Shown here one piece after another: positions 1 through 64,000 of a DNA stretch of 64,000 nt. The position numbers and the translations under genes are program-made. Below the pieces are notes generated by a model that worked only from the letters and a program-made list of their open reading frames with translations, had not been told where the DNA came from and made no database searches. The stretch spans positions 1 to 64,000 of the forward strand of contig CAIONS010000048.1 of assembly GCA_903859715.1 (NCBI GenBank). Reading direction: 5' to 3'. The stretch is from an uncultured Opitutia bacterium (GTDB lineage: Bacteria > Verrucomicrobiota > Verrucomicrobiia > Opitutales > Opitutaceae). How positions within the stretch are numbered: position 1 is the stretch's first letter; every line of letters begins with the position of its first letter.

Positions 1-22
1 CCGTCAGGTCTGTTCACGATTA

Positions 23-49
23 CGGCTCATCCGGAGGATTCGCCCTACC
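23..49 (-). repeat. REP family A, copy 1 (GTAG + hairpin), 3' of the RAYT gene
   Basis: A 27-base sequence identical to 525..551. Read on the minus strand it has GTAG followed by an imperfect hairpin: GGCGAATCC, loop TCC, GGATGAGCC, with a two-base mismatch inside the stem. GTAG plus a mismatched short palindrome is the known form of REP sequences served by RAYT transposases. The copy lies just downstream of the broken RAYT gene, in direct orientation with the copy upstream of it. Confidence 0.8.
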
Positions 50-65
50 ATTGAGCCAATGGGTT

Positions 66-509
66 TTATTTCGGCCAAAAATACGGCCAGTCCTCGGGCC
101 GCGAAACTAACCCCGCCCTGACAGGATTCAGTCGGATATAATCAGTCTTCGCCTCTTCCGATTCATCCGACCTCAGCCGGTGATCAAAGAAGCCGGTTTG
201 TCAGCGGATTCTAGCATTCTTGGTCTGATAAGATTTCCACATCCGCACCACCGTCGTAAGGGACTCCTCGCTCGGCACTGCAATCATCGCGTGAATGTGA
301 TCTGGCATCAGCAGGAACAGCTTCAGCCACCATCGCTGGGTGTCGTGGTAGTAGGCGGCCGACTTCAAAATTTTCGCCGCAGTATCAGGATGGCAAAGTT
401 GGTTTTGCCCGCGCGGTTCAGTGCAAAAGGTTACGAAATAGAGGGACCCGTCCTTGACCCACGGAGGTACATCGTGATGAAGCCGCAGGCGTGTGGGATG
501 TGAGTCCAT
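66..509 (-). pseudogene. REP-associated tyrosine transposase (RAYT, Y1 family), interrupted by an in-frame TGA
   Basis: RAYTs are single-domain HUH nucleases that cut and join at REP hairpins. Reading from ATG at 509, the frame encodes 102 residues with the HUH motif HIH (residues 71-73, in MPDHIH), then TGA at 203..201. Beyond the stop, in the same frame, the family sequence continues as QTGFFDHRLRSDESEE, then DYIRLNPVRAGLV with the probable catalytic Tyr at codon 124, and ends at TAA (68..66). Family members usually have Trp where the TGA lies, so one TGG-to-TGA change explains the break. Full length would be 147 codons, normal for the family. The short product would lack the catalytic Tyr. 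Identical REP copies flank the gene. TGA is an ordinary stop in the other genes here, so readthrough is unlikely. Confidence 0.85.
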
Positions 510-524
510 TAGCGTACTATGCCG

Positions 525-546
525 CGGCTCATCCGGAGGATTCGCC

Positions 547-551
<5 letters not shown>
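525..551 (-). repeat. REP family A, copy 2, overlapping the mpl stop codon
   Basis: Identical 27 bases to 23..49 and in the same orientation, so the two copies bracket the RAYT gene. On the minus strand the GTAG tetranucleotide sits at the very end of mpl and supplies its TAG stop (549..547); the mismatched GGCGAATCC/GGATGAGCC hairpin follows directly and lies between mpl and the RAYT start. Confidence 0.8.
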
Positions 552-1971
<1,420 letters not shown>

Positions 1972-2486
1972 TGTGTTCCAAACCGTTCCCATGTTCTCCC
2001 ACAGAGGAGGAATGAGTCTTTGGCCATTTCCCTTGTTATGCCACTTTTCCTCATTTTATCCGCCAAGTGGCATAAGAGAATTGGCATAAGGAGAGGTGCA
2101 GGGCGCATCATGGAGGAAGCTAGTAGGGCCAGACGGTGAGCCCCCGCCAACGATAAAAAGACCCCAGCCCTATCACCTCACCCTCACCGCGCGCCCGGAG
2201 GCCGTCCTAGGGCAAAGGAACCGGCTTTCATGACGTGACGGGCGGTAGCTGGTAACCCGCGTTTTCCATCTATAGGTAAGCCCCTGCGCAACAGGAAGGG
2301 GCTTCCTAGGGCAACGCAGGCCGCATTGGCGTTGCAGAAGCGCGTAGATCCGCGAGTGCTTCAGCCGCACATATAGCGCACACTATCTCTAAGTTTCTGC
2401 AAGCCGTCTGCGGGAAAGACCATTTCCCTTTCCTGCCCTAGACTGACATCTGGGAAACGAAGGAACGAAACGACCCCGGAATCTGA
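1972..2486. other. Intergenic region with inverted repeats; no gene recognised
   Basis: No convincing reading frame covers this stretch. It holds an 11-base inverted repeat TTATGCCACTT (2036..2046) / AAGTGGCATAA (2065..2075), with a further TGGCATAAG at 2082..2090. It also holds a hairpin with arms AAGCCCCT (2278..2285) and AGGGGCTT (2297..2304), and a repeated TCCTAGGGCAA at 2205..2215 and 2304..2314. The first palindrome lies 65-105 bases upstream of the mpl start and could be an operator. I could not match the rest to tmRNA, RNase P RNA, SRP RNA or a riboswitch. Confidence 0.5.
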
Positions 2487-2897
2487 ATATCGAAACCCAG
2501 CGGTTATGCCCCATCCGGATTTGTCTTTCGCTTTCCGTTACAACGCGACCATGCTTACGTCGGCGTCAGACTCACCTTCGATCCCGTCAAGCATCCTGAG
2601 AAAATGGCCGAACGCGTTATATTTATGGCCGACCAACTGGCCCGCCAAGGCATCAGCAACGAAGAATTTGAACACCTTGGAGAGCCTCTCCGGGTGCGCG
2701 CCCGCGAAGACCTGCGCAACAATTGGTGGTGGCTCAATAATGTCCTGCTTTACGCCCAATCCCAGCCTGCCGTTCTCGCCGATGCCCGTTCACTCCCAAC
2801 CATCTTCTCCACCCTCAGTCGCGACGACATTAATCGCGCTGCCACGCATTTCATCGCGGCCAAGTCCAACGTTGTTGGCGCAAGCCCTGCCAATTGA
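2487..2897 (+). pseudogene. C-terminal remnant of an M16 (pitrilysin/insulinase-like) zinc peptidase
   Basis: The frame open from just after TGA at 2484 to the TGA at 2895..2897 reads as the last ~136 residues of an M16 peptidase: VGVRLTFDPVKHPEK, then MADQLARQGISNEEFEHL, LRNNWWWLNNVLLYAQSQP and LSRDDINRAATHFIAAKSN. This matches the inactive C-terminal domain of family members of about 900 residues. The catalytic HxxEH half and everything else upstream are absent from the window, and the first ATG of the fragment (2604) lies inside the domain. It is therefore a decayed gene. Flanking DNA is non-coding and repeat-bearing, consistent with a region under erosion. Confidence 0.7.
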
Positions 2898-3047
2898 AAA
2901 TGCGTAGCCATGAGTCGCTCGCTTGGCGGTTACGAATCTGCACTGCTTTAAACATTCTTCAGGTCTGACCCTGATTCATCGTGTCACCCCGCGCAGTTGA
3001 ATGAGGTCGTCCGGCCAGCGATCGCCAGCTTTCTACTCCGAACATCG

Positions 3048-5285
3048 TTACACCAGGCTCATCGGATCCACATCGAGCACCTGGGTGATGTCGTCCGGCC
3101 AACTGAAGGCGGCGCGCAGCCGGACTAGTTCGGGGACCACCTTTGTCACCGCGTTCGTGAAATACCAGACCTGCCAGCGGTACTCGTCCTTGATCTTTTC
3201 GATCGGCGACGCCGACGGGCCGCGCAGCTCCACGCGGCTGCCCAGCTCCTTCTCCACCAGTTTCGCCCATTGCTCGGAAAAGAACTTCAGCTTCTCCGGG
3301 TTTGGTCCACGGAACAGGTGATGAATCAGGTGCCGGTACGGCGGATAGTGAAAATCCTTCCGCATCTTCAGCTCCGCGGCGGCAAAACCCGCATAGTCCG
3401 CCTGACGCGAAAACTGGATCGCCTCCGCCTGCGGTGTGAAGGTCTGCACCACCACTTCTCCCGCGCGATCGCCCCGCCCAGCCCGGCCCGCCACCAGCAC
3501 CAGCAGTTGGAACGTACGCTCGTTCGCCCGGAAATCCGGGACGTGCATCGAGATATCGGCATCAATCAGCCCCACCAAGGTCACGTTGGGAAAGTCCAGC
3601 CCCTTCCCGATCATCTGCGTGCCGATCAGGATATCGATCTTCCCCGCGCGAAACTGCGCGAGCACTTCCCGAAAACGGTTCTTCTTCGACATCGTGTCGG
3701 TGTCCATCCGCTCGATGCGTGCCCGCGGCACCATCCGCCGCACCGCCTCCTCCACCCGCTGCGTGCCCAGCCCGCGCCAGCGGATTTCCGGCGCGCCACA
3801 TTTGGGGCAGCGTAACGGCGCCGGCTTCTGGTCGCCACACAGGTGGCACCGCAGTGTTTCATCCGCCCGGTGATAGGTCATCGCGATGCTACAATGCGTG
3901 CATTCCTCCGTATGCCCGCACTTGGTGCAGAGCATCGCGGACGAATAACCGCGACGATTGATGAAAAGGATCGTCTGCTCGCGCCGCTCCAGTCGCGCGT
4001 GCATCGCATCGACCAGCTTGCGCGAGAGTGCCGGCAGTGAGCGCTGCTTCATGGCCTCGATGCGGAGGTCCACGATGTCGATATACGGGAGCTTTCGTGC
4101 ATCCACCCGCTCCCGCAGCTCCAGCAGCCGGTACTTGCCCGCCTGCGCGTTGGCGTAGCTCTCGAGCGAGGGCGTCGCCGAACCCAGCAAACAGACCGCG
4201 TGATTGAGCTTCGCCCGCATCACCGCCACATCACGACCGTGATAGCGCGGCGTCTCGTCCTGCTTGTAGGCCGGCTCGTGTTCCTCATCGACGACGATGA
4301 GCCGGAGGTTGTGCACCGGCGCAAACACCGCCGAACGCGCGCCCACGACCACCTTCGCCTCCCCGGTCGCCAGCGCCAGCCAGCCATCCAGCCGCTCGCC
4401 CTCGCTCAGGTGGCTGTGCCAGACGACACACCGGTGCCCCGGCGCGATCGCCTCCAGCCGGGAGCGCAGCCGCGCCACCGTCTGCGGTGTGAGCGCCACC
4501 TCGGGCACAAGAAACACCACGCCGCCGCCCGCCTTCAGCGCCGTGTCGATCGCACGCAGGTAGACCTCCGTTTTGCCCGAACCCGTGATCCCGTGCAGCA
4601 GCGTCACGCCAAATTTGTCCGCCGCGATCTCCGCATCCAGCGCCGCCACCGCGGCAGATTGCTCGGGGTTGAGCGCGTGCGGCTGCGAGGCCACCAGCTC
4701 GCCGTGCTCCACTTGGTCATCGTAAGCGATGCGCTCGATCCGCTGCGTCTCCTCGCGGATCACGCCGCGCTTGACCAAGGCGCTCGCGACCGCGGCTGTG
4801 AGGCCTAGCCGCGTGAGGACCAGGGATTTTTTCTGCGGACGGAACTGCTGCTCAAGGAACCGATAGAGTTTCCCTTGCTGGGGCGCCCGTTTTTCCAGCA
4901 CCGCCAGCTCCTCCGGCGTCAATTTTTGGGCGACGGCGAGGAGCTTTTCCTGCTTCAGCCCGGCACCGTTGCGCACCGCCGCCGGCAACATCGTCTCGAT
5001 GATGCTGTCGAGGCCGCACGCGTAGTAGCCCGCCATCCAGCGCGCGAGCCCGAGCAAGTCGGGCGGCAGCGCGGGAAAAGGATGCACCACCTGCGCGATG
5101 GACTTGAGCCGGTCCAGGGGAAAATCTTTTGGCGCCCCGATCTCGCCCACGATGCCGAGCCGCAGGGCGTTGACCACGGGGACGCGTACCAAGGACCCTA
5201 CCCCGATGGACGCGCGCAACGCCTCCGGCACCCGGTAGTGCAGCAGCTTGTCGAACCCCGCCAGGGGATGAACACCCACGATCAT
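3048..5285 (-). CDS. priA: Primosomal protein N' (replication restart helicase PriA)
   Basis: PriA is a 3'-to-5' superfamily 2 DNA helicase that recognises abandoned replication forks and reloads the replisome. The 745-residue product carries an N-terminal 3'-DNA-binding region (about 1-110), Walker A GITGSGKT (232-239), the DEEH box (333-336) and eight zinc-binding cysteines in four CxxC pairs (453/456, 462/465, 480/483, 493/496), followed by the helicase C domain with QMIGKGLDFPNVTLVG. Length is normal. The start MIVGVHPLAGFDKLLHY is the usual one. It is a single gene; its upstream gap holds a large palindromic repeat (5336..5531). Confidence 0.96.
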   Translation of the reverse strand: MIVGVHPLAGFDKLLHYRVPEALRASIGVGSLVRVPVVNALRLGIVGEIGAPKDFPLDRLKSIAQVVHPFPALPPDLLGLARWMAGYYACGLDSIIETMLPAAVRNGAGLKQEKLLAVAQKLTPEELAVLEKRAPQQGKLYRFLEQQFRPQKKSLVLTRLGLTAAVASALVKRGVIREETQRIERIAYDDQVEHGELVASQPHALNPEQSAAVAALDAEIAADKFGVTLLHGITGSGKTEVYLRAIDTALKAGGGVVFLVPEVALTPQTVARLRSRLEAIAPGHRCVVWHSHLSEGERLDGWLALATGEAKVVVGARSAVFAPVHNLRLIVVDEEHEPAYKQDETPRYHGRDVAVMRAKLNHAVCLLGSATPSLESYANAQAGKYRLLELRERVDARKLPYIDIVDLRIEAMKQRSLPALSRKLVDAMHARLERREQTILFINRRGYSSAMLCTKCGHTEECTHCSIAMTYHRADETLRCHLCGDQKPAPLRCPKCGAPEIRWRGLGTQRVEEAVRRMVPRARIERMDTDTMSKKNRFREVLAQFRAGKIDILIGTQMIGKGLDFPNVTLVGLIDADISMHVPDFRANERTFQLLVLVAGRAGRGDRAGEVVVQTFTPQAEAIQFSRQADYAGFAAAELKMRKDFHYPPYRHLIHHLFRGPNPEKLKFFSEQWAKLVEKELGSRVELRGPSASPIEKIKDEYRWQVWYFTNAVTKVVPELVRLRAAFSWPDDITQVLDVDPMSLV

Positions 5286-5335
5286 TCCTTGAGTTCATGC
5301 CTCAGCCTCACGCCGCGCGCAAGCGTCGGAGCAAA

Positions 5336-5531
5336 TTTCACCACGAAGAGCACGAAGGTTCGGACCGCAGGATGGCCACAAAAAGGCACAAGGGCCCGCA
5401 GACTTCGTATCGAATCTCCCGTGCGCCTATAGGCGCAATGGAGACGCTTTCGCAGCCCCAGAGCCCTTGTGCCTCTTTGTGGCCAACTTCCGGGCTTGGT
5501 CTTCGTATACTTCGTGCCCTTCGTGTTTAAA
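5336..5531. repeat. Long imperfect palindrome upstream of priA and the Fur-type gene
   Basis: Two nested pairs of inverted arms: outer CACCACGAAGAGCACGAAGG (from 5339) against CTTCGTGCCCTTCGTG (to about 5526), and inner TGGCCACAAAAAGGCACAAG (from 5373) against CTTGTGCCTCTTTGTGGCCA (to 5484). The arms are AC-GAAG rich and imperfect. It lies between divergent priA (minus) and the Fur-type gene (plus), with no transposase, resembling a non-autonomous palindromic element. Confidence 0.7.
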
Positions 5532-5613
5532 TCAAAAGCCCCTCCAACCGGAACCCCGGACCCGCGCACACGATCGCATTGACACCCTGCACCCGGCTTC
5601 AAACAGTCGCCCC

Positions 5614-6081
5614 GTGAGCATCTCTGCGGCCCGCGAAAAGTTCAGGAAATTTCTAACCCAAAAGGGCCTGCGCGTGACCAACCAGCGGCTGGCGATCTTT
5701 GACGCCGCCTTTGCCCAAAAGGACCACTTTACCGCCGAGCAGCTGCTGGATTACGCCCGGATCATCGACGATTCCGTCTCCCGCGCCACCGTTTACCGCA
5801 CGCTGCCCATCATGACCGAGAGCGCGCTGCTGCGCGAGGTGGACATCGGCACCGGCGAGAAATTCTACCATCCCAACCAGGACGGCGGCACCACGCAGGT
5901 GGCCCAAGTCGTCTGCCTCGACTGCGACCGGATCTTCGAGATCAGCGCCCCGTTCATGGAATGGTACGGCAACACCGTCTCCTCCAAGCTCGGCCTCACA
6001 CCCGTCTCCCAGCGCCTGCAGGTGAGCGCCCGCTGCGACACCCTCCGCCTGACCAGCACCTGCCCGCGTCGCGCTTCCTGA
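5614..6081 (+). CDS. Fur-family transcriptional regulator
   Basis: Fur proteins are metal- or peroxide-responsive DNA-binding repressors. The 155-residue product has the winged-helix N-terminal domain ([42 protein letters not shown]) and the dimerisation domain with a CxxC pair in [12 protein letters not shown]. The second cysteine pair, CxxC or Cx4C in typical Fur, is instead spaced Cx8C ([11 protein letters not shown]). GTG at 5614 is taken as start because it immediately precedes the conserved helix; earlier codons run into the palindromic repeat. A TPR gene follows after 7 bases, so the two are probably co-transcribed. Which metal or signal it senses (Fe, Zn, Mn, peroxide) cannot be read from the sequence. 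Confidence 0.85.
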
Positions 6082-6088
6082 GCCGCCC

Positions 6089-6457
6089 ATGACCAAGACT
6101 CAGGATCCCGAGTTTGAAATGCGGTTCTTCGAGTCGGTGCTGAAGCGCGACCCGGCCTACACCGAAGTGGTGGAGATTCTCGGCGGCCTTTACACCAAAC
6201 ACGGACGCATCGCCGACGGCCTGCGCATGGACCGCAAGCTCGTGAAACTCCTGCCGGAAAACGCCACAGCCCACTATAATCTCGCCTGCAGCCTGGCCCT
6301 CTCGAAGCGCAAGACCGACGCGATCCGTTCGCTTCACCAGGCGATCCAGCTCGGCTACGCCGACCTTGATTGGATGCAGCAGGACCCCGATCTCGACGGC
6401 CTGAAGCAGCACCCGGGCTTCAACGCCCTGCTCACGCAGCTCAAGCCACAGAGTTGA
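6089..6457 (+). CDS. Small TPR-repeat protein
   Basis: A 122-residue soluble protein with about three tetratricopeptide-type helices: RFFESVLKRDPAYTEVVEILGGLYTKHGRIADGL, LVKLLPENATAHYNLACSLALSKRKTDAI and SLHQAIQLGYADLDWMQQDPDL. TPR units mediate protein-protein contacts; no catalytic motif, signal peptide or membrane segment is visible. The ATG lies 7 bases after the Fur-type stop, suggesting one operon. Short TPR proteins ending in DPDLDGLKQHPGF are common in Gram-negative bacteria, but the partner is unknown. Confidence 0.8.
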   Translation: MTKTQDPEFEMRFFESVLKRDPAYTEVVEILGGLYTKHGRIADGLRMDRKLVKLLPENATAHYNLACSLALSKRKTDAIRSLHQAIQLGYADLDWMQQDPDLDGLKQHPGFNALLTQLKPQS

Positions 6458-6473
6458 GATGCGCTCTCGCGGC

Positions 6474-6761
6474 CTAGTCCTTTTGCTGCAGCTGCTGCTT
6501 GAAGTGGACGATTGTCACGACTCGAAACTCGGTGTCCGAAACCGCGTAGATGATTCGATAGGGTGACTCGTGCACCTCCTTCAAGGGTTCTTCGGGATAT
6601 TCGTGAACCGGATGACCTTGCGCCGGAGACTCTGCTGTCCGCTCTACCCGCTCGATGATACGAGTCACCATTCGGGCCGCATAAAACTCGGAATCCTGCG
6701 CAATAAACTTTCGAATCGCCCGTAAAGCTTTACGGGCTTCCGAAGACCAAACGATGTTCAC
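6474..6761 (-). CDS. ParE/RelE-superfamily toxin
   Basis: A 95-residue protein of the ParE/RelE plasmid-stabilisation fold: WSSEARKALRAIRKFIAQDSEFYAARMVTRIIERV, GHPVHEYPEEPLKEVHESPYRIIYAV and VTIVHFKQQL. ParE toxins poison gyrase and RelE toxins cleave mRNA on the ribosome; the sequence favours the ParE side but does not settle the target. The GTG start overlaps the TGA stop of the upstream antitoxin gene (GTGA), so translation is likely coupled. It forms a type II toxin-antitoxin pair with 6758..6958 and converges on the TPR gene. Confidence 0.85.
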   Translation of the reverse strand: MNIVWSSEARKALRAIRKFIAQDSEFYAARMVTRIIERVERTAESPAQGHPVHEYPEEPLKEVHESPYRIIYAVSDTEFRVVTIVHFKQQLQQKD

Positions 6762-6958
6762 GACAACCCGAACTCTTTACGGATGGCGGCGTGGGCGTGA
6801 ATCCGTCCGGACCGGAAATCCGAGAGACCGGCTTCGATCTTTTGGCGCACATAAATGCGGTACATGAGATCATCCCAAGACGACGAGGTCGACAGGCCAC
6901 GCACAAGCTTGAGCGCTTCTGCCTTAACACTGCGATTTTTCGCTTTTGCCGTCGGCAT
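6758..6958 (-). CDS. Antitoxin of the ParE-type pair
   Basis: A 66-residue basic and helical protein (MPTAKAKNRSVKAEALK, then WDDLMYRIYVRQKIEAGLSDF, ending HAAIRKEFGLS). The last part resembles small antitoxins that precede ParE/RelE toxins, and the gene overlaps the toxin start by four bases. An N-terminal DNA-binding segment would be expected for autoregulation but is not clearly seen, so the regulator role is inferred from position. Assignment as antitoxin rests on size and the coupled gene order. Confidence 0.75.
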   Translation of the reverse strand: MPTAKAKNRSVKAEALKLVRGLSTSSSWDDLMYRIYVRQKIEAGLSDFRSGRIHAHAAIRKEFGLS

Positions 6959-7141
6959 GCTGCAAAACTTGGCAATGACACCACGCTTGGCAAGCGGGCT
7001 TTTGTTTTCTCGGCTTGATCAAGGTTTCAGCTTAGCCGAGCCAACCGTCGACACCAATCATTATGCGTTGAATTAGCCGTTCAATTTCCTGAAACGCCAC
7101 GTTGCACTGGGCCACGGGTTGATTTGCATGGCTGCCTTTCC

Positions 7142-7975
7142 GTGACGCCGCTCTTCTTCACGCTGCTCGTCGCAGCCATTTCCCTTTCGGCTGGCGTGCT
7201 GGGTTCGCTGGTGGGCGTCGGCGGTGGCATCATCGTGGTGCCCGCGTTGTCCCTCCTGCTCGGTGTGGATATCCGTCACGCCATTGCCGCCTCGATCATC
7301 TCGGTCATCGCCACCTCGAGCGGCGCCGCGTCGGCCTATGTGCGCGAACGCATCACCAACATCCGTCTCGCCATGCTGCTCGAGATCGCCACGGCCGCCG
7401 GCGCGCTCACCGGCGCCTTCCTGGCCGCTTACATCTCTGGCCGCTGGCTCTTCATTTTGTTCGGCGTGATCCTGAGCTACACCTCCTGGTCGATGCTGCA
7501 GAAGAAAAAGACGGCCGCCACCGTCCTGCCGCCCGATCCCATGGCGGATTCGCTCCGGCTGCACGGCTCGTACTTCGATCGTGCCCTCGGGCAGCAAGTC
7601 ACCTACCGCGTCGCCCGCACCAAGCTCGGCCTCGCCGTCAGCTATGTCGCCGGCACCGTCAGCGGGCTCCTCGGGATCGGCGGTGGCGTACTCAAGGTCC
7701 CCGTGATGAACCTCGCCATGGGCATCCCCATCAAGGTCTGCTCCGCCACCAGCAATTTCATGATCGGCGTCACCGCCGCCACCAGCGCCGCCGTGTATTT
7801 CATGCGCGGCGATGTGCAGCCGTTCGTCGCCGCACCCGTGGCCGTCGGCGTCCTGCTCGGCGCCAAGCTCGGGTCCCGGCTCCTCGGACGCCTGCCCAAC
7901 CACGTCATCCGCATCGCCTTTGTCGCGGTGCTGCTCCTCTCCGCCACGCAAATGCTCTGGAAAGGCCTGCGATGA
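7142..7975 (+). CDS. TauE/SafE-family membrane transport protein
   Basis: The ~277-residue product is an integral membrane protein of the TauE/SafE (DUF81) family, whose members export sulfite, sulfoacetate or similar organosulfur anions. It has the two family repeats, GVLGSLVGVGGGIIVVPALSLLLG near the start and VSGLLGIGGGVLKVPVMNLAMGIP in the second half, with about eight hydrophobic segments. The start is uncertain: TTG at 7124 and GTG at 7142 are both in frame; I prefer GTG because it places the first membrane helix at the N-terminus. The stop overlaps the next gene by four bases (ATGA), a pairing commonly seen with DUF1634. The substrate cannot be inferred. Confidence 0.88.
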   Translation: MTPLFFTLLVAAISLSAGVLGSLVGVGGGIIVVPALSLLLGVDIRHAIAASIISVIATSSGAASAYVRERITNIRLAMLLEIATAAGALTGAFLAAYISGRWLFILFGVILSYTSWSMLQKKKTAATVLPPDPMADSLRLHGSYFDRALGQQVTYRVARTKLGLAVSYVAGTVSGLLGIGGGVLKVPVMNLAMGIPIKVCSATSNFMIGVTAATSAAVYFMRGDVQPFVAAPVAVGVLLGAKLGSRLLGRLPNHVIRIAFVAVLLLSATQMLWKGLR

Positions 7976-8388
7976 AACCCGTCACTCCCTCCGACAGCAA
8001 GGCACTCCAAGTGGAGATCGTCATCAGCGAACTCCTGCGCTGGGGCGTCTATGGCAGTCTCCTGCTGCTCGTCGTCGGCACCGTCGTCTCCTATATCCAC
8101 CCTGAAACCTACGGCGCCGGCGGTGGCTCCGGCGCCGACCTGCACCGGCTCATCACCGAAGGCGCGACGTTTCCGCGCACGCTCTCCTGGCTCGGGCACG
8201 GCCTGCTCCAACTCCAGGGCCAAGCCATCATCGTCGCCGGTCTCCTGCTGCTCATCGCCACGCCGGTCATCCGGGTGCTGGTGTCGATCATCGCGTTCGC
8301 CCTGGAGAAGGACCGCGCCTTCGTGGTCATCACCACCGTGGTCTTCCTGCTGCTGATGATCTCCTTCGCCCTGGGCAAAGCCGGCTGA
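7972..8388 (+). CDS. DUF1634 membrane protein, partner of the TauE-like transporter
   Basis: A 138-residue protein with three hydrophobic segments (about residues 25-42, 80-105, 115-135) and the DUF1634 pattern ISELLRWGVYGSLLLLVVG and LLLIATPVIRVLVSIIAF. DUF1634 genes often follow TauE/SafE genes, and here the ATG overlaps the preceding stop by four bases, so the two proteins are probably made together and may form one complex. The biochemical role is unknown. Confidence 0.85.
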   Translation: MKPVTPSDSKALQVEIVISELLRWGVYGSLLLLVVGTVVSYIHPETYGAGGGSGADLHRLITEGATFPRTLSWLGHGLLQLQGQAIIVAGLLLLIATPVIRVLVSIIAFALEKDRAFVVITTVVFLLLMISFALGKAG

Positions 8389-8409
8389 CCGGTTGGCGCA
8401 GATTCGCTA

Positions 8410-8566
8410 GTAGCAGCCGACGTAAGGAGGCTGGGTTTTAATAATCGCAAAGACGCGAAGCCGCCAAGAACGAAGCAAAGTTCAGAGTGCATTCCTTTCG
8501 ATCGAACTTCGCCCCTTGGCGTCTTCGCGATTCAAATCAGATCAGCCTCCTTACGTCGGCTGCTAC
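8410..8566. repeat. REP family B inverted pair enclosing a second palindrome
   Basis: Outer arms: GTAGCAGCCGACGT then AAGGAGGCTG (8410..8433), and its exact inverse at 8543..8566. Inside lies a second, unrelated imperfect palindrome, AATCGCAAAGACGCGAAG... against ...CTTGGCGTCTTCGCGATT (about 8442..8533). The structure fills the gap between two convergent genes. The right arm reaches into the M23 peptidase gene and provides its TAG stop (8565..8563). Confidence 0.85.
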
Positions 8567-9609
8567 CTGGCCCCAAATAACTGCTGCAGCACCGTCTCGA
8601 GGTCCTTGCCGGGGACCCAGGCACCATGGCGCGACAGCACCACAGACTTGCTGCGTTCGCGGCGCACCAGCGCCGTGTTGACGTCCAGGATTGCAGGCTG
8701 GCCCGGCCTCAGTCCGATGGCCTCGGGGCCCGATAGCGGCGTCCACTTGAACGGGATGCCCGTCCAGTCAAAGGAGACTTCCCAGCCGCTCACCACGGCG
8801 GGCAGCGCCTTGGTCAGCAGCGCGGGGTAGCGCAGCACATAATCGGGCACCCGCGTGGTGCCGAAGCGCAGCCGCACCGCCGGCTCCATCTGCGCGAAAT
8901 ACTCCTGGAACGTGTTCACTTTCCGCGCGCGCCATTTGTTCAGGAAATCCAGCGGGTCAAAGCCCATCAGGTTCATGCCGTTCCACAGGCCATGGTCGTT
9001 GGCGCTGCCGAACTTCCGCGACGCGTACCAGAACTGGAAATCCCGCGTGACCATCACACCGATTTCAAAATGCAGGTGCGCGCGGTCGCGCGGGATGTTG
9101 CCGCTCGAACTGTGACCCATCACCGCGATGACCTGCCCGCGCGTCACCGGCATGCCGTTCCGCAAGCCCGGCGCGATCCGCGCCAGGTGCGCGTAGAGCG
9201 TGTAGACGCCGGGAGACTGGTTGGGATGCTCCAGCACGATGTAGCGCCCGTAATTGCTGTCGCCCGCCACCGAGTTGATGTGGCGCACGACACCGTCCAT
9301 CGCCGCGAATACATTGTCCGTCGGCTCACCGCGCCGGTCGCGGGCCACGCACTTGATGTCGATGCCCTCGTGAAACTGCGCGCCGCCGCTGCGCACGCCG
9401 CCGTAGCCGCCCGATTCCGGATCACCCGAACCGGCCTGCTGGAGATAATCGCTGATCGGCCGGCCCTCGGCCCACGCCGTGTTGGGCGTCGGCCAGGTAA
9501 ATTCCACGCGCTCCGCGGCGCGCGCCCTCGCCGCTACCGCCAGCAAAAGCACCAGGCCCAGGCGGATAATCGGTCTCACGGCCAGCGGGCCGGCCTCCGG
9601 GCGCCTCAT
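8563..9609 (-). CDS. M23-family metallopeptidase (LytM-type), exported
   Basis: A 348-residue protein with an N-terminal signal-like segment (IIRLGLVLLLAVAARARA) and an M23/LytM domain at about residues 75-200: FHEGIDIKC (first metal-binding His/Asp region), VFAAMDGVVRHI, GRYIVLEHPNQSPGVYTLYAHL, MGHSSSGN and AHLHFEIG (HxH). M23 enzymes cut peptidoglycan cross-bridges in the periplasm, or act as activators when degenerate; the metal ligands appear intact here. The C-terminal 150 residues are uncharacterised. The start overlaps the end of the DUF62 gene by four bases, placing it third in an operon hemW-DUF62-M23. The stop codon lies inside a REP. Confidence 0.85.
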   Translation of the reverse strand: MRRPEAGPLAVRPIIRLGLVLLLAVAARARAAERVEFTWPTPNTAWAEGRPISDYLQQAGSGDPESGGYGGVRSGGAQFHEGIDIKCVARDRRGEPTDNVFAAMDGVVRHINSVAGDSNYGRYIVLEHPNQSPGVYTLYAHLARIAPGLRNGMPVTRGQVIAVMGHSSSGNIPRDRAHLHFEIGVMVTRDFQFWYASRKFGSANDHGLWNGMNLMGFDPLDFLNKWRARKVNTFQEYFAQMEPAVRLRFGTTRVPDYVLRYPALLTKALPAVVSGWEVSFDWTGIPFKWTPLSGPEAIGLRPGQPAILDVNTALVRRERSKSVVLSRHGAWVPGKDLETVLQQLFGAR

Positions 9610-10601
9610 GGCTGCACTTTCTCCACCCGCACACGCCAGTCGGCGCCGCTTGCCACATGATGCGCCTTCGCGAAATCGCCCTGGTTGATGGCCAGCGCCA
9701 CGTTCATGAGGCTGTTGACGTAGAGCAGCGGTTTTCCCTCCGGCACATCGCCAAACGTCCGGACATATGGCATCTCACCGGTGTAAACCGCCCGGCCCGC
9801 GTCCGTGATCGTCACCCGGAAGCGTTCGCCGGTCTTCGGCTCCAGCCGCGCGAACCACGTTTCATCGAGATTCGTCCAGACATTGCCATACTGGAAATCC
9901 AGCACCGGGATGGCGCCGACCAGTGTGCTTCCTTCCAGCCGCGGCTTCTCATAGCTGAGCTTTTGGACGGTCGGCGGCAGCAGCGGCCCGACATCGTCAA
10001 AGGTGATTACCCCTGCCGCCAGCTTCGCGCCGACGTAGGCGAATACGTCGCGCCCATGAAAGGTATAGGATTTCTCCGACCCCGCCCGCCGGTGCCGGGT
10101 CTCGTCGATCTGCCGCACCGCTTCCACACCAAGCTCCTCCGCGATCAGGGTCCAGGTGCCGTTGTCCGGCCCGACGAAATAATGCCCGCTCTTCGTTTTC
10201 AGCACCACCGCCTTGCGTTCGGTGCCTACGCCCGGATCGATCACGGATACAAATACCGTACCCGCCGGCCAGAACGGCACGGTCTGCTTCAACCGGTACG
10301 CGCCCTCCCAAACATCATAGGGGGTGTTTTCGTGGCTCAGGTCGTAAATCGCCAGTGTCGGGCTCACTCCGACGGCCACACCCTTCATCGCCGCCACGGC
10401 GCCATCCTTCACGCCAAAGTCGGTCTGCAGCACGAGCGGACTCGCCGCCCGCACCTGAGAAATTGTCATGACCAGCAGCATCAGGGCGGCCAGCCACGCC
10501 AAACCACGGTGGGCCGTGCGCTCCGCGCGCGGCTTGGACTCAAGGCATGCCGGGCGACGGAGCGCCCCGCCCACCCTGCGGGAAAAGATCAGGTATCTCA
10601 T
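9606..10601 (-). CDS. DUF62-type S-adenosylmethionine hydrolase, apparently exported
   Basis: The family (SAM hydroxide adenosyltransferase, related to fluorinases) hydrolyses SAM to adenosine and methionine. Conserved stretches are LVLQTDFGVKDGAVAAMKGV, YDLSHENTPYDV, VFVSVIDPGVGTERKAV and YFVGPDNGTWTLIAEELG. Unlike many bacterial members it carries a hydrophobic N-terminal segment (LAWLAALMLLVMTISQVRA) consistent with a signal peptide, which would put the enzyme in the periplasm. This is puzzling for a cytoplasmic substrate; a later start near residue 55 would remove it. It overlaps hemW and the M23 gene by four bases each. Confidence 0.85.
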   Translation of the reverse strand: MRYLIFSRRVGGALRRPACLESKPRAERTAHRGLAWLAALMLLVMTISQVRAASPLVLQTDFGVKDGAVAAMKGVAVGVSPTLAIYDLSHENTPYDVWEGAYRLKQTVPFWPAGTVFVSVIDPGVGTERKAVVLKTKSGHYFVGPDNGTWTLIAEELGVEAVRQIDETRHRRAGSEKSYTFHGRDVFAYVGAKLAAGVITFDDVGPLLPPTVQKLSYEKPRLEGSTLVGAIPVLDFQYGNVWTNLDETWFARLEPKTGERFRVTITDAGRAVYTGEMPYVRTFGDVPEGKPLLYVNSLMNVALAINQGDFAKAHHVASGADWRVRVEKVQP

Positions 10602-11782
10602 GCGGGAATCAGGGGATGAAAAGCTTCCATGACTTCAGCGCCGACAGAATCCGCGAGCATCCGGCCGCGATCCGTCAGCCGCACGCGCGACCCTTCGCGC
10701 AGCGCCAGGCCACTGTCCGCCAGCCGGTCGAGCAGCGCCTCGACATCGGGCCACGGCGCCTCGGGACAGCGGGCCTTCCATCTAGCGACATCGACGCCCG
10801 CATTCATCCGCAGGCCAAAAATCAGCGCATCCTCCGCCAGCTGCAGCGGCGTCACCGCCACGCGATCCTCCGTCACGCGCTCGCCGCGGGCGACATGCGC
10901 GAGCCATTTGTCCAGGTCCGCGACATTCGCGCCCCGCCATTCACCCTGCTGCGAGGCCGCCGAGGGCCCGAGACCGACCCATTCGTGCATGTGCCAGGTG
11001 TTGAGATTGTGCCGGCAGGCGTGGCCGGCGTGCGCAAAATTCGAAACCTCATATTGAGCATAACCCGCTTCCGCCAATTGCGCCCACGTCGCCTCATACA
11101 GCCGCGCCTCATGCTCCGGATCCAGTTTCACCCGCCCTTGCGAAAGCTTCACCCACAGCGCGGTGTCCTCCTCAAATGTCAGGCAATACGTCGAGAGGTG
11201 ATCGGGCGCGAGCCGCACCGCCTCGCGCACATCCGCCGCCCATTCCGTCTCGGTCTGGCCCGGCAGGGCAAACATCAGGTCGAGGTTCACACTTGCAAAG
11301 CCCGCCGCGCGGACGTGGTCATACGCCCGGTAAATCTGCTCCAGGCTGTGCTGCCGCCCCAGTCCATCCAGCAACGCTGGCTGAAAACTCTGCACGCCCA
11401 TTGAGACCCGCGTCACCCCCGCCTCGCGCAGCACCGCCAGCCGTTCCGGCGTGACCGAAGCCGGTGCCAGCTCCACGGTCCATTCCTGCGGCGCTCCACC
11501 GCAACGGGCCCGGATGATCTCCGCGAGCCGTCCCAAATCTCGCGGCGCCAGCAGTCCGGGGGTGCCGCCGCCCCAGAATACCGTCGTCACCGGCCGCTCC
11601 CAAACCGCGAGTTTCGCCTCATCATCGATGCCCGTAAGGAAACTTTCGACCGCCCCGGCGGTCGGCTTGGTCTGATAAAACGCGCAAAAGTCACAGGTCG
11701 ACGCACAAAACGGCACATGCACGTACACGCCCAACGGGTTGGGCGTCGAAGCTTTGTCTTGCTCTGGTGCAAAGTGGCTCAT
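10598..11782 (-). CDS. hemW: Radical-SAM HemW-like protein (coproporphyrinogen oxidase-like)
   Basis: A 394-residue radical SAM protein with the cluster motif Cx3Cx2C at C26, C30, C33 (CASTCDFCAF), GGGTP, VSMGVQSF, NLDLMFALPGQT and the HemN C-terminal region. The motif lacks the fourth cysteine of true HemN (CxC), as expected for HemW, a haem-binding chaperone thought to insert haem into respiratory enzymes. ATG at 11782 is preferred; a GTG at 11791 is also in frame. It heads an operon with DUF62 and M23 genes through four-base overlaps and is divergent from a lipoprotein gene. Confidence 0.9.
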   Translation of the reverse strand: MSHFAPEQDKASTPNPLGVYVHVPFCASTCDFCAFYQTKPTAGAVESFLTGIDDEAKLAVWERPVTTVFWGGGTPGLLAPRDLGRLAEIIRARCGGAPQEWTVELAPASVTPERLAVLREAGVTRVSMGVQSFQPALLDGLGRQHSLEQIYRAYDHVRAAGFASVNLDLMFALPGQTETEWAADVREAVRLAPDHLSTYCLTFEEDTALWVKLSQGRVKLDPEHEARLYEATWAQLAEAGYAQYEVSNFAHAGHACRHNLNTWHMHEWVGLGPSAASQQGEWRGANVADLDKWLAHVARGERVTEDRVAVTPLQLAEDALIFGLRMNAGVDVARWKARCPEAPWPDVEALLDRLADSGLALREGSRVRLTDRGRMLADSVGAEVMEAFHPLIPA

Positions 11783-11826
11783 TACTAACACATTTTAATC
11801 CGACCGGTTTTCCCTCTAAAAAGCCA

Positions 11827-12750
11827 ATGCATACCAACCCAATTTCCCTCGCGAGAAAAATCCTCCTCGGACTCGGCGCCCTGCTCGGACTGGCGCTGCT
11901 CAGCGGCTGCGACAACGTCGTCCTGACCAACCTTACCCCGGCTTCCCTGCCGGAGAATCCGTCACAGATCTACACCATCACGCTCCGTGCCACGCCCAAG
12001 AGCAGCTATGTTGTCTCCGGCAGCGTCAAGCCCCAGATCGTGATCGATGGCCAGAACTACCCGATGAACAAGAGTTCGCTCGCGGACGGCCTCTATGAGT
12101 TCGACTACCAGCTGCCCGCCGGCCGGGAGGAAATCGCCTATTACTTCCTCGTGGGCTACGAGATCGAGAATAACGGCACGCGCACCGCCGGCGAGGCCTA
12201 CACCGAGGTCACCCACGCCCGGATCGTCCACCGCTATGTGCTCTCACTCGAGGTCAACCGCGGCCCTGTCGGCGCCCGCGTGAGCGTCCTTGGCCGCGGC
12301 TTCACGCCCCAGGACATCCTGTACTTCGACAATACCCCGACCCGCACGGTCTTTGAGTCGCCCAACGCGCTCAGTCTCTTCGTCCCCGCCCTCGAGGCCA
12401 ACCGCAACTACCGCGTCATGCTCGGCAGCGCCGCCGGCAACTCGCCGGTCGGCACCTTCCGCATCGATGCCAGCAGCCTCTCGGTCGCGCCCACCTCGCT
12501 CACCCTGAAGACGGGTGACCACCAGACTCTCACGTTCACCGTGCCCAATGCCGCGCCTCCCGGCGGCCTGCTCCTCGACATCACGACCGACGTGCCCGAG
12601 AGCGTCATCATGCCCGAGGTCATCGTTCCGCAGGGCCAGACCACCGTCACGATCAACGTCGAAGGCGGCAAACCCGGCACCGGCAGTCTTTTCCTGAAGG
12701 GCTATGGCGCCGGCGAAGTCACCATCCCCGTCAGCGTGACGGCGAAGTAA
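11827..12750 (+). CDS. Lipoprotein with an IPT/TIG-like domain
   Basis: A 307-residue exported protein. The signal peptide ends in a lipobox LLSGC with Cys28, so it should be lipid-anchored. The mature part is beta-rich: a region around residues 40-150 (YTITLRATPKSSYVVSG) and an IPT/TIG-like fold around 155-215 (RGPVGARVSVLGRGFTPQDILYF), then a C-terminal beta domain (LSVAPTSLTLKTGDHQTLTF). No enzyme motif is seen; such proteins usually bind surface partners or polysaccharide. ATG at 11827 is chosen because it begins the signal peptide. A strong terminator follows. Confidence 0.8.
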   Translation: MHTNPISLARKILLGLGALLGLALLSGCDNVVLTNLTPASLPENPSQIYTITLRATPKSSYVVSGSVKPQIVIDGQNYPMNKSSLADGLYEFDYQLPAGREEIAYYFLVGYEIENNGTRTAGEAYTEVTHARIVHRYVLSLEVNRGPVGARVSVLGRGFTPQDILYFDNTPTRTVFESPNALSLFVPALEANRNYRVMLGSAAGNSPVGTFRIDASSLSVAPTSLTLKTGDHQTLTFTVPNAAPPGGLLLDITTDVPESVIMPEVIVPQGQTTVTINVEGGKPGTGSLFLKGYGAGEVTIPVSVTAK

Positions 12751-12775
12751 ACGTCCTGCTCTCTCTTCCTTTCCA

Positions 12776-12806
12776 AAAGCCCTGCCCTCCGGCAGGGCTT
12801 TTTTTA
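12776..12806 (+). terminator. Rho-independent terminator of the lipoprotein gene
   Basis: A nearly perfect hairpin AGCCCTGCC / GGCAGGGCT with a four-base loop, preceded by A residues and followed by seven T residues. It lies 25 bases after the lipoprotein stop. Confidence 0.92.
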
Positions 12807-12859
12807 TGCGGATCCACAGAGCTTGAGTCCGTTCCGTCCCATAAGTGCCCTTGCCGTTT

Positions 12860-12928
12860 GTAGCAGCCGACGTGAGGAGGCTGATTTCGACTTTAACTCC
12901 CAGCCAGCCTCCTCACGTCGGCTGCTAC
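12860..12928. repeat. REP family B inverted pair
   Basis: GTAGCAGCCGACGT plus GAGGAGGCTG (12860..12883) and its exact inverse at 12905..12928, separated by 21 bases. The pair sits between the convergent lipoprotein and endonuclease/phosphatase-fold genes, just beyond the terminator. Confidence 0.88.
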
Positions 12929-12949
12929 TATAGGCCAAGCCACCTGCGT

Positions 12950-13813
12950 TCACAGCTCGAGCGTCACCACCACCGGCCGGTGATCGCTGGCACCCATGGC
13001 CTCGGCCGCTCCGTAGATGTGAGCTACGCCACCCCGCACCGACGCGCTTAACCCCGGCGAGACCAGGATATGGTCCACGCGGGAGTACGTTTCCTCTTTT
13101 CGGTAGGCATGCGTCCAGGTTTCGCCCCGCGCGTCCGCCGCGGGCAGCAGTTTGGCCACCTCGGTTTTCCCGCGACGCAGGAGTCGCTGCACGGCCTTGC
13201 CTGTCTTCCCGTCATTGCAGTCGCCCAGGATCAAAAATCGCGCATCCGTCGGGTCCGGAAAACGTGCCAGCACCGCATCGCGGATCGCCGTCGCCTCGCC
13301 GGCCCGGCGCACCGCCGACAACGGGTCATCCGGCCGGTCCGTAAACCGGCTCTTCAAATGCAGCCCGAACAGCGTCAGGTCCCCGGTCGCGGTCGCGAAA
13401 GTCACTTCCAGCAGGCCGCGTTTCACGAGTTCCTTCCCTCCGAAATAGGAAAACTCCAGGGCCGTGTGCGGCATGACCGCCTTGAACGGCCGCCGGGACA
13501 GCACCGCTACGTGCCGGTCCGGATCATTGCCCTCCAGCAGGCTGGCCTGCGGATAATCCATGCCCTCGTTCTCCAGGTCCCGGCGGAGTTCGTCGAGATA
13601 GGCCTGCCCGCCCACTTCCTGCAGGACGAGGACGTCGGCATCGAGTCCGCGGATCACCGCGCGCAGCGCCTGCTTCTCCACCTCCGGCTTGGGATAGTCC
13701 TTCCGATAGCCCGCCTCTGTCATCCGGTTGGCTGAGCCATAGTTTTCAACATTATAGGTCGCCACCGTGAGCGTCTCGGCCTGAAGGGCGGCGGCTAGGG
13801 CGAGCAAAATCAA
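12950..13813 (-). CDS. Endonuclease/exonuclease/phosphatase-fold protein, exported
   Basis: About 287 residues with the EEP fold: VATYNVENYG (metal-binding Asn), ADVLVLQEVGG (Glu), GLHLKSRF, FLILGDCNDG (Asp/Asn) and the closing GASDHRPVVVTLEL (Asp-His). Members are nucleases or phosphodiesterases; the substrate is not apparent. The reading frame extends to 14011, but that extension passes through a palindromic repeat (13826..13905). I therefore place the start at TTG 13813 (or 13807), giving a signal peptide LILLALAAALQA. An unusual start codon is the main doubt. Confidence 0.8.
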   Translation of the reverse strand: MILLALAAALQAETLTVATYNVENYGSANRMTEAGYRKDYPKPEVEKQALRAVIRGLDADVLVLQEVGGQAYLDELRRDLENEGMDYPQASLLEGNDPDRHVAVLSRRPFKAVMPHTALEFSYFGGKELVKRGLLEVTFATATGDLTLFGLHLKSRFTDRPDDPLSAVRRAGEATAIRDAVLARFPDPTDARFLILGDCNDGKTGKAVQRLLRRGKTEVAKLLPAADARGETWTHAYRKEETYSRVDHILVSPGLSASVRGGVAHIYGAAEAMGASDHRPVVVTLEL

Positions 13814-13825
13814 AACCCTGATCCC

Positions 13826-13905
13826 TTTACACGAAGGTCGCAAAGGACGCAAAGAAACCGCGCAGTCGGAGTCGGCCTTCGCGAACTTTGCGACCTTCGT
13901 GTAAA
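13826..13905. repeat. Palindromic repeat with perfect 20-base arms
   Basis: TTTACACGAAGGTCGCAAAG (13826..13845) and its exact inverse (13886..13905), with about 40 bases between containing GACGCAAAG and related words. It lies immediately upstream of the endonuclease/phosphatase-fold gene start and creates a false N-terminal extension of that frame. Confidence 0.85.
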
Positions 13906-14027
13906 ACGCCGTGGCTTGGGAAGATTGAGGTAAAACCAAGTCCGTGATTCCTGGCGGTCTGGCCGGCTCATGCCGGTGGTCTCTGGCTCCGGCGGATTTC
14001 ATCTGCGTCAACCCGCGCGAGCCGCCG

Positions 14028-15278
14028 TTACGTGGTTCCGGCCGCCAGGGCCCGCTCGCGCTCCACCAGGGTCGGGTGCGAGTAATACACCGCGCTGTAG
14101 AGCGGGTGCGGCGTGAGATTCGAGAGGTTTTTCTGCGAGAGCTTCCGCAGCGCGCCGATCATCGGTGTCATCGACCCGATGGCGTTCTTCGCGAAGGCAT
14201 CCGCCTCATACTCGTTTTTCCGCGACAGCCAGTTGCCCGCAGGCGCAAACCAGAAGGTCACCAGTCCGCCCAACAACCCGAATAGCAGGAACGTCGGCGC
14301 CAGCACTCCGGCCGGCAGCCCGAACGACGCGTTGAACCACGGCGCCCGCGCCAGCCAAGCAATCACGGCGAACGCCCCGAACTGCATGAGGGCCGTGAGG
14401 ACCAGGAATTTTGGGATGTGCCCGCACTTGTAATGGCCGATCTCGTGCGCGAGCACCGCCTCCAGCTCGTCCGGCGCAAGCTGTGCCATGAGGGTATCGA
14501 ACAACACAATCCGGCGGAAGCGCCCGAACCCCGTGAAGAAGGCGTTGGAATGGCCCGAGCGTTTGCTCCCGTCCATCACCTCGATCGTGCTGGCCCGGAA
14601 CCCCGTGCGGTCTCCCAGCACCAGCAGCCGCGTCCGGAGTTCGCCCTCGGGCAGCGGCGTGAGCTTGTTGAACAGCGGCAGGATGAGTTTCGGGTACAGC
14701 ACCATCATCAGGAGCTGAAAACCGAACAGCAGGGCAAAGCCCCAGATCCACCACATCCCACCCACCCACTTCACCAGCGAAAGCAGCGCCCAGAGCAGCG
14801 GAAATCCGATGACCAGCGTCAGCGCCATGCCCTTGAGCTTGTCCGTCACCCACAGCGCAGGCGTGCTCTGGTTGAAGCCGAATTTCTGCTCGAGCCGGAA
14901 TTGCTCCCACCAGCCAAACGGCAGCGACGGCACCGACAGAAGCACTCCCGTGCAGAGGATGAACAGCACCTGGCTCCAGACCGCCTCCGGGCCGCCCCAT
15001 CCGGCAATATGCGCAAACAGCCAGGGCAGTACGCCGCCAAAAATGACCAAGGCCAGCAGCAGCGCATCGAACACCCCGGTGATGATCCCGAAGGACGATT
15101 TCTCCAGCGTGTAGGCGACCGACTTGGCGTACGTGGCCGGGTCCATGATCGCAGCAACCGCCGGGGGCGGCACGGCTGCGTGACGGCGGACTTCCGCCCG
15201 GTTCAGGGCCGACAGGACCAGTTCGCCGGCCAGTCGCAGGACCATCAACGCCGCCGTAACCAGAAGGACCAGGCTCAT
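14028..15278 (-). CDS. M48-family membrane metallopeptidase (Ste24/CAAX protease-like)
   Basis: A 416-residue integral membrane protease. Several hydrophobic segments precede the catalytic HEIGH (residues 278-282), followed by two more membrane spans and the third zinc ligand in NEYEADAFA. Upstream motifs FGFNQSTPALWVTDKLKG and SNAFFTGFGRFRRIVLFDTLM are typical of Ste24-like M48A members, which in bacteria degrade or process membrane proteins. ATG at 15278 gives a normal membrane N-terminus. It is divergent from xseB and stands alone. Confidence 0.92.
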   Translation of the reverse strand: MSLVLLVTAALMVLRLAGELVLSALNRAEVRRHAAVPPPAVAAIMDPATYAKSVAYTLEKSSFGIITGVFDALLLALVIFGGVLPWLFAHIAGWGGPEAVWSQVLFILCTGVLLSVPSLPFGWWEQFRLEQKFGFNQSTPALWVTDKLKGMALTLVIGFPLLWALLSLVKWVGGMWWIWGFALLFGFQLLMMVLYPKLILPLFNKLTPLPEGELRTRLLVLGDRTGFRASTIEVMDGSKRSGHSNAFFTGFGRFRRIVLFDTLMAQLAPDELEAVLAHEIGHYKCGHIPKFLVLTALMQFGAFAVIAWLARAPWFNASFGLPAGVLAPTFLLFGLLGGLVTFWFAPAGNWLSRKNEYEADAFAKNAIGSMTPMIGALRKLSQKNLSNLTPHPLYSAVYYSHPTLVERERALAAGTT

Positions 15279-15348
15279 CCGTCCAATCCATGCGAAACCC
15301 CCACCGCCGCGAGCCCAAAGATTGTTTGAAATACCCGCCCTCCCGCGC

Positions 15349-15603
15349 ATGTTTCCCGGCGTGGAAGCCAAAGACGCCAAACTCTCCTTCGAGACCGCCC
15401 TCACCAAGCTTGAATCCATTGTCGAATCCATGGAATCGGGCGAAGTCCCCCTGGCCGAGCTGCTCGCCAAGTTCGAGGAGGGCAACAAGCTGCTCAAAGT
15501 CTGCGAAACCCGCCTGAAGGACGCCGAACTCAAGATCGAGCAGCTCAAGAAATCGAAGGACGGCGTCACTTTCGCCAAATTCGAGGCTTCCCGCGAGAGC
15601 TGA
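15349..15603 (+). CDS. xseB: Exodeoxyribonuclease VII small subunit
   Basis: The 84-residue product has the complete small-subunit helical hairpin: LSFETALTKLESIVESMESGEVPLAELLAKFEEGNKLLKVCETRLKDAELKIEQL (read in two halves around SGEVPL). XseB binds XseA, which is not in this window, to form the nuclease that degrades single-stranded DNA. An earlier TTG (15322) would add nine residues. It sits 26 bases upstream of dxs, an old and common gene pairing (xseB-ispA-dxs without ispA here). Confidence 0.88.
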   Translation: MFPGVEAKDAKLSFETALTKLESIVESMESGEVPLAELLAKFEEGNKLLKVCETRLKDAELKIEQLKKSKDGVTFAKFEASRES

Positions 15604-15629
15604 CCCGGCCCCAAGCTCCGCCTCCGCTG

Positions 15630-17567
15630 ATGAACGACACTTCTTCCGCCACGCCACCGCGTCTCCTCCCGACGATCCACGGGCCCGCCGACGTCAAGGC
15701 CCTCGCCCCCGCGCAGCTCCCGCAGCTCGCGCAGGAAATCCGCGACGAACTCATCGCCGTCACCGCCAAGAATGGCGGTCACATCGGCCCCAATCTCGGC
15801 GTCGTCGAACTGACCCTCGCCCTGCACCGCGTCTTCACCACGCCCGAGGACCAGTTTGTCTTCGACGTCGCCCACCAGGGTTACGTCCACAAGCTCCTCA
15901 CCGGCCGCGGCGGCGAATTCTTCCGGAAGCTCCGATCCACCGGCGGCGCGAGCGGCTTCCTGTACCGCGCCGAGAGCGAGCATGACTCCTTCGGCGCGGG
16001 CCACGCGGGCACCGCTCTCTCCGCCGCCCTCGGCATGGCCACGGCCCGCGACCTGCACGGCTCCTCGGAACACGTCGTCGCCATCTGCGGCGATGCGGCC
16101 TTCACCTGCGGCATCACCCTCGAGGCGCTCAACAACGTCGTCAGTTCCACCAAGCGCCTCATCGTCATCCTCAACGACAACGAGTGGTCCATCGCCAAGA
16201 ATGTCGGCGCCATTTCCCGCTACCTGAACCGGCTCAGCACCAACTCCACCTACAACAAGCTCCACCACGACGTGGAGGCGTTCTTCAAGAGCTTCCCCGC
16301 CGGCGTCGAGATGAACCGGGTTTATCACAAGTGGAAGCGCGAGACGAAGGACTTCTTCGTGGAGTCCTCGCTCTTCGAGAAGTTTGGCCTGCGCTATCTC
16401 GGCCCCGTCGACGGCCACAACCTCGACGCCCTCGTCAAAAACCTCGAGTTCGCCAAGCACTGCGATGTGCCCGTGCTGATCCACGTCCTGACCAAGAAGG
16501 GCAAGGGCCTCGAGGCCGCCATCAACTCGCCCGAGAAGTTTCACGGCGCCAGCCCCTACGATCCCGTCACCGGCGAGAGCCGCAAGCCCGCCGCCGGCAC
16601 CCCGGCGAATTACCAGGAAGTGTTCGGCCGGGCCCTCGTGCGCTTCGCCAAGGCCGATCCGAAGATCGTCGGCATCACCGGCGCCATGCCCAGCGGCACC
16701 GGCCTCTCCCACCTCGCGGCCGAGGTGCCGCGGCAGTTCTTCGACGTTGGCATCGCCGAGGAGCACGCGGTCCTGTTCGCCGCCGGCCTTGCCACCAAGG
16801 GCATCAAGCCTGTCTGCGCCATTTACTCGACGTTCCTCCAGCGCGCCTACGACCCGATCATCCATGACGTCGCGCTGCAGAACCTGCCGGTTACGTTCTG
16901 CATGGACCGCGCGGGCCTTTCCCACAACGACGGCCCGACCCATCACGGCCTCTTCGACCTCGCCTACCTGCGCTGCGTGCCCAACGCGACCGTGATGCAG
17001 CCGAAGGACGAGGACGAACTCGTCGACATGCTGCACACCGGCCTGAACCTCGGCAGCCCCGCCTTCATCCGTTATCCCCGCGGCGCCGGCCTCGGCGTGA
17101 AGATCAAGGACACGCCCGCCCTCCTGCCCATCGGCCATGCCGAGGTGCTGCGCGAAGGCTCCAACATCATGATCTGGGCGCTCGGCCCGATGATCCAGGA
17201 TGCCCTCGCGCTCGCCGCCCGGCTCGAAGCCGAGGAAAACCTTTCCGTCGGCGTCGTGAACGCCCGCTTCGTCAAGCCGCTCGACCGCACTTTGCTGCTC
17301 AGCCACGCCGCCTGCATCCCCCTGCTCGTCACGATGGAAGACCACGTCGTCGCCGGCGGTTTTGGCAGCGCAGTCCTGGAGGTGCTGCAGGAAGCCGACT
17401 GTCCCGTGGCCCTCGAGCGCATCGGCTGGCCCGACAAGTTCATCGAGCATGGCAACAATGTCGAAACCCTGCGCGCCGCCTACGGTCTCGCCCCCGACGA
17501 CATCTACCGCCGTGTCCTCGGCCGCTGGCGCAACCTGAGCACGGAACGCGTCGAAGCCGACGTCTGA
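15630..17567 (+). CDS. dxs: 1-deoxy-D-xylulose-5-phosphate synthase, divergent type
   Basis: DXS condenses pyruvate and glyceraldehyde 3-phosphate with thiamine diphosphate, the first step of the MEP isoprenoid route. The 645-residue product has all three transketolase-like domains: GGHIGPNLGVVELTLALHRVF, FDVAHQGYVHKLLTG (His retained), the ThDP/Mg loop with NDN in VILNDNEWSIAKNVGA, and GIAEEHAVLFAAGLA (catalytic Glu). Several signature positions differ from common DXS: GDAAFTC for GDGAMTA, GHAGTALSAALG for GHSSTSISAALG, and DRAGLSHNDGPTHHG. It is probably still DXS, given length and xseB linkage, but these changes lie in the cofactor site. Confidence 0.85.
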   Translation: MNDTSSATPPRLLPTIHGPADVKALAPAQLPQLAQEIRDELIAVTAKNGGHIGPNLGVVELTLALHRVFTTPEDQFVFDVAHQGYVHKLLTGRGGEFFRKLRSTGGASGFLYRAESEHDSFGAGHAGTALSAALGMATARDLHGSSEHVVAICGDAAFTCGITLEALNNVVSSTKRLIVILNDNEWSIAKNVGAISRYLNRLSTNSTYNKLHHDVEAFFKSFPAGVEMNRVYHKWKRETKDFFVESSLFEKFGLRYLGPVDGHNLDALVKNLEFAKHCDVPVLIHVLTKKGKGLEAAINSPEKFHGASPYDPVTGESRKPAAGTPANYQEVFGRALVRFAKADPKIVGITGAMPSGTGLSHLAAEVPRQFFDVGIAEEHAVLFAAGLATKGIKPVCAIYSTFLQRAYDPIIHDVALQNLPVTFCMDRAGLSHNDGPTHHGLFDLAYLRCVPNATVMQPKDEDELVDMLHTGLNLGSPAFIRYPRGAGLGVKIKDTPALLPIGHAEVLREGSNIMIWALGPMIQDALALAARLEAEENLSVGVVNARFVKPLDRTLLLSHAACIPLLVTMEDHVVAGGFGSAVLEVLQEADCPVALERIGWPDKFIEHGNNVETLRAAYGLAPDDIYRRVLGRWRNLSTERVEADV

Positions 17568-17600
17568 CCAAGGTACGATTTGATCGCCGGATCGGCCTTA

Positions 17601-17624
17601 GTAGCAGCCGACGTAAGGAGGCTG
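17601..17624 (+). repeat. REP family B, single copy
   Basis: GTAGCAGCCGACGT plus AAGGAGGCTG, matching the arms at 8410, 12860 and 36754, but with no inverted partner nearby. It lies 33 bases after dxs and 30 before the deacetylase gene, both on the plus strand. Confidence 0.85.
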
Positions 17625-17654
17625 GTCCGTCCAAATCCTCCTTCGCAAATCCCC

Positions 17655-18404
17655 ATGGCGCGCCCCACCTTGATCACCCTATTGGCCCTGAAGGCCCTCG
17701 CCATCACGCTGGCGGTGCTCGGCCACTGGGCGGCCGCCGCGGTGGTCTTCTTCGGCCCCGACCTGTGGGTCCTCTATAACCTTCTCGTCCCTTCAGCGCA
17801 GGGTCTGTGCCGGAATTTCACCCATTTCCAAACTGAGCGTAACGAGATCTGGCTGACGATCGACGACGGCCCCGACCCCGACGACACCCCGCGGATTCTC
17901 GATCTCCTCGACCAGCATCAGGCCCGGGTGACGTTTTTCCTGATTGGCCAGCGCGCCCGCCAACATCCCGAGCTGGTCAGGGAAATCATCCGCCGCGGCC
18001 ATGAAATCGCGCATCACACCCACACCCATCCCGCGGGCACTTTCTGGTGCGCGAGCCGCGCCCGGCTTTGCCGGGAGTTGGACGAAGCTTCCCAAGTTCT
18101 GACGCCCCTCGGGCCGCCGCTGCGCTGGTTCCGTCCGCCGGTGGGCATCAAGCATTTCCTGCTGCCCCGCGCACTCGCGGTTCGCGGACTGCAATGTGTG
18201 ACCTGGACGATCCGCAGTGGCGACTGCCTGAGCCGTCGCCCCGAAACCGTGCAAGCCAACGTCATCCACCAGCTTCATCCCGGCGCCATCCTCCTGATGC
18301 ACGAAGGCCCCAGCGTACCCGATGCCCTGCGCCTTACCGCGTCTCGAGTTCCCACCGCCCCCAATCCTCATAATGATAATCGCCGTCATGCTTGGCCTCG
18401 ATGA
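17655..18404 (+). CDS. Polysaccharide deacetylase (NodB domain), 3' end replaced
   Basis: The ~249-residue product has an N-terminal membrane segment (LITLLALKALAITLAVLG) and a NodB carbohydrate-esterase 4 domain: WLTIDDGPDP (catalytic and metal Asp), VTFFLIGQRA, HEIAHHTHTHP (metal His pair), WFRPPVG, VTWTIRSGD and ILLMHEGPSV. It should deacetylate an N-acetylated polysaccharide, though the target is unknown. After residue ~225 the family pattern stops, and the last ~24 residues come from DNA antisense to a VOC gene fragment (18334..18510). About 20 C-terminal residues of the usual domain, which follow all catalytic motifs, have been lost; activity may or may not survive. Confidence 0.83.
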   Translation: MARPTLITLLALKALAITLAVLGHWAAAAVVFFGPDLWVLYNLLVPSAQGLCRNFTHFQTERNEIWLTIDDGPDPDDTPRILDLLDQHQARVTFFLIGQRARQHPELVREIIRRGHEIAHHTHTHPAGTFWCASRARLCRELDEASQVLTPLGPPLRWFRPPVGIKHFLLPRALAVRGLQCVTWTIRSGDCLSRRPETVQANVIHQLHPGAILLMHEGPSVPDALRLTASRVPTAPNPHNDNRRHAWPR

Positions 18405-18510
18405 GATCGTAGCCGAGGTACCGGAGCACCGGCCCGTAAAACAGCGACGAGCGGAGCACGCTCGACACGTTGATGTTCAGATGATGCAGCAATCCGCGAT
18501 GGGGGTTCAT
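18334..18510 (-). pseudogene. N-terminal fragment of a VOC (glyoxalase/bleomycin resistance-like) protein
   Basis: The 58 codons from ATG 18510 read MNPHRGLLHHLNINVSSVL, RSSLFYGPVLRYLGYDLIEAK and HYEDWGRWELETR, the first beta-alpha-beta module of a vicinal-oxygen-chelate protein. Full members of this type have about 120-140 residues. The frame ends at TAA (18336..18334) exactly where the convergent deacetylase gene loses its own family similarity, so a deletion seems to have removed the 3' ends of both genes. The fragment cannot form a complete VOC domain by itself. Confidence 0.65.
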
Positions 18511-18559
18511 GGCGTGAAGAAAAGAGCTTGAGTCAGCGTCGTTAGGGTATCAGGTGAAA

Positions 18560-18577
18560 GGCTATCAACCGATAGCC
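18560..18577. promoter_or_regulatory. Palindrome at the lexA start, likely autoregulatory operator
   Basis: GGCTATC, four bases, GATAGCC: a perfect 7-4-7 palindrome ending one base before the lexA ATG. A related half site, GGGTATC, lies at 18545..18551. LexA genes are usually self-repressed through such sites, and the motif differs from the E. coli and Bacillus boxes, as is common across phyla. Binding is inferred. Confidence 0.6.
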
Positions 18578-18578
18578 T

Positions 18579-19184
18579 ATGCTCACCGAACGACAAGAAG
18601 AAGTTTTGGATTTTGTGCGCGAGTACCAGCGCACCCATGGCGTGGCGCCGTCCACCCGGGAACTCGCGCGCACTTTCCAGTGCAGCCAGCCCACCATCCT
18701 CAAGCACCTGCAGGCCCTCGCCCGTAAGACCCATCTGGACAAGATGGCCGACGGCAAATGGGGCTTCAAGGCGACCCAGGTCCAGGCGCATCTGTTTGCC
18801 GCGCCGGTCTACGGGGCAATCCCCGCCGGCCTGCCGGCGATGCAGGAACAGGATCCTGAGGATACCCTCACCATCGACCCGGCCATCTTCGGCGTCCGCA
18901 ACGCCCGCAAGGGCCAATTCTGGTTCCTGCGCGTCACGGGTGAATCCATGATCGGCGCCAACATCCTCGACGGCGACCTCGTCGCACTTGTCCGCCGCGA
19001 TCCCCGCCCCGGCGACATCATCGCCGCCTTGGTCGACGACACCTCGACCACCTTGAAGACCTTCATCAAAGAGCGCGGTCGCATTCTCCTCCGCGCTGCC
19101 AACGCACGGTTTGCTGACATTTTTCCTTCCCGGCTCGAATCGCAGGGCGTGGTCGTTGGCGTGATCCGGCGGAAGCTCGCCTAG
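18579..19184 (+). CDS. lexA: LexA repressor (SOS regulator, S24 peptidase)
   Basis: The 201-residue product has the N-terminal winged helix (LTERQEEVLDFVREYQ, PSTRELARTFQCSQPTILKHLQAL) and a C-terminal S24 self-cleaving domain. The expected cleavage pair is Ala83-Gly84 in IPAGLP, with Ser123 (GESMIGANI) and Lys160 (TLKTF) as the catalytic dyad. LexA represses DNA-damage genes until RecA filaments trigger its self-cleavage. Length matches the family. The operator candidate 18560..18577 abuts the start codon, so LexA probably blocks its own transcription or translation initiation region. Confidence 0.94.
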   Translation: MLTERQEEVLDFVREYQRTHGVAPSTRELARTFQCSQPTILKHLQALARKTHLDKMADGKWGFKATQVQAHLFAAPVYGAIPAGLPAMQEQDPEDTLTIDPAIFGVRNARKGQFWFLRVTGESMIGANILDGDLVALVRRDPRPGDIIAALVDDTSTTLKTFIKERGRILLRAANARFADIFPSRLESQGVVVGVIRRKLA

Positions 19185-19202
19185 GTGCGTCTTCAAATTG
19201 CT

Positions 19203-19294
19203 CAGGTGGGTGGGCACGTCCCGGGCACGCATGGCGCGCCTAGTCCGCCAAATGGGCTCTTGAAATGCAGGCACGGGACGTGCCTGCCCACCTG
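19203..19294. repeat. Palindromic repeat after lexA
   Basis: CAGGTGGGTGGGCACGTCCC (from 19203) and the near-exact inverse GGGACGTGCCTGCCCACCTG (to 19294), with one internal mismatch and 50 bases between. It has no GTAG tetranucleotide and belongs to a different family from REP A and B. Confidence 0.8.
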
Positions 19295-19372
19295 GAAACA
19301 GTCAGAGAAATGAATTTAAAGACCCGGACTAATCTGCTCTCCTTAAATCCATAAATGAAATCGCTTGGCGAT

Positions 19373-19412
19373 GGTCAATAGATACTTGCCTATTGACCAG
19401 ACTTGGTCTGGT
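19373..19412. promoter_or_regulatory. Two overlapping palindromes upstream of the Phd/VapC pair
   Basis: GGTCAATAG (19373..19381) with inverse CTATTGACC (19390..19398), overlapping a second palindrome ACCAGAC-TTG-GTCTGGT (19396..19412). They end eight bases before the antitoxin ATG. Phd-family antitoxins bind palindromes over their own promoters, with the toxin as co-repressor, so this is the expected operator position. Confidence 0.7.
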
Positions 19413-19420
19413 TTACTGGG

Positions 19421-19705
19421 ATGAAGACGGTAAATATCCAGATGGCCAAGACCCATTTATCGCGGCTGGTCGACGAGGCGGCCGACGGCGTTGAGATCGT
19501 TCTCGCGAAGGCCGGAAAACCGATGGTGCGACTCGTGCCGTATGCTGCGCCGGCGAAACCACGGACGCCTGGACTGTTCGAGGGCAAAGGTTGGGAAGCG
19601 GCCGGTTGCTGGACAGCGGATGACCACGCGCTGGATGAATCAGTGGCCGGCCCGCTGTTTCACGGCGCCGTCGAGGAATCTCCGCCTGCGGCTGAAAAAT
19701 CCTGA
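19421..19705 (+). CDS. Phd/YefM-family antitoxin
   Basis: The 94-residue product begins MKTVNIQMAKTHLSRLVDEAADGVEIVLAKAGKPMVRLVPY, a full Phd/YefM DNA-binding and dimerisation domain. The rest, ending in EESPPAAEKS, would wrap the toxin and includes LFEGKGWEAAGCW. ATG at 19421 is the natural start; an upstream GTG at 19406 or other codons fall inside the operator. The PIN toxin gene follows after five bases. The operator at 19373..19412 suggests autorepression. Confidence 0.9.
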   Translation: MKTVNIQMAKTHLSRLVDEAADGVEIVLAKAGKPMVRLVPYAAPAKPRTPGLFEGKGWEAAGCWTADDHALDESVAGPLFHGAVEESPPAAEKS

Positions 19706-19710
19706 CCTCG

Positions 19711-20088
19711 ATGAGGCTGTTGCTCGATTCTCATGTGGTCGTGTGGTGGGCGGTCTATCCCGGCCGTCTGCGGACGGGTACGCGCGATGCGATCATCTCA
19801 CCGGAAAACGAGATCTTCCTCAGCGCCGCGTCCGTATGGGAGCTGGGGCTAAAAATCGCCCGCGGCAAACTGGCCTTGCCCGGGGACTACGCCCCGCGGT
19901 TGCTGGCGCATGGCTTCGAGGAACTGGCCGTCAACATCACGCATGCGGCACGCTCCACGACCCTACCCCCTCTCCATGGCGACCCGTTTGACCGGCTGTT
20001 GATCGCCCAGGCGCTGGAGGAAGGCCTGATGCTCGTCACGAGTGACCAGGCGATTCTGCGCTACGATGTACCGACGATGGAGGCGTAG
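19711..20088 (+). CDS. VapC-like PIN-domain toxin
   Basis: A 125-residue PIN-domain ribonuclease, the toxin partner of the Phd-type antitoxin. Acidic metal-binding residues are at Asp6 (MRLLLDSHVVVWW), Glu44 (SVWELGLK), Asp94 (HGDPFDRLLIAQA) and Asp112 (LVTSDQAILRYD). VapC enzymes usually cut initiator or other tRNAs or rRNA. All acidic positions are present, so it is probably active. Its TAG stop (20086..20088) is part of a GTAG followed by CAGGCTGAAGGCTG, reminiscent of the REPs elsewhere here, though weaker. Confidence 0.9.
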   Translation: MRLLLDSHVVVWWAVYPGRLRTGTRDAIISPENEIFLSAASVWELGLKIARGKLALPGDYAPRLLAHGFEELAVNITHAARSTTLPPLHGDPFDRLLIAQALEEGLMLVTSDQAILRYDVPTMEA

Positions 20089-20162
20089 CAGGCTGAAGGC
20101 TGTAAACTCGGAGTCTTGGAACGTAAGGCGAGTTGTCCCCAACGAGCCGTGCCAGGCTCAGA

Positions 20163-20187
20163 GGCGGGTCAGCGACCGCCGCCCTAC
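20163..20187 (-). repeat. GTAG-type REP-like element, single
   Basis: On the minus strand GTAG is followed by GGCGGCGGTCGCTGACCCGCC, a hairpin with an internal mismatch. This resembles the element at 46888..46912 (GTAG plus GACGGGGTTGCCGACCCCGCC in outline). It lies in the 169-base gap before the GT39-type gene. Assignment as REP is by pattern only. Confidence 0.5.
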
Positions 20188-20257
20188 ATGGGACTCAGAC
20201 GCCACCGCGCTATTTTCCACTGGCCGGAAGTGTGAAGCTCAACTCTCTTTGCCGGGT

Positions 20258-22696
20258 ATGCCCGAGCGATCAGCGCCCCCTGCCCGTGTCCCCTGGCCGC
20301 GGCTCCTCCTCGGGCCGTGGGCCGCCGCGGTGATCCTCGTACTGTTTTGGCTTTTGCTGACGGGCAGCCTGCGCGACAAAAGCCTGACCTTCGACGAGGC
20401 CGGTTATGCGGCGGCCGGCTACGCGGACTGGCGTTTCCACGATTTCCGCCTGCAACCCGAAAGCGGCCAGCTGCCGCAGCGGCTGATCGGCCTGCCCCTG
20501 GCCCTGGATTCCTACCACTTTCCGGACACCGATTCATCGCTGTGGCGGGATTCCCGCTTTCTGGAACTGGGTCACGCCTGGTTTTACCAACTGGGCAACG
20601 ATGCCACCGGCATGGCCGCGCGAGGGCGTGGCGCGGCCGGACTGTTAGCCGTCGCGCTGGGCGCATGCGTCTGGGCTTGGTCGCACCGGCTCTTCGGTCC
20701 GGTCGGCGGAATGCTTTCGCTCCTGCTCTATGTGCTGAGTCCGACCATTCTCGCGAACGGCGCGCTGATGACATCGGACATGGCTGTGGCCCTGTTTTTC
20801 ACTGCATCCTTGGGTGCGCTATGGCGGCTGATGCAGCGGATCACACCCGGCCGTCTCGCCTTGAGTGCAGGTATGACTGCCGGACTCGTCCTGTCGAAAA
20901 CCTCCGCCCTGCTGATTCTGCCGATGGCCGCAGTGCTGGTCGCCGCCCGCCTGGCCGACGGCCGGCCGCTGCCGGTGACGATCGGCGGTGAAAGCCAATT
21001 GACCCAACGCCGCCGACAGGCGCTCGCCTTGGGAGCCGCGGCGCTGTTCCATGTGGTGGTCGTCGTGGTGGCCATCTGGGCGGCCTACGACTTTAGGTAT
21101 TCCGCGTTCCGTGGAACCCAGGAGCAAGGCGGCCGCTTCGCCCTGCCGTGGGAATACTTCCTGGCGAAATCAAGTCCGGGCGAATTGTTGCAGCAGGTCA
21201 GCCTGACCCCGGAGCAGGCCACTCAGGCGGGACGGATTTTCCAGCAGCGCGGATTGAGCCCCGCGCTGTGGCTTAACCCGGCTGTCGACGCCCTGGCGGA
21301 AGTCAGCCGCACGGTGCTCACCCCGGCCCAGCAAGCACAACTGGACCGGCTGCGCTCTGAAGCGCCGGCCACGCCGGGCCGCCGCAGTCTGGAATTCCTG
21401 CGGCAACACAAATTGTTGCCCGAGGCGTGGATTTACGGACTGGCGGATGTCCTCTGGCGCAGCCAGTGGCGCGGCGCGTTTTTCAACGGCGAGTTTAGCT
21501 TGGCGGGCTGGCCCGCGTTTTTCCCGTATACCTTTGCGGTCAAGACTCCTCTCGCGGTGTTCGGCGTGCTGGCCTTGGCCATCGCGGCCGTGGTCGCAGG
21601 CTGGCGCCGCGGCAATTCGGTCGCGTCACCCGGTTCCCACGGCCATTGGCTTTGGGCGGGCTTCTACCGGACGCTGCCACTGTGGACCCTCCTGCTGATC
21701 TACGGCGCGGTGATGATCACCAGCCATCTAAACATCGGACACCGGCATATGCTGCCGCTGTATGCGCCATTGTTCGTGCTCTGCGGAATCGCCGGTGGGT
21801 GGATCGAGGACTGGCCGGTCGCCAGCCGCATGGGACGGATGGCGGGCGCGGCCCTGCTCATCCTCATGGGCCTGCTGACCGTGGACGTGCTGGCGCGGTT
21901 TCCCAACTACCTCGCCTATTTCAACGGCGTCGTCAGTCCGGCGCAGGCCTATCGTCACCTCGTCGATAGCTCGCTCGACTGGGGCCAGGATCTGCCCGCC
22001 GTGCAGCATTATATCGAGGCGCACCCCGAACACGGGCCCTATTATTTTTCCTATTTTGGCATCGCTGATCCCGATTACTACAAGATCCCGGCCCGTCCGC
22101 TCTTCTCATATTACGGCCTGCAGTGGCATCGTCATTCCGCGATGGCCATCCTTCCGGTCCCGCTCGATCAGCCGGAAACCACTTTGGCCGCGCAGCGCGA
22201 AGCCCGGCCGGACTACGACTTGCTGACCGTGATGCGTCTGCCGGATCAAGGCGCGGCCGTCTGGCTGAAGAAACCCGCGGAGCTGCGGCTGGCCGGCGGC
22301 ACGTATCTGATCAGCGCCTCGATGCTGCAGCCGGTTTATTACGATTTAAAGGGTCCGTGGGGACCGTGGAACTCCCGACACGAAGCCGTCTACCAACAAC
22401 TCTCCACCGAAACCAAACCGCTCCTGGGCGATGATCCGGCGGCGCGTGCCGCGGCCTTGAACCGTCACTCGCCGTGGGAATGGGCCACGTTGCTCCAGCA
22501 ATTCGATGCTTACCGGCTCGCGCGGCTGACGGCCTGGCTCCGCAAACGCGAGGCGGACGAAACGATCGATTACTCCATCCTGGTCTATCACCTCACGGAT
22601 GCGGATGTGGCCCAGGCACTCGACGGCCCGCCGCCCGAACTGGGCCCCGACCGGGCGCAAGCGATGTTGGAGCAGGCGGCCGCCGGGAAAAATTAG
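20258..22696 (+). CDS. GT39/ArnT-like membrane glycosyltransferase
   Basis: An 812-residue polytopic membrane protein with a PMT/ArnT (GT-C) layout. The first membrane helix (AAAVILVLFWLLLTGSL) is followed by LTFDEAGYAAAGYADW, where the acidic pair D-E in the first periplasmic loop is the usual catalytic site. About ten further hydrophobic segments come next, with a periplasmic C-terminal part containing DSSLDWGQDLPAVQHYIE. Such enzymes move sugars from lipid-linked donors onto envelope acceptors; donor and acceptor are unknown. The start is ATG 20258. A perfect hairpin follows the stop. Confidence 0.82.
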   Translation: MPERSAPPARVPWPRLLLGPWAAAVILVLFWLLLTGSLRDKSLTFDEAGYAAAGYADWRFHDFRLQPESGQLPQRLIGLPLALDSYHFPDTDSSLWRDSRFLELGHAWFYQLGNDATGMAARGRGAAGLLAVALGACVWAWSHRLFGPVGGMLSLLLYVLSPTILANGALMTSDMAVALFFTASLGALWRLMQRITPGRLALSAGMTAGLVLSKTSALLILPMAAVLVAARLADGRPLPVTIGGESQLTQRRRQALALGAAALFHVVVVVVAIWAAYDFRYSAFRGTQEQGGRFALPWEYFLAKSSPGELLQQVSLTPEQATQAGRIFQQRGLSPALWLNPAVDALAEVSRTVLTPAQQAQLDRLRSEAPATPGRRSLEFLRQHKLLPEAWIYGLADVLWRSQWRGAFFNGEFSLAGWPAFFPYTFAVKTPLAVFGVLALAIAAVVAGWRRGNSVASPGSHGHWLWAGFYRTLPLWTLLLIYGAVMITSHLNIGHRHMLPLYAPLFVLCGIAGGWIEDWPVASRMGRMAGAALLILMGLLTVDVLARFPNYLAYFNGVVSPAQAYRHLVDSSLDWGQDLPAVQHYIEAHPEHGPYYFSYFGIADPDYYKIPARPLFSYYGLQWHRHSAMAILPVPLDQPETTLAAQREARPDYDLLTVMRLPDQGAAVWLKKPAELRLAGGTYLISASMLQPVYYDLKGPWGPWNSRHEAVYQQLSTETKPLLGDDPAARAAALNRHSPWEWATLLQQFDAYRLARLTAWLRKREADETIDYSILVYHLTDADVAQALDGPPPELGPDRAQAMLEQAAAGKN

Positions 22697-23051
22697 CCCG
22701 CAGTGGCCGCACTGCGGATGAGCCCGAGCGAACCGCGGTCGCCACCATCGAAGCCCGGACCCTACCTGAGGCTGAGTAACGGCAGCGGTCTGTGCGTGAA
22801 AACACGCGTCTCACAGCCGAAAGCGAAATATTTACAGCCCCACCCCTTGCCAAGGTCCGCCGGCGTGGATGTAGTCGGGCCATGTGTTCAATCACGCTGA
22901 CCCCGGGAAAATTCGTGGGCATGAGGACAATTTCCCAGCCGGGTCGCAGGCTGAAGCCCGTGATTCGCCAGGGCCGGAAGCAATTGTGCCCGTCACCCGC
23001 AAATCCCCAGGGCGGAACCGTTACCCGCACCGCGTGACTTGAAGTTCGCTT
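22697..23051. other. Intergenic region before the RND operon
   Basis: It opens with a perfect hairpin CCGCAGTG-GCCG-CACTGCGG (22698..22717), without a T tract, directly after the GT39-type stop. No gene, strong palindrome or clear promoter was seen in the rest, although the efflux operon promoter must lie here. The short shadow frames show no family similarity. Confidence 0.5.
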
Positions 23052-26000
23052 ATGTGGATCGTCCGACTCGCCCTTCGCCGGCCCTACACCTTTGTCGTCG
23101 CCTCGATGCTGGTGCTGATCCTCGGCGTGTTCACCATCCTGAACACCCCGACCGACATCTTCCCGGACATCAACATCCCGGTGATCTCGGTGATCTTCAA
23201 TTACAGCGGCATGTCGCCCGACGACATGGAAAAGCACATCATCACGGGCTTTGAGCGCACGCTGACCACCACCGTCAACGACATCGAGCACACCGAGAGC
23301 CAGTCCCTTTACGGCGTCGCCACCGTCAAGATCTACTTCCAGCCCAACGCGAAGATTGAAACGGCCATCGCGCAGGTCGCCGCCATCTGCCAGACGTCCA
23401 TCCGCTCGATGCCGCCGGGCACGCAGCCCCCGATGGTGATCCAGTACAGCGCGTCGAACGTCCCGATCCTCCAGCTCTCGTTCTCAAGCGACACCCTCGC
23501 CGAGCAGGGCATGTTCGACCAGGCGATCAACTTCGTCCGCCCGCGGCTGGTGACCGTGCCCGGTGTCCAGATCCCCTATCCGTACGGCGGCAAACAGCGG
23601 CAGATCATGGTCGATCTGGATCCGGCGCGGCTTTACGCGTGGGGCATTTCGCCTTCCGACGTCTCCGCCGCGATCGGCGCGCAGAACCTGATTCTGCCCG
23701 CCGGCAATACCAAGATCGGCAACCAGGAATACCCGGTCATCCTCAACAGCAGCCCCGTCAAGGCCGACGATCTCAACAACCTTCCGATCAAGACGGTCAA
23801 CGGCACGCCCATCTACATCAAGGACGTGGCCCACGTACGCGACGGCTTCCAAGTCCAGACGAGCATGGTGCACGTCAGCGGCAAGCGCGGTGTGCTCTTG
23901 TCGATCATGAAGAACGGCGGCGCCTCGACCCTCGATGTCGTCGCCGGCATCAAGCACGCGCTCGAGTCCGTTTACCCGATTCTGCCAAAAGGCCTGAAGG
24001 TCACGCCGCTGTTCGACCAGTCGCTCTTCGTCCGCGCCTCCATCGAGGGCGTCGTCCGCGAGGCCGTCATCGCCGCCGGGCTGACCGCGCTCATGATTCT
24101 CGTTTTTCTCGGCAGCTGGCGCAGCACCGTGGTGGTCGTCACTTCCATCCCACTTTCGATCCTCGTCTCCATCATCGTCATGAGCTGGCTCGGCCAGACC
24201 TTGAACGTCATGACCCTCGGCGGCCTCGCGCTCGCGGTCGGCATCCTCGTGGACGACGCCACCGTGGAGATCGAGAACATCCATCGTAATCTGCACGAGG
24301 GAAAACGCCTCGTGCAGGCCATCCTCGACGGCGCATCCCAGATCGCCGTCCCCGCGTTCGTCTCGACCCTCTGTATCTGCATCGTGTTCATCCCGGTGGT
24401 CTTCATCAGCGGTTCGGCCAAGTTCCTGTTCATCCCGCTCGGCATGGCCGTCGCCTTCGCCATGCTGACGAGCTACCTGCTCAGCCGGACCCTGGTGCCG
24501 ACGATGGTGCACTACCTGCTCGCCAGCGAAGTGGAGATGTACGGTGGCAAGCTGGACAAAAGCGATCCGCATGCCGACCCCGAGAAGGCGAAGGCGAACG
24601 ACCCGCACCTGCAGCACCCGTATTACAGCGTGGGTGCCGCGCTGCGGTGGACACTCAAGTTTTTCGCCCCGGCCATCGCCGCGGTCGCCGTGGGTCTCGA
24701 GATTGTCACCCGCGCCGGCCACGATGCCACGGAGATTTTCACGATCGCCTTTGTCGTCCTCGTGGTCATCGCCGCGCTGCGCTATGCCCTCCAAAACGGC
24801 TACATCTGGAGATTCCATGAAAAATTCAACGTCCAGTTCGAGCGCGTCCGCCGGCAGTACGGCGGGCTGCTCGCCTGGGGCCTGGCGCACCGCGCTGCGG
24901 TGCTGGGCGTGTTCCTCCTGCTGGTGGCTAGCTCCGTGGCCCTCGTGGGGTTCGGCCTGATCGGCAAGGATTTCTTCCCGACCGTCGACGCCGGCCAGAT
25001 CCGTCTCCACGTGCGCTCCGCGCCCGGCACGCGCCTCGAGCAGACCGGGCGGATCTTCGCCGAGGTGGAAAAGGCCATCAAGGAGGTCATCCCGCCCGCA
25101 GAGATCGACACGCTCCTCGATAACATCGGCATCCCGAACAGCGGCATCAATCTCTCGCTCAGCGACGGATCGCTGATGTCTTCCGCCGACGGCGAAATCC
25201 TGCTCGCCCTCAAGCCCGGCCATAAGCCCACCGAGCAGTACATTGACCGGCTCACGCTGGAACTGCGGGCCAAGTTTCCCCGGCTCACGTTCTACTTCGC
25301 ACCGGCCGACATCGTTACGCAGGTGCTGAACTTCGGCATCGCCGCCCCGATCGACGTGCAGATCGAGGGCGTGACCTCCGATGCGCCCGCCAACTACATC
25401 GTCGCCAAACGCATCGCCGCCGAGATCGCCGGCCTGCCCGGCGCGGCCGACGTGCGCGTGCAGCAGGTGCCCCACACGCCCACCCTGTTCATGAACGTCG
25501 ACCGGACCCAGGCCAACTATGCCGGGCTCACCCAGCGCGACGTGGCCAACGACATGCTCGTGTCCCTCAGCGGCACCGCCCAGCAAAACCCGAATTACTG
25601 GCAGGACACCGTCCACGGCGTGCAATACAGCGTGCTGGTCCAGACCCCGCAGTACCGGATCGATTCGATCAACGCCCTGCAAAACCAGCCGGTCGTGCCA
25701 GCAGGGAGCCTCGTGCCGGGCGCAGCGTTTCACCCGGAGGCCCAACTCCTCGGCAGCGTCGCCGCCCTCGATCGTGGCGTGTCGCCGACCAACATCACCC
25801 ACTACAACCCGCGCCCCACCTTTGACGTGCTCGCCGGCGTCCGCGGCATGGATCTCGGCACCGTCGCAGCCGGCGTGCGCGCCATCGTCGCCCGCGAGCG
25901 CGCCAATCTGCCGAAGGGCAGCCTCATCACCATCCGCGGTCAGGTTCAGAGCATGGACTCTTCCTTCACCGGGCTCAGCTACGGCCTGATCTTCGCGATC

Positions 26001-26486
26001 ATCCTGGTTTACCTGCTGCTCGTCGTAAACTTCCAGTCCTGGCTCGATCCGCTCATCATTCTCATGGCACTGCCGGGCGCACTCGCAGGAATCCTGTGGA
26101 TGCTGTTTATCACGCAGACCACGATCAACGTCCCGTCACTCATGGGCGCGATCATGAGTATCGGCGTCGCGACGGCGAACAGCATCCTGATGATCACCTT
26201 CGCCAACGACCAGCGGAAGGAGGGCGCCAACGCCCATGACGCCGCGCTGGCCGCCGGTATGACCCGCCTGCGGCCTGTCATCATGACCGCCCTCGCGATG
26301 ATCATCGGCATGCTGCCGATGTCTTTGGGCCTCGGCGAAGGCGGCGAGCAGAACGCCCCGCTGGGCCGCGCCGTCATCGGCGGCCTGCTCATGGCCACGT
26401 TTGCCACGTTGTTCTTTGTCCCCGTCGTGTACAGTAAGCTGCGCGCCAAGGCGGCAGTGACCCAAGTCGAGGAGGAGTTGAAATAA
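23052..26486 (+). CDS. RND efflux pump inner-membrane transporter (AcrB/HAE-1-like)
   Basis: The 1144-residue protein has the RND architecture: a first transmembrane helix (residues 14-30), a large periplasmic porter loop (YSGMSPDDMEKHIITGFERTL), TM2-6 with the proton-relay Asp pair D401-D402 in GILVDDATVEIENI, a second porter loop and TM8-12 with a C-terminal GEGGEQNAPLGRAVIGG. It should export toxic compounds by proton antiport in a complex with the adaptor and outer-membrane protein encoded next. A charged insertion of about 60 residues (near 490-590) contains two extra hydrophobic segments and makes it longer than AcrB (1049). Substrates are unknown. Confidence 0.93.
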   Translation: MWIVRLALRRPYTFVVASMLVLILGVFTILNTPTDIFPDINIPVISVIFNYSGMSPDDMEKHIITGFERTLTTTVNDIEHTESQSLYGVATVKIYFQPNAKIETAIAQVAAICQTSIRSMPPGTQPPMVIQYSASNVPILQLSFSSDTLAEQGMFDQAINFVRPRLVTVPGVQIPYPYGGKQRQIMVDLDPARLYAWGISPSDVSAAIGAQNLILPAGNTKIGNQEYPVILNSSPVKADDLNNLPIKTVNGTPIYIKDVAHVRDGFQVQTSMVHVSGKRGVLLSIMKNGGASTLDVVAGIKHALESVYPILPKGLKVTPLFDQSLFVRASIEGVVREAVIAAGLTALMILVFLGSWRSTVVVVTSIPLSILVSIIVMSWLGQTLNVMTLGGLALAVGILVDDATVEIENIHRNLHEGKRLVQAILDGASQIAVPAFVSTLCICIVFIPVVFISGSAKFLFIPLGMAVAFAMLTSYLLSRTLVPTMVHYLLASEVEMYGGKLDKSDPHADPEKAKANDPHLQHPYYSVGAALRWTLKFFAPAIAAVAVGLEIVTRAGHDATEIFTIAFVVLVVIAALRYALQNGYIWRFHEKFNVQFERVRRQYGGLLAWGLAHRAAVLGVFLLLVASSVALVGFGLIGKDFFPTVDAGQIRLHVRSAPGTRLEQTGRIFAEVEKAIKEVIPPAEIDTLLDNIGIPNSGINLSLSDGSLMSSADGEILLALKPGHKPTEQYIDRLTLELRAKFPRLTFYFAPADIVTQVLNFGIAAPIDVQIEGVTSDAPANYIVAKRIAAEIAGLPGAADVRVQQVPHTPTLFMNVDRTQANYAGLTQRDVANDMLVSLSGTAQQNPNYWQDTVHGVQYSVLVQTPQYRIDSINALQNQPVVPAGSLVPGAAFHPEAQLLGSVAALDRGVSPTNITHYNPRPTFDVLAGVRGMDLGTVAAGVRAIVARERANLPKGSLITIRGQVQSMDSSFTGLSYGLIFAIILVYLLLVVNFQSWLDPLIILMALPGALAGILWMLFITQTTINVPSLMGAIMSIGVATANSILMITFANDQRKEGANAHDAALAAGMTRLRPVIMTALAMIIGMLPMSLGLGEGGEQNAPLGRAVIGGLLMATFATLFFVPVVYSKLRAKAAVTQVEEELK

Positions 26487-27730
26487 TGAAATCCAGCGAA
26501 CCCACCCCCGAAGATTTGCCCAAGGTCAGCCCGCGGGCGCTGACGATCATCGCCGCCGTCCTCGTCCTCGCCCTGGCCGGCTTTTTCTTGCTCGGCTTCT
26601 GGCCGCGCCACAACCGCATCAAGGAACGCGAAGAGCTCGCCCGCACCCTCCGCGACCAGCCGTTGGTCGTCCAGGTCGTCCATCCGAAGACCACGAAAAA
26701 GCCTGTAACGCTCACCCTGCCCGCCGACGTTCGCGCCTATGCCGCCACGGCGCTCTACGCCCGTATCAATGGTTACCTGGCCTCGTGGAAAGCCGATATC
26801 AACGACCGCGTCAAACAGGGCGATGTTCTCGCTGTCATCGCCGCCCCGGACACGGATGCGGATCTCGAACAGGCCGAGGCCAACTTGAAGCAGCTGCAGG
26901 CCAACTATGACCTCACGCTGGCCACCGATCAGCGCTACCAGGGCCTGGTCGCCACGCAGGGCGTGACCCAGCAGCAGTTGGATCAGTTTCATTCAGCTGC
27001 CGAGCAGGCCAAAGCCGCCGTCGTGTCCGCCGCTGCCGCCGTCGACCGGCTAAAGGCGCTGACTGGCTTCGAGACGATCCGGGCCCCGTTCGACGGGATC
27101 GTCACCGCGCGCAACTACGATGTCGGCGCCCTGATCTCGTCCGCCAACATCGGCCCGGGACAGGAGCTGTTCGACGTGGCGGCCGATGACCGCCTCCGGG
27201 TCTACGTCAATGTGCCTCAGGCCTATGCTCCCCAGATCGCCTTCGACCAGCCCGTGACCCTCGCGCTCGAGCAGAATTATCCGGGCCGCAAGTTCACCGG
27301 CTCGGTCCGGCGTTCGTCCGGCACGCTCGACCCGGTGACCCGCACGCTGCGGACTGAACTGGAATTCAAAAACAACGATCCGGTCTATCGCATTTTTCCC
27401 GGCATGTACGGCGAGGCGGTCTTCACCATCAAGCGCGAGGCGCCGGTCCTGACCGTGCCCACCAGTGCGCTGCTCTTCGAGGGCGACGGAAAACTCGTCG
27501 CGGTGGTCAGCGCGGAAAACAAAATCCATTTCGCGAAGATTTCCCCGGGCAGCGACCACGGCACCGAGATCGAGGTCGTCGCCGGCCTGAAGGGCGACGA
27601 ATGGATCGTCTCCAATCCTGGCGAGCAACTGACCGAGGGCGTCACGGTTTCCCCCGTTTCCGACACTCCGGGAGCCACGGCACCCGGCGCCGCGGCCCCG
27701 GCAGCTCCGCCGCCCGCGAACGAAAAGTGA
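26486..27730 (+). CDS. RND efflux periplasmic adaptor (membrane fusion protein)
   Basis: A 414-residue adaptor anchored by an N-terminal hydrophobic segment (LTIIAAVLVLALAGFFLLGF). It has the biotinyl-lipoyl half motif (ALYARINGYLASWKADINDRVKQGDVLAVI), an alpha-hairpin of about 60 residues (ADLEQAEANLKQLQANYDLT...VTQQQLDQFHSAAEQ), then the beta-barrel GFETIRAPFDGIVTARNYDVGALI. The start ATG shares one base with the TAA of the pump gene (TAATG), so translation is coupled. The C-terminus is a Pro/Ala-rich tail. Confidence 0.93.
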   Translation: MKSSEPTPEDLPKVSPRALTIIAAVLVLALAGFFLLGFWPRHNRIKEREELARTLRDQPLVVQVVHPKTTKKPVTLTLPADVRAYAATALYARINGYLASWKADINDRVKQGDVLAVIAAPDTDADLEQAEANLKQLQANYDLTLATDQRYQGLVATQGVTQQQLDQFHSAAEQAKAAVVSAAAAVDRLKALTGFETIRAPFDGIVTARNYDVGALISSANIGPGQELFDVAADDRLRVYVNVPQAYAPQIAFDQPVTLALEQNYPGRKFTGSVRRSSGTLDPVTRTLRTELEFKNNDPVYRIFPGMYGEAVFTIKREAPVLTVPTSALLFEGDGKLVAVVSAENKIHFAKISPGSDHGTEIEVVAGLKGDEWIVSNPGEQLTEGVTVSPVSDTPGATAPGAAAPAAPPPANEK

Positions 27731-27735
27731 GGCCG

Positions 27736-29193
27736 ATGTCGCACAGCACCCTAAGGCACGCAGGGCTCGGCTGGGCCGGATGTCTGCTGGCCGTTCTTGG
27801 CCTCAGCGGTGTGACCGGCTGCGTCGACCAGACCAAGGAAGTGCAGACCTACCGCGACGTGCTGGACGCGAATCTGCCAAGGCCCAAGCCGCTGGAGCCC
27901 GGCGAAACGCTGACGCTGGAACGCGCACTCGCCTTGGCCAACGCCGACAACGAGCAGCTCGCATCACAGGGCGAGACGTACCTGCAGTCGCTGATCAACA
28001 AGAACCGCGCCGTCGCGGCGTTTCTCCCTTCGGTCAGCTTCCAGCCGAATTTCACCCTGGAGCAGGCCCCCAAGGGCGGCGCCACGGCCTCTCCCGGCGC
28101 GCCTTCCACGAGCGCCGCAGCGGCCGCGGCCAGCGCGGGCGGCTATGTGCAGCAGGGCAATGTGCTGCGCCGCTTCGAGGCGCCGGTGGTCGGCAGCATG
28201 AATTTTTCGTATTACAGCGTGCCCACGCTAAAGGGCGCGGAAATGACCATCGTGCAGCAGCGCCAGTTGCTGATCGATGCGCAGGCGACCGTGCTGCTGA
28301 ATGTCGCCCAGACCTACTACCAGGTCCTGATCTCCACCCGGCAGGCCGGCGTGCTGCAGGACTCGCTGGCGTTGCAGGCGGCCCGGGTTCGCGACGTCGA
28401 GGGACGCTTCAAGGTCCGGCTGGCACTCGCCCTCGAAGTGGCCCAGGCGCGTTCGGCCGAGTCCGCCACCCAAGTGCTGCTGACCCAGGTGGACAACGAC
28501 GTACGCAATGGCCGCCGCACGCTGGCCGTGCTCATCGGCGCCGCGCAGGTCGACGGTCCCTTGGTAGACGAAAGCGTCCCGCCGGAACAGCTCGCGCCCG
28601 TCACCACTTTCGTCGAGCAAGCCGTGGCCCACCGCCCGGACCTGCTGGCTGCGCAGGCGGGGGTCAAGGCCGCGCACTACGCGGTCGATGCCGCGGTGTC
28701 CGAGTATTACCCGTCGGTTTCGCTCAACGTCGCGGGCTTTCTCTACCGGGAAAATTATGCCAACGCCACCAAGTGGGACGGCATTCTGCTGGCCAACCTG
28801 CCGATCTTTTCGCCCGGCACCATCAAGGCCGACGTCCGCACCGCGTGGTCCCGCCTGCGCCAGGCAGCCCTGTTCGAGTCCTACCTGCGCCGTCAAATCG
28901 AACAGGGCGTGCAGAGCGCCTACGATAATTTCATCACGAGCGGCGGCCAGCTGGCCGAACTGCAGCGGGAGGTGCAGGCCGCGTCGGATGCCTATCAACA
29001 GTCGGTCCAACTCGAGAAGAACGGCCTGGCCATTCCGCTGGATGTGCTGACCGCCCAGAACACGCTGCTCAATGCGCAGCTCCAATATGCCAGTGAAGCG
29101 TTCAGCCGCACCGTCTATTATCTGGACCTGCTCCGCGCCACCGGCGATCTGAGCCCCCGCACACCGGCGAGCCTCCAAGCCCCGAAGCCGTAA
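27736..29193 (+). CDS. TolC-family outer-membrane efflux lipoprotein
   Basis: A 485-residue outer-membrane factor. The signal peptide ends in a lipobox SGVTGC, Cys29, so it is an OprM-type lipoprotein. Two OEP repeats with long coiled helices are seen (LTLERALALANADNEQLASQGETYLQSLINK; VLLNVAQTYYQVLIST; and VEQAVAHRPDLLAAQAGVKAAHYAVDAAVSEYYPSV). It supplies the exit duct for the pump encoded just upstream. ATG at 27736 is five bases after the adaptor stop. An Ala/Gly-rich insert at about residues 118-140 is low complexity. Confidence 0.93.
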   Translation: MSHSTLRHAGLGWAGCLLAVLGLSGVTGCVDQTKEVQTYRDVLDANLPRPKPLEPGETLTLERALALANADNEQLASQGETYLQSLINKNRAVAAFLPSVSFQPNFTLEQAPKGGATASPGAPSTSAAAAAASAGGYVQQGNVLRRFEAPVVGSMNFSYYSVPTLKGAEMTIVQQRQLLIDAQATVLLNVAQTYYQVLISTRQAGVLQDSLALQAARVRDVEGRFKVRLALALEVAQARSAESATQVLLTQVDNDVRNGRRTLAVLIGAAQVDGPLVDESVPPEQLAPVTTFVEQAVAHRPDLLAAQAGVKAAHYAVDAAVSEYYPSVSLNVAGFLYRENYANATKWDGILLANLPIFSPGTIKADVRTAWSRLRQAALFESYLRRQIEQGVQSAYDNFITSGGQLAELQREVQAASDAYQQSVQLEKNGLAIPLDVLTAQNTLLNAQLQYASEAFSRTVYYLDLLRATGDLSPRTPASLQAPKP

Positions 29194-29315
29194 GGATCGG
29201 CATCGGGCTTCCCGTCACCAGCGGTCGCGGACCGCACCCATGACCCGCCGCCCGGCCGCGCGGGTTCGACCGAAACTGCATTGACCGGCCATGCGGGCTG
29301 TACCACGTTTCAAGT

Positions 29316-29585
29316 ATGACGACCCCGCGCTCCTTAGGATTTGGTCTGCTCAGCATGCTTGTTCTCGCCGGCTGCGCCACTCCTGCCAAGGACCCCAAGC
29401 AGGCCTCCGCCAAGAAGATCGAGTACGTCTACTACACGCCGACTGGGAGCAACATCGCCATCCGCGTGCCCAAGGATCAGGTGCAGACGACCGACGAGGA
29501 GACCCGTCAGTCGCAGGAAGGACTGGCTACGATTCAGCAGCGCGGCATGAGCTCTCCCGCGAGAAGCGATACGGGCAACAAGTAA
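29316..29585 (+). CDS. Small lipoprotein, function unknown
   Basis: An 89-residue protein with a short signal peptide and a lipobox VLAGC (Cys20). The mature part is hydrophilic (KKIEYVYYTPTGSNIAIRVPKDQVQTTDEE) with no recognised domain. It follows the efflux operon by 122 bases, so it may be a separate unit. Small lipoproteins of this kind, with IEYVYYTPTGSNIPIRV-like sequence, recur in Opitutaceae-like genomes as far as I recall, but no role is known. Confidence 0.75.
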   Translation: MTTPRSLGFGLLSMLVLAGCATPAKDPKQASAKKIEYVYYTPTGSNIAIRVPKDQVQTTDEETRQSQEGLATIQQRGMSSPARSDTGNK

Positions 29586-29759
29586 TCCGATTACGGCGGG
29601 TTACCGCTCGTCGTACGGCTTGCTTTGTCATCGCGATTCCAGCGTCGCTGGGCGCGACAATCCATCTGTCGCATCTCCTCCGTCGTCTCCCGGCATTCGC
29701 CCTTGAGCGGCCGTACAGATGACGATTCGCTGGCGGCCATCGTCCAAGACGATCCACCC

Positions 29760-30017
29760 ATGAGCCTCGAACTGAACAAGGAAGATCTTCCGGCCATCGT
29801 CGCCTCGCTCCAGCGCTACTTCCGCGAAGAGCTCGATACCGAGCTGAGCGAAATGCGGGCCAGGTTCCTGCTCGACTACTTCCAGAAAGAAATCGCCCCC
29901 TTCGCGTACAACCGCGGCGTCAGCGACGCCGAGCGCTACTTCCGATCCAAAGTGGAAGACCTGCCCGCCACCTGCTTCGAAGACGGCCTGACCTATTGGG
30001 CCGGCAAAAGAAAATAG
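29760..30017 (+). CDS. DUF2164 family protein
   Basis: An 85-residue soluble protein matching DUF2164: LNKEDLPAIVASLQRYFREELDTELSEMRARFLLDYFQKEIAPFAYNRGVSDAERYFRSKVEDL (quoted in outline only around RYFREEL, LLDYFQKEIAPFAYNRGV and DAERYF). ATG 29760 starts the conserved region; the longer frame upstream has no family similarity. The function of this widespread bacterial family is unknown. It stands alone just left of the decayed tRNA copy at 30034. Confidence 0.85.
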   Translation: MSLELNKEDLPAIVASLQRYFREELDTELSEMRARFLLDYFQKEIAPFAYNRGVSDAERYFRSKVEDLPATCFEDGLTYWAGKRK

Positions 30018-30033
30018 CCTTACCGAAAGAGCG

Positions 30034-30064
30034 AAGGCTGGTACAGGCGGCGAGAGTCGAAGCC
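30034..30064 (-). repeat. Decayed copy of the tRNA-Gly(CCC) 3' end, attachment-site-like
   Basis: This 31-base stretch matches the 3' end of the tRNA gene and its flank (31548..31578) at 27 of 31 positions: it includes the T-loop, acceptor strand, encoded CCA and the outside bases AAGGC. The match stops inside the T-stem, where integrase crossover sites in tRNA genes often lie. Both copies are preceded by GCCTTACCG at similar distance. It is in direct orientation with the tRNA, 1.5 kb away. Confidence 0.65.
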
Positions 30065-30108
30065 ATCCGCCACCATCGTTGCACCCTAACGGTTCTTTGA
30101 TGCAGAAA

Positions 30109-30558
30109 CTATTTTTTGGCCTGATTATTGGGAAAACTCACTCCCGTTCCAAAAAAACACTCATTCGAAATTATCTTTCCGTCTTTGAGTTTAAAAAGCT
30201 CGGTGTTCCGAAATAACCTGCCGTCGTTGGTCCAGCCATTGTAGGTCACAAGGGCGTCATCGCCGGCCACGATCACCTTTTCCAAATCAAACTTCTTGGT
30301 GTTGGCGGCATTGGGCCAGCACCGCTCCTTGTACACTTTCAAATCAATCCGATTATCGCCGGCCGGGCTGGTGAAGGTGAAGTTGTCCGCGAGAATCAAC
30401 TCCAGCATGTGCCAGTCCTTTTTTTCGTAAGCGGAGTAATATTGGCGAATGATTTTTTCGTTCATTGTAATGTCCGGTGATTTCTGTGCGAAACATGCAA
30501 CGGCGGACATGCTTATCCATACCGTGAGGAGGGTCGCAAAGATTTTAGTCGTTTTCAT
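30109..30558 (-). CDS. Exported NTF2/SnoaL-like protein
   Basis: A 149-residue protein with a signal peptide (FATLLTVWISMSAVACFA) and an NTF2-like cone fold: EKIIRQYYSAYEKKDWHMLELILADNFTFTSPAGD, then VIVAGDDALVTYNGWTNDGRLFRNTELFKLKDGKIIS. Proteins of this fold range from small-molecule isomerases to binding proteins; no catalytic set stands out. Base composition is clearly lower in GC than the neighbours, and Lys, Asn and Phe use is higher. Together with the flanking tRNA fragment this suggests acquisition by transfer. ATG 30558 begins the signal peptide. Confidence 0.78.
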   Translation of the reverse strand: MKTTKIFATLLTVWISMSAVACFAQKSPDITMNEKIIRQYYSAYEKKDWHMLELILADNFTFTSPAGDNRIDLKVYKERCWPNAANTKKFDLEKVIVAGDDALVTYNGWTNDGRLFRNTELFKLKDGKIISNECFFGTGVSFPNNQAKK

Positions 30559-30626
30559 ATTTATTGCACATGCACACGGGATTTGAAGCACACTACTGGG
30601 GCTGCGGGCGAATCAGAAAGGGCAGG

Positions 30627-31439
30627 TCAATGCTCTTGAAGCAATTTAGGACTGTTTCGTAGCGATGCGACGACGATCCAGGCCGACGCAGCTAACAAGA
30701 AGGTCAGGAAGGTCTCGGACCATTGAGTCTGCGTTGAAGCCGCCCACGCAGGCACGGGGTGCGCGAAATAACTCGGCAGCCAGACCAAGCCACCGAAAAG
30801 GCTGATCATGATGGCTTCCAGGGTCGCCGCCAAACGGGGTCGAAACCCAACAATAAGGCCGAGGCCCGCGGCAACGTGGCCGGCTCCGGTAAGATACACG
30901 AAGCCCATCCGACCGGGCAGCCACGCCGGCACCATGGCCGCGGTATATGTGGCGTAGGCGAAATGTGCGGCGCCATACACCACGCACGCCGCACCAAAAA
31001 GAACGCGCGCCGCATGAAGCGCCCGGTTGCCAGTCATTATTGTCACCTGTGGCGCGGATAATTGCCGGCGCAGCATAGCATGGAGAATCCATATGCCTGC
31101 CAGTGATCCCAAGGCTTCGCTCATACCGTACCAGGAGCCGATGATCAGGGGCTTGGACAAAATTGGGTGCACGCCTGCCATGGCCCAGATCGCTTCGTAC
31201 ACTCCGATCATGATCGCGCTGGCCAAAGCGGTGCGCGCAAAAAACAGGCCGGCACTGGCCGCCAGCAAGATCGCCCCAGACCCATACACCCAAACATCCG
31301 GCCAGGGAAACGAAGCCGGAAACGGCCCCATGATCGGCGCAAAGTTGCCGTAGACCAAACTGAGTCCGGCCAGGCCGGCTAGCGAGATTCCGTAGAGAGC
31401 ATGGCCGAATCCGGTTATTCGCACGAGGAGAGCGCTCAT
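30627..31439 (-). CDS. Multi-spanning membrane protein, DoxX-like, function unknown
   Basis: A 270-residue hydrophobic protein with about eight predicted membrane segments in two similar halves (FGHALYGISLAGLAGLSLVYG and ARVLFGAACVVYGAAHFAYA). The layout and the G-H-A and FAY patterns recall DoxX/DUF4149-like proteins. No catalytic motif is visible. It is 69 bases upstream of the NTF2-like gene on the same strand, so the two may be co-transcribed as cargo of the tRNA-bounded segment. Confidence 0.65.
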   Translation of the reverse strand: MSALLVRITGFGHALYGISLAGLAGLSLVYGNFAPIMGPFPASFPWPDVWVYGSGAILLAASAGLFFARTALASAIMIGVYEAIWAMAGVHPILSKPLIIGSWYGMSEALGSLAGIWILHAMLRRQLSAPQVTIMTGNRALHAARVLFGAACVVYGAAHFAYATYTAAMVPAWLPGRMGFVYLTGAGHVAAGLGLIVGFRPRLAATLEAIMISLFGGLVWLPSYFAHPVPAWAASTQTQWSETFLTFLLAASAWIVVASLRNSPKLLQEH

Positions 31440-31552
31440 AGACGTAGTGCGTGATTGATTTGAGACCCTGCAGAGCCCGGCCTTCCTTCGTCCGTTCGGC
31501 GACGGCGGGCAGCCTTTGCTCCCGCCTGCCTTACCGTCGGTTATCTCAAGGC

Positions 31553-31626
31553 TGGTGCGGGCGGCGGGAGTCGAACCCGCCTCTCATGCTTGGGAAGCAC
31601 ACATATTACCGATATACTACGCCCGC
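31553..31626 (-). tRNA. tRNA-Gly (anticodon CCC)
   Basis: A 74-base gene with acceptor GCGGGCG/CGCCCGC, D-arm with ATCGGTAAT, anticodon loop TTCCCAA (CCC, reading GGG), T-arm GCGGG-TTCGACT-CCCGC, discriminator A and encoded CCA. The anticodon stem contains G-U pairs but closes. A weak hairpin GCCTT...AAGGC follows. A degraded copy of its 3' end lies at 30034..30064. Confidence 0.93.
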
Positions 31627-31670
31627 AAAAACAACGGCCGAAACAAAAGGAGATCGCCGGCCCGCCGCAA

Positions 31671-32270
31671 TCACGAATACGCGCGGCGGCCGTCCAGGGC
31701 ACTCTTTAGCGTGACCGAATCCGCGTACAGCACGCCTCCGCCGCTCGGCAGGCCGAAGCCGATCCGCGTGGTCTTCACCGGCCGGCCTGTCGCCGCCAGT
31801 TGCTCCGTCAGGTAGTGACACGTCGCCTCGCCTTCGACGTCGTTCGAGAGCGCGAGGATCAGCTCGGTCACCTCCCCTGTCGCCACGCGCGCCAGCAGCG
31901 ATGCGAAATTCAAATCGTTGGGACCCACCCCGTGGATTGGCGAAAGTTTCCCATGCAGCACATGATACGCCCCGCGGTACGCGCCGCTGCGTTCCAGCGC
32001 CACGAGGTCGGGCACATGCTCGACGACACAGACGACCGAGCCGTCGCGCCGCTCATCCGCGCAGATTGCGCACAGTTCGCCCTCGGCCAGGTTGCCGCAG
32101 CGTGTGCAGCGCCGCACGGAGCGGGCCGCTTCCTCAAGTGCGGTCACCAACGCCGCCAGCCGCTCCGGTTTCTCCACGAGCAGATTCAGCGCAATCCGCT
32201 CCGATGAGCGGTAGCCCAGCCCCGGCAGCTGCTTCAGGTGCTTCTGCAGTTTCTCAAACGCCGGTGTCAT
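31671..32270 (-). CDS. recR: Recombination mediator RecR
   Basis: The 199-residue product has the helix-hairpin-helix KHLKQLPGLGYRSSERIAL, the zinc finger CTRCGNLAEGELCAICAD (four Cys), and a Toprim domain (VCVVEHVPDLVALERSGAYRG, LILALSNDVEGEATCHYL). RecR works with RecO (and RecF) to load RecA on single-stranded DNA at gaps. Length matches the family. It follows the ybaB-type gene, the usual order, separated by a palindromic repeat of about 160 bases. Confidence 0.95.
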   Translation of the reverse strand: MTPAFEKLQKHLKQLPGLGYRSSERIALNLLVEKPERLAALVTALEEAARSVRRCTRCGNLAEGELCAICADERRDGSVVCVVEHVPDLVALERSGAYRGAYHVLHGKLSPIHGVGPNDLNFASLLARVATGEVTELILALSNDVEGEATCHYLTEQLAATGRPVKTTRIGFGLPSGGGVLYADSVTLKSALDGRRAYS

Positions 32271-32290
32271 GACTTAATACCAACCCGTTG

Positions 32291-32429
32291 AACCACGAAT
32301 GGACACGAATCCACACGAATAAAGGCCCGGGAAAATCAGAGTCAGAGATCGGTTTGGGGAATCAGAACGGCGGAAAACGAATTTCTGTCTGCTCTCAAAA
32401 TTCGTGTGCATTCGTGTCCATTCGTAGTT
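32291..32429. repeat. Palindromic repeat between ybaB and recR
   Basis: AACCACGAATGGACACGAAT, continuing CCACACGAAT (32291..32320), against the inverse ATTCGTGTGC then ATTCGTGTCCATTCGTAGTT (32400..32429), with two mismatches in 30. The loop of about 80 bases has no gene. The ACGAAT words are themselves repeated within each arm. Confidence 0.8.
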
Positions 32430-32448
32430 TCCCGGAATGGTTCCGGTC

Positions 32449-32757
32449 TCAGAACGCTCCCGGCAGCTTGAACGCCGACGTCACCTTTTCCATTTCGGTG
32501 TCGTTGTAGGTCTTTGCCTGCTTGGCGGCGTCCTGCACGGCGGCGAGCAGCGTGTCCGCCACCGTCTTCGCGTCTTCCTTCAGGAATTCCGGGTCGAGCG
32601 TCAGCGCGAGGAACTTGCCCGCGCCGTTGATCTTGAGCTTCACCGCGCCGCCGCCGCTGGTGACCTCGATCTCCTTGGCTTCGAGCTGAGTTTGGAGCGC
32701 CTCGATGCCGCGCTGCATTTTCTGGGCTTGTTTGAGAAGAGTGCCTACGCCGGCCAT
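32449..32757 (-). CDS. YbaB/EbfC nucleoid-associated protein
   Basis: A 102-residue dimeric DNA-binding protein with the family pattern LLKQAQKMQRGIEALQTQLEAKEIEV, SGGGAVKLKINGAGKFLALTLDPEFL and ADTLLAAVQDAAKQAK. YbaB proteins bind DNA non-specifically and often sit between dnaX and recR; here recR follows but no dnaX lies upstream. ATG at 32757 is the natural start. The upstream extension of the frame belongs to the gap before the SDR gene. Confidence 0.93.
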   Translation of the reverse strand: MAGVGTLLKQAQKMQRGIEALQTQLEAKEIEVTSGGGAVKLKINGAGKFLALTLDPEFLKEDAKTVADTLLAAVQDAAKQAKTYNDTEMEKVTSAFKLPGAF

Positions 32758-32810
32758 AAGTGGAAGGGGGTTGAGAGTTGAGAGAGGAAAGTTGAGAGCC
32801 GCCCGGCATT

Positions 32811-33725
32811 CTAACGCGACAACAAAGTGGCGTAGCCTTCCCGGAAACTCGGAAACCGCGGCTGCCAGCCCAAGAATGCCTTCAGCCGGGCATTCAGGAT
32901 GATCCGGTCGGGCGTCACGGACCGGCGTCCGGCCGCCGGCACGCCGGTGAACCGTGGCGCTGGCACGCCGAGGCGCGCGGCCAGCCAAGCCGCAATCTCG
33001 GCCTTCGTCGCAGCGCCGTCATCGGTGACATTGAATACTCCGCTAGTGAGGGTCGCCGGAGCTCCAAATCCCGCCCAGATCGCCGTGCAGATGTCATCGC
33101 GGTGAATCAAATTCAAATGGTGATCGCCATTCCCCGAGACCTCGCCGGCCCGGACCTGGTCGATCAGATGATGTCGGTCCGGACCGTAGATTCCAGCGAG
33201 GCGAAGGACGAATGTCCTCGTTGTGGGACGGGTGCCCCCACCCGCCATTCCCTCGAGCAGCAACCGCTCCGTCTCGACCAGCACCGCCGCACGTTCATCG
33301 CGCCCGGAGACCGGTGCCGACTCATCCACCCGCACACCGCCGTCCTGCGGATAGACCGAGGTGCTGCTCGTATAGACCAGTGTGCCGACCGGCCCGTGCC
33401 GTCGCGTCCACGTGAGGATCGATTTCATCCCTTCCCGATAACTGCGCCGGTAGCCCTCCACTCCACCGCCACCCGAGCTAACCGCGTTGAGCACGAAATC
33501 CGCCTCACTCGCGACTGCCCCGTGCCAGGTATCGTCCGCGAGATCCGCCACGATGGTCTCGATCCCAGCCGCGCGAAGGACGGCGGCCTTCTCCCCGTTT
33601 CGCGTCAGCGCCGTGACCCGCAGGCCGCGGGCCAGTGCCTGCCGGGCGACTTCGCCGCCGACATACCCGCAGCCGAAAACCACAAGGTGCTTTCCTGCAA
33701 AATTTCCGTGGGCTTCCGGGTTCAT
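32811..33725 (-). CDS. NAD-dependent epimerase/dehydratase-like SDR protein
   Basis: The 304-residue product has an N-terminal Rossmann motif (LVVFGCGYVGGEVARQAL), an extended-SDR core VYTSSTSVYPQDGG, and RLAGIYGPDRHHLIDQVRAG. The usual catalytic YxxxK is not obvious: the region after SSTSVY has VETERLLLE where YxxxK normally lies, so the family is the atypical YeeZ-like group. Members of that group have no settled substrate. It is divergent from the DJ-1 gene by 19 bases. Confidence 0.8.
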   Translation of the reverse strand: MNPEAHGNFAGKHLVVFGCGYVGGEVARQALARGLRVTALTRNGEKAAVLRAAGIETIVADLADDTWHGAVASEADFVLNAVSSGGGGVEGYRRSYREGMKSILTWTRRHGPVGTLVYTSSTSVYPQDGGVRVDESAPVSGRDERAAVLVETERLLLEGMAGGGTRPTTRTFVLRLAGIYGPDRHHLIDQVRAGEVSGNGDHHLNLIHRDDICTAIWAGFGAPATLTSGVFNVTDDGAATKAEIAAWLAARLGVPAPRFTGVPAAGRRSVTPDRIILNARLKAFLGWQPRFPSFREGYATLLSR

Positions 33726-33744
33726 GCCTGCTCAACTCACACAC

Positions 33745-34293
33745 ATGCCCACGGTCCTAGCAATCCTCGCGGAGGGATTTGAGGAAATCGAAGCCACGGC
33801 GCCCATCGATCTGCTGCGTCGCGCCGGTGCCGAGGTCACCGTTTCTGGTCTGGGCGAGGGCATCCATGTCACGGGCCGCAGCGGGCTCACGCTGCATGCC
33901 GACACGACCCTCGCCGCGCTCGAGGCGGCCGGCGCCAACGACTACGACTGCGTGCTCCTGCCCGGCGGTCCGGGCGTAAAACATCTCCGGGCCGATCCGC
34001 GCGTGCGGGCGCTCGTGTTGCGCCAGCAGGCGGCCGGACGCTGGCTCGCGGCTATTTGCGCCGCGCCTACGGTGTTGCACGACGCCGGCTTGCTTGCCGG
34101 CCGTCGCTACACGGCGCATTTCTCGGTCGCTGCAGAGTTGCCGGACATCCTCGCGGGCGAGCGCGTCGTCGCCGATGGCAACATCCTGACTTCGCGCGGG
34201 GCTGGCACGTCACTGGAGTTCGGGTTGCTGGTGATCGACAAGCTCTTTTCCGCCGAGAAAGCTCGCGAAGTCGCCCGCTCGATCTGCCTGTAG
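33745..34293 (+). CDS. DJ-1/PfpI-family protein (YajL-like)
   Basis: The 182-residue product is a complete DJ-1 domain: MPTVLAILAEGFEEIEA (Glu14/15), LLPGGPGVKHLR, and the nucleophile elbow AAICAAPTVL with Cys105, followed by HFSVAAELPD and ILTSRGAGTSLEFGLLVID. DJ-1/YajL proteins act in oxidative-stress protection, with reported chaperone or deglycase activity. ATG 33745 gives a start at the first beta strand. The TAG stop is in a GTAG. Confidence 0.9.
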   Translation: MPTVLAILAEGFEEIEATAPIDLLRRAGAEVTVSGLGEGIHVTGRSGLTLHADTTLAALEAAGANDYDCVLLPGGPGVKHLRADPRVRALVLRQQAAGRWLAAICAAPTVLHDAGLLAGRRYTAHFSVAAELPDILAGERVVADGNILTSRGAGTSLEFGLLVIDKLFSAEKAREVARSICL

Positions 34294-34462
34294 CGCCTCC
34301 CGCTATCAACGGGATTGCCAAGGCCTGTCGTTGGCGTTGGTCTTTTATCATTAGGGGTTTAAGCCCAAAATCTTACCTCGCGATGGTGTCAGCTCCCTTT
34401 GCCTGCCCGCCCGGTCGCTCCCTACCGGAAGTGACGGGGCGAAGCCTTCCCCCGATCCTCCC

Positions 34463-35314
34463 ATGTGTGGCATAGCCGGCTTTGTCAGCGCCCGCGATTC
34501 GGGCGAATTCCGCACCGCGGCGGTCGACCGGATGTGCGCCGCCATGCTTCATCGCGGACCCGACGATGCGGGCATCGAGACGCATGGCGACGCCACGATC
34601 GGCATGCGCCGGCTGGCGATCTTCGATCCGGCAAACGGCCATCAGCCGATGACGACCGCGGACGGGCGGTTCCGGATCGTGTTCAACGGTGCGATCTACA
34701 ACTTCCGCACCCTGCGTGACGAACTGGCGGCGTCGGGCCTGACGTTTCACACGCAGTGCGACACCGAAGTCCTGCTCGCGGCCTACGCGCACTGGGGCGA
34801 AGCCTGTCTCGGTCGTTTGCGCGGCATGTTTGCCTTCGCGGTCTGGGATAACCGCGAGCAAACCCTTTTCCTAGCGCGTGATCCGTTCGGCATCAAGCCG
34901 CTCTACTACCGGCACGACGGCCCGAAGCTGGTCTTTGCTTCCGAGTTGAATGCCCTGCTCACCTCCGGTGCCGTCGCCGGCGAAATCGATCCACGCTCCG
35001 TCGCCGATTATCTCGGGTGGTTCGCCGTCCCTGCGCCCCGAACCATCTACCGTGGTATCTTCAGCCTGCGGCCGGGCGAATGCGCCACCTTCCGTGCCGG
35101 GCAACTGCAGCTCAGGTCCTATTGGAATTTCCGGTCGATCCCCCGCGACCTGCCCGTCGCGACGAGCCCGGAGGAATTCACCCGCGAACTGCGCGCCCGC
35201 CTCGAGGATACGATCCGCGCCTATGTCGTGGCGGACGTACCGGTGGGAGCGTTTCTCTCAGGCGTCTGCTTCGCCGTGAAACAACTTGCCTCGCCGGCAA
35301 AGCGCTTAAGTTAG
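34463..35314 (+). pseudogene. Truncated asparagine synthase (AsnB): glutaminase domain only
   Basis: Residue 2 is the N-terminal nucleophile Cys (MCGIAGF), followed by a complete class II glutamine amidotransferase domain (LHRGPDDAG, FNGAIYNFRTL, DTEVLLAAY, FAFAVWDN, LFLARDPFGIKPLYY, FASELNALL). The synthetase domain begins (TREL...DTIRAYVVADVPVGAFLSG) and then stops being family-like exactly at the PP-loop, where SGGxDS should follow. Sixteen unrelated residues lead to TAA. Normal AsnB has about 550-650 residues, so roughly half is lost, and asparagine synthesis is impossible. It could only be a stand-alone glutaminase. The oxidoreductase gene starts 10 bases later, so a deletion is likely. 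Confidence 0.8.
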
Positions 35315-35324
35315 GACCTGTCCC

Positions 35325-36716
35325 ATGCTAAAATCGTATGATTTCGTCATCATCGGCGGAGGCAGCGCCGGCTTCAATGCCGCCCGCATCGCCACGGATC
35401 TCGGTCTGAAAACCGCCATCATCGACGGGGCGCGCGATCTCGGCGGCCTTTGCATCCTCCGCGGCTGCATGCCGTCAAAGACGCTGCTTTACATGGCGGA
35501 GGTGCTGCATCTTGCCCAAAAAGGGAAAACCTTCGGACTGAAGATTCCTTCGGCCCGCGCCGACATGCGCGCCATCCATGCCCGGAAGAAGAAGATCATT
35601 GCCGAGTTTGCCGCCTATCGCGCCAAGGCGCTCAAGTCCGGCAAGTTCGACCTCATCCGCGCTTACGCCCGGTTCCGCGATGCCCACACGCTGGAACTCT
35701 CCAATGGCCAGACCATTCGCGCCCAGCATATCCTGATCGGCACCGGTTCCAAGGTCAGCGTTCCACCGGTGCCCGGCTTGGCCGCCGCGAAATTCTGGAC
35801 CAGCGATGAGGTGCTTGAACTCGATTTCATCCCCAAGAGCGTGCTCGTGCTCGGCGGCGGCATCGTCGCCTGCGAACTCGCCCAATTTCTCAATCGCATC
35901 GGCACCCGGGTGACGCTGATCCAGCGCAGCCCGAATATCCTGCGGGACCACTCCGCGGATGCGTCCTGCGTCGTTCAACAGGCCTTCGCCAACGAAGGGA
36001 TCGAATTGTTCGTCGGCACCCAGATCGAAAAGATCGTGCAGGACAAACGTGGTACGGTCGTGACGTTTATCCATGACGGCAAGCGCATCACCCGGCGTGC
36101 CGCTCATCTCTTCAACGCACTGGGACGGGAGCCCAACACCGCGGCACTCGGTCTGGCCGCAGCCGGCGTCCGTACGCGTTCCAATGGCCAAATCATCATC
36201 AACCGCTGGCAACAGACGGCTGTCCCCCACATTTACGCCGCGGGCGACTGCTCGGGGCCGCACGAGATTGTTCACATCGCCATCCAGCAGTGCGAACTCG
36301 CTGCGCGCCACGCCGCGGGTCTGAAGAAACTGAAGCCCGTCGACTGGTCGCTCCTGCTCAACGTGGTCTTCACGGATCCGCAGCTCGCCACCATCGGACG
36401 GCTCGAAAGGGAGTTGGATGAGGCGGGCGCGCCCTATGTATGCGCATCGTATCCTTTCAACGATCATGGCAAATCCATCCTCATGGATGCCAACTATGGC
36501 TACGTGAAGGTCATCGCCGAGCCGAAGCATGGGCGCATCCTCGGCGCCGAGATCGTCGGCAAGGACGCCGGGGAACTCATCCATGCCTTCAGCGGCCCGC
36601 TGGCCATGCGCGCGACTGTTTTCGATCTGCTCCGCGCGCCATGGTATCATCCCACCCTGGCAGAAATCATCACTTACCCGCTCGAGGAGCTTGCGGATAA
36701 GATCCGGGCAAAATGA
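35325..36716 (+). CDS. Class I pyridine nucleotide-disulfide oxidoreductase (Lpd/MerA-like)
   Basis: A 463-residue flavoprotein with FAD motif VIIGGGSAGFNAARIA, redox-active disulfide C43-C48 in CILRGCMPSK, NAD-binding VLVLGGGIVACELAQFL, YAAGDCSGPHEIVHIA and the dimerisation domain ending HPTLAEIITYPLEEL (His-Pro of the catalytic His-Glu). It is 20-30% diverged from the lipoamide dehydrogenase at 62452, and CILRGC differs from CLNxGC, so it is unlikely to serve the dehydrogenase complexes. Soluble transhydrogenase- or MerA-like activity is possible; the substrate is unknown. No ligand-binding extra domain is seen. Confidence 0.85.
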   Translation: MLKSYDFVIIGGGSAGFNAARIATDLGLKTAIIDGARDLGGLCILRGCMPSKTLLYMAEVLHLAQKGKTFGLKIPSARADMRAIHARKKKIIAEFAAYRAKALKSGKFDLIRAYARFRDAHTLELSNGQTIRAQHILIGTGSKVSVPPVPGLAAAKFWTSDEVLELDFIPKSVLVLGGGIVACELAQFLNRIGTRVTLIQRSPNILRDHSADASCVVQQAFANEGIELFVGTQIEKIVQDKRGTVVTFIHDGKRITRRAAHLFNALGREPNTAALGLAAAGVRTRSNGQIIINRWQQTAVPHIYAAGDCSGPHEIVHIAIQQCELAARHAAGLKKLKPVDWSLLLNVVFTDPQLATIGRLERELDEAGAPYVCASYPFNDHGKSILMDANYGYVKVIAEPKHGRILGAEIVGKDAGELIHAFSGPLAMRATVFDLLRAPWYHPTLAEIITYPLEELADKIRAK

Positions 36717-36750
36717 GGCGCCCGCTCCAGTATCCCAAGCCCGTGGCGAC

Positions 36751-36832
36751 TCAGTAGCAGCCGACGTGAGGAGGCTGGGTTTGAGCGCCTGCGTGTCAGT
36801 CCATCCAGCCTCCTCACGTCGGCTGCTACTGA
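36751..36832. repeat. REP family B inverted pair with 28-base perfect arms
   Basis: TCAGTAGCAGCCGACGTGAG continuing GAGGCTGG (36751..36778), with exact inverse at 36805..36832 and 26 bases between. It occupies the gap between convergent genes. The right arm overlaps hisA, whose TAG stop (36828..36826) comes from the GTAG. A folded transcript would form a very strong hairpin and could end transcription from both sides. Confidence 0.9.
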
Positions 36833-37566
36833 TCGGAGCCTGACTTGGCGATGGCCAGCAGATCCCTGAGCTCCACCCGCGCCTCGTAAAGCGCCTTGCC
36901 CACGATCACGCCGTCCAACCGGGCGTGACGCTGCGTCAGCTGGGCCAATGCGATCACATCCTCGCGACGGCTCACGCCCCCGCTGGCGATCACCTGGAAA
37001 TTACCCGCCTGCAACATGGCTTCCTGCGCGGGAAAGTTCGGGCCGGTCAGCATGCCATCCGTGCCAATATCGGTGTGGATAAGGGTGCGAACGCCCAGGG
37101 CATCCATGCGCCGCGCCAGCGCCAGCGCACTCATCCCCGCCGTACTCACCCATCCTTTGACCGCCACCTGGCCGTTCTTCGCATCGATGCCGACTGCGAT
37201 CTTTTCCCCGAAGGCCTGCACAAGTTCGGCCACGAAGGCCTCGCTCTCCGCGGCACGCGTCCCGATGACCACCCGGCTCACGCCAAAGCCCAGGGCCCGC
37301 TCGACCGCAGCCCGGGTGCGGAGCCCCCCACCCAGCTGTACCTTCATGCCCAGCGCAGCGATCGCCTGCACCACCGGAAGGTTCGCCGGCTCGCCCGCGA
37401 AGGCGCCGTCGAGGTCGACCACGTGCACCCAGTGCGCTCCTGCCGCCCGGAATTGCGCAGCCACGTCCGCGGGATTTTCCGCATAAACCGTCTCTTGGTC
37501 GGCGCGGCCTTGGGTGAGCCGCACGCAGCGGCCAGCCTTGATGTCGATGGCGGGATAGATGGTCAT
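36826..37566 (-). CDS. hisA: ProFAR isomerase HisA
   Basis: The 246-residue product is a complete (beta/alpha)8 HisA: IYPAIDIKAGRCVRLTQGR (catalytic Asp8), VHVVDLDGAFAG, LGGGLRTRAAVERAL, IHTDIGTDGMLTGPN (second catalytic Asp) and IASGGVSRREDV. It isomerises N'-(phosphoribosylformimino)-AICAR phosphate to the ketose in histidine synthesis. No other his genes are adjacent, so the pathway is dispersed. ATG 37566 is the natural start. The stop TAG and the last bases lie in the REP. Confidence 0.94.
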   Translation of the reverse strand: MTIYPAIDIKAGRCVRLTQGRADQETVYAENPADVAAQFRAAGAHWVHVVDLDGAFAGEPANLPVVQAIAALGMKVQLGGGLRTRAAVERALGFGVSRVVIGTRAAESEAFVAELVQAFGEKIAVGIDAKNGQVAVKGWVSTAGMSALALARRMDALGVRTLIHTDIGTDGMLTGPNFPAQEAMLQAGNFQVIASGGVSRREDVIALAQLTQRHARLDGVIVGKALYEARVELRDLLAIAKSGSDQ

Positions 37567-37652
37567 CCATCCCCATGGACTCATGCAAAGCGGCCGGGAG
37601 GCAAAGAAGAAATTTTCTTTGCGCCTTTCCGCCTTTGGGCGACCGTTAACCC

Positions 37653-38720
37653 ATGCCTTCCTATCAAGCCCCATTGTTCCTCACTGAGCTTCTTCATGCC
37701 CGCTCCCCTTCGGGCTACGAATCCGAGGCCCAGGCCGTGTTCGACCATTACGTCAAACCCGCCGCTGATACCTACACCAACGATGCTCTCGGCAACCGGA
37801 TCGCCACCCTCAACCCCGCCGGCGATCCCGTCCTCATGCTCGCCGGCCATATGGATGAACTCGGTCTCATCATTACGTACGTCAACAAGGACGGCTTCAT
37901 CTACTTTGACACCATCGGTGGTCACGATCGCACGGTCATCTCCGGCCGTCGTGTCATCATCCAGACCGCCGCCGGCCCCATCAAGGGCGTGACGGGCAAG
38001 CGCGCCATTCACCTGATGGATGACGCTGATCGCAAGAAGGTACCGGAGATCCACGAGATCTGGATCGATATCGGCGCCCGCACCAAGAAGGAGGCGCTGG
38101 AGCGCGTCGCCATCGGCGATGTCGCGACGTACGACCACGAGTTCGAGCTGTTCCACGGCAGCATCGGCGCAGCCCGGGCATTCGATAACAAGGTCGGCGC
38201 GTACATCGTCGGCGAAACCCTGATCCGGCTGGCCAAGGAGAATAAGAAACTCGCCGCGAAGATCGTGAGCGTCGCAACCTCCCAGGAAGAGATCGGCGTC
38301 CGGGGCGCCACCACCGCAGCCTACGCGGTGAATCCGCACATCGCCGTGGCGGTCGATGTGGGCCATGCCACCGACCACCCGGACTGCGACAACCGCAAAT
38401 ACGGCGAAACCAAGCTCGGCGGCGGCCCCATCCTTTGCCGCGGGGCGAACATCAACCCCAAGGTCTACCAACGGCTGCTCGCCGCCGCGAAGAAAGCCAA
38501 GATTCCCTACCAGTTCGACGCCGATCCTCGTCCGACCGGCACCGACGCCCGTGCCATCCAGATGGGCCGGGGCGGTGTGGCCACGGGCCTGATCTCAATC
38601 CCTCTGCGCTACATGCACACGCCGAGCGAGGTGGTGGATCTCGAGGACGTGGAACGCTGCGTCAAACTCCTCGTCGAATTCGCCAAAGGCCTTGAGAAGG
38701 GCGATTACGCCCACTGGTGA
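37653..38720 (+). CDS. M42-family metallopeptidase (aminopeptidase-like)
   Basis: A 355-residue dizinc peptidase with the M42 pattern: SPSGYESEAQ, LAGHMDELGLIITYV (metal His/Asp), GARAFDNKVGAYIV region (AARAFDNKVG), ATSQEEIGVRGA (catalytic Glu pair), VDVGHATDHP and RYMHTPSEVVDLEDVE (metal His). M42 enzymes such as glutamyl aminopeptidase PepA and tetrahedral TET complexes trim peptides in the cytoplasm. All ligands appear present. It is divergent from hisA and ends at a terminator shared with clpX. Confidence 0.92.
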   Translation: MPSYQAPLFLTELLHARSPSGYESEAQAVFDHYVKPAADTYTNDALGNRIATLNPAGDPVLMLAGHMDELGLIITYVNKDGFIYFDTIGGHDRTVISGRRVIIQTAAGPIKGVTGKRAIHLMDDADRKKVPEIHEIWIDIGARTKKEALERVAIGDVATYDHEFELFHGSIGAARAFDNKVGAYIVGETLIRLAKENKKLAAKIVSVATSQEEIGVRGATTAAYAVNPHIAVAVDVGHATDHPDCDNRKYGETKLGGGPILCRGANINPKVYQRLLAAAKKAKIPYQFDADPRPTGTDARAIQMGRGGVATGLISIPLRYMHTPSEVVDLEDVERCVKLLVEFAKGLEKGDYAHW

Positions 38721-38734
38721 TTTCTCATCCGAGA

Positions 38735-38768
38735 AAAACCGCGGTTTCTACCGCGGCTTTTTAATTTT
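38735..38768. terminator. Bidirectional terminator between the M42 gene and clpX
   Basis: Hairpin CCGCGGT / ACCGCGG with a four-base loop (38739..38756), preceded by AAAAA and followed by TTTTTAATTTT. Both strands thus have a U tract, fitting two convergent genes. Confidence 0.88.
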
Positions 38769-38784
38769 GAATTCAGCCCGGGAC

Positions 38785-40080
38785 TCAGGCCGCGTTCTGT
38801 TTCGGCTCGCTCTTGCCTGCGCGGCGTAGGGAAGGCTTGCGGCGGCCGGCGACCACCGCGGAGTCGATGACGACTTCCGTTACATCGTCGCGTTGCGGCA
38901 GCTCGTACATGACCTCGAGCATGAGATTTTCCATGATCGAGCGCAGCGCCCGCGCGCCAGTCTTGAGTTCGATCGCCTTGGCCGCGATGGCCTTCACCGC
39001 ATCGGGCGTGAATTTCAACCGCACGCCGTCCATCGCGAAGAGCTTGGAGTACTGCTTCACCGTCGCGTTCTTCGTCTTGAGCAGAATCTTCTCCAGATCG
39101 GCGACCTTCAGCTGATCCAGCACCGACACGACCGGCAACCGGCCGATGAACTCGGGGATCATCCCGAAGCGGATCAGGTCTTCCGGCGCCAGCGACTTCA
39201 TCATCTGCTCGGGGGCCAGCGTTTCATCCTGCTGCGCCTTGATGGACGAAAAGCCGAGGCTGCGCGTGCCGAGTCGTTTCTGCACGAGGGCATCCAGGCC
39301 CACAAATGCGCCGCCACAGATAAAGAGAATGTTCGCCGTGTTGATCTGCACGTACTCCTGGTTCGGGTGCTTGCGGCCGCCCTGCGGGGGCACGTTGCAG
39401 GTCGTGCCCTCAAGAATCTTGAGGAGGGCCTGCTGCACGCCTTCGCCCGACACATCGCGGGTGATCGAGACGTTCTCGGTCTTGCGGCCGATCTTGTCGA
39501 TTTCGTCGATGTAGATGATGCCGCACTCGGCGCGCTTCACGTCGTAGTTGGCGTTCTGGAGCAGCCGGAGCACGACGTTTTCCACGTCCTCGCCGACATA
39601 ACCCGCCTCGGTCAGCGTCGTGGCGTCGGAAATCGCAAACGGCACGTCGAGGATCTTCGCGAGCGTGCGCGCCAGCAGCGTCTTGCCGGAACCGGTCGGT
39701 CCAACCAGCAGGATATTGCTCTTCTCGACCTCAACGCCGTCAAACTCGGGCGAAAGCGCCACCGAGTCCTTGGCCGAGTCGCCTGCGTTGAAATTCAGGC
39801 GCTTGAAATGATTATAGACGGCGACCGACAGTACCTTCTTGGCGTGGTCCTGGCCGATGACAAAGTCGTCGAGCGTCTTCTTGATCTCCGACGGCTTGAC
39901 CAGGCGGAAAGCCGGCTTGGCCTCGGCCGAAGGCGCCTTCACCTCGCGGTCGATGATCGTCTTGCAGACGTTGACGCAGGAGTCGCAGATGTAGACGCCC
40001 GGGCCGGCGATGATTTTCTTCACCTCCGCCTGCGATTTGCCGCAGAAGGAGCAGAGGGTCATGCGGGAAGACTTGGCCAT
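38785..40080 (-). CDS. clpX: ATP-dependent Clp protease ATP-binding subunit ClpX
   Basis: The 431-residue product has the N-terminal C4 zinc domain (C10, C13, C32, C35), Walker A GPTGSGKT (127-134), Walker [10 protein letters not shown] and the pore loop GYVGEDVEN, then RRPxxxF-type sensor regions. ClpX unfolds tagged substrates, including SsrA-tagged proteins produced with the help of SmpB (encoded at 60031), and feeds them to ClpP. Order tig-clpP-clpX on the minus strand is conserved across bacteria, with a 61-base gap to clpP. Confidence 0.97.
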
Positions 40081-40141
40081 GGCAAAAGGTGGCGCGCGGC
40101 TCGTTCGCGTGTCGAGGGTTCAGTTTGTCCTAAGCCGGAGC

Positions 40142-40762
40142 TCAGGCCGCCGTCTGCACGACCAGTGTCTGGGCTTCGCGCGTGGACTCCACCACATGGT
40201 CAACAATGCCGTAGGCCTTCGCCTCTTCGGCACTGAGATAGTAATCGCGGTCGGAATCCTTTTCGATCTGCTCGGCAGACTTGCCGGTGTGCTTGGCGAT
40301 CGTCTCGTTGAGCGTCTTGCGCCAGCGGAGGATTTCCTTGGCCGCGATGGCGATGTCGGCCGTCTGGCCGCCCGCGCCGCCGCTCGGCTGATGAATCATC
40401 ACGCGGCTGTTGGGCAGCGCGAAGCGCTTGCCCTTGGTCCCGCCCGCGAGGAGCACCGTGCTCATGCTGGCGGCCATGCCGATGCAGTAAGTGGCAATGT
40501 CGTACGGCATGAACCGCATCGTGTCATAGATGGCCATGCCACCGGTCACGACGCCGCCCGGCGAATTGATGTAAATGTAGACGTCTTTCTTTGCGTCCTC
40601 CATCTGCAGGTACAGCAGCTGCGCGATCACCAGGTTCGCGACCATGTCGTCGATCGGGGTGCCGATGAAGATGATGCGGTCCTTCAGCAGGCGGGAATAG
40701 ATATCCATCGACCGCTCGCCGCGGCCGGTGTTTTCGAGGACAATGGGAACGTAGTAGCTCAC
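40142..40762 (-). CDS. clpP: ATP-dependent Clp protease proteolytic subunit ClpP
   Basis: A 206-residue serine protease with the catalytic triad Ser99 (GMAASMST), His124 (MIHQP) and Asp173 (SDRDYYLS), and the family start [23 protein letters not shown] in outline. Fourteen copies form the barrel docked to ClpX. The gene lies between tig and clpX, 23 bases after tig. Confidence 0.97.
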
Positions 40763-40785
40763 GATGTGGTGGGATGATTGCTCGT

Positions 40786-42111
40786 TTAGGAAGCCTTCGG
40801 TGTGATGGTGGACACCTTAGCCTTGGAAACGAGGAAATCAACCGCCTTGTCGAAAATGATGGACTGCTGCACCGCGCGGAGCTGGTCGCGATCCGTGGTG
40901 AGCGCCTTCACAAGCTTGTCGGGTTTCTGCTGTGTGCGCATCGACTCACGATAGATGAAGGCGTCGATGTCCTTCTCGGTGACCTGGAGTTTTTCCTGCT
41001 CGGCGATCTTCGCGAGCAGCAGCTGGACCTTCACGCGCTGGGTCGCGGCCTTGCGCGCGTTTTCAAACAGCTCCTTCTTGTCCTTCTCGAACTGCTCCTG
41101 CGGGATGCCGCGGCGCATGTTCTCCTCGATGAACTGGCGGAGCACACCCTGCGTCTCGCTCTCCACGAGCGAATCCGGCACGGGAAAATCCACCTTCGCG
41201 GCCAGTGCCTCCGTCACCTGGCGGCGCTGTTCCGAGCGGTTCTGGTATTCCTTCTGGAGCTTGAGATTGTTGCGCACGCTGGCCTTCAACGCGTCCAGGC
41301 TGTCGGCCTGGTTCGCCTTGAAGAAGGCCTCATCAAGCGGCGGCAAGGCGCGCTCGCGGATCTCCTGCACGTCGAGCGCATAGCTCGCCGTCTTGCCCGC
41401 CAGCGCGGGGACCGGCGCGAAGTCGGCCGGAAACGCGATCTCGACCGTCTTCTTGTCGCCGGCTTTCAGGCCTGCAAGGTGCTTGCCGAGACCGGGGATG
41501 ACCCCTTCGTTGGCGCCCTCGACCTCTTCCCAGGTCTGCGGCACCTTGCCGTAGATCTGCTTGTCCGGGGCCAGATCGGTGATCGGCTTGCCGTCCAGCG
41601 AGCCTTCATACGCGAGCTTCACATAATCGGTCTTCACCGCCGGACGCTCCGCCACCTTGAACTCGGCGCGTTCGCCGCGCAGGCCTTCGATGATGTTGTC
41701 CACTTCGGCATCCGTTGACTCGGTCGGCGCGACCTCGGTCGGCAGGTCCGTGTAGTCGGGCAACTTGAACTCCGGGCGCACGTCCACGGTGATTGTGACG
41801 GCGGCGGAAAGACCCGGCTCCACCTGGCCCGGCTCGACATTGACGACGTTCAATACGTCGAGCTTCTGCTGCTCCAGCGCACCGCGATAGGCCTTGGACA
41901 CGACCTTCTGCTTGAACTCGTCGGCGATTTCCTTCCCGAAGCGCTTCGTCACCATGGCCGCAGGCGCCTTGCCGGGCCGGAACCCGGGGATGCGCGCCTG
42001 CTGCGAGACTTCAGTGATCACCGCCTGGTGCTCGGCGTCGACTTCGCTCTTATCAAGCGTGACGACGAGGTTCTTGCGGGTGTCGGAAACGGAGTTGAGT
42101 TGGATGTTCAC
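40786..42111 (-). CDS. tig: Trigger factor, ribosome-bound chaperone and prolyl isomerase
   Basis: The 441-residue product has the ribosome-binding signature GFRPGKAP (the central F-R-K motif of the N-terminal domain), a FKBP-type PPIase domain with [14 protein letters not shown] and [22 protein letters not shown], and the helical C-terminal chaperone domain. Trigger factor shelters new chains at the ribosome exit. GTG 42111 is taken as start because [15 protein letters not shown] is the normal N-terminus; the longer frame upstream is non-homologous. It heads the tig-clpP-clpX operon. Confidence 0.95.
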
Positions 42112-42301
42112 AGGGAAATGAGAATGGCGGTTTCTAGAGAGAGAATCGGTCACGCTAGGATGGCAAACAGCGTGGTCAATGCCCGATTCTTGCCCCGGCC
42201 CGACGGCCCCGCCGGGGGCTCGTTTCCCGGGGTTGAGTGTGAAAATGGACCGGCTACGCGCTTGCGCACCCCTGCCCGCCGCCGTTTCGTGACGGCAGGA
42301 C

Positions 42302-42928
42302 ATGCCTAATCTCCGCCAGCTTCTCGCCGCCCATGCGCCGCTGCTGCTCATCGACGCCGCCTCGGCCCGGATCCAGGTTGGACTGCTCCGCGCTGGCACC
42401 CCGGCGCGCTGGGCCAGTTCCGGTGAAGAGTCCGGTGTCGGGGTCTTCCGCTGCCTTGATGAGCTTGGCGTGCAACCCGACGAAGCTGGCGCGTTTGTTT
42501 TCTGCGACGGCCCCGGCTCTGTGCTCGGGATCCGCACCGTCGCCATGGCCCTACGGACCTGGACCATGCTCAAGCCCCGGCCGATGTTTGCCTATCATAG
42601 TCTCGCGTTGGTCGCCCAAGCCATCGGCCGGCCGGAGGTCCACGTCATCGCCGATGCCCGCCGCGACACGTGGCATTGCCTCGCGATGGGCGAACCGTTG
42701 CGGCGCGTGCCGACAGGCGAACTGCGCGGAGAACTCATCATGCCGGATGGTTTCCGCCATTGGACGCCGCTGCCCGAGGGTGTCGCGCGCAGTCCCTACA
42801 TACTCGCTGAACTGCTCCCGCGGGTCCAAGAGCAGGATTTATTTCGCGTCGTCGAGACTCCAGATGCATTTTTGCACGAAGAACCCAGCTACGTCACATG
42901 GACGCCCCAAATCCACCGCGCCCCGTGA
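42302..42928 (+). CDS. tsaB: TsaB-like protein (tRNA t6A biosynthesis partner)
   Basis: A 208-residue protein of the ASKHA fold: LLLIDAASARIQVGLLRAG, and CDGPGSVLGIRTVAMALRTW, the degenerate form of GPGSFTGLR in TsaB. TsaB is the inactive paralogue that scaffolds TsaD in threonylcarbamoylation of A37 in ANN-reading tRNAs. Divergence is considerable and the dimer helix is altered, so the symbol is given with some reserve. The stop overlaps the start region of alr. Confidence 0.75.
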   Translation: MPNLRQLLAAHAPLLLIDAASARIQVGLLRAGTPARWASSGEESGVGVFRCLDELGVQPDEAGAFVFCDGPGSVLGIRTVAMALRTWTMLKPRPMFAYHSLALVAQAIGRPEVHVIADARRDTWHCLAMGEPLRRVPTGELRGELIMPDGFRHWTPLPEGVARSPYILAELLPRVQEQDLFRVVETPDAFLHEEPSYVTWTPQIHRAP

Positions 42929-44079
42929 GCACCATGCGTCATTCCGGCCTGCCCCTCCGCTGCTGGGCCGAAATCGATCTCGCCGCCCTTGAGCGCAACC
43001 TGCGGCTCATCCGCGCTTCGCTGCCCGCCCACATCCGCTATGTCGCCGTCATCAAGGCCGACGCCTACGGCCACGGCCTGCATCAGACGGCCGCCAGGCT
43101 CATGCACGCGGGAGCCGACCTGTTCGCGGTCGCCACGCTGTCCGAAGCGGCCGCCGTACGGGAACTCGGCCCCGGCTGGCCGATCCTGCTACTCAGCCCC
43201 TTACTGCCCGAGGAAGACCGGTATCTCGCCGACTACGACCTCGCCGCTACGGTTTCCACGGCGGCGGAAGTCGCCCGCTTTGACGCTGTAGGCCGTGCCG
43301 CCGGCCGGCCGATCGCCGTGCACCTGAAAATCGACACCGGAATGGGCCGGCTCGGCGTCTGGCACGAGCACGCGCCGGAACTCTTCCGGAAGATTGTCGC
43401 ATCGGCTCACGTGAAGCTGGCCGGGGTCTTCACCCATTTCGCCAGTCCGGACGACGATGCAGCCTTCACCGCGGAACAGCGCCGTCGCTTTCTCGCCGTC
43501 CTCGCGGCCTGCGAAGGCATCCGGCTCAGTGAATTGTTCGTCCATGCCGATAACAGCTCGGGCCTCGAGACCATGCCCGGGGCGAGCCCGTTCAATGCCG
43601 TACGCGTGGGCCTGCTTCAGTTCGGCATCCTGCCCCACCCCAATTCCCTGCTCTCCCAAGTGCACACGGAGCCGGTCCTGAGTTTCCGGACTCGCGTCGG
43701 CATCGTGAAGACCCTGCCCCGCGGCACCACGATCAGTTACGGCCGGACGCACACGCTCGCCCGCGAAACCACCTTGGCGGTGCTCTGCGCCGGCTATGGC
43801 GACGGGATTCCACGCGCGGCCAGCAACCGCGCCCAGGTCCTCATCCGCGGCCTGCGCTGCTCCGTGCTCGGCCGCGTGACCATGGACCAGACGATTGTCG
43901 ACGTGACCGATGTCGCCGGCGTTCAATGCGGCGACGAGGCCGTGCTGATCGGCCGCCAGCTGGGGGGCGAAATCTTCATCACCGAATTCAGCCGCTGGGC
44001 CGACACGATCCCGTGGGAAACGCTTTGCTCCGTGACCAAGCGCGTGCCCCGACTCTACCGCACAGCGCTCGGGGTTTAG
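42898..44079 (+). CDS. alr: Alanine racemase
   Basis: The 393-residue product has the PLP lysine in VAVIKADAYGHG, HLKIDTGMGRLGV, GVFTHFASPDD, VRVGLLQFG and the C-terminal catalytic Tyr in LCAGYGDGIPR. It interconverts L- and D-alanine for peptidoglycan. The start is ambiguous: ATG 42898, GTG 42925 (a GTGA overlap with the tsaB stop) and ATG 42934 are all in frame; the conserved part begins after 42934. Overlap with tsaB suggests one transcript. Confidence 0.94.
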   Translation: MDAPNPPRPVSTMRHSGLPLRCWAEIDLAALERNLRLIRASLPAHIRYVAVIKADAYGHGLHQTAARLMHAGADLFAVATLSEAAAVRELGPGWPILLLSPLLPEEDRYLADYDLAATVSTAAEVARFDAVGRAAGRPIAVHLKIDTGMGRLGVWHEHAPELFRKIVASAHVKLAGVFTHFASPDDDAAFTAEQRRRFLAVLAACEGIRLSELFVHADNSSGLETMPGASPFNAVRVGLLQFGILPHPNSLLSQVHTEPVLSFRTRVGIVKTLPRGTTISYGRTHTLARETTLAVLCAGYGDGIPRAASNRAQVLIRGLRCSVLGRVTMDQTIVDVTDVAGVQCGDEAVLIGRQLGGEIFITEFSRWADTIPWETLCSVTKRVPRLYRTALGV

Positions 44080-44124
44080 TTTTCCGCGGGGAAACCGCCG
44101 CACCCATGCGGCGTCATAGGCCGC

Positions 44125-45618
44125 ATGAAGCTCACCTTCGCCGCGTCCGAAGCCTGGCAGCCACTGCCCGCGGCCGAGTGGAACGCCGACGCTGCGCGCC
44201 ACCTGCTGCGCCGGGCCGGATGGAGCGCCCTGCCCGCAGAGGTCACCCGCGCCACCGCCGATGGATTGGTCGTTACGCTCGACCGGTTGTTTCCCGCGCA
44301 GCCGCTCCTGTTTCCGCAGCCCAAGTTGATCGCGAACCTGATGCAGGATACTCCCGCCATCGCCCGCAAGCTGGTGAGCCCCGCCGGTGGTGAAGACCGG
44401 AGACTTCTGCTCCGGGAAGCCCGCGAACGCACCCAACTCGCCATTCAGGACATGAGCATCCGGTGGCTTGAGTATGCCGTCCAGCCTCAGAATGCCGCCT
44501 TCGCCAAGTGGGTGCTCTTTCTCAGCGATGTCTACGTCGTCGGCATCGAGAAGGTCAAAAACGCGGCCCTGATCTGGCAGCATTTCGACCTGCTCGCCCG
44601 CAACTCCCTCGGAGCCGCCCCCGCCTTGGCCAAGGCCGTGTCCCGCTCGCCCGCCATGGTCGTCTATCTCGACCTGAACCAAAGCAAGCGCAACGCCCCC
44701 AACGAGAATTTTGCGCGCGAGCTCTTCGAGCTCTTTCTCCTTGGCGAAGGCAACTACACCGAAAACGATATCAAGGAATCAGCGCGCGCCTTTACCGGCT
44801 ACCGCCAGCAATTCGGCGTGTTTCGCCAGGCCCCCAATCAGCACGACTGGGGCACCAAAATGATCTTTGGCCACACCGGCAGCTTCAGCGGCGATGACGT
44901 GATCGACCTTGCCTTCAAGCTGCCCGCCGCCGGGGCCTTCCTGCCGCATGAAATGGTAAAATTCTATCTCTCGGATACGCCGTTGCCTCCCGAGTACCTG
45001 CTGACCTTCGGCGAAGGGTGGCGAGCCTCCGGCTACAATCTCCGCGACCTCGCCCGGCGGTTTTTTGGCAGCCGGCTCTTTTTCGCGCCGGAATTCCGCG
45101 GCGATTTCATCAAAAGCCCCGTGCAGTTTTACCTCGGGCTCGTCCAAGACCTAGATCTCAATATCGCGCCGATTCCCCGGCAGGTGCTGGTTCCATTGCG
45201 GCAAATGGGTCAGATGCTGTTCAACCCGCCCAACGTCCGCGGCTGGGTCGGCGGCCGCAACTGGATCAATTCCGCCACCCTCGAGGTGCGCCGCCAGCTG
45301 GTTGAATCGCTCTTCTCCCCGCTCAACGAGGATGCCCTCAACGCCGATGAGCAGATTGAACTCGTCGCCGCCCGGGCCGCCGGCGCCGGTCATTTTCGGG
45401 TCAGCGATGATTTGCTCGCCCCGCTCGCCCAACTCGACCCGGCCGCGGCGACCCAGCAGTTACTCGCCGATTTCCTCGCGCTTCCGGCCACACCCCAGTT
45501 TCGTGACAGCGTGCGGCAGTTTCTCGCCAACGACCCTGCGGATGGATCGCAACGACTGCGTCGCGTGCGCCGCGCCACCGTCACGCTGCTCCAGTCCCCC
45601 GAGTATCAACTCTGCTGA
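44125..45618 (+). CDS. DUF1800 family protein
   Basis: A 497-residue protein of the DUF1800 family: HLLRRAGWSALPAEVTR, WLEYAVQPQNAAFAKWVLFLSDVYVVG, NENFARELFELFLLGEGNYTENDIKESARAFTGY, and FNPPNVRGWVGGRNWINSATL. No signal peptide is evident. DUF1800 genes are nearly always followed by DUF1501, as here after nine bases, in planctomycetes and verrucomicrobia and elsewhere; a role in export or polymer metabolism has been proposed, but none is proven. Confidence 0.92.
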   Translation: MKLTFAASEAWQPLPAAEWNADAARHLLRRAGWSALPAEVTRATADGLVVTLDRLFPAQPLLFPQPKLIANLMQDTPAIARKLVSPAGGEDRRLLLREARERTQLAIQDMSIRWLEYAVQPQNAAFAKWVLFLSDVYVVGIEKVKNAALIWQHFDLLARNSLGAAPALAKAVSRSPAMVVYLDLNQSKRNAPNENFARELFELFLLGEGNYTENDIKESARAFTGYRQQFGVFRQAPNQHDWGTKMIFGHTGSFSGDDVIDLAFKLPAAGAFLPHEMVKFYLSDTPLPPEYLLTFGEGWRASGYNLRDLARRFFGSRLFFAPEFRGDFIKSPVQFYLGLVQDLDLNIAPIPRQVLVPLRQMGQMLFNPPNVRGWVGGRNWINSATLEVRRQLVESLFSPLNEDALNADEQIELVAARAAGAGHFRVSDDLLAPLAQLDPAAATQQLLADFLALPATPQFRDSVRQFLANDPADGSQRLRRVRRATVTLLQSPEYQLC

Positions 45619-45627
45619 TTACCTGCC

Positions 45628-46884
45628 ATGTCCAAGAATCTTCCCACGCCGCTTTTCCCCACCACCCGCCGTGAATTCCTCCAGCTGTCGGGCCGCGGGA
45701 TCGGTCTGCTGGCGTTCAGCCGGTTTGCCCCGGCTTTCCTTGTCAACTCCGCCCTCGCTTCGACCCCGCTGCCCGAAAAGGACCGCCCCATCCTCGTGCT
45801 CGTCCAACTCGCCGGCGGCAACGACGGGCTCAACACCCTCGTGCCGTTCGAGGATTCCAACTATTACCGCCTCCGCCCCACCCTCGGGCTTGCCAAGGAC
45901 AAGGTGCTCCGCCTCAGCGACACCCACGGGCTGCATCCTTCCTGCGCGGCGATGAGCAGCCTGTTCCACGAGGGCAAACTCGCCATCGTCCAGAACGTCG
46001 GCTACCCCAATCCCAACCGCAGCCACTTCCGCTCCACGGAAATCTGGGAAACCGCGAGCAGCAGCAGTGAGTTTCTCGCCGACGGGTGGATCGGGCGCTT
46101 CATGGACAATGCCTGCGCGGGTCAGCCGGCGGATACCCATGATCCCGTCGGTATCCACATCAGTAACGGCGTGCCCCAATCGTTTCTCAGCGCCCACGAT
46201 CACCCGACCTTCGGCTTGGTGCCGGGCGCCGGCAATCGCCGCGAGAACGAGGAGAACCGCCGGCTGCTCGAGTCACTCGTCAACCAGCCCGGGGCCGCGG
46301 AAAACGACAACGCCACCTTCCTCAAGCACACCTTGATGGACTCGCTCGTCACGGAAAAGAAAGTCCAGCAGGTCCTCGGCAGCTATCAGCCCGCCACCCC
46401 GTACCCCGGCAATAGCTTCGCCGCGTCACTGCGCAATATCGCCGCGCTCATTGCCTCCGGCCTGCCTACCCGCGTTTATTTCGTTTCCTTGAGCGGATTC
46501 GACACCCACAGCAACCAGGCCAACCAGCAGGCCAACCTGCTCACCACGCTCTCCACCGGGCTCGCCGCCTTCCAAAAGGATCTCGAACTGCACCGGCTCG
46601 ACGGCCAGGTGGCCACCATGACATTCTCCGAGTTTGGCCGCCGCCCCAGTGAAAATCAAAGCCGCGGCACCGACCATGGCACCGCGGCGCCCCTCTTTGT
46701 CATGGGCTCGCGCATCAAGGGCGGCCTTCATGGGACTGCTCCCGACCTCAATCTGGCGCACAACCAGGACCTCACTTTCAGCACCGACTTCCGCAGTGTC
46801 TACGCGACGATGCTCGACCGCTGGCTAAACTGCCCGTCCGCCGCCGTGCTCGGGTCAAAATTCAACGACCTGCCGATCGTCTGA
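45628..46884 (+). CDS. DUF1501 family protein, Tat-exported
   Basis: A 418-residue protein with an N-terminal twin-arginine signal (TTRREFLQLSGRGIGLLAF, Arg14-Arg15) and the DUF1501 alkaline phosphatase-like fold: LVLVQLAGGNDGLNTLVPF, LGLHPxx-type GLHPSCAAMSSLFHEGKLAIVQNVGYPNPNRSHFRS in outline, SGFDTHSNQ, MTFSEFGRR and GTDHGTAAPLFVMG. Asp, His and Asn metal-ligand-like positions are retained, so sulfatase or phosphatase-type activity is conceivable. It is the standard partner of DUF1800. Confidence 0.92.
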   Translation: MSKNLPTPLFPTTRREFLQLSGRGIGLLAFSRFAPAFLVNSALASTPLPEKDRPILVLVQLAGGNDGLNTLVPFEDSNYYRLRPTLGLAKDKVLRLSDTHGLHPSCAAMSSLFHEGKLAIVQNVGYPNPNRSHFRSTEIWETASSSSEFLADGWIGRFMDNACAGQPADTHDPVGIHISNGVPQSFLSAHDHPTFGLVPGAGNRRENEENRRLLESLVNQPGAAENDNATFLKHTLMDSLVTEKKVQQVLGSYQPATPYPGNSFAASLRNIAALIASGLPTRVYFVSLSGFDTHSNQANQQANLLTTLSTGLAAFQKDLELHRLDGQVATMTFSEFGRRPSENQSRGTDHGTAAPLFVMGSRIKGGLHGTAPDLNLAHNQDLTFSTDFRSVYATMLDRWLNCPSAAVLGSKFNDLPIV

Positions 46885-46887
46885 GAT

Positions 46888-46912
46888 GTAGGACGGGGTT
46901 GCCGACCCCGCC
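46888..46912 (+). repeat. GTAG-type REP-like element after the DUF1501 gene
   Basis: GTAG followed by GACGGGGTTGCCGACCCCGCC, forming a hairpin GGGGT/ACCCC with flanking GG and CC and a mismatch. It resembles the single element at 20163..20187. It begins three bases after the DUF1501 stop. Confidence 0.5.
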
Positions 46913-46927
46913 TGCTCACGCACTTTT

Positions 46928-46986
46928 GGAGCCGCGGCACCCTCGCCGCGCTCCCGCTCTTTCCGCGGCGAGGGCGCCGCGGCTCC
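46928..46986. repeat. Strong hairpin with 23-base arms between DUF1501 and ugd
   Basis: GGAGCCGCGGCACCCTCGCC continuing GCG (46928..46950) and the inverse at 46964..46986 with a single mismatch, loop of 13. It lies between convergent genes and could act as a terminator for both, although it lacks a T tract. No GTAG tetranucleotide is attached. Confidence 0.82.
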
Positions 46987-47008
46987 ATTTGCTAAATTCG
47001 GCCTACGC

Positions 47009-48367
47009 TCACTTCCCGATGCCATAGGTCCGGAACCCGAGGGCAGTCAGCTTGCACAGATCCAAGATATTGCGGCCGTCGAAAATGAAGGCCGGCTTGT
47101 GCATCGTCCCGAGAATTTTCGCGTAATCCAGTTTCTTGAATTCATCCCACTCGGTCACCACGGCGATCGCATGCGCTCCTTCGGTTGCCTCATACGCCGT
47201 CTTGGCCACGGTCAGCCGGGCATCTTCCTTGCCCTTGCCGAGCACATCGCGGCGGATCTCATCGGCCGGCACCTGCGGATCATACACCACCACGTTCGCC
47301 TGCTCCGCCAGGAGATCGCGGCAAACCGCGATGGCCGCCGACTCCCGCGTGTCGTTGGTGTCCTTCTTGAACGCAAAGCCGAGCACCGCGATTTTCTTGT
47401 CCGCCACCGTATTGAACAGTGCCCGCACGATCTTCGTCGAGAACCGGCGCTTCTGCCAGTCGTTCATCTTGACCACGCCATCCCAGTAAGCCGCGACTTC
47501 CGGCAGGCCAAAGTGCTCGCAGAGATAGACCAGATTAAGGATGTCCTTCTGAAAACAGGAGCCGCCGAAACCCACCGAGGCCTTCAGGAATTTCGGCCCG
47601 ATGCGGGAATCCTTGCCGATCGCATTGGCAACTTCATCGACATCCGCCCCCGTGGCCTCGCACAGGGCCGAGATGGAATTGATCGAGGAAATGCGCTGCG
47701 CGAGAAAGGCGTTCGCCACCAGTTTCGATAACTCGGACGACCACAGATTCGTGGTGATGATGCGGTCGCGCGGCACCCACCGGGCATAAACGTCCACGAG
47801 GGTCTGCATCGCCTGCTCCCCGCCCGGCGTGCGCTCACCGCCGATCAGGACACGATCAGGCATCTGCAGGTCTGCCACGGCCGTGCCTTCCGCCAGGAAC
47901 TCGGGATTCGAGAGCACTTCAAATTTGATGCCGCGCGCATTGGCCGCGAGGATGTCCTTGATCGTCTCCGCGGTCTTCACCGGGATCGTCGATTTCTCGA
48001 CGATGATCTTCGGCCCGGTTGCCACCTCGGCGATCGTGCGCGCCACCGATTCAATGAACCGCAGGTCCGCCGCCCGGCCGGCGCCCACGCCGTAGGTCTT
48101 GGTCGGCGTGTTCACCGCCACGAAAATGATGTCGGCCGCCTTGATGGCACCGTTCACGTCGGTGCTGAAATGCAGGTTCTTGCCGCGCGTCTGCTTCACC
48201 ACGTCATCGAGCCCCGGCTCGTAAATCGGCAGCGTGCCCGAGTTCCAGGCGGCGATCCGGGTCGCGTTCATGTCCACGACTCTCACTTCGATATCCGGGG
48301 CCTTCAGGGCGATCATCGCCATGGTAGGACCGCCGACATAACCGGCTCCGATGCAGCAAATTTTCAT
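47009..48367 (-). CDS. ugd: UDP-glucose 6-dehydrogenase, eukaryote-like type
   Basis: The 452-residue enzyme oxidises UDP-glucose to UDP-glucuronate with two NAD+. Seen: GAGYVGG (residues 7-13), [63 protein letters not shown], and the active-site Cys271 in [10 protein letters not shown]. These stretches are closer to the animal and plant UGDH pattern than to short bacterial Ugd (about 390 residues). ATG 48367 is chosen; an upstream extension adds unrelated residues. The product feeds glucuronate-containing polysaccharides. A terminator separates it from ftsH. Confidence 0.93.
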
Positions 48368-48435
48368 GCGAAACGCCACTTTGCGCCCCGGCCGGGCAAA
48401 TCCAAGGACGATTTTCATCCGGTCCGTCCGGGCAC

Positions 48436-48471
48436 AAAAAAGCCCGGGCCGGATATCATCCGGACCAGGCT
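48436..48471 (-). terminator. Rho-independent terminator of ftsH
   Basis: On the minus strand AGCCTGGTCCGGAT / ATCCGGCCCGGGCT forms a long stem with two mismatches, followed by TTTTTT. It lies between ftsH (ends 48488) and ugd. Confidence 0.88.
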
Positions 48472-48487
48472 CGATAAAGTGCTCCGA

Positions 48488-50506
48488 TCAGGCCGGTGAG
48501 GGCGTGGGCGTCGGCAGACCGTCGATCGAGCCGGCACTCGCCGCCTTCTCGCTGGCCCGCTTCGCCATCGCCTTCGCGTCACTCTTGCCCATGGCCTCGC
48601 GCACCACTGGCGACTGGATTTCGCCGTGCTTCAGGATTTCAAGGACGTGTTTCCCCTCGATGGTCTCATGCTCGAGCAGGGCCATCGCGATTCTGTCCAG
48701 CGCCGAGCGGTGCTCGGTGATGACCTGCTGCGAACGCTTGTACTGGGTGCTGATGATCTCGCTGACCGCGGCATCGATCCGGCGCGCCGTGTCTTCGCTG
48801 AGATGGGTGGAGCGCGTGATATCGCGGCCCAAAAACACAGTGTCCTGATTTTCACCGAGGGCCACGGGGCCCAGGTCGCTCATGCCGTAGTCGCAGACCA
48901 TGGAACGGGCGACGCGGGTGGCGTGCTTGATGTCGCCATAGGCGCCATTGCTGATGTCACCCGTCACCAATTCCTCGGCAATCCGGCCGCCCATCGCCAT
49001 GGCGATCTCGTCGAGCAGCTTCTTCTTCGGCCGGGTGAGAATATCCTTCGTGGGAAAATAAGTCGTGCTGCCCAGACTCTGGCCGCGCGGGATGATGGTG
49101 ACCTTGTGCACCGGCACCGTGCCGTCGTCGAGGACGGCCTGGACTACGGCGTGGCCGGCCTCATGCCAGGCGATCAGGCGTTTTTCACTGTCGTCCATGA
49201 CGCGACGGCGTTCGCGGCCCCAAAGGACCTTGTCGCGCGCATCACCAATATCGACCATCTCGACCTTTTTCTTGTCGCGACGGGCGGCCAGCAGCGCCGA
49301 CTCGTTGAGGAGGTTCGCCAGCTCCGCGCCGGACAGGCCGGGCGTGCCGCGCGCAATCGACGCAAGGTCGACGTTCTCCGCCAGGCTGATCTTGCGGGCA
49401 TGCACGCGCAGGATTTGCTCGCGGCCAACCAAGTCGGGGAGATCAACGTAGATCTGGCGGTCAAAACGGCCCGGACGCAGCAGGGCACTGTCGAGCACAT
49501 CCTGGCGATTGGTCGCCGCGATGATGATGACGCCCTCCGTCGTGTCGAAGCCGTCCATCTCGACGAGCAGGGAATTGAGCGTCTGCTCGCGTTCATCATT
49601 ACCGCCGCCGAGACCGGCGCCGCGCTGGCGGCCGACGGCGTCAATTTCGTCGATGAAGATGATGCAGGGCGCGCTCTTGCGACCCTGCTCAAACATGTCG
49701 CGCACGCGGCTCGCGCCGACGCCCACGAACATTTCCACAAAGTCCGAGCCGGAGATGCTGAAGAACGGCACATCGGCTTCACCCGCCACGGCCTTGGCGA
49801 GCAGGGTTTTGCCGGTGCCCGGAGGTCCGACCATCAGGATGCCCTTCGGAATCTTGCCACCCATCTTGGTAAACTTCTTCGGGTCCTTCAAAAATTCGAC
49901 GACTTCGCTGACTTCCTCTTTGGCCTCGTCGCAACCAGCGACGTCGGCAAACGTGATCTTGTCGCGATCCCGTGTGAGCAGCTTGGCCCGGCTCTTGCCG
50001 AAGCTGAGCGCACCCTTGCCCGCCTGCCGGAGCTGGCGGATGAACAAAAAGTAAAGCAGGCCGATGATCAGCAGGAACGGGATCACTTGAACCGCGATCG
50101 TTGAGAGGAGCGTGGTCGCAGGCTGTTCAGTGAAAGCCTTCGATTTCTGCAGACGCTCGGAATTGGAATCCGTCAGCCGGCCCGCCGCGCGGAACTGGTT
50201 GGTGACACCCCGGTCGCTCTCGAGCGAGCGATCCTTCGTGGTCTCACCCGTGATCACAACCCAATCGCGGCCGCCGGATCCGTCCGGACGGATGACGCCT
50301 TCCCGCACCTTGCCCTGCTCGGCCAGCTCGACCACGTCCTGAATCTTCAAGGTCGCGGGCGAGGTCAGGCGGCCCGGAGCGAAGAAAAGGACTGAAATCG
50401 TCACCAGAACGATCACGAGCCAGATCACGAGCATCTTCGGCTGAAAACGATCCGGGGGCATGTTCTTGAGCGGACGGCGCTTCTTGTTGTTATCAGGATC
50501 AGGCAT
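48488..50506 (-). CDS. ftsH: ATP-dependent zinc metalloprotease FtsH
   Basis: A 672-residue inner-membrane AAA+ protease. Two membrane helices (about 26-43 and 134-156) flank a periplasmic loop. Walker A GPPGTGKT is at 227-234, Walker [16 protein letters not shown] follows, then the SRH arginines ([20 protein letters not shown]) and the zinc site HEAGH at 448-452. It degrades membrane and regulatory proteins, such as LpxC in enterics. The serS-tilS-ftsH order is seen with a 46-base gap after tilS. Confidence 0.97.
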
Positions 50507-50552
50507 GGGGAATAGGACTAGGGTGTGAAGGTGGATGTTCCCGTCCCATAAG

Positions 50553-51608
50553 TCAATTGGACCTGCGGTGGAATCCGCGCGATTTTTTCCCGCTGGGGGC
50601 GTAGCGCAATCGCCCCTTGCCCATCACGGCAAAGCCCTTGGACCCGAGACTTTGCCGGGTTGTCCGCCCGCGCATGACGTCCTGTAGCAAGTTATCGAAT
50701 GCCTGGCGGGAAATCCGAATCGCCCCTGGCTGGGCCAGCAACCAGCGATGCAGCGCCCGCCGCACCAAGGCCCGGGGTTTGCCGGCCAGTTTGCGCAAAT
50801 TGAGCGAACCATCCGCCACCGTCGGCCGCAATTCCTCCAGCCACGCTTCCAGGGCGGCATCGTCCTCTTCCAGCAATTCCCGCGAGCGCGCCGCTCCGGC
50901 GAACGCGTCGCGTTCCGCCGCCTGCTGCCACGCCGGCAGCACGTCGCGCCGCATCCGGTTGCGCAGGAAATAACGGCCCGCATTCGTCTCATCTTCCCGC
51001 CAGGTCGCACCCGCCTGCCGCAGAGCCGCCACGATTTCGGATTTCTTCAGCATCAGCAGCGGACGCAAATGCACCCGGGACCGCGGCATGACATGCACGG
51101 GCCGCGGCGCCGCTAGGCCCGCGGTGCCGCTGCCGCGCGCGAGCCGCATGAAAATCGTCTCCGCAATGTCATCCTGCTGATGACCGCACCATAACGCCGC
51201 CGCGTGACGGTCAAAAAACGCGTGGCGGGCCGTTCGGGCCTCCGCCTCGCTGGCGCCGCGGTGCGATTCCTTCCATTCGCCCTCGATCAGCCGGATGCCC
51301 AGCGCCCGGCAGACTCGGCGGCAAAAAACGGCGTCCTTGCGTGATTCCGCCCCGCGAAGCCGGTGATTGAAATGCAGTGCGCGCAGCTGCGCCCGGCGCT
51401 CCGGCCAGTGTGCCCAGACCAGCAGGAGCAGGAGCAGCGAATCCGCACCACCCGAGAACGCCACCGACCAGATTTTTCTCCGGGGCGCAGCCTTGACCCA
51501 CGCCAGCACGGCCGGATGCAACTGGTCAGAGGACAGCGCACCGGCCAGTTTCGCGGCGCAGTGCGTCCAGCGAACCCCGGCCGTGGCGCCTGCTCGTTTC
51601 CGGGTCAC
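50553..51608 (-). CDS. tilS: tRNA(Ile)-lysidine synthase
   Basis: The 351-residue product has the PP-loop SGGADS (52-57), HFNHRLRGAESRKDA, and LWCGHQQDDIAETIFMRLARGSG with REDETNAGRYFLRNRMRRDVLP, the TilS substrate motifs. TilS converts C34 to lysidine in tRNA-Ile(CAU) so that it reads AUA. The GTG start overlaps the TGA of serS (GTGA), so the two are coupled. Length is close to the short TilS form; the C-terminal domain is small. Confidence 0.93.
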   Translation of the reverse strand: MTRKRAGATAGVRWTHCAAKLAGALSSDQLHPAVLAWVKAAPRRKIWSVAFSGGADSLLLLLLVWAHWPERRAQLRALHFNHRLRGAESRKDAVFCRRVCRALGIRLIEGEWKESHRGASEAEARTARHAFFDRHAAALWCGHQQDDIAETIFMRLARGSGTAGLAAPRPVHVMPRSRVHLRPLLMLKKSEIVAALRQAGATWREDETNAGRYFLRNRMRRDVLPAWQQAAERDAFAGAARSRELLEEDDAALEAWLEELRPTVADGSLNLRKLAGKPRALVRRALHRWLLAQPGAIRISRQAFDNLLQDVMRGRTTRQSLGSKGFAVMGKGRLRYAPSGKKSRGFHRRSN

Positions 51609-52876
51609 TGGAAACTCAGGTACTCCTTGCCGAAATAAGGCACGAGCGCCGGCGGAAGTTTCACGCGGCCGTCGGGCTGGAGGTTGTTCTCAAGGATCGC
51701 CGCTAGCACGCGGGGCACCGCCAGGCCCGAGCCGTTGATCGTGTGCACTAGTTCGGGTTTACCCGTCTCCTTTGAGCGGAAGCGGATCTGCGCCCGGCGC
51801 GCCTGAAACGCCTCGAAGTTCGAGCAGCTCGAAACCTCGAGCCAGCGCTTTTGACCCGCGCCCCAGACTTCGAGATCGTATTTTTTCGCCTGCGCAAAGC
51901 CCACATCACCGCCGCACATCAGCAGCACGCGATACGGCAGATCGAGCTTGCGTAGCAACCGCTCGGCATCGTCGCGCAACTTGTCCAGTTCGTCGTAGCT
52001 CGTCGCCGGATGCACCCATTTCAACAGCTCCACCTTGTCGAACTGGTGCACGCGGTTGAGCCCGCGCACATCCTTGCCATAGCTGCCGGCCTCGCGGCGG
52101 AAGCACGGCGTATAAGCGCAGCGGTAAACCGGCAGCACGGCTTCGTCCAGGATCTCATCGCGGTAGAAATTCGTCAGCGGCACCTCCGCCGTCGGCACGG
52201 CAAACAACCGGTCGGGCGTGGTCTCGTACATCTGCCCTTCCTTGTCGGGCAGCTGGCCCGTCGCCGTGGCGCTGGCCGCGTTCACGAAAATCGGCGGGCT
52301 CACCTCGACGTAGCCGGCCTTCCCGTTTTCCTCCAAAAAGAATTGCAGCAGGGCGCGGGCCAGCCGGGCTCCGTCGCCAATGAGAAAGGGAAAACCGGCG
52401 CCCGTGACCTTCGCACCGCGCGCGAAGTCAAACAGCCGGTCAAACCCGGGAATCTCCCAGTGCGGCAGCGCATGCGGCCGAGGCTCTTCATGTGACCCGT
52501 GCAGCGAAAACACGACGTTCTCCTCCGGCGTGCGGCCCTCGGGCACACTCGCGTGCGGCAGGTTCGGAACCGAGAGCATGGCCTGGCGGAATTTTTCCTC
52601 CGTCTCCTTCAGTTGCGCGTCCCGCTCCCTCAGCTGCGCCGATACCACCCTCATCTCGGCCACCTTCGCTGTGAATTCCGGTGAACCCTTGGGCAGGGCC
52701 GCCATCGCCGTATTGGCGTTTCTTTGCACCGACCGCAGCGCCTCCACCTCCTGCAGTTGCGCGCGCCACGCCTGGTCGATCGCGAGCACGGCGTCGAGGT
52801 CGACGTCGAGATGTTTCTTGGCAATCGCGGCGCGCACAAGGTCGGGCGATTCGCGGAGTAATTTGGGATCGAGCAT
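51605..52876 (-). CDS. serS: Seryl-tRNA synthetase
   Basis: The 423-residue class II enzyme has the N-terminal coiled coil arm (about 30-105), then VEVSPPIFVNAA, the motif 2 region FRREAGSYGKDVRGLNRVHQFDKVELLK, and motif 3 with NGSGLAVPRVLAAILENN. It charges tRNA-Ser and tRNA-Sec. Start MLDPKLLRESPDLVRAAI is standard. It is 11 bases after the GT9 gene and overlaps tilS. Confidence 0.97.
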   Translation of the reverse strand: MLDPKLLRESPDLVRAAIAKKHLDVDLDAVLAIDQAWRAQLQEVEALRSVQRNANTAMAALPKGSPEFTAKVAEMRVVSAQLRERDAQLKETEEKFRQAMLSVPNLPHASVPEGRTPEENVVFSLHGSHEEPRPHALPHWEIPGFDRLFDFARGAKVTGAGFPFLIGDGARLARALLQFFLEENGKAGYVEVSPPIFVNAASATATGQLPDKEGQMYETTPDRLFAVPTAEVPLTNFYRDEILDEAVLPVYRCAYTPCFRREAGSYGKDVRGLNRVHQFDKVELLKWVHPATSYDELDKLRDDAERLLRKLDLPYRVLLMCGGDVGFAQAKKYDLEVWGAGQKRWLEVSSCSNFEAFQARRAQIRFRSKETGKPELVHTINGSGLAVPRVLAAILENNLQPDGRVKLPPALVPYFGKEYLSFQ

Positions 52877-52887
52877 GGCGAAAGGGA

Positions 52888-53859
52888 TTAACGGCTCTTT
52901 TCAAACCGGGCGCGGGCGCGCTGAAACCGCGCGTAGACATCCTTGGCCGACAGGAGCTTGAGGTCGCCCACCGGGGCCTGCACGACAAAGTTCGTCGGAC
53001 CGGTCAGCGGATAAGGTCCGAACAGGCGCGGATCGGTCGGGCCGAAGATCCCCAGCGTCTTTACCCCCAGCGCCGCCGCCAAGTGCATTGGGCCGCTGTC
53101 GTTGGTAATGACCCAGTCCGCCCGCTTGATGAGCGCCGGGAGCGACACGAGGCTCGTGTTGGCCGTGAGGTTGAGGAATTGCTCGGGCGAATAAGCGTTG
53201 CGGTCCGACACCCGGTTGGTGCCGGCCCAGATGACCTTGCGCGTGCGGTTCTCGCGGAGGATCATCTCCGTCAGCTGCTTGAATCCGCCCCAGCATTTCT
53301 CCGCCCGGCGGCTGTCGGGGAACATCAGGAACGGCTTCGCGCCGCCGCGGCCGTCGGCAAAGCTCAGGTTCAGCGCGTCCGTCTCGCGGAATTTCAGGCT
53401 GCCGCGCAGTTCGGGCTTGGCGCCCAGTACCGGGCAGAATTGCAGCAGGATCTCCACGGCATGGCTGCGCCGTCCGTCCGGTGGCAGCAGCACCTTTTCG
53501 TCATAGAACATCCCCGCCCACTCCCGCGCATCGCTGCGACCGACCTTTTTCTTCGCGTGGACCCGCGAGGTCATCAGGCCGGTGCGGAGGAGCCCCTGGA
53601 AATCGAACGCATAGTCAAACTTCGTCTGCCGTACCTCGCGCATGAGCTTGAGGAAGCCCTTCGCGCCGGCGTTGCGTTCATAGACATAGACGCGGTCCAC
53701 CGCCTCGCACGCCCGCACAATCGGGGCAAAGATGTCGCGCACGATCCAAGAAATGCGCAGCCCCTCGCGCTGGGCCTTGAGCGACGTCGCCACCTGCAGC
53801 CCGTGCACGATGTCGCCGAGCGAGGAGGGTTTGATGATGAGAAGTTCGGTCATGATCAC
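52888..53859 (-). CDS. Heptosyltransferase-like glycosyltransferase (GT9)
   Basis: A 323-residue GT-B enzyme of the ADP-heptose:LPS heptosyltransferase family: IIKPSSLGDIVHGLQVA at the N-terminus, YAFDFQGLLRTGLMT, and the nucleotide-sugar region WVITNDSGPMHLAAALGVKTLGIFGPTDP. It should add a heptose to lipopolysaccharide core, probably the WaaC class (first transfer to Kdo), but the exact acceptor cannot be told. It starts a minus-strand run GT9-serS-tilS-ftsH, and is divergent from the acyltransferase-heptosyltransferase fusion gene. Confidence 0.9.
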   Translation of the reverse strand: MIMTELLIIKPSSLGDIVHGLQVATSLKAQREGLRISWIVRDIFAPIVRACEAVDRVYVYERNAGAKGFLKLMREVRQTKFDYAFDFQGLLRTGLMTSRVHAKKKVGRSDAREWAGMFYDEKVLLPPDGRRSHAVEILLQFCPVLGAKPELRGSLKFRETDALNLSFADGRGGAKPFLMFPDSRRAEKCWGGFKQLTEMILRENRTRKVIWAGTNRVSDRNAYSPEQFLNLTANTSLVSLPALIKRADWVITNDSGPMHLAAALGVKTLGIFGPTDPRLFGPYPLTGPTNFVVQAPVGDLKLLSAKDVYARFQRARARFEKSR

Positions 53860-53949
53860 ACGCGGTCAGGCCAGAATCTGCTTTTAACCGCCGGGCCGCA
53901 TCGTTTGATGCAGTTTGACGTTCAGATCAAACGCTAATCCGTCAACCTC

Positions 53950-55863
53950 TTGCTGAAACTTCTGCTCCAAACCATCGGCTGGATTCTGGCTCACACTCCG
54001 GAACCGCTGCTGCACGGCCTGTCCGCCGTTCTGGGCGAGCTGATCTTTTGGCTCATTCCCCGTCGCCGGCGACTGGCCCTCGCCAATCTCGACCATGCCT
54101 TCCCCGGCCGTTCCCCGGACTGGCGCCACCAGACGGCGCGCGCGAGTTCGCGCCGGGTGGTCGAAACCGGGCTGCTGTCCCTCGCAACGCTTTACCTGAG
54201 CGAGAAGCGGCTCCGCCTCATCATCCGTCCCGCGCCCAGTCTGGTTGATCTGATCAACCGCGCCCACCAAGCGCCCCGGGCCACCGTCTTGATCACACCC
54301 CACATGGCGTATTGGGAGGCGCAGACCTGCATGCCGCTCGTGCTGCCGGCTCCTTTTCCAGAGATGGGCGTGATTTACCGGCCGCTCGACAACGCTGCCG
54401 CCGACAGCTGGGTCAAACGCGCCCGCGAACGCTTTGGCATGCGGCTGCTCTCTCGCAAGGAGGGCTTTGCCGAGTCGCTGAAAATTCTCCGCCGCCAAGG
54501 CATCGTCGGCATCCTCTTCGACCAAAACGCCGGCCTGCAGGGCGCCCTCACCACGCTCTTCGGCCGCGTGTGTTCCACCTCCGAACTGCCCGGCCTGCTG
54601 GTCGAGAAGTTCTCCGCGCAGATGGTCGTGCTGTACCCCCGGCGGTTGGGGTTCTGGCGGGTCGAGCTCCGGCTCGAACCGGTGGCCCATGACCAGACCG
54701 TCGCCGGCGCCACCGTCGCCGGTAATCGCTGGCTCGAGACGACGCTGACCGGCGACGACAATCTCTGCGCCTCCTGGCTCTGGGCGCACGATCGCTGGCG
54801 CAACCAGGACATTCCCGCCAAACGCCTTCGCCTGGAAGCCAAGCGCGACTTCCTCGCCACTGATCTGTCGGCACGCGGACTGATCGCCGTGCCACGCCGG
54901 ACCCGCGTTTTCGTCCGCCTGCCGAACTGGCTTGGCGACGTGGTCATGGCCCTGCCGCTGCTCCGCGCCCTGCGCGTCTCCCGACCCGACGCTGAAATCA
55001 CGCTGATCGCCAAGCCGCAGTTTCTCCCGTTGCTCGAAACCTGGGACATTGCCGACCGGCTGCAGCCACTGCCACCGCAAGGTCCGGGCTACTTTCTCCA
55101 CTTCTGGCGCCAACGCGGAGCCTTTCCCGATGTCTGGCTGCTCTTCACCAACTCCCTGCGTGGCGACTTGGAAGCATGGCTCAGCGGCTGCCGCCAGCGC
55201 TTCGGTCTGGTACGCCCCGGTAAGCGCCGCCCGCTGCTCTCCCACGCCTATCATGTACCGGCGGATTTCGATGAACGCACCCATCACCAATTGGAACTCT
55301 GGGAGAATTTTCTGCGCCACTTCGGGTTGAACAGCCCGCCGGATCGCACGCCGCTCCAGCTTTCAGCTCTCAGCTCTCAGCCTTCAACTGTCCATACTGT
55401 TGGTCTCATCGCCGGTTCGGAGAACAACCCCGCCAAGCGCTGGCCGGTCGCCCACTGGCGCACGCTCATCGAGGCCCAGCCCGGTGCACACTTTGTGCTG
55501 TTCGGCACGGCCAATGACACGCCCATCACAAACGCCATTGCGGCGGGCTTCGGCTCCCGGGTCGAAAACCTCGCCGGCCGCACCACCCTGCCCGACTACT
55601 GCACCCGACTCCGCGCCTGCCGCGTACTCGTGACCAACGACACCGGCGGCATGCATCTCGCCAACGCCTCGGGCGTCCCTCTCATCGCCCTGTTCGGTCC
55701 GACCAATCCCATCCGCACCGGCCCGGTCTTTTCCTCCCCGGCGACAATTCTCCAACCACCAGGCTGCGTCCCCACCGGCGGCGCTTCGCTCGCGGATTTG
55801 TCCCCGGCCGATGTCCTTGCCGCCATGGCCAAACTCGGGCCTGCACCCACTTCGTCCACTTAA
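53950..55863 (+). CDS. Fusion: LpxL-like lauroyl acyltransferase + GT9 heptosyltransferase
   Basis: One uninterrupted frame of 637 codons joins two envelope enzymes. Residues 1-305 are an LpxL/HtrB-type lipid A acyltransferase (LIPRRRRLALANLDHAFP; catalytic Hx4E at His118-Glu123 in TPHMAYWEA; GILFDQNAG). Residues 318-637 are a GT9 heptosyltransferase (RVFVRLPNWLGDVVMALPLLRAL; LIAGSENNPAKRWP; VLVTNDTGGMHLANASGVPLIALFGPTNP). The usual proteins are encoded separately. The start appears to be TTG 53950, since TAA lies in frame at 53935. The fusion links late lipid A acylation with core sugar transfer. Confidence 0.9.
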   Translation: MLKLLLQTIGWILAHTPEPLLHGLSAVLGELIFWLIPRRRRLALANLDHAFPGRSPDWRHQTARASSRRVVETGLLSLATLYLSEKRLRLIIRPAPSLVDLINRAHQAPRATVLITPHMAYWEAQTCMPLVLPAPFPEMGVIYRPLDNAAADSWVKRARERFGMRLLSRKEGFAESLKILRRQGIVGILFDQNAGLQGALTTLFGRVCSTSELPGLLVEKFSAQMVVLYPRRLGFWRVELRLEPVAHDQTVAGATVAGNRWLETTLTGDDNLCASWLWAHDRWRNQDIPAKRLRLEAKRDFLATDLSARGLIAVPRRTRVFVRLPNWLGDVVMALPLLRALRVSRPDAEITLIAKPQFLPLLETWDIADRLQPLPPQGPGYFLHFWRQRGAFPDVWLLFTNSLRGDLEAWLSGCRQRFGLVRPGKRRPLLSHAYHVPADFDERTHHQLELWENFLRHFGLNSPPDRTPLQLSALSSQPSTVHTVGLIAGSENNPAKRWPVAHWRTLIEAQPGAHFVLFGTANDTPITNAIAAGFGSRVENLAGRTTLPDYCTRLRACRVLVTNDTGGMHLANASGVPLIALFGPTNPIRTGPVFSSPATILQPPGCVPTGGASLADLSPADVLAAMAKLGPAPTSST

Positions 55864-55905
55864 GCATTGCCCGGCTTCGTCAGCCGCTCACCACTTCTCC
55901 CGCCG

Positions 55906-56880
55906 ATGCCCTTGCTGAACGTCACTGATCTCCGTACCTGGTTTCATACCCGCTCCGGAGTCTATCGCGCGGTCGATGGCATCAGCTTCAGCGTCGAACG
56001 CGGCGAAACCCTTGGCATCGTCGGTGAATCCGGTTCGGGCAAATCCGTCACCTGCTACTCGATCATGGGCCTCATCCCGCAGCCCCCGGGACGCATCGAG
56101 AGCGGCACCGCGCTCTTCGACGGCGTGGACCTGCTCCATTGCACGCCCAAGCAGGCGCGCAGCATCCGCGGCAAGCGGGTCGCGATGATTTTCCAGGATC
56201 CGATGACCTCTCTGAATCCCTACCTGCGGATTTCCGAGCAGCTCATCGAACCGCTCCTCATCCACGAAAAGATTTCCCGCCGCGACGCCCTCGCGCGCGC
56301 GTTGGCCATGCTCGAAGACGTCGGCATCAACGATGCTGCCAAGCGGATTCACTACTATCCGCATGAGTTTTCCGGCGGCATGCGGCAGCGCGTGATGATC
56401 GCGATGGCCCTGATCACCAAGCCCGAGCTCCTCATCGCCGACGAGCCCACCACCGCCCTCGACGTCACTGTGCAGGCCCAGATCCTCGAGCTCATCAAGA
56501 AAATGCAGCGCGAACTCGGCATGGCCGTGATCTTCATCACCCATGATCTCGGCGTGGTCTCCGGGCTCTGTGATCGTGTCCAGGTAATGTACGCTGGCCG
56601 CATCGTCGAAACCGCCGACACGCGCACGCTGTTCCACTCGCCGAAACATCCCTACACGCGCGCCCTCCAGCGCTCGATCCCGTCGATGCAGGCCAAGGGC
56701 GCCGAGCTCTTCACCATTCCCGGCATGCCACCCGATCTGTCCAAGCCCCTCGCCGGCTGCTCCTTCGCCCCGCGTTGTGAATACGCTGCTGATCGCTGCT
56801 ACGTCGAAAATCCACAGCTCGCGGCCGTGAGCGCCACGCAGGCTCAAGCCTGCCTTCGTGTCCAAGCCGGCGAACTTTGA
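55906..56880 (+). CDS. Peptide ABC transporter ATP-binding protein (DppD/OppD-like)
   Basis: The 324-residue ATPase has Walker A GESGSGKS (40-47), [10 protein letters not shown], the signature [15 protein letters not shown], Walker [14 protein letters not shown] and the C-terminal oligopeptide-type extension with Cys residues ([20 protein letters not shown]) that binds an iron-sulfur cluster in relatives. It would energise dipeptide or oligopeptide uptake with 56895..57878. ATG 55906 is the natural start; a frame to 55867 adds unrelated residues. No permease or binding-protein gene is present in the window. Confidence 0.93.
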
Positions 56881-56894
56881 AGCCCTAATCCTCC

Positions 56895-57878
<984 letters not shown>

Positions 57879-57890
57879 TCCTAGGGCAGT

Positions 57891-58346
57891 TTATCGCAGC
57901 TGCCGCAGCGCCTCGAAGCAGGCAATGCCCACAGCGGTGCTGAGATTCAGTGAGCGTAGCTCGGCATTGGCCTGCGGGATCTTCACGCGCTGCGTCTCGC
58001 CCACCTCGTCATGCAGCCAAGACGGCGCACCCGAGCCTTCATTGCCGAAGACCAGCCCGTCGCCGTCCGCATAGCGTACATCCCAGAAAGCCTGCTTCGT
58101 TTTCGTGGTGAAGAGCCACAGCCGTTTCGGCCCGTGTGGACTCGCTCGAAACGCCGCCCAGTCCGCATGCTCATGCACGTCGAGCGATTTCCAGTAATCC
58201 ATGCCGGCCCGCTTCAGGTTTTTGTCCGTAATTTCGAACCCCAGCGGGTGGATGAGATGCAGCCGTGACCGCGTGACCGCGCACAGTCGGCCGACGTTGC
58301 CGGTGTTGGGCGCGATCTGGGGCTGGAACAGCACGAGGTGGAGCAT
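57891..58346 (-). CDS. trmL: tRNA (cytidine/uridine-34 2'-O)-methyltransferase TrmL
   Basis: The 151-residue SPOUT enzyme has LFQPQIAPNTGNVGRLCAVT, LGFEITDKNLKRAGMDYW, DGLVFGNEGSGAP and IPQANAELRSLNLSTAVGIACFEALRQ, the trefoil-knot SAM site. TrmL methylates the 2'-O of the wobble base 34 in tRNA-Leu isoacceptors. Length fits. It is convergent with the DppF-like gene, only 13 bases away. Confidence 0.93.
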   Translation of the reverse strand: MLHLVLFQPQIAPNTGNVGRLCAVTRSRLHLIHPLGFEITDKNLKRAGMDYWKSLDVHEHADWAAFRASPHGPKRLWLFTTKTKQAFWDVRYADGDGLVFGNEGSGAPSWLHDEVGETQRVKIPQANAELRSLNLSTAVGIACFEALRQLR

Positions 58347-58434
58347 GGCGGCATCCTTCCTACGTAGGATTACGAATCAAGCACGGCCGAATTGCGTTCC
58401 CTGCCCTGAAAACCAGCTTCGCGCTCTGCCTCTC

Positions 58435-58860
58435 GTGAACTCCGTTCCGCGTAAATCCGTCGTCATCGTCGATGACGAGGTATCCTACACCAACCTGCTC
58501 ACGCAGCTGCTGTCCGAGAACCTCGACTGTCGGGTCATTGCCTTTACCCGCCCGCTGGATGCCTTGGCCGCGCTGCCTAACCTCGATGCGGGTGTGATCG
58601 TCACCGATTATTACATGCCGCAGCTGGATGGCCTCGAATTCATTGCGCAGGCTTCACTCATCGCTCCGGATGCGCCGTTCATCCTGATCACCGGTCACAC
58701 CATTACCATGTCCCCCGAGAAACTGGCGGAAATCACTCCCTTGAAGATGATTTTGCCTAAGCCCTTCAGCTGGCGGAAACTCGGCGATGAAATCATCCGC
58801 CATTGGCCGGAGCCGGGTGTAAACCTGCTCCGCGCCGAGGCCCACCCGGCCTCAGCATAG
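58435..58860 (+). CDS. Single-domain response regulator
   Basis: A 141-residue receiver domain: VVIVDDEVSYTNLL (acidic pocket Asp-Asp), VIVTDYYMPQLDG with the phosphoacceptor Asp, LITGHTITMS and the conserved Lys in ILPKPFSW. No output domain follows, so it signals through protein contact. GTG 58435 is taken as start, giving the receiver its natural N-terminus. No histidine kinase is nearby. Confidence 0.88.
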   Translation: MNSVPRKSVVIVDDEVSYTNLLTQLLSENLDCRVIAFTRPLDALAALPNLDAGVIVTDYYMPQLDGLEFIAQASLIAPDAPFILITGHTITMSPEKLAEITPLKMILPKPFSWRKLGDEIIRHWPEPGVNLLRAEAHPASA

Positions 58861-58891
58861 GGCGTATCATCAAACCCGGGGTTGAGGACGC

Positions 58892-59105
58892 TCATTCTGA
58901 GCGCAGCGAAGCTTGAGGCTAGCCCGACGTCCGGTAAGAGACCGCTGCGAGTTTCGATTTTAGATATTTCTCACGCAGAGGCGCGGAGACGCAGAGGGAT
59001 TCGGTCTGGATCGTTCCTGGGGATTTCTCTGTGTCTCTGCGCCTCTGCGTGAGACCAAGCATTGTGCAGCCCGGCTGTGGCCGAACGGCGCCGGGCTTAG
59101 AATGA
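58892..59105. repeat. Nested palindromes between the response regulator and thrB
   Basis: Outer arms TCATTCTGAGC (58892..58902) and GCTTAGAATGA (59095..59105) are near inverses. Inside lies a second palindrome with 27-base arms (58970..58996 and 59027..59053) built from CTCACGCAGAGGCGCGGAGA and its inverse with one or two mismatches. Two unrelated families therefore sit one within the other in a non-coding gap of 262 bases. Confidence 0.78.
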
Positions 59106-59122
59106 CAATCCGGTTTGGAGCC

Positions 59123-60031
59123 TCAGTCTAGACGCAGTCCGTTATTGTCCGCTGACAGCACCCGCGCCTCGCTGGCGACGGATTTGCCGGCAAACGCGGC
59201 CTGCATCGCTGCCTGTATCTTCGCTGCCTGCACCTGGGTACAGACGCACAGCACGCTCGAACCGCTACCACTCAGCCAACCTGTATACGCACCCGCGGCC
59301 ACGCCGGCCGCAATCGCTTCCCGGGCGCCCGGGATTTTCGGCAGCCGATAAGGTTCGTGCATGAAATCGCCGGCCGCGTGCCGGAGTTTTTCGAAGTCAC
59401 CCGTGGCCAACGCCGCCGTGAAATACGCGGCGCTGTTGATGCTCTTCACCGCGTCGAAATACGGCAGCGTCGCCGGCAGCACGCCGCGCGACTCCTTCGT
59501 CAGCAATTCCGTGCTGGGCGACGCCACGACAAACGCCAGCTCCGCCGGGACCGCAATGCGCACCGTGTCGATGTAAGCTCCGCTCGCCGGATCGCACCGC
59601 GACACGCAGAATCCACCCAGAATCCCCGCACTGGCATTATCCGGATGGCCCTCGAGCGTCGTGGCGACCGCGACCAGTTGATGCCGCGACCAGCCGGTGC
59701 CATGCAGCGCATCCAACCCTGCGAGCACGCCCGCAATCACCGTCACGCTCGAGCCCAGTCCACGCGCCGCGGGCACGTCGCCCTCGATGCGGTAGCGGAA
59801 GCCCGCCGGCTCCAAATCCGCGGTCTGGAAAAACAGCGCGGCCGTCTCGGCCACCATTTCCTGCGCCCGGCCATCGGAGGGGTGTTCCGGTTGAGCCGTG
59901 ACTCCAGCTGCACGTGTGACGGTCACGCGGTTATATACCGATAAAGCCAGTCCCAGCGTGTCGAACCCGGCTCCACAATTGGACGTACTGCCGGGCACCC
60001 GGACCGTAACGGTGTCGCGCGCGGTGCTCAT
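59123..60031 (-). CDS. thrB: Homoserine kinase
   Basis: A 302-residue GHMP kinase with the ATP loop PAARGLGSSVTVIAGVLAGL, VRVPGSTSNCGAGFDTLGLAL at the N-terminus and the C-terminal GWLSGSGSSVLCVC. It phosphorylates homoserine on the way to threonine. The ATG (60031) shares one base with the TGA of smpB, so translation is probably coupled. No other threonine genes are adjacent. Confidence 0.92.
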   Translation of the reverse strand: MSTARDTVTVRVPGSTSNCGAGFDTLGLALSVYNRVTVTRAAGVTAQPEHPSDGRAQEMVAETAALFFQTADLEPAGFRYRIEGDVPAARGLGSSVTVIAGVLAGLDALHGTGWSRHQLVAVATTLEGHPDNASAGILGGFCVSRCDPASGAYIDTVRIAVPAELAFVVASPSTELLTKESRGVLPATLPYFDAVKSINSAAYFTAALATGDFEKLRHAAGDFMHEPYRLPKIPGAREAIAAGVAAGAYTGWLSGSGSSVLCVCTQVQAAKIQAAMQAAFAGKSVASEARVLSADNNGLRLD

Positions 60032-60507
60032 CACCGGCGGTACTTGATGGTTTTGTCCTCGTCGCGCATCAGCGCCTTCTTCTTCAGCGTCTCCCGCTTG
60101 TCGAAGAGCTTTTTGCCAGTGCAAAGCCCGACCTCCACTTTCACCAGCGCTTCCTTGAAATACATCCGCAGCGGGACCACCGCGCGACTGCCGCCGGCGT
60201 CGAGCGCCTGGGAGATTTTCCGGATCTGGTTCGCGTGCAGCAGCAGCTTCCGGATCCGGCGCGCATCGTGGTTGTTGATGTTGCCAAAGGCATATTGCTC
60301 GATGTGCGCGTTGTGCATCCAGAGCTCGCCCTTTTCGATGCGGCCAAAGGCGTCGCTGATCTGGGCCTTGCCCGCGCGGATCGACTTCACCTCGGTCCCC
60401 TTGAGCGCAATGCCCGCCTCAAAGCGTTCGTCCACGAAGTAGTCGCGGAACGCCTTCGAGTTGCGCACCTCCGTGTAGCGGTTGGGATCTTTTTTTTGCG
60501 CGCTCAT
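60031..60507 (-). CDS. smpB: SsrA-binding protein SmpB
   Basis: The 158-residue product has the OB-fold pattern NSKAFRDYFVDERFEAGIALKGTEVKSIRAGKAQISDAF (in parts), GELWMHNAHIEQY, and the basic C-terminal tail KALMRDEDKTIKYRR. SmpB carries tmRNA into stalled ribosomes in trans-translation. The tmRNA gene itself is not in the window. Tagged products would be degraded by ClpXP (38785..40762). It is followed by thrB. Confidence 0.95.
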   Translation of the reverse strand: MSAQKKDPNRYTEVRNSKAFRDYFVDERFEAGIALKGTEVKSIRAGKAQISDAFGRIEKGELWMHNAHIEQYAFGNINNHDARRIRKLLLHANQIRKISQALDAGGSRAVVPLRMYFKEALVKVEVGLCTGKKLFDKRETLKKKALMRDEDKTIKYRR

Positions 60508-60531
60508 CGGCGAACGTAAAATTTAGGCATG

Positions 60532-60595
60532 AAAAAGGCGGCTTCGGTCCTGCTGGTCAGCAAAACCGCGCCGCCTGGAAATGTCAAAAGCCGCC
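60532..60595 (-). terminator. Probable rpoZ terminator with structured loop
   Basis: On the minus strand GGCGGCTT (60595..60588) pairs with AAGCCGCC (60544..60537), followed by TTTTT. The loop of about 43 bases can itself fold (TGCTG/CAGCA). It lies between rpoZ and smpB. Confidence 0.65.
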
Positions 60596-60600
60596 GTCGC

Positions 60601-60801
60601 TCAGGCTTCGCTGATTTCGTAGCTGATCTTGCCTTCGCTGATCTCGCGCAGCGCCGTGTCCTCGGCCGAGAGCTTCTCCAACGACTCGACCAGCGGGCGG
60701 TTGCCGCGGCGGAGCTGCTTCACGCGGCGCGAGACCACGTTGATCAGCATGTTGGGGTCGGTGATGACCTTCAGGGCGTCTTTGATGTAATCTTCTCTCA
60801 T
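60601..60801 (-). CDS. rpoZ: RNA polymerase subunit omega
   Basis: A 66-residue protein with the omega core: YIKDALKVITDPNMLINVVSRRVKQLRRGNRPL in outline, then LSAEDTALREISEGKISYEI, where the ALREI motif matches the end of omega's conserved helix. Omega stabilises beta-prime in RNA polymerase. ATG 60801 is the natural start. It is shorter than E. coli omega (91), as in other members of this phylum. Confidence 0.85.
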   Translation of the reverse strand: MREDYIKDALKVITDPNMLINVVSRRVKQLRRGNRPLVESLEKLSAEDTALREISEGKISYEISEA

Positions 60802-60835
60802 GGCTGGGCGGGTTGGCTGCGGTGAAAAGGGTTGA

Positions 60836-60863
60836 GAACTAGGACTGGAGCCCGATGGGTCAA
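60836..60863 (-). promoter_or_regulatory. Possible rpoZ promoter
   Basis: On the minus strand TTGACC (60863..60858), 16 bases, then TAGTTC (60841..60836), 35 bases before the rpoZ ATG. A second TTGACC lies seven bases upstream. The -10 match is poor, so this is tentative. Confidence 0.3.
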
Positions 60864-60913
60864 GGGTCAATTTCCCGGCTTGTCCCGGCCCCATCGCGCC
60901 GAAACGCTGAGCC

Positions 60914-61234
60914 ATGTACGTCGCCTGGACGACTTTGGCCACCCGGGCCGACGCTGAGAAACTGGCCGCGGAGGTCGTCGCCCGCGGTCTGGCTGTTTGC
61001 GCGCAGGTCGATGGACCGGTTACCTCATACTATCTCTGGCAAGGTCGGCCGGAGCGCGCCGAAGAATACCGTCTCTCTCTTAAGTGCCTACCAGCCAATA
61101 TCGCAGCACTCGAGACCCATGTTTTGAGTCATCATCCCTATGAAGTACCGGAATGGCTGGTCGTGCGCGCCGAGCAGGTGGGAGAAAAATACTTGTCATG
61201 GGCGAACACGGGCCCTACCAACTTGCCCCTTTAG
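60914..61234 (+). CDS. cutA: CutA-like divalent-cation tolerance protein
   Basis: A 106-residue CutA1 fold protein: VAWTTLATRADAEKLAAEVVARGLAVCAQV, SYYLWQGRPERAEEYRLSLK and VLSHHPYEVPEWLVV. CutA forms trimers and binds copper; its role in metal tolerance is weakly established. All family positions are present. The small basic protein gene follows after 27 bases. Confidence 0.9.
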   Translation: MYVAWTTLATRADAEKLAAEVVARGLAVCAQVDGPVTSYYLWQGRPERAEEYRLSLKCLPANIAALETHVLSHHPYEVPEWLVVRAEQVGEKYLSWANTGPTNLPL

Positions 61235-61261
61235 CAACTCGAACTCATCTCCTTTACCACC

Positions 61262-61417
61262 ATGTCACAGCACAAAAGCCTCCAAGGCGCCTCCGGCCTC
61301 GTCGTTAAACGCAACGTCCTCAAGCGCTTCGAGCGTGTCGACCTGCTCAAGAAACGCGGTCAATGGAAGGTCGGTGATCGCGTTCAGGGTCTCCGCAAGA
61401 CCAAGCCCGACGTCTGA
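61262..61417 (+). CDS. Chlamydia/Verrucomicrobia small basic protein
   Basis: A 51-residue, Lys/Arg-rich protein (MSQHKSLQGASGLVVKRN, VLKRFERVDLLKKRG, WKVGDRVQGLRKTKP). It matches the small basic protein family restricted to Chlamydiae and Verrucomicrobia, thought to associate with ribosomes. It is too short for usual gene calling but has a clean ATG-to-TGA frame, the full family pattern and a strong terminator 21 bases after the stop. It is the best single lineage marker in the window. Confidence 0.85.
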   Translation: MSQHKSLQGASGLVVKRNVLKRFERVDLLKKRGQWKVGDRVQGLRKTKPDV

Positions 61418-61437
61418 GCTTATCCGCTCCTTTCCTT

Positions 61438-61476
61438 GGCAGGCAGTTTTTCCGCTGCCTGCCTTTTTTATTTTTC
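61438..61476 (+). terminator. Rho-independent terminator after the small basic protein gene
   Basis: GGCAGGCAG (61438..61446) pairs with CTGCCTGCC (61455..61463), loop of eight, followed by TTTTTTATTTTT. It lies directly before the DedA gene, so that gene needs its own promoter or readthrough. Confidence 0.94.
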
Positions 61477-61489
61477 CGCTCCGCCCCTC

Positions 61490-62107
61490 ATGTTCAAAGG
61501 CCTTTTCGATTGGTATAATCAGTCGCTCGCCACCGGCGGCTATCCGCTGATCGTGCTGCTGATGGCGATCGAAAGTTCGATCGTGCCTTTGCCGAGCGAA
61601 TTCATCATCCCGCCGGCCATCATAGTCGCTCAAAAGACCGGCAACATGACGCTGCTGGGCATCGTCATCGCGGGCGCCTTTGGCTCATGGATCGGTGCCA
61701 CAGTCATGTACTGGCTGTCACGCTGGGCCGGCCGCCCGTTTGTCCTGCGCTACGGCCGCTACATTTTTATCCCCGCCGCCAAAGTTGAACAGGCGGAACT
61801 CTGGGCCGCGCAGTTCGGCAGCCTGGGCGTTTTCTTTTCCCGGCTGCTGCCGGTCGTACGCCACCTCATCGGCATCCCTGCCGGCATTGTGCGGATGAGC
61901 TTCTGGAAGTTTTCCACCTACACCGTCCTCGGATCTGCGCTCTGGTGCTATGTGCTCTGCCAAGTCGGCATCCAAGCCGGCAAGGACGACGCACTGATGC
62001 GCGGTGAATTGCACCGCGTCACGCTTTGGGCCGTGGGCGCGCTCATCGTGCTCGGGACCATCTATTACTTCTTTGTCCACCGGCTCACGCGGAAGCCTGC
62101 CAAGTAA
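61490..62107 (+). CDS. DedA-family membrane protein
   Basis: A 205-residue protein with the DedA/SNARE-associated fold: YPLIVLLMAIESSIVPLPSEFIIPPA, GAFGSWIGATVMYWLSRWAGRPF, and FFSRLLPVVRHLIGIPAGI, with the conserved Arg residues in SRLLPVVRH. DedA proteins support undecaprenyl phosphate or phospholipid flipping and proton homeostasis. ATG 61490 is chosen as the start of the amphipathic N-terminal helix. About five membrane segments are seen. Confidence 0.92.
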   Translation: MFKGLFDWYNQSLATGGYPLIVLLMAIESSIVPLPSEFIIPPAIIVAQKTGNMTLLGIVIAGAFGSWIGATVMYWLSRWAGRPFVLRYGRYIFIPAAKVEQAELWAAQFGSLGVFFSRLLPVVRHLIGIPAGIVRMSFWKFSTYTVLGSALWCYVLCQVGIQAGKDDALMRGELHRVTLWAVGALIVLGTIYYFFVHRLTRKPAK

Positions 62108-62176
62108 GCCGGTCACTCCGGAGTTTTCTTTGCGCTCGACAGGAAACGCGGCGCCATCGATTTTCCGGCGTTCATC

Positions 62177-62251
62177 GCGAGCGTAGCACAATGGATAGTG
62201 TAGTGGCCTCCGAAGCCATTGATCTGGGTTCGATTCCCAGCGCTCGCACCA
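62177..62251 (+). tRNA. tRNA-Arg (anticodon CCG)
   Basis: A 75-base gene: acceptor GCGAGCG/CGCTCGC, D-arm AGCACAATGGATAGTGT, anticodon stem TGGC/GCCA with loop CTCCGAA (anticodon CCG, reading CGG), T-arm CTGGG-TTCGATT-CCCAG, discriminator A and encoded CCA. Confidence 0.95.
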
Positions 62252-62331
62252 GTCCTCGCTGCCACGGCTGTGGCCATATAGGACTGCCGCCCCATAGCGC
62301 GCGTTCAACGGGTGAAGGAAGGCGCTGTCCA

Positions 62332-62438
62332 GCGCGGTAAGCTCAAAATCCGAAACCCGAAGCACGAAAAACCAGAGGACAACTTCGAAGCAGGCATTTC
62401 CTTCGTGCTTCGAATTTCCACCTTAGCGCTTACCGCGC
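62332..62438. repeat. Nested palindrome between tRNA-Arg and lpd
   Basis: Outer arms GCGCGGTAAGC (62332..62342) and GCTTACCGCGC (62428..62438) are exact inverses. Inner arms CGAAGCACGAA (62358..62368) and TTCGTGCTTCG (62402..62412) are also exact inverses. This is again one palindrome inside another. Confidence 0.8.
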
Positions 62439-62451
62439 CCCCCGGCGCGGT

Positions 62452-63849
62452 TCAGATATGGATCGCCTCGCCCGTCGTCGCCGCGGCGGATTCCATGACC
62501 GCCTCGCTGAGCGTCGGGTGCGCGTGGATCGTGTGGTGGATATCCTCAACCGTACCCTCCAGCTCGATCACGAGCCCGTACTCGGCGATCAGCTCGGTCG
62601 CCTCCGCCCCGATGATGTGCGCGCCCAAAATCTCGCCGGTCTTCGCATCGCTGATGACCTTCACAAAGCCCTCGGATTCCGCCGAGGCCACGGCCTTGCC
62701 GGACGCGGTGAACGGGAACTTGCCGACCTTGTAATTGAGGCCCTTCTCCTTCGCGGCCTTCTCCGTCAGGCCCGTGCTCGCCACCTGCGGCTGGCAATAC
62801 GTGCAGCCCGGGAAATTTTTCACGCGATGCGGCTTTGCAAAGCCAAACATGCCCTGGACCGCGTTGACCGCCTCATAGGTGGCCACGTGCGCCAGCCACG
62901 GCGGCCCGATGATGTCGCCGGCGGCATAGATGCCTTTCACGCTCGATTGGTAATCGTCGCCGACCTTCACGTAATTGCGGTCGAGTTCGAGCTTCACCTT
63001 GGCGGACAGCACACCTTCGAGGTTCGCCACCACGCCGATTGCGGACAGCACCGTCTCGGCCTCCACTTCCTCGCTCTTGCCGTCCTTCACGAGGTTGAGC
63101 TTCACGGACGTCTTTCCGACGCGGAAGTTTTCACACTTGGTGCCCGTGTGGATCACGATGCCCTGCTTTTCGAACGAGCGGTGCAGCGTCTTCGCCACTT
63201 CCTCGTCCTCCACCGGCAGGATCTGCGGGAGCATCTCGACCAGCGTCACTTTTGAACCGAAGGAATTGTAGAAATAGGCGAACTCCACGCCGATCGCACC
63301 GGCACCGACAATCACGATGGACTTCGGCAGCGTCTTACTCGCGAGGGCCTCGCGCGAAGTCATCACACGGGCTCCGTCCGCTTCCAGATCCGGGATGCGG
63401 CGCATCTTGCAGCCCGTGGCGATGAGGACGTTTTTCGTCTTGAGAAACTTCCCCTTGTGCTCGCCCTCGGTGATTTCGACCATGCCCGGCACGGTGACCT
63501 GGCCGCGGCCCACGAAGTAATCGACCTTGTTCTTCTTGAAGAGAAATTCGACGCCCTTCGCCATCTGCGACGCCACGCCCCGGGAGCGTTCCATCACCTT
63601 GGCGTAATCAAAGGAAACCTCCTTCACCGAGATCCCAAAGGTCTCGGCCTTCTTGATCTTCTGATAGAGTTCCGCGCTTTTGAGCAGCGCCTTGGTCGGG
63701 ATGCAGCCCCAGTTCAAGCAGGTGCCCCCCGCGCGTTCCATCTCGATGCAGGCAACGCGCTTGCCCAGTTGCCCGGCACGAATGGCGCCCGCGTAGCCCG
63801 CGGGTCCGCCGCCAATAACGATCAGGTCATATTCAAGGGAGTCGGCCAT
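62452..63849 (-). CDS. lpd: Dihydrolipoyl dehydrogenase
   Basis: The 465-residue E3 flavoprotein has FAD motif VIGGGPAGYAGAIRAGQLG, the disulfide C44-C49 in CLNWGC, NAD motif IVGAGAIGVEFAYF, YAAGDIIGPPWLAHVATYEA and the C-terminal IHAHPTLSEA with the catalytic His-Glu. It reoxidises dihydrolipoamide in pyruvate and 2-oxoglutarate dehydrogenase complexes and the glycine cleavage system. ATG 63849 is chosen; the upstream extension is not family-like. The partner subunits are not in the window, but an unidentified gene (63911..64000) lies upstream on the same strand. Confidence 0.95.
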   Translation of the reverse strand: MADSLEYDLIVIGGGPAGYAGAIRAGQLGKRVACIEMERAGGTCLNWGCIPTKALLKSAELYQKIKKAETFGISVKEVSFDYAKVMERSRGVASQMAKGVEFLFKKNKVDYFVGRGQVTVPGMVEITEGEHKGKFLKTKNVLIATGCKMRRIPDLEADGARVMTSREALASKTLPKSIVIVGAGAIGVEFAYFYNSFGSKVTLVEMLPQILPVEDEEVAKTLHRSFEKQGIVIHTGTKCENFRVGKTSVKLNLVKDGKSEEVEAETVLSAIGVVANLEGVLSAKVKLELDRNYVKVGDDYQSSVKGIYAAGDIIGPPWLAHVATYEAVNAVQGMFGFAKPHRVKNFPGCTYCQPQVASTGLTEKAAKEKGLNYKVGKFPFTASGKAVASAESEGFVKVISDAKTGEILGAHIIGAEATELIAEYGLVIELEGTVEDIHHTIHAHPTLSEAVMESAAATTGEAIHI

Positions 63850-63910
63850 GGTGAAATAGAGTGGGTTTGGCCCAACCGTCGCTCTGGCCGTCCCGACCGT
63901 CAAACGGATT

Positions 63911-64000
63911 CTAGATATCGATCACGTCGTCGCGCTTCGCCGGTTTGGCCGGCTTCGGCGGACTGCGCACGATCAGGCTGGCGATCAGATTGGTCGCGCT
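63911..64000 (-). CDS. 3' end of an unidentified gene, cut by the window edge
   Basis: The last 29 codons before TAG (63913..63911) read SATNLIASLIVRSPPKPAKP and AKRDDVIDI. The Pro/Lys-rich linker and acidic end look like the tail of a larger protein, preceded by what may be the end of a hydrophobic helix (NLIASLIVR). It ends 61 bases before lpd. The family cannot be named from this fragment. Confidence 0.55.
   Translation of the reverse strand, partial: SATNLIASLIVRSPPKPAKPAKRDDVIDI

Follow-up and report, generated by a model that had tools for sequence, protein, structure and literature searches.

GTAG-REP elements provide in-frame TAG stop codons to adjoining genes in an uncultured Opitutia bacterium and a congener

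The window, a stretch of 64,000 nucleotides (positions 1 to 64,000 of contig C48 in source genome G000, a 3.18-Mb assembly of 71 contigs), contains three genes that end inside a GTAG-REP. The first is hisA (36826..37566, minus strand; NCBIfam TIGR00007, score above the cut-off), whose stop codon at 36828..36826 is the TAG of an F1-family REP, GTAG followed by CAGCCGACGTGAGGAGGCTG (36806..36829, minus strand). An inverted F1 partner lies at 36754..36777 on the plus strand, and in a computed fold the 82-nt strand from 36751-36832 forms, as RNA, a single hairpin of -62.4 kcal/mol with the hisA stop codon in the base of the stem. In another genome, G009, a REP that is single-copy there lies 1 nt behind the hisA stop. 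The second gene (8563..9609, minus strand) was initially annotated as an M23 peptidase, and the only NCBIfam models that it hits, those for peptidoglycan hydrolases, match weakly and score far under their cut-offs. Its stop, TAG at 8565..8563, lies in an F1 REP (8543..8566, minus strand) with an inverted partner at 8410..8433 on the plus strand. The third gene encodes an mpl-type ligase (547..1971, minus strand; TIGR01081 at 382.7 bits, slightly under the cut-off of 388.7), and its TAG at 549..547 belongs to a REP of a second family, F2 (GTAG followed by GGCGAATCCTCCGGATGAGCC; 524..550, minus strand). A RAYT-like remnant (Y1 transposase, PF01797; 210..404, minus strand) with an in-frame stop lies next to mpl, and a further F2 REP (22..48, minus strand) lies on its far side at the contig end. 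The two F2 REPs around the remnant (window 22-550) share the same orientation, and the nearer one gives the mpl stop. Direct reading of the DNA and our own gene caller agree on all three stops, as the initial annotation had proposed, and two families are indeed involved, F1 at hisA and M23 and F2 at mpl.

The remaining F1 copies of the window do not form stops. One (12860..12883, plus strand) has its nearest upstream stop 113 nt off, one (12905..12928, minus strand) lies 25 nt behind a stop, and a single copy (17601..17624, plus strand) has no called gene ending toward it within the range examined. F1 is therefore present as three inverted pairs and one single copy, the dimeric arrangement of REPINs or BIMEs, and the window holds nine GTAG-tagged F1 and F2 REPs in all, three of which are gene stops. 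A fourth, weaker case had been suggested at vapC and does not stand, since the stop (20086..20088, plus strand) reads GTAG without a REP behind it. The candidate element at this stop, GTAGCAGGCTGAAGGCTG, was rejected with only four matches (up to three mismatches) in the DNA searched, two of them in the window. An NCBIfam search with this ORF gave no match, so the name vapC is that of the initial annotation.

Across the source genome, F1 (GTAG followed by CAGCCGACGTNAGGAGGCTG) has 143 copies with up to two mismatches and F2 has 61 with up to three; a further family, F3, reads TGTAG followed by GGCGGGGTCGC. In a congener, G007, the main family, A, mostly reads AAGTAG followed by CGCAGGCGGCCCGCCTGC and has 361 copies genome-wide. 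As expected for GTAG-REPs, the 5′ GTAG precedes a short palindrome in 116/120 F1 and 55/61 F2 copies of the G000 sample (described below), and few of the tagged copies are intragenic (11/116 for F1, 8/55 for F2), making these high-copy, mostly extragenic elements. Matches listed for the exact F1 sequence include MAGs titled Opitutaceae, Opitutae, Opitutus and other Verrucomicrobia. In G000, at least 12 F2 copies lie within about 100 bases of contig ends (C4, C10, C12, C23, C24, C43, C47, C48, C64, C67, C68 and C69), suggesting that the assembly breaks at F2. Short tandem arrays of type GTAGCGAGTAGCGAG adjoin some A-family REPs in G007 (C19, loci L192-L196; C3, C6 and C23). G000 has one other PF01797 match, on C47, and none of the tested REP patterns occurs in its 3.3-kb locus. 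The RAYTs that have been studied require GTAG for recognition or cleavage (PMC8266576), and because these enzymes need the tetranucleotide, its constancy calls for no role in translation. The earlier idea that GTAG was chosen for providing a stop is thus unnecessary.

To count stops we used two samples, both REP-centred and non-random parts of their genomes. The G000 sample comprises 603 kb of stretches around REPs, including the window, with 556 genes called by our own caller, whose start positions are approximate. These stretches were picked around F1 and F2, with F3 and minor families counted only where they fell inside them. The G007 sample (465 kb) comprises 30 loci from the A search, four contigs rich in listed A copies and two loci from the hisA and M23 searches. 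Copies lacking GTAG were excluded (4/120 F1 and 6/61 F2; over all families, 93/346 in G000 and 99/216 in G007). The 120 sampled F1 copies were found by the core pattern and the 143 genome-wide copies by the tagged pattern; for A, the sample holds 98 tagged copies vs 361 genome-wide. The G007 core is a near-palindrome and was matched on both strands, and the F3 search pattern is an 11-mer that also matches non-REPs.

The REP TAG is the stop of the adjoining gene in 7/116 tagged F1 copies and 2/55 F2 copies of the G000 sample (together 9/171, three of them in the window), in 9/47 F3 copies and, over all families, in 19/253. In the G007 sample the figures are 28/98 for A and 29/117 over all families, and among 80 loci retrieved from other genomes through their F1 copies, 4/143 F1 copies are stops. 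The rate therefore depends on the family, and the three cases in 64 kb are a local cluster above the sample-wide rate. For comparison with chance we excluded intragenic copies (23 in G000, 9 in G007). Random intergenic placement predicts 0.46 stops for F1 and F2 together, and nine are seen. A second yardstick, set by how densely REPs occur 4-33 nt downstream of stops, predicts 2.13 stops over all families in G000 and 0.93 in G007, where 19 (P 2e-12) and 29 (P 6e-33) are observed. The claim that the window's three cases exceed chance therefore holds against both expectations, and also beyond the window. These counts already contradict chance or a gene-calling artefact, an account that we regard as very improbable. 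For 4/19 and 6/29 of the ORFs the DNA compared held no orthologue reaching the C-terminus, and some of these ORFs are short, but an orthologue aligns to within 12 residues of the C-terminus for 15/19 REP-stopped genes in G000 and 23/29 in G007, which supports 38/48. On C19 of G007 (44603/44891 and 68291/68394), the two ends of a single REP-bounded stretch provide the stops of two convergent genes.

The initial annotation had tied its proposal to a frequency above that of random placement next to gene ends. When every intergenic or stop GTAG is taken as an equal target, this comparison divides the genomes, with fewer stops than predicted in G000 (19 vs 32.2) and more in G007 (29 vs 12.5), so that the GTAG-target model fails to explain both. 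The same result bears on the possibility that GTAG is a pre-existing target and that stops reading GTAG are merely permissive insertion sites. In G005, a close relative of G000, the match of G000 C32:6683 has a GTAG end but no recognised REP, as this account would have it, and the match of C68:215764 has GTGTAA in place of the GTGTAG-REP of G000. Against these two sites stand the predicted numbers and the behavior of the RAYTs studied, for which GTAG is probably a guide and cleavage occurs at CT or CA (PMC8266576). We consider a pre-existing target improbable.

The phase in which coding frames meet the element is strongly biased. Among the frames that reach a REP GTAG, 48 stop immediately, 5 run on for up to 60 codons (one of which, G000 C52:4716, is an ORF reaching the contig end) and 9 are longer read-throughs. 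Compared with an expectation of one-third, the immediate stops give P ~5e-18 without the nine read-throughs and ~1e-12 with them. When a frame enters a REP in either of the other phases, the median run-on is 29-36.5 codons. Where the gene retains its own stop and the REP follows 4-60 nt later, the phases split 24/37/34 (n=95) and 6/12/14 (n=32), with no phase preference found (P 0.23 and 0.20). Together this suggests that insertion is blind to phase and that the survivors are filtered. Read-through frames over REPs or REP pairs were seen in G000 on C52, C33, C62, C23 and C27 (loci L116, L065, L082, L047 and L029). The 1343-codon open frame on C52 contains five tagged F2 copies, and similar cases are reported for O. 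terrae.

The last codon carries a signature of the element as well. Genes stopped by A in G007 end in AAG in 21/28 cases, vs 25/356 non-REP gene ends and 8/37 non-REP ends reading GTAG. All nine genes stopped by F3 in G000 have NTG as the last codon (9/9), vs 22/469 and 7/37 for the corresponding controls in that genome. The bases before GTAG are mostly AA in family A and always T in F3, and the same bases dominate ahead of GTAG where a copy does not stop a gene, which makes them a property of the element or of its general site preference. In TGAAGTAG the gene stop is a TGA whose GA fits the REP consensus GAAGTAG (G007 C6:23513, C19:43397, C22:77381 and C23:38811), which suggests that the A family may provide stops in a second phase as well.

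We compared REP-stopped genes with orthologues in which a hairpin test, crude enough that some scored as REP-less may hold a decayed REP, detected no GTAG hairpin. For G007, 52 such comparisons with G010, G001 and G003 gave 34 TGA, 14 TAG and 4 TAA. Length was unchanged in 14/52 of these vs 32/53 for non-REP genes (P 0.0008), an effect that is weaker when counted per gene (6/23 vs 15/28 unchanged, P 0.085). Orthologues of non-REP G007 genes ending in GTAG have TGA in 8/10 cases, a spectrum of stops not clearly different from that of the REP-less orthologues, so ordinary stop turnover could explain the shift in stop type. The equivalent comparison of G000 with G010 and G001 (n=23) gave 13 TGA, 6 TAG and 4 TAA, with the same length in 11. 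Where a G007 gene has a REP 1-40 nt behind its own stop, 17 orthologues have 8 TAG, 5 TGA and 4 TAA. Between the close pair G000 and G005, 11/15 REP-stopped genes end in GTAG in both genomes, and length is unchanged in 12/15.

At some of these ends the REP family changes from genome to genome. The mpl end has F2 in G000, a REP of a family we call TTATCC in G005, a related sequence in G011 and A in G007, and the ends at G000 C4:34275 and C9:285856 have F3 in G000 and the TTATCC family in G005. The different REPs share the stop at mpl and C4:34275 and lie one codon off at C9:285856 (G000/G005). A fourth gene of the 15, C32:36830, has another hairpin in G005. The TTATCC family has 63 exact copies in G005 and 6 in G000, and even if all 63 ended different genes, the expected number of shared sites would be only about 0.3 (15 x 63 / 2,900, where ~2,900 genes is an estimate from gene density in the called sample). 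The repeated use of these ends argues more strongly than any other result for a hot spot, or for one REP replacing another in place, and it fits the proposal that insertion is aimed at gene ends or stops, by sequence or by terminator structure, and overwrites the stop where it stands. A further 14 A copies in G007 lie 3-8 nt behind a stop, vs 9 at 13-31 nt, which points the same way. Directed insertion accords less well with the phase-blind REPs behind intact stops, with the rarity of F1 at stops (the 7/116 and 4/143 given above) and with median length differences to the G007 orthologues that span -4 to +10 codons from gene to gene. The suggestion in the initial annotation that insertion targets gene ends is therefore upheld as far as different families recur at the same ends, and is weakened by the phase-blind copies and by REP-less G007 orthologues that mostly have TGA and are often of another length. 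On balance we think it unlikely that targeting accounts for the REP stops.

A REP might also insert slightly downstream of a gene, with deletions then eroding the original stop and the spacer until the frame runs into the REP TAG, which would serve as a backstop. The M23 end is the single clear case that resembles such an intermediate: G005 reads AGG TAA TA followed by the GTAG of the REP and G000 reads AGG TAG, so the same REP begins 6 nt further in G005 and the 6-nt difference places the G000 stop inside the element. The G005 arrangement, a stop and then a REP, is a possible intermediate, and the change may have run in either direction. Among 11 G007 and 5 G000 sites inspected for remains of a lost C-terminus downstream of the REP, the longest truncation (G007 C22:60209) showed none beyond its REP pair, consistent with deletion up to the element. 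We give this route about the same low likelihood as targeting, and both are compatible with the explanation we prefer.

Any explanation has to account for four observations: REP TAGs pile up as stops, their phase is biased, the last codon carries the element's signature and REP-less orthologues mostly have other stops. We think it somewhat probable that REPs reach gene ends and that mainly those whose GTAG stops the frame are tolerated. GTAG-REPs would be small elements spread by RAYT transposases, with the 5′ GTAG retained because the RAYT needs it, and would accumulate at the 3′ ends of genes. Insertion, or a later small deletion, would let a coding frame enter the element, where one phase in three would hit TAG at once and the other two would run on for a median of ~29 to 36 codons. 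If frames that stop at once are tolerated and most of those in the other phases are lost, REP TAGs would pile up as stops, and families with fixed bases before GTAG would then also give the last codon, AAG for A and NTG for F3. We infer the action of selection, the order of events and a role for RAYTs in the G000 and G007 species. Evidence against such filtering comes from the different REP families at three G000/G005 gene ends, which a pure filter does not predict. The missing relic at C22:60209, the weaker per-gene length effect and the largely shared GTAG ends and lengths of the G000/G005 pair also count against it, as does the possible contribution of ordinary stop turnover. More tentatively, we speculate that REP families are portable gene ends, each a fixed last codon, a stop and a hairpin (Lys-stop for A; Met/Val/Leu-stop for F3), that succeed one another across species, set the C-terminal residue and possibly regulate translation.

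The initial annotation took the phenomenon to be undescribed, which is incorrect. Di Nocera et al. 2013 state, in section 15 of PMC3733652, that GTAG-REP termini "often provide" a TAG stop (labeled 'opal' there), so REP-donated stops were already known. A literature search that covered few subscription journals, with PMC2817692, PMC12306157, PMC8266576 and PMC3116915 among the sources seen in part, found no description of REPs donating stops to host genes besides PMC3733652. The one-line remark of 2013 is now quantified, with A ending a gene in 28/98 sampled tagged copies in G007, 21 of them with the REP-consensus Lys codon. The system offers a clean test of how REPs survive, by selection after insertion vs targeting, and natural constructs for the effect of a stop-codon hairpin on termination. 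For annotators, it is a warning that a mobile element may be partly responsible for the C-terminal residues and stop usage seen in REP-rich genomes.

The elements closely resemble the GTAG-REPs of Di Nocera et al., including those of O. terrae, a member of the Verrucomicrobia that is highly enriched in GTAG repeats (PMC3733652). They share the GTAG end, the short palindrome, the dimers, the position at gene ends and the intragenic copies, and here too adjoining genes end in frame at the TAG of a REP terminus. Unlike the accessible text of PMC3733652, our analysis gives stop counts, a phase test, the last-codon effect and an orthologue comparison. The inverted F1 pairs of the window are like REPINs (PMC3116915), and the F2 REPs flanking the RAYT-like remnant beside mpl are like the REPtrons formed by RAYT/TnpA-REP genes (PMC2817692, PMC8266576), in which REPs lie very near or directly downstream of the stop codons of RAYT genes (PMC2817692). 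Unlike the REPtrons described in the portions of those papers available to us, the RAYT frame of the window is broken and the REP-stopped genes are ordinary host genes. An earlier study cited in PMC12306157 reported ribosome stalling in E. coli at REPs lying no more than 15 nt from a stop. The arrangement here likewise places a hairpin on the stop or directly after it, and it differs from the E. coli case, as set out in the passages of PMC12306157 consulted, in that the stop belongs to the REP itself.
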